Assembly: GCA_024278345.1 (NCBI GenBank)
Contig: JAJRTK010000015.1
Location: forward strand, 1-10,087
DNA from: a bacterium
GTDB lineage: Bacteria > CSSED10-310 > JAJRTK01
Length of the DNA stretch: 10,087 bases
Reading direction: 5' to 3'
Both the position numbers and the translations under genes were made by a program. The notes beneath the pieces were generated by a model, which was given only the letters and a program-made list of their open reading frames with translations, did no database searches and was not told the DNA's origin. This document shows positions 1 through 10,087 of this stretch, one piece after another. How positions within the stretch are numbered: the stretch's first letter is position 1; every line of letters begins with the position of its first letter.

Positions 1-5
1 CCCGG

Positions 6-76
6 CGGAGGCTCTGCCTCCGGACCTCCGCTGGGAGCGCCGCTCCCAGACCCACGCCAGGGAGCCAGCTCCCTGG
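6..76. repeat. Cluster of three tandem perfect palindromes
   Basis: Three hairpin-forming palindromes follow each other: CGGAGGC with a 3-nt loop and GCCTCCG (6-22); CTGGGAGCG, one base, CGCTCCCAG (31-49); and CCAGGGAGC, two bases, GCTCCCTGG (57-76). Each is followed by a similar linker (GACCTCCG, GACCCACG, GACCCACA). The arms differ between units while the layout and linker stay the same. This fits an extragenic palindromic cassette rather than a terminator, since no T-run follows. The cluster runs close to the window edge, so more units may lie upstream. Function unknown. Confidence 0.7.
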
Positions 77-90
77 ACCCACATCTTTGT

Positions 91-439
91 GCGCTGCGCG
101 CTTTTTTCGGGTGGCCGGTACCATGACCGAGGCCGGATTTTGCATGCAGGCCTTCCTGTGGGGCAACTGGGACCGACCGGCGGAGGGCAAAAAACATCGG
201 AGGCCGCAGCGTCCAGCCTTTCATGTTTCTGGGGTGGTTCGATGGATCTCGATGAGTGTTAACCCAGGGTAGCGCAGTGGAGAGATGCTTGCAACGCGGA
301 TGTGTGTGGTCTGAACGGAGGCACGGCCAGCCGGTCGGAAGGCCCCCCCGCGAATCCGTGACCGTCGGCGGTCGGGCCGTAAGGGCCCTCCCGGCGAGCA
401 GAGCAAGGCGCGCGGGGTGTCGGCGGACCAATTGGCTTT
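91..439. other. Non-coding stretch, no gene recognised
   Basis: About 350 bases without a convincing gene. Reading frames exist on both strands but give Arg/Gly/Pro-rich translations with no family resemblance and no ribosome binding site. A short GCGC-containing stem followed by six T residues (about 91-107) is too weak to call a terminator. A tRNA A-box look-alike at 270-280 has no matching T arm. Nothing else is supported. Confidence 0.5.
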
Positions 440-950
440 GTGAAAGTTTCGAGAGCGGTTCCGTTCGCGGTTCGATGGCACGGCGGTCTGGTGGCGGGGG
501 GAGCGCCCAGGAAGAGGGTGGCGGGCTGGTACCAGCAGGGGCAGGTCTATCTTTTCCAGAAGCCGACCGGTGGCTGGAGGGACATGACGGAGACGGTGAA
601 GCTGGTGGCGGCGGCCGGGGGGAGCTGGACCGTTTCGGGAGTTCGTTGGCGGTGTGGGAGCGGGTGGTCGTGCGACGAGGGAAATGGCGAAGCTGGTGGC
701 TTCGGACGCCTTGGCCGGAGTTCGTCTGGGTCGCTCGGTGTCGGTGGATGAAGAGATTGTGGTGGCGGAAAGCGAAGAGACGAACGGTGAAGGAGCGGTC
801 TACCTGTTCGAGCGTTCCGCGGGCGGCAGGGGAGACGGAGTCGAGGCGGCGCGGCTGCTGTTGCCGCCGGGCACGGTTGGCGGAGATCTCGGACGTTCGG
901 TGTCGGTATCGGGAAAGGCGGTGGTGGCCGGCGGAGCCGACCACCGATGA
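440..950 (+). pseudogene. Decayed FG-GAP repeat (beta-propeller) protein fragment
   Basis: FG-GAP repeats build integrin-alpha-like beta-propellers in secreted or surface proteins. Here they appear piecewise in three + strand frames. One frame gives GQVYLFQKPTGGW and then ETVKLVAAAGG (about 539-619). A second gives DRFGSSLAV followed by ERVVV (628-672). A third, running to a TGA at 948-950, carries AKLVASDALAGVRLGRSVSV, then GAVYLFERS, then GDLGRSVSVSGKAVVAGGAD. The order kL-a-x-x-FG-x-SV-x-V-x-x-VVxGA-x-GavYLF is the usual repeat cycle. It recurs about three to four times with FG partly changed to LG. At least two frameshifts are needed, there is no start or signal peptide, and the C-terminus is cut. 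This looks like a relic of a larger gene. Sequencing indels are an alternative, but several errors within 500 bases of otherwise clean sequence are less likely. Confidence 0.6.
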
Positions 951-1251
951 CCACCTCCCTTCTCTTTCCTGGCAGGGGTGGAGAGGAAGGGGAAGCTATC
1001 GAGTGGGAGGCCCGAAAGGCCCGCCCGGGAATTTCGCCCGCCCAACAGTGCGAGGCGCAAACCGCGGCCATCCGCGTACCATGAAAGTACATGGTTGAAT
1101 CCAACTTCGACGGCGTGGTCATGGCGCTCCGCGCCTTCCACTTTCATCTTCCGGGGTGTGGTCGCCGGGATCATGCTCGTTAAGGCGGGACATTTCAAGG
1201 ATTGTGGAGTTGTGAGCGCCCGAGCAACGCCTCGCACTGTTCGGCGGTCGT
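951..1251. other. Non-coding stretch with small hairpins
   Basis: No gene is recognised between the FG-GAP remnant and the REP-like palindrome. Small inverted repeats are visible: CCATG, six bases, CATGG (1079-1094), and GGCGC-TCC-GCGCC (1123-1135). Translations in all frames are Arg/Pro-rich and unlike known proteins. This may be intergenic debris left by decay of the FG-GAP gene. Confidence 0.45.
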
Positions 1252-1291
1252 CCGAAAATTGTAGCATGCGGGTCTCCCGGCCCGCATGCAT
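1252..1291 (+). repeat. REP-like GTAG-headed palindrome, copy 1
   Basis: A 40-bp sequence repeated exactly at 9927-9966. It reads CCGAAAATT, then GTAG, then a hairpin with 9-bp perfect arms (GCATGCGGG and CCCGCATGC) around an 8-nt loop. A GTAG (or GGAG) tetranucleotide directly before a stem-loop is the known signature of bacterial REP elements mobilised by RAYT (Y1/TnpA-REP) transposases. No RAYT gene is in this window. The copy lies just upstream of the regulator promoter, with the hairpin ending about 33 bases before the -35 box. Confidence 0.75.
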
Positions 1292-1319
1292 CGGGTGCCC
1301 CGGTTTGCCCATCAATGGC

Positions 1320-1349
1320 TTGACAATGTGCGCCTTGGGTTATTATCAT
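1320..1349 (+). promoter_or_regulatory. Sigma70-like promoter for the Lrp-family gene
   Basis: A perfect -35 box TTGACA (1320-1325) is followed after 18 bases by TATCAT (1344-1349); an overlapping TATTAT (1341-1346) would give a 15-base spacer. Transcription would start near 1356, leaving a short leader before the start codon at 1392. The adjacent REP-like hairpin lies upstream and would not be in the transcript. Confidence 0.55.
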
Positions 1350-1391
1350 TAGGCAGAGTTGTCGTTTCTCTGAATGATTGTTGGGTTTCTC

Positions 1392-1928
1392 ATGGATTCG
1401 ACCGACAGGAAAATTCTTGAGGCGCTGCAGGAGGATGCCCGGGTTTCCAGGGCGGCCCTGGGCCGGGCCGTGGGGATCAGTGCCCCGGCGGTTCACGAAC
1501 GGATCAAGAAGCTGGAGCGTGGGGGGGTGATCCGGGGTTACCGTGCCATTCTCGACCCTGGGGAGACAGGGAACGGGCTGACGGCATTCGTTTTGGTTTC
1601 CACGACGGATGCACGGCTGGAGGATCGTTTTATCGGGGAGATGGTCGCGCTTGCGGAGGTGCAGGAGTGCCACCACGTGACGGGGGAATACAGTTTGCTC
1701 TTGAAGGTGCGTGCGTCGTCCATTGAATCGTTGCAGGGCCTTTTGATGGAAAAGATCGGGGAGGCTTCGGTAGTGACGCGGACGAACACGATGGTGGCGC
1801 TTTCTACGGTGAAGGAGGAGACGCGGCTTCGTGTGGATGGAGGCGGGGAGTGGGGAAACTGGGTCTTGGGGTTGGGCAAGGTTTCCGGGGGAGAAGAAGG
1901 CGAGCGGCGGTCGTCGGCGGACGGCTGA
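1392..1928 (+). CDS. Lrp/AsnC-family transcriptional regulator
   Basis: A 178-residue member of the leucine-responsive/feast-famine regulator family, which senses amino acids and binds DNA as dimers or higher oligomers. The N-terminus (about 3-50) is the typical AsnC-type winged HTH: DSTDRKILEALQEDARVS, then LGRAVGISAPAVHERIKKLE and GVIRGYRAILDP. The effector-binding RAM domain covers about 64-140, including CHHVTGEYSLLLKV and a late TNTMVALSTVKEE strand. Starting at 1392 (MDSTDRK) matches the usual family N-terminus; an in-frame ATG at 1374 would add six residues. Neither has a strong ribosome site. A 30-residue Gly/Trp-rich tail after the RAM domain exceeds the usual length of about 150, and its last nine residues overlap a degenerate repeat. 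The lat gene lies 166 nt downstream; mycobacteria also pair an Lrp-family gene with lat, so this is probably its regulator and may also be autoregulated. Confidence 0.9.
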   Translation: MDSTDRKILEALQEDARVSRAALGRAVGISAPAVHERIKKLERGGVIRGYRAILDPGETGNGLTAFVLVSTTDARLEDRFIGEMVALAEVQECHHVTGEYSLLLKVRASSIESLQGLLMEKIGEASVVTRTNTMVALSTVKEETRLRVDGGGEWGNWVLGLGKVSGGEEGERRSSADG

Positions 1929-1957
1929 CGTGAGCGGAACGCAACCCAAGAGAAAAG
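1901..1957 (-). repeat. Degenerate dispersed repeat, copy D
   Basis: Read on the minus strand, this begins CTCTTTTCTCTTGGG and continues TTGCGTTCCGCTC, then a CCGTCCGCCG block. The 13-base core is identical to that of copy B (9584-9596), and the pyrimidine-rich lead and the CCGTCCGCCG block are also shared, with a small deletion between. A 13-base match alone could be chance in a GC-rich window; the shared flanks and the gene-3'-end position raise the odds. It overlaps the last codons of the Lrp-family gene. Confidence 0.45.
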
Positions 1958-2085
1958 AGTGTTGAGAATGGGTCGTGTGCCCCGTGGGGGTTGGTGGCCG
2001 GTTCCGGTCTAAGCGGTATTTTGGCGCGATTGGCGCAGAGTGGGAAACTGGGGCTTTCCCGGAAGGGTGGCCCGCTACGTTAGAC

Positions 2086-2094
2086 GAGGAAGAA
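2086..2094 (+). promoter_or_regulatory. Ribosome binding site that fixes the lat start
   Basis: GAGGA at 2086-2090 lies four bases before the ATG at 2095. This favours 2095 over the much earlier GTG at 1975, whose extra 40 residues resemble nothing in the family, and over the internal ATG at 2125. Confidence 0.7.
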
Positions 2095-3432
2095 ATGGCA
2101 GACGGAAAGGCGGTGTCGTGTAGGATGGAGGCGAAAGAAGTTCGCAAATCGCTTGGGCAGCACATGCTGGTGGACGGCCTGGAGCTGGTGTTGGATCTGG
2201 AAAAGAGCCATGGGGCGATGGTTTACGATGCTGAGTCCGGGCGTGAGTTCGTGGATTTCTTTGGCTTTTTCGGGTCGGCGGCCCTTGGGTTGAATCATCC
2301 TTGGATGCACCGGCCCGAGGTGGAGCGAGATCTGTTGAGAGCGGCGCGTGGGAAGCCGTCCAATTCAGACATTTACACTGAGGAGATGGCGCGTTTCGTG
2401 ATGCGTTTTTCGGAGGAGGTCATGCCGGCGGAGCTTCCTTACCTTTTCCTGATTTCTGGAGGAGCGCTTGCGGTGGAGAATGCGCTCAAGGTGGCGTTTG
2501 ATTGGAAAACGCGGCGAAATGCGGCTTGTGGTGTTGGAGTTTCGGGAAATCGGGTGCTCCATTTCCGCCACGCTTTTCATGGGCGGACGGGTTACACGAT
2601 GTCGCTGACGAACACCGATCCCACGAAGATCTTGAACTTTCCCAAGTTCGATTGGCCCCGGGTTTCGTCTCCCGCGGTGGTTTGGCCGCTGGAAGGGGAG
2701 AACTTGCGGGAGGTGGAGGCTCGGGAGGCGCAGTGCCGGCGGGAGATGGAAGAGGCCTTTGGGCGGTATCCCGACGAGATCGCGGCGATCATCGTGGAAC
2801 CGATCCAGGCTGAGGGTGGCGACCGCTATTTCCGGAAGGAGTTCTTCCAGATGCTCCGTGAGCTGGCCGACGAGCATAGTGCGCTCTTGATCTATGACGA
2901 AGTGCAGTCTGGTTTCGGGACGACGGGCCGCTGGTGGGCCTGGCAGCATTACGGCGTGGCTCCGGATGTGGTGGCGTTCGGCAAGAAGGCGCAGGTGTGC
3001 GGCATCATGGCGAGCCGGCGGATTGACGAGGTGGAGAATCATGTCTTCGCCATGTCGAGCCGGATCAATTCCACGTGGGGTGGCAATTTGGTGGACATGG
3101 TGCGCTCGGGTCACATCATTGACTGCATCGTGGAAGAAGGGCTCTTGGAGAATGTTTCCCAGCGGAGCCTGCAGGCGGTGGAGTGGCTCGGAGAGGCCCA
3201 GGCGAAGATGCCTGAGCTGGTGAGCCAGGTTCGGGGGTTGGGCGGGATGATCGCGTTCGACCTTCCTTCGACGGCTCAGCGGGGTGCGGTGATTGGCAAG
3301 GCGTTTGAAAAGGGGCTCTTGTTGCTTGCTTGTGGGAGCCGTTCCATACGTTTTCGGCCTGCGCTGACCATGACCGCCGGTGAAATGAGTCAGGGACTGG
3401 AGATCTTGCAGTCAGTCTTGGCGTCCCTGTAG
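2095..3432 (+). CDS. lat: L-lysine 6-aminotransferase (lysine epsilon-aminotransferase)
   Basis: A 445-residue cytosolic PLP-dependent class III aminotransferase. It moves the epsilon-amino group of L-lysine to 2-oxoglutarate, giving allysine (which cyclises to piperideine-6-carboxylate) and glutamate (EC 2.6.1.36). Family hallmarks are LGQHMLVDGLELVLDLEKSHG near the start, FFGFFGSAALGLNHP, HGRTGYTMSLTNTDP (about 162-176), FPKFDWPR, IIVEPIQAEGGD (E235-E240), YDEVQSGFGTTG with PLP-binding D268, and VAFGKKAQVCGIMA with the probable Schiff-base lysine K297. D268, K297 and E240 sit three positions before D271, K300 and the specificity-switch E243 of the M. tuberculosis enzyme as I recall its numbering. 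Length matches the family (about 449). No aldehyde dehydrogenase is adjacent, so the next step to aminoadipate must be encoded elsewhere. The neighbouring Lrp-family gene suggests amino-acid or stationary-phase control. No clear terminator follows. Confidence 0.95.
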   Translation: MADGKAVSCRMEAKEVRKSLGQHMLVDGLELVLDLEKSHGAMVYDAESGREFVDFFGFFGSAALGLNHPWMHRPEVERDLLRAARGKPSNSDIYTEEMARFVMRFSEEVMPAELPYLFLISGGALAVENALKVAFDWKTRRNAACGVGVSGNRVLHFRHAFHGRTGYTMSLTNTDPTKILNFPKFDWPRVSSPAVVWPLEGENLREVEAREAQCRREMEEAFGRYPDEIAAIIVEPIQAEGGDRYFRKEFFQMLRELADEHSALLIYDEVQSGFGTTGRWWAWQHYGVAPDVVAFGKKAQVCGIMASRRIDEVENHVFAMSSRINSTWGGNLVDMVRSGHIIDCIVEEGLLENVSQRSLQAVEWLGEAQAKMPELVSQVRGLGGMIAFDLPSTAQRGAVIGKAFEKGLLLLACGSRSIRFRPALTMTAGEMSQGLEILQSVLASL

Positions 3433-3483
3433 TTTTTCGTCGCCGGGTGGGCTGTCGTCGGAAAGGCGCCAGTTTGCACCGAG

Positions 3484-3512
3484 TTGGCTCTAGGAGTTGA
3501 AAGCGTTACAAT
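3484..3512 (+). promoter_or_regulatory. Sigma70-like promoter for the membrane-protein operon
   Basis: TTGGCT (3484-3489) and TACAAT (3507-3512) are separated by exactly 17 bases, 4/6 and 5/6 matches to consensus. The predicted start, near 3519, falls inside the left arm of the inverted repeat described next, and the gene starts at 3545, giving a very short leader. Confidence 0.5.
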
Positions 3513-3544
3513 CAGACCTCTTCTTCTAGTCTTGGAGAGGTCTG
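3513..3544 (+). promoter_or_regulatory. Inverted repeat over the ribosome binding site of the first membrane protein
   Basis: CAGACCTC (3513-3520) and GAGGTCTG (3537-3544) are perfect 8-bp inverted arms around a 16-nt spacer. The right arm contains part of the Shine-Dalgarno sequence GGAGAGG (3534-3540) and ends directly before the ATG. If transcription starts upstream of 3513, the RNA hairpin would mask the ribosome site. If it starts near 3519, as the promoter predicts, the DNA repeat would straddle +1 like a repressor operator. The sequence does not decide between these. Confidence 0.55.
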
Positions 3545-6016
3545 ATGCGTTCTTTTTTCGGGCTCGGGGCTGTCTATGTTCTGGGGCTTGCCTTTTTGTG
3601 GTGGATGTTGGAAGGTCCCGCCCTGCCTTTTGGATCGGGGGTGGCGCTTTTCATCTTCTTGTTGCCGGGGTTGGTGACGGGGTGGGCTCGAGGCTCCATG
3701 AGCACGACGGGTTGGTTGCTTTATGCCGTGACCTCGTTTGGGCTGGTGGCTTTGTCCCTGGCATTGGCCATCTGCTTGCTGGGGTTTGGGTTTGCGCCGG
3801 TGGTTCTCGTGCTGTTGGCGTTGTCGGTAGCTGGCTGGTCCTTGGGTCAGAGCCGCCGCCGCCGGCTCATTGCATCGACGACGGACCCCACGGGCGACTT
3901 CCGTCTGGTGGTGCCGTTGGCAGGCCGGCTCTACCGGAGCGTGTTGCCGGCCTGGACCGCCTCGTGGCCGCTGGGACTCTGTGCCCTCGTGGCCGCCATA
4001 ACAGTGCTTTGGCCCTATGCCCTCATCGGCTCGGCAAGGCCGGAGGGACTCGCTTTTCGGACCTTCTTCGATCACGATACTCTGGTGCATTTGGCAGTGG
4101 TGTCGGAGCTGGGAAAAGGGATCTTTCCCCCGATGAATCCCTATTTTGCCGGAGAAGTGCTCCATTACTACTGGCTCTATTTCCTTTACCCCGCCCTGGC
4201 CGGCAAGTTGAGCTTCGGCTTTTGCAGTCCCCTCAACGCGCTGATTTTCTGCAACTATTCAATTGTCTTGCTCTTCTGTGCCACGCTTTACACCTTCCTC
4301 TACACGATTGTGCTACGGCCTGTGGGAGCGATGCTTCTTAGCTGGTTGACGCTCTTTGCCGGGAGCTTTGAAGGCCTCTACGTGTTGCTCTGTGCGGCTT
4401 CGGCGAAAGGGGGGGCCCTGGCTGGGTTGATTCGGGTGCGGGGGCCGATGCCATCGTTGGTTTCGGAATACAACGTGGACGCTGTGACTCGCTGGCATTT
4501 TGCGCCGCCCCAGATCGACACCCTTTATCGGGGACTACTTTACACGCCGCAGCATTTGGTGGGGCTCTGTTCGTTGCTCTTTTTGGGGCTTCTTTTGTCT
4601 TATCGCGAGGCGCGGCCCGTTTCCGTGGGTCTGTTTCTTCTCTTGCTTCCTTTGGTGGGTGTGAGTGGCTTCATCGGCGTGATCGGGATTTGTTGGGTGT
4701 TGGTGTTGGTAGCTCTCGGCATCCTTGCAGGTGAGGCGGGTCGCTGGAGGAAGCTCTTGGTTACGGTGCTGGGCGCTTGTTTCCTGGGGGTACTGGTCTA
4801 TCATTGCCTGGGGATGTTCGGCGGGTCGGAGCGGTTCGTGACGGTTCTTCCCCGGCCCCGGACGTGGAAGAGTCTGTTCTTGCTTCTTTTCCTGAATTTC
4901 GGCGCGATTGGGATGCTCGGTGCGCTCGGGGTGGGGCTGGCCTTTTGGCGGCGAAGCCGGGTGTCGGGGCTCATGGGCGGCTCCGCCATGGCGCTCTTTT
5001 TCTTGCTCTATTATGCTGCCGGCAAGGGAGTTTTCGCGGAATGGGGCGTCGTTGGCGTGGCGATCTATTTGGCGGCTTTGTCGGCTGTGGGGGTTGGAGT
5101 TCTTATCTCTGTCAGAGAGCGATACCGTGGTGCGCGGGATCACCTGGTGCTCTTTTTTATCGCCATGGCGGCGATCTTCTCGGGGTACATACCGGGCTAC
5201 GTCAACGAGTTCGGGTTGCGGGGCGGTTTCGTGGCGGCCCTTTGTCTGGGAGCATTCGTGGCCGGGCTATGGCGTTTCGCCGACAGTTGGGGTCGCGGTG
5301 CGCGCACGGCATTGGCGGTGGTGACCGTTTTTCTGGCGGTTCTGAGTCTGCCGACGACGGCCATCGACTGGTACAATGCCCAGAATCTTCAGAACAAGCG
5401 GTTCATCACTTACGTCAGTCCTCGGGAGGCGGAGGCGCTGGCTTGGGTTCGCCATAACCTGAGGGAGACAGCCGTGGTCCAAGGCCTCCCGGACCGCGTG
5501 CAGAATGGTCGCTGGGGCGAGCGAGGCCGCGGGTTCATCGGTAATTTCATCAATTCCATTGGCGGGCGCCGAATGGCGGTGGGGAAGACCTACTACGCGG
5601 GGCAGTTCCAAATAGGGGAAGATCGGGCTCGCCGCCGGGTCCGCCGAGTCAACCGAATCTTCAAAGCCGGGAGTCTAAGGTGGCGTTTGGAGCCCTTGCT
5701 CCGCTACGGGATCGACTACCTGTTCGTGGGGCAGTACGAGCGTGCCATGAAGAGGGCGGATCCGGGTCTTTTTACCGCGAATCCCCAGTTTTTTGAGCCG
5801 GTCTTCGATAACGAAGAGGTTCAGATCTTCCGGGTGCGCCAGTATTTCGTGTCGGGTTGGCTCAAACGCCCTGCTGCTCATGGGAGGCCCAGTGGGAAAA
5901 AGGCTAATCTTGGCGGCAGGAAGGGTCCTCTTGGCAAGGGGCGTGCGAAGGGACGCTCCAGCCCTATGCAGCCGGTTCTCCGCCAGGAGGGCGGAACTCA
6001 ACCCGAGGCAAAATGA
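3545..6016 (+). CDS. Large polytopic membrane protein, GT-C-type glycosyltransferase-like
   Basis: An 823-residue protein with about 14-17 hydrophobic segments from residue 5 to about 615, then a soluble C-terminal region. After the fifth segment an extracytoplasmic loop carries FFDHDTLVHLAVVSELGKG and FPPMNPYFAGEVLHYYW (174-210). The acidic/His motif with 'NPYFAGE...YYW' resembles GT-C superfamily proteins such as the DUF2298 'YYY' membrane proteins and GT39-like enzymes, which use lipid-phosphate sugars. The C-terminal part (about 623-768) has SPREAEALAWVRHN, INSIGGRRMAVG, LLRYGIDYLFVGQYER (R720-) and EVQIFRVR, as in such families. The last 50 residues are Lys/Arg/Gly/Pro-rich and partly encoded by a dispersed repeat, so they may be a non-native tail. 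GGAGAGG four bases before the ATG supports the start. The next gene begins 16 nt downstream. Exact donor and acceptor are unknown. Confidence 0.75.
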   Translation: MRSFFGLGAVYVLGLAFLWWMLEGPALPFGSGVALFIFLLPGLVTGWARGSMSTTGWLLYAVTSFGLVALSLALAICLLGFGFAPVVLVLLALSVAGWSLGQSRRRRLIASTTDPTGDFRLVVPLAGRLYRSVLPAWTASWPLGLCALVAAITVLWPYALIGSARPEGLAFRTFFDHDTLVHLAVVSELGKGIFPPMNPYFAGEVLHYYWLYFLYPALAGKLSFGFCSPLNALIFCNYSIVLLFCATLYTFLYTIVLRPVGAMLLSWLTLFAGSFEGLYVLLCAASAKGGALAGLIRVRGPMPSLVSEYNVDAVTRWHFAPPQIDTLYRGLLYTPQHLVGLCSLLFLGLLLSYREARPVSVGLFLLLLPLVGVSGFIGVIGICWVLVLVALGILAGEAGRWRKLLVTVLGACFLGVLVYHCLGMFGGSERFVTVLPRPRTWKSLFLLLFLNFGAIGMLGALGVGLAFWRRSRVSGLMGGSAMALFFLLYYAAGKGVFAEWGVVGVAIYLAALSAVGVGVLISVRERYRGARDHLVLFFIAMAAIFSGYIPGYVNEFGLRGGFVAALCLGAFVAGLWRFADSWGRGARTALAVVTVFLAVLSLPTTAIDWYNAQNLQNKRFITYVSPREAEALAWVRHNLRETAVVQGLPDRVQNGRWGERGRGFIGNFINSIGGRRMAVGKTYYAGQFQIGEDRARRRVRRVNRIFKAGSLRWRLEPLLRYGIDYLFVGQYERAMKRADPGLFTANPQFFEPVFDNEEVQIFRVRQYFVSGWLKRPAAHGRPSGKKANLGGRKGPLGKGRAKGRSSPMQPVLRQEGGTQPEAK
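5972..6010 (-). repeat. Degenerate dispersed repeat, copy A
   Basis: On the minus strand it reads GCCTCGGGTTGAGTTCCGCC and later GGCGGAGAACCGG. It shares GGTTGAGTTCCG exactly with copy C, and, on the + strand, CCGGTTCTCCGCC exactly with the end of copy B (9632-9644). It also folds as TCCGCC, five bases, GGCGGA (5979-5995). It encodes the last residues of the large membrane protein. Each exact match is short, so membership is tentative. Confidence 0.4.
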
Positions 6017-6032
6017 TCCGCCGGGGTGTGGG

Positions 6033-7778
6033 ATGGATTCGATGTGGGATGGTTTATGGAGGCGCCCTTGGATAGGGGCTTTCTTGCTGGCGAGCCTCTT
6101 GGCGGGCAGCTATTTCTTGCGGCTGGAGGCAGACCCGCCAGTCTATCTTTCTCCTTCTGGCGGCGCCTTTGCCGACGAAGGCCCGTGGCTGCACAATGCG
6201 CGGAACCTGCTCTTGTTTGGCCAACTGGAGAGTGATGGCTGGAACCCATGGCTTCTGAGTCCTCTGACCCATTTGGCGGGCCTTGGAGCGATGTGGACCG
6301 GGGGGGTGACCTTGGCTGTGGCCCGGGTGAGTGCCCTGGGAGTCTTTTTCCTGGCGCTCTTGGCATTGGCGGCTTGGCCCTCTTCACGGAGGTTGGGGAT
6401 TCTTATCGCCCTGCTTTACGGGACGCACTACCTGGTGGGAATGTACGGGCGCCTGGTCCTTGTGGACAACATGGTCTTGCTGTTGGGGATCGGGGCTAGT
6501 TCTCTGCTCTGTGTCGGGTTGAGGCGGGAAGGATTGCGGTGGCCGTGGCTTTTGGGCGCGGGAGCTCTCGCCGGAGCGGCGCTGGTGACGAAGATCCTCA
6601 TCATTTTCCTGGTGCCCGCCTGGTATGCGGTCATCGCTGGCGACGTGTTTGGCCAACGGAGAGGTTGGCGGGCATTCCTGGTGCCTGTGGCGGCCTTTTC
6701 CGCGGGGCTGTTCATCGTCTATGGCGGATGGCAGGTGGGGATCCGGTGGCCCAGGGCGGAAGAGCTTTCGGTTTACATGAATTTTTACAGTCAACAGCAA
6801 GGCTTGGACCTGAAAAGTGTCGCAAAAAACATCACAATGCAGCGCTTTTTCGCGTATTACAGTTGGAGTCCCGTCTTCTTGTTGCTCTTTCTTTGGTCTT
6901 TTTTGCGGCGGGGAACTCGAATTCTGAGGGAGGGCGGTTGGCGCGTTCTGGTGGGGCCGGGGCGGGCCGAGGCCCTGAAGGATCGGGGCTGGATGCCGGA
7001 ATCCGATGAGCTGCTGGCATTCCTTTGGTTTCTTGGTGGCCTCGCGCTTCTTTCGATCCTCCGTTACCGGCCGCTGCGCTACTATCTGCTCTTGGCGCCG
7101 CCTATGGCCTGGTTCGTCGCACAAGAGCTGACTGGCCTCTGGCGGAAAGCGCAGGTAGGCTTGCCCGGTAGCCCGGGTCACATCAGGCTACTTTTTTTGC
7201 TTCCGGCCATGACCTCCGCGGCCTTGCTGGTGGATGGCATTTTCTTTTCTTTTCGATTGTCGGGCGCGGAAGGCGGGATGGGGATTTCCCTTTGGCGCCA
7301 TGCTCTTCTATTTCTTGGGTCTGGTTTGGTCGTGGTGGCTCCGCGTAGAGTCGCCCTCTTCCGCGCTCGCAGTGCCGCGGCCGCCCTCATTGGAGCTACC
7401 TTGGTCATCAATATGGGCAGCACTCTGGCGTGGACTTTGCAACCAAAAACCTCCATCGGCGATGCGGCTAAGGACCTGCGGAAGACCCTTCCTAACGATG
7501 CCGTTGTCACGGGCCAGTTTGCCATCCAGTTGACCTTTGACAGCCGCCTGCGGGCGGTGCCGGTCTGGGCAGGATACTACAACTCGGAGAGCCCGTTCCA
7601 GCGGTATGGGATCGACTATCTGCTGCTCTGGGACTACAACCGGAAATACGAGATTCGCCATTTCCAGGAACACTACCCGGCGGTGATGGAGCGGGCTCGG
7701 GAGATACGGCGTTATCGCATCAAGGATTCCAATGTCATCCTCTACGAGCTGACTACGGCCCACCATGACGGACCGTAG
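6033..7778 (+). CDS. GT39/PMT-like membrane glycosyltransferase (GT-C fold)
   Basis: A 581-residue polytopic membrane protein of the ArnT/protein-mannosyltransferase type (PMT_2-like). Such enzymes transfer a sugar from a polyprenyl-phosphate donor on the outer face of the cytoplasmic membrane. The first membrane segment (about 13-30) is followed by an extracytoplasmic loop with AFADEGPWLHNARNLLLFG, in which D48-E49 match the catalytic acidic pair. A second loop has YGRLVLVDNMVLLLG with D145, also typical. About ten further hydrophobic segments follow. The C-terminal soluble part (about 485-581) contains LRKTLPNDAVVTGQ and QRYGIDYLLLWDYNRK (R524-), resembling the upstream protein. The reading frame is open back to 5793, but that part overlaps the upstream gene in another frame, so ATG 6033 (or 6042) is preferred; the ribosome site is weak (GGGGTGTGGG), suggesting translational coupling. 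Acceptor unknown. Confidence 0.82.
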   Translation: MDSMWDGLWRRPWIGAFLLASLLAGSYFLRLEADPPVYLSPSGGAFADEGPWLHNARNLLLFGQLESDGWNPWLLSPLTHLAGLGAMWTGGVTLAVARVSALGVFFLALLALAAWPSSRRLGILIALLYGTHYLVGMYGRLVLVDNMVLLLGIGASSLLCVGLRREGLRWPWLLGAGALAGAALVTKILIIFLVPAWYAVIAGDVFGQRRGWRAFLVPVAAFSAGLFIVYGGWQVGIRWPRAEELSVYMNFYSQQQGLDLKSVAKNITMQRFFAYYSWSPVFLLLFLWSFLRRGTRILREGGWRVLVGPGRAEALKDRGWMPESDELLAFLWFLGGLALLSILRYRPLRYYLLLAPPMAWFVAQELTGLWRKAQVGLPGSPGHIRLLFLLPAMTSAALLVDGIFFSFRLSGAEGGMGISLWRHALLFLGSGLVVVAPRRVALFRARSAAAALIGATLVINMGSTLAWTLQPKTSIGDAAKDLRKTLPNDAVVTGQFAIQLTFDSRLRAVPVWAGYYNSESPFQRYGIDYLLLWDYNRKYEIRHFQEHYPAVMERAREIRRYRIKDSNVILYELTTAHHDGP

Positions 7779-7797
7779 CGAAGCAGTCCGAGGCGCG

Positions 7798-7823
7798 TTT
7801 CCGGTTTCCATTTGTCCCGGAAA
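7798..7823 (+). terminator. Possible stem-loop after the membrane-protein operon
   Basis: TTTCCGG (7798-7804) and CCGGAAA (7817-7823) form a perfect 7-bp stem with a 12-nt loop, 20 bases after the stop codon. No T-run follows, so this may be an mRNA 3'-end stabiliser or a chance palindrome rather than an intrinsic terminator. The rest of the gap up to 7937 holds only a weak TTGACG (7849-7854) with no good -10 partner. Confidence 0.3.
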
Positions 7824-7937
7824 TATGGTACATCCAAACACCGGTAAATTGACGCTACCGCCAGGCCGAAAGATGCGTTGGCCGCCACCTGCACCGAGCC
7901 TTTCCCCCTGCCTGCCAAGACTCAGTGGAATGCGACC

Positions 7938-9458
7938 ATGAAAGTGACGATGATCCAGGCGCCTCAGATGGTGACCCTGTCCAACTACCTAACGACAGTG
8001 GCGATCCCGCCGTTGGGGTTAGCCTATATTACCGCTGCTCTGGAGCAGGCGGATCACGAAGTCCAGTTCATCGACGGAGTGGGCGAGGATCTGACGCGCT
8101 TCAGTCCCCGCGGAGATTACTTCCTGCGGGGCTTGACCCACGAGGATGTTGTCAGCCGCGTTGCCTCGGACACCCGGCTCATTTGCATCGGCTGCATGTT
8201 CACTCCCCAGTGGCCTTCTATTCGCGGACTGCTCCAAATGCTCAAGGATGCCTTTCCCACTGTTCCCATCGTGGTTGGCGGTGAGCACGCCAGCGCGTTG
8301 CCCGAGTATATTCTAGAGACTTCCACTGCCGACTATGTCGTCATCGGAGAGGGAGAAGAGACCATTGTGGAGTTGGTAGGCACCCTGGAAAAGGGCCAGT
8401 CTCCCGACCTCTTAGCTGGAACCGCCTGCCGGCTCGACGGCAAGCCCCATCGGAATCTCCCGCGGAAGCGGATCAAGGCCGTCGATGACCTTCCCTGGCC
8501 TTCCTGGGAACAGATCCCCGTGGAGGCCTACATCTCCTACAACCAGCCCCACGGCGCCGCCCTGGGCCGCTCTTTTCCCATGCTTGCCACCCGAGGCTGC
8601 CCCTACCGCTGTTCCTACTGCTCCTCGCCCCAGATGTGGACCACCAAATGGGTCTCCCGCAATGTCGAAAATGTCGTGGATGAGATGCAGCATTACATGG
8701 AGGTCTACAACGCCAACGACTTCCACTTCGAGGATCTGACAGCCATCGTCCGAAAGGACTGGATCATTGACTTCTGCAAAGAAATCGTCAACCGGGGCCT
8801 TGGCGACAAGCTGACATGGCAGCTTCCATCCGGAACTCGAAGCGAGGCCATCGATACCGAGGTCATGACCTGGATGAGCAGGGCTGGAGCCAAGACTCTT
8901 TCCTATGCACCGGAATCCGGCTCCGACCGAATGCTGAAACTCATCAGGAAGAAGATCAACGTCGATCACATGATGTCCGCCGCCCGCGATGCCGTGAAGT
9001 GCAAGATGTCCCTCCAGGCCAACTTCGTCCTTGGCCATCACGAAGAGACCTTCCGCGACATTCTCAAGACCTACAAGCTGCTCCTCCGATGCGCATGGGT
9101 CGGGTTTACCGAAGTGCATCTCGCCTGCTTCTACCCACTTCCCAATACCGAAGACTGGGAAAAGATGAAGGCCAAGGGCAAGATCCCCGAATATAGCGAC
9201 GACCTCTTCCGCACCATCTTCCAAGGCGCCGATCCCCTTCGCCCCGTGAGCTGGAACGAAAAGTTCTCCGACCGCCAGATGCAGATCTTCATTCTCTTTG
9301 GCTACTCCCTCTTTTACGGGACTTCCTGGATCCTCCGGCCCTGGCGGTTGGTCAAGATGATCTACCATCTGGCCACGGGTCAGGCGACCAACAAAACAGA
9401 GCGCATTCTCAAGGAATCCTTCCGGAAGGTCCGCTACCTCCAGCAGCCGGCGCTCTAG
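7938..9458 (+). CDS. B12-binding-domain radical SAM protein (BchE/HpnJ-like group)
   Basis: A 506-residue enzyme with an N-terminal cobalamin-binding Rossmann domain and a radical SAM barrel. Residues 22-50 (AIPPLGLAYITAALEQADHE, then VQFIDGVGED) are typical of this class, with D46 but no histidine of the classical DxHxxG motif, so cobalamin would be bound base-off/His-off. GGEHAS (114-119) and VIGEGEET (135-142) complete the domain. The 4Fe-4S cluster motif is CPYRCSYC with C221, C225 and C228. FHFEDL and APESGSD support the barrel. The C-terminal 70 residues include a hydrophobic/aromatic stretch (FILFGYSLFYGTSWILRPW) that may touch the membrane. Related enzymes do methylations, ring closures or rearrangements on lipids, tetrapyrroles or antibiotics; the substrate here is unknown. 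Start 7938 (MKVTMIQAP) fits the family; a TTG at 7878 would add 20 residues unlike it. Its + strand is C-rich, unlike the G-rich upstream genes. Confidence 0.9.
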   Translation: MKVTMIQAPQMVTLSNYLTTVAIPPLGLAYITAALEQADHEVQFIDGVGEDLTRFSPRGDYFLRGLTHEDVVSRVASDTRLICIGCMFTPQWPSIRGLLQMLKDAFPTVPIVVGGEHASALPEYILETSTADYVVIGEGEETIVELVGTLEKGQSPDLLAGTACRLDGKPHRNLPRKRIKAVDDLPWPSWEQIPVEAYISYNQPHGAALGRSFPMLATRGCPYRCSYCSSPQMWTTKWVSRNVENVVDEMQHYMEVYNANDFHFEDLTAIVRKDWIIDFCKEIVNRGLGDKLTWQLPSGTRSEAIDTEVMTWMSRAGAKTLSYAPESGSDRMLKLIRKKINVDHMMSAARDAVKCKMSLQANFVLGHHEETFRDILKTYKLLLRCAWVGFTEVHLACFYPLPNTEDWEKMKAKGKIPEYSDDLFRTIFQGADPLRPVSWNEKFSDRQMQIFILFGYSLFYGTSWILRPWRLVKMIYHLATGQATNKTERILKESFRKVRYLQQPAL

Positions 9459-9473
9459 CTCTTCCGCCTAGTG

Positions 9474-9487
9474 AAAAGCATGCTTTT
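9474..9487. repeat. 14-bp perfect palindrome after the radical SAM gene
   Basis: AAAAGCATGCTTTT is fully self-complementary and begins 16 bases after the stop codon. The A-arm/T-arm layout recalls a bidirectional terminator, but the core is only GCATGC, so a hairpin would be weak. It could equally be a protein-binding site. Confidence 0.35.
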
Positions 9488-9574
9488 GTGCGCCTGGTGC
9501 ATGATGCCAGATCCACCTTTCTTTTCCGGAGAGGGAGGATTCTTTCCCTTTGCATGAATCGATGGAAACGCTTC

Positions 9575-9644
9575 TCCTTCCTTGGCTTGCGTTCCGCTCC
9601 CGGCGGCGGCAATCCGTCCGCCGCCACTCGCCCGGTTCTCCGCC
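9575..9644 (+). repeat. Degenerate dispersed repeat, copy B
   Basis: Positions 9575-9626 contain TTGCGTTCCGCTC, then GGCGGCAATCCGTCCGCCGCC split around a hairpin. By hand alignment, 42 of 52 bases match copy C read in reverse complement, without gaps. The final CCGGTTCTCCGCC (9632-9644) recurs at 5972-5984. Confidence 0.6.
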
Positions 9645-9706
9645 GTCGGGAGCCAGGAGCCGCCAGGCCCGGGGAATCCGCAATCGCCGTGTCCGCTAGG
9701 GCGAGA

Positions 9707-9782
9707 CGCGGGCCACAGCCGGAGTTCCCGACCAACCGCCAGGCGGAGCGAAGGCGGCCCCGCCGCGGGCCAAAGCCGGGTT
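9707..9782. repeat. Imperfect direct repeat pair
   Basis: CGCGGGCCACAGCCGG-AGTT (9707-9726) and CGCGGGCCAAAGCCGG-GTT (9764-9782) are near-identical 19-20-base units 57 bases apart. They lie between copies B and C of the dispersed repeat, so they may be part of the same element. Confidence 0.5.
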
Positions 9783-9828
9783 GTAAGACGCCTTGAGGGC
9801 AGTGAGTCCGGTTGAAGGGCGATGACTG

Positions 9829-9890
9829 GGGAGGGGCGGCGGACTGATTGCCGCCGACCCGACCGGAACTCAACCAAAAGAAACGAAAAC
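9829..9890 (-). repeat. Degenerate dispersed repeat, copy C (inverted)
   Basis: On the minus strand: CGTTTCTTTTGGTTGAGTTCC followed by a GGCGGCAATCAGTCCGCCGCC block and CTC. It matches copy B in inverted orientation at 42 of 52 positions, so B and C flank about 200 bases as an imperfect inverted repeat. Confidence 0.6.
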
Positions 9891-9926
9891 AGTTTTCTGG
9901 ATTTGTGCCCTAATGGCGTCCGACCA

Positions 9927-9966
9927 CCGAAAATTGTAGCATGCGGGTCTCCCGGCCCGCATGCAT
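9927..9966 (+). repeat. REP-like GTAG-headed palindrome, copy 2
   Basis: Identical over 40 bases to the copy at 1252-1291, including CCGAAAATT, the GTAG head and the 9-bp-arm hairpin. Sequence on both sides then diverges, so the 40-bp unit itself is the repeat. It is followed by a second small hairpin, AGGGC-TTC-GCCCT (9967-9979), and a CACCCACC linker like the one in the palindrome cluster at the window start. Confidence 0.75.
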
Positions 9967-9990
9967 AGGGCTTCGCCCTGCACCCACCAG

Positions 9991-10018
9991 GTAGGGTCAC
10001 GGCGCGCCGTGACCCTAC
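9991..10018. repeat. 28-bp perfect palindrome
   Basis: GTAGGGTCACGGCG is followed immediately by its exact reverse complement, 28 of 28 bases. It also begins with GTAG. With no loop it could form a cruciform or serve as a symmetric protein-binding site. The chance of such a palindrome in 10 kb of random sequence is very small. Confidence 0.85.
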
Positions 10019-10087
10019 ATTCCGGGACCTATCAAATTGTCGTGTTTTTGCTTTACAATTTTCTTCGCCGAAACGGTGGCACCGGCA
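10019..10087. other. AT-richer end of window with an inverted repeat
   Basis: AAATTGT (10034-10040) and ACAATTT (10055-10061) are inverted around 14 bases, and TACAATTTTC (10054-10063) is the exact reverse complement of GAAAATTGTA at 9929-9938. TACAAT at 10054 looks like a -10 box but has no -35 at a usable distance. No gene starts before the window ends. Confidence 0.4.

Follow-up and report, generated by a model that had tools for sequence, protein, structure and literature searches.

A MITE very probably nested within a modular palindromic element at the end of a bacterial contig

The window (the whole stretch of DNA analysed, 10,087 nucleotides) is an entire contig of a draft bacterial genome (6.06 Mb, 550 contigs), and it breaks at 10087 inside a repeat. 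Two repeat families meet at this right-hand end, which follows a B12-binding radical SAM gene: MITE-1, and a modular palindromic element related to a family that we call MITE-2. The nearest named protein match is 68% identical and comes from a MAG labelled SAR324 cluster; besides the host genome, 40 other genomes were searched, including 7 relatives from the same phylum. The features are as follows.

1182–1295, forward strand: second copy of the modular element, truncated, with an identical hairpin 1 module
9927–10023, forward strand: left part of the modular palindromic element, lacking a left inverted end; MITE-2 related, and interrupted at 10023 by MITE-1
9929–9938, forward strand: GAAAATTGTA, initially taken for a left terminus, actually the lead-in to hairpin 1
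9939–9964, forward strand: hairpin 1, GCATGCGGG-TCTCCCGG-CCCGCATGC, in slot 1 of the modular element
9967–9979, forward strand: hairpin 2, AGGGC-TTC-GCCCT, with the near-constant GCACCCACC after it; hardly varies among MITE-2 copies
9991–10018, no strand: 28-bp perfect palindrome GTAGGGTCACGGCGCGCCGTGACCCTAC, an alternative slot 3 hairpin; other copies have AGGGAGCGCGCTCCCT and other sequences here
10016–10023, forward strand: TACATTCC, left copy of the target site duplication of the MITE-1 insertion; the right copy, TATATTCC, is on contig C136
10024–10087, forward strand: MITE-1, first 64 bp of 154, the rest cut off by the contig end
10054–10063, forward strand: TACAATTTTC, initially taken for a right terminus, actually interior positions 31–40 of MITE-1

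MITE-1 is 154 bp long, with ends GGGACCTATCA...TGATAGGTCCC, and has the properties of a MITE: it is short, non-coding and multi-copy, the family carries inverted ends on both sides (only the left one lies on the window contig), and its target duplication has a fixed length of 8 bp. The 154-bp consensus matches at least 40 places in the host genome at 97–99% identity, and exact GGGACCTATCAR ends occur 272 times there, against 0 for the reversed control pattern. Both flanks are available at 41 distinct sites, and at 34 of these the 8-bp duplications match at 7 or more of the 8 bases; this duplication is the real evidence of mobility. Copies of MITE-1 lie within MITE-2 elements at two other loci (L026 and L067), and the family is absent from the 40 other genomes searched, 7 of them from the same phylum. 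A second MITE-1 subfamily, which shares its ends and its length of 154 bp with the first but has a different interior, is present at L012, L002 and L016; at L016, one copy of the subfamily is inside another and has its own 8-bp duplication.

MITE-2 has 23-bp inverted ends (GGGTATCCACGCAAGGCGGGACA) and 8–9-bp target duplications, and its full copies are about 216–295 bp. There are 423 such ends in the host genome within 2 mismatches (reversed control, 0), and the family consensus folds at −134 kcal/mol (z = −8.6). Inverted ends together with a target duplication, as in MITEs and BOX-like elements, are thus found in MITE-2 copies elsewhere; in the window copy there is no left 23-bp end before 9927, and the TIR-like right end (GTGGATAACC) is on contig C136 only. 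Judged by its interior, and with a recognisable left 23-bp end absent, the window copy appears to be related to MITE-2. Positions 1–66 of the 135-bp stretch discussed below (9929–10063) match a dozen other places in the host genome at 86–97%, and over 72 bp the window flank is 90% identical to one MITE-2 variant (L011). The truncated copy at 1182–1295 is followed, 79 bp downstream, by an Lrp/AsnC-type regulator gene (1374–1928). The window has no match in Rfam at the gathering threshold. MITE-2 sequences or ends were not found in the plasmids or viral contigs searched, nor was the family found in 8 genomes (the 7 same-phylum relatives and the MAG labelled SAR324), and among the matches listed for genome contigs, none of those to the MITE-2 end falls outside the window's own genome.

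The initial annotation described 135 bp of this region as having the look of a composite BIME- or MITE-like element, a single mobile unit bounded by GAAAATTGTA and its exact reverse complement TACAATTTTC. The features that it listed are all present (the 10-bp pair at 9929–9938 and 10054–10063, the hairpin at 9939–9964, AGGGC-TTC-GCCCT at 9967–9979 and the palindrome at 9991–10018), and an exact inverted pair enclosing three strong hairpins does speak for such a unit. Against it, the two 10-mers are not ends at all, each being interior to a different repeat family; the true ends are other sequences, beyond the 135-bp span, and the whole stretch matches the host genome at its own place only. The other matches to the 135-bp query are mostly partial and do not have both ends; they cover the left part (1–66), the centre with the palindrome, or the right part (93–135). 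The next longest (L002, 81% over 1–129) is itself a MITE-1-type insertion into a modular element, in which hairpins 1 and 2 are followed by a different slot 3 sequence and then by a copy of the MITE-1 subfamily, whose interior lacks TACAATTTTC. Across the fetched loci the 10-mers occur independently, and the full stretch with both of them is found only here; of the 49 distinct contexts of GAAAATTGTA on either strand, 42 lie in MITE-1 and the other 7 belong to the hairpin module, although these loci were fetched with the same queries, and so the count is not an unbiased census. Comparable pairs are also expected by chance: the window has 3 exact 10-bp inverted pairs spaced 20–150 bp apart, versus 1.8 ± 1.9 in Markov-simulated windows. 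The pairing of the 10-mers is a coincidence, because about 1.8 such pairs arise per window by chance and because the 10-mers are independent elsewhere in the genome. That the parts are distributed separately over the genome already refutes the single unit, by the very test that the initial annotation proposed, and its probability is practically nil. What stands of the original description is that the DNA is of repeat or MITE type and that it is composite; chance-matching 10-mers and a contig end had made a nested insertion resemble a new composite element.

The window's final 43 bases overlap exactly with the end of contig C136, which continues through the MITE-1 end GATAGGTCCC and the octamer TATATTCC into the modular element's right half. 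TACATTCC and TATATTCC match at 7 of 8 bases, and this is the only near match to the octamer after the other MITE-1 end. The join of the two contigs is probable, rather than proven, because MITE-1 is multi-copy. Beyond the right half of the element, C136 carries a convergent gene, which from inspection of its translation we take to be queG (epoxyqueuosine reductase), with its stop codon within the element's end. Since the overlap continues into the right half and the queG-like gene, the modular element probably lies between two convergent genes. The final codons of the queG-like gene and its stop (TTA TCC ACC TAA; L092:1394–1411) seem to derive from the modular element's inverted end.

Taken together, the region is very probably a nested insertion, of MITE-1 within an older copy of a MITE-2-related, modular, non-autonomous element. 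The older copy would have sat in the intergenic stretch after the radical SAM gene, and MITE-1 would later have inserted at the edge of the 28-bp palindrome, duplicating the 8 bp of TACATTCC. The hairpins belong to the outer element, and would have been exchanged between copies. A contig that ends inside a multi-copy repeat might instead be chimeric, with 10024–10087 an assembly artefact, but beyond the other end of MITE-1, on another contig, come a target duplication that matches and the outer element's continuing right half, which make this very unlikely.

Both families would presumably move in trans by means of DDE-type transposases, although no transposase with the ends of either MITE was found in the draft host genome. 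A search with PF00872 gave no hits and one with PF01609 gave a single ISAs1 C-terminal fragment, with no MITE-1 ends beside it, in an assembly that breaks at repeats. This ISAs1-family fragment lies at a contig start (L153:3–263), and its ends match neither MITE.

The outer element consists of a nearly constant frame with three hairpin slots, whose contents vary between copies yet remain self-complementary. Slot 1 holds GGGGAT-TCC-ATCCCC, GGGGAC-GCT-GTCCCC, GGGGCC-TCC-GGCCCC or the GCATGCGGG hairpin, and in other copies (G)GTCGTCC is found upstream of GAAAATTGTA. AGGGC-TTC-GCCCT fills slot 2. In slot 3, copies have AGGGAGCGCGCTCCCT, AGGGAGTTACCTCCCT, longer versions or the palindrome GTAGGGTCACGG, and the slot of the window's palindrome (9991–10018) is likewise occupied at L003, L011 and L017. 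The stretch from 9927 to 10022 folds at −53.9 kcal/mol (z = −6.1), with none of 200 shuffles as good. Most base pairs in the alignment are invariant; three have changes on both sides, the paired changes from U-A to C-G occur in 5 sequences, and the covariation term given by RNAalifold is small (−0.25 kcal/mol). Conservation of structure is thus supported mainly by slot replacement and little by compensatory changes.

Because the frame is constant while the slot hairpins differ yet stay self-complementary, these hairpins probably function in their folded form, as DNA or RNA. They are most simply predicted to be transcription terminators, or 3′-end structures between genes. The outer element has two terminator-like sites in its right half, on the strand that is read outwards from the window, while a terminator scan of the part in the window gave nothing within the element. 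A further proposal, which we regard as unlikely, sees in the outer family a mobile scaffold in which whole alternative palindromes are exchanged in fixed hairpin slots, selection acting on structure and not on sequence; copies may swap palindromes by recombining with one another, through slippage at hairpins, or by means of a RAYT (REP-associated tyrosine transposase). The outer family, whose hairpins differ between its many copies in a sparsely sampled lineage, could show the swapping of palindromic modules with folding kept. Tandem arrays of single hairpin units are present for the inner hairpin of MITE-1 (right end of L018) and for GGGTCACGTTTGCGTGACTCGAA (left end of L005), which suggests that slippage on hairpins occurs in this genome.

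An RAYT could also be involved more directly, if hairpin 1 were a GTAG-tagged REP and slot exchange were RAYT-driven insertion. GTAG-tagged REPs have been linked with RAYTs (PMC3733652). Copies of hairpin 1 do have GTAG at their 5′ edge (counting the first base of the hairpin as part of the tag), and a single RAYT-like gene is present in the genome (NF047646, E = 1.3e-18, under the curated cut-off; HUH-type motif PDHVHG), with two GTAG-tagged hairpins within its reading frame. These hairpins differ in sequence from hairpin 1, and GTAG is not enriched as a tag among the hairpins of the fetched loci. In addition, hairpin 1 has only about a dozen copies, nearly always in the frame of the modular element and not free or in the alternating, inverted pairs of REPs. 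We therefore consider an RAYT origin of the slot hairpins quite improbable. The RAYT-like gene (L061:1012–1737) carries its two copies of the tagged hairpin repeat within the reading frame (GTAGGGGCGGGTTCCGAACCCGCCC, other strand), and MITE-1-like sequences lie around it, at 824–988 and near 2034. Target duplications are not expected from the single-strand (HUH) movement of REPs. Compared with REPs, BIMEs and REPINs (PMC3733652), the outer family shares the GTAG edge of hairpin 1 and the presence of an RAYT-like gene in the genome, but is bounded by inverted ends and 8–9-bp duplications and has no alternating REP arrays.

Among other known systems, bacterial MITEs resemble both families in being short, non-coding, high-copy and strongly folded, with inverted ends and target duplications. 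The two families differ from them in being G+C-rich rather than A+T-rich, in that no autonomous relative sharing their ends was found, and in that neither family matched any of the related genomes searched. BOX elements of Streptococcus pneumoniae (PMC3049150) are modular, with inverted ends, target duplications, variable interior modules and RNA-like folds; the outer family is likewise a bounded modular composite with a variable interior that folds. Compared by description, BOX varies chiefly in the number of boxB modules (PMC3049150), whereas the outer family has alternative hairpins in fixed slots, and also small tandem runs of one hairpin. Insertion sequences are known to insert at REP palindromes (PMC1525189), and MITE-1 has here similarly landed in or beside an intergenic palindrome, but its targets are varied and few of 42 sites lie within MITE-2. 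The initial annotation did not recognise its element as a described family, and we too found no description of the outer family, although its kind, the modular mini-transposon, is already known. The outer family, with its exchangeable hairpins, thus appears to be undescribed, and both families are new, but of known kinds (a MITE and a modular BOX-like element).

A third repeat family is present in the window as imperfect inverted copies at 9578–9645, 9828–9882 and 1886–1950 (55 bp at 80% and 65 bp at 74%), and it also occurs at many other loci of the host genome.
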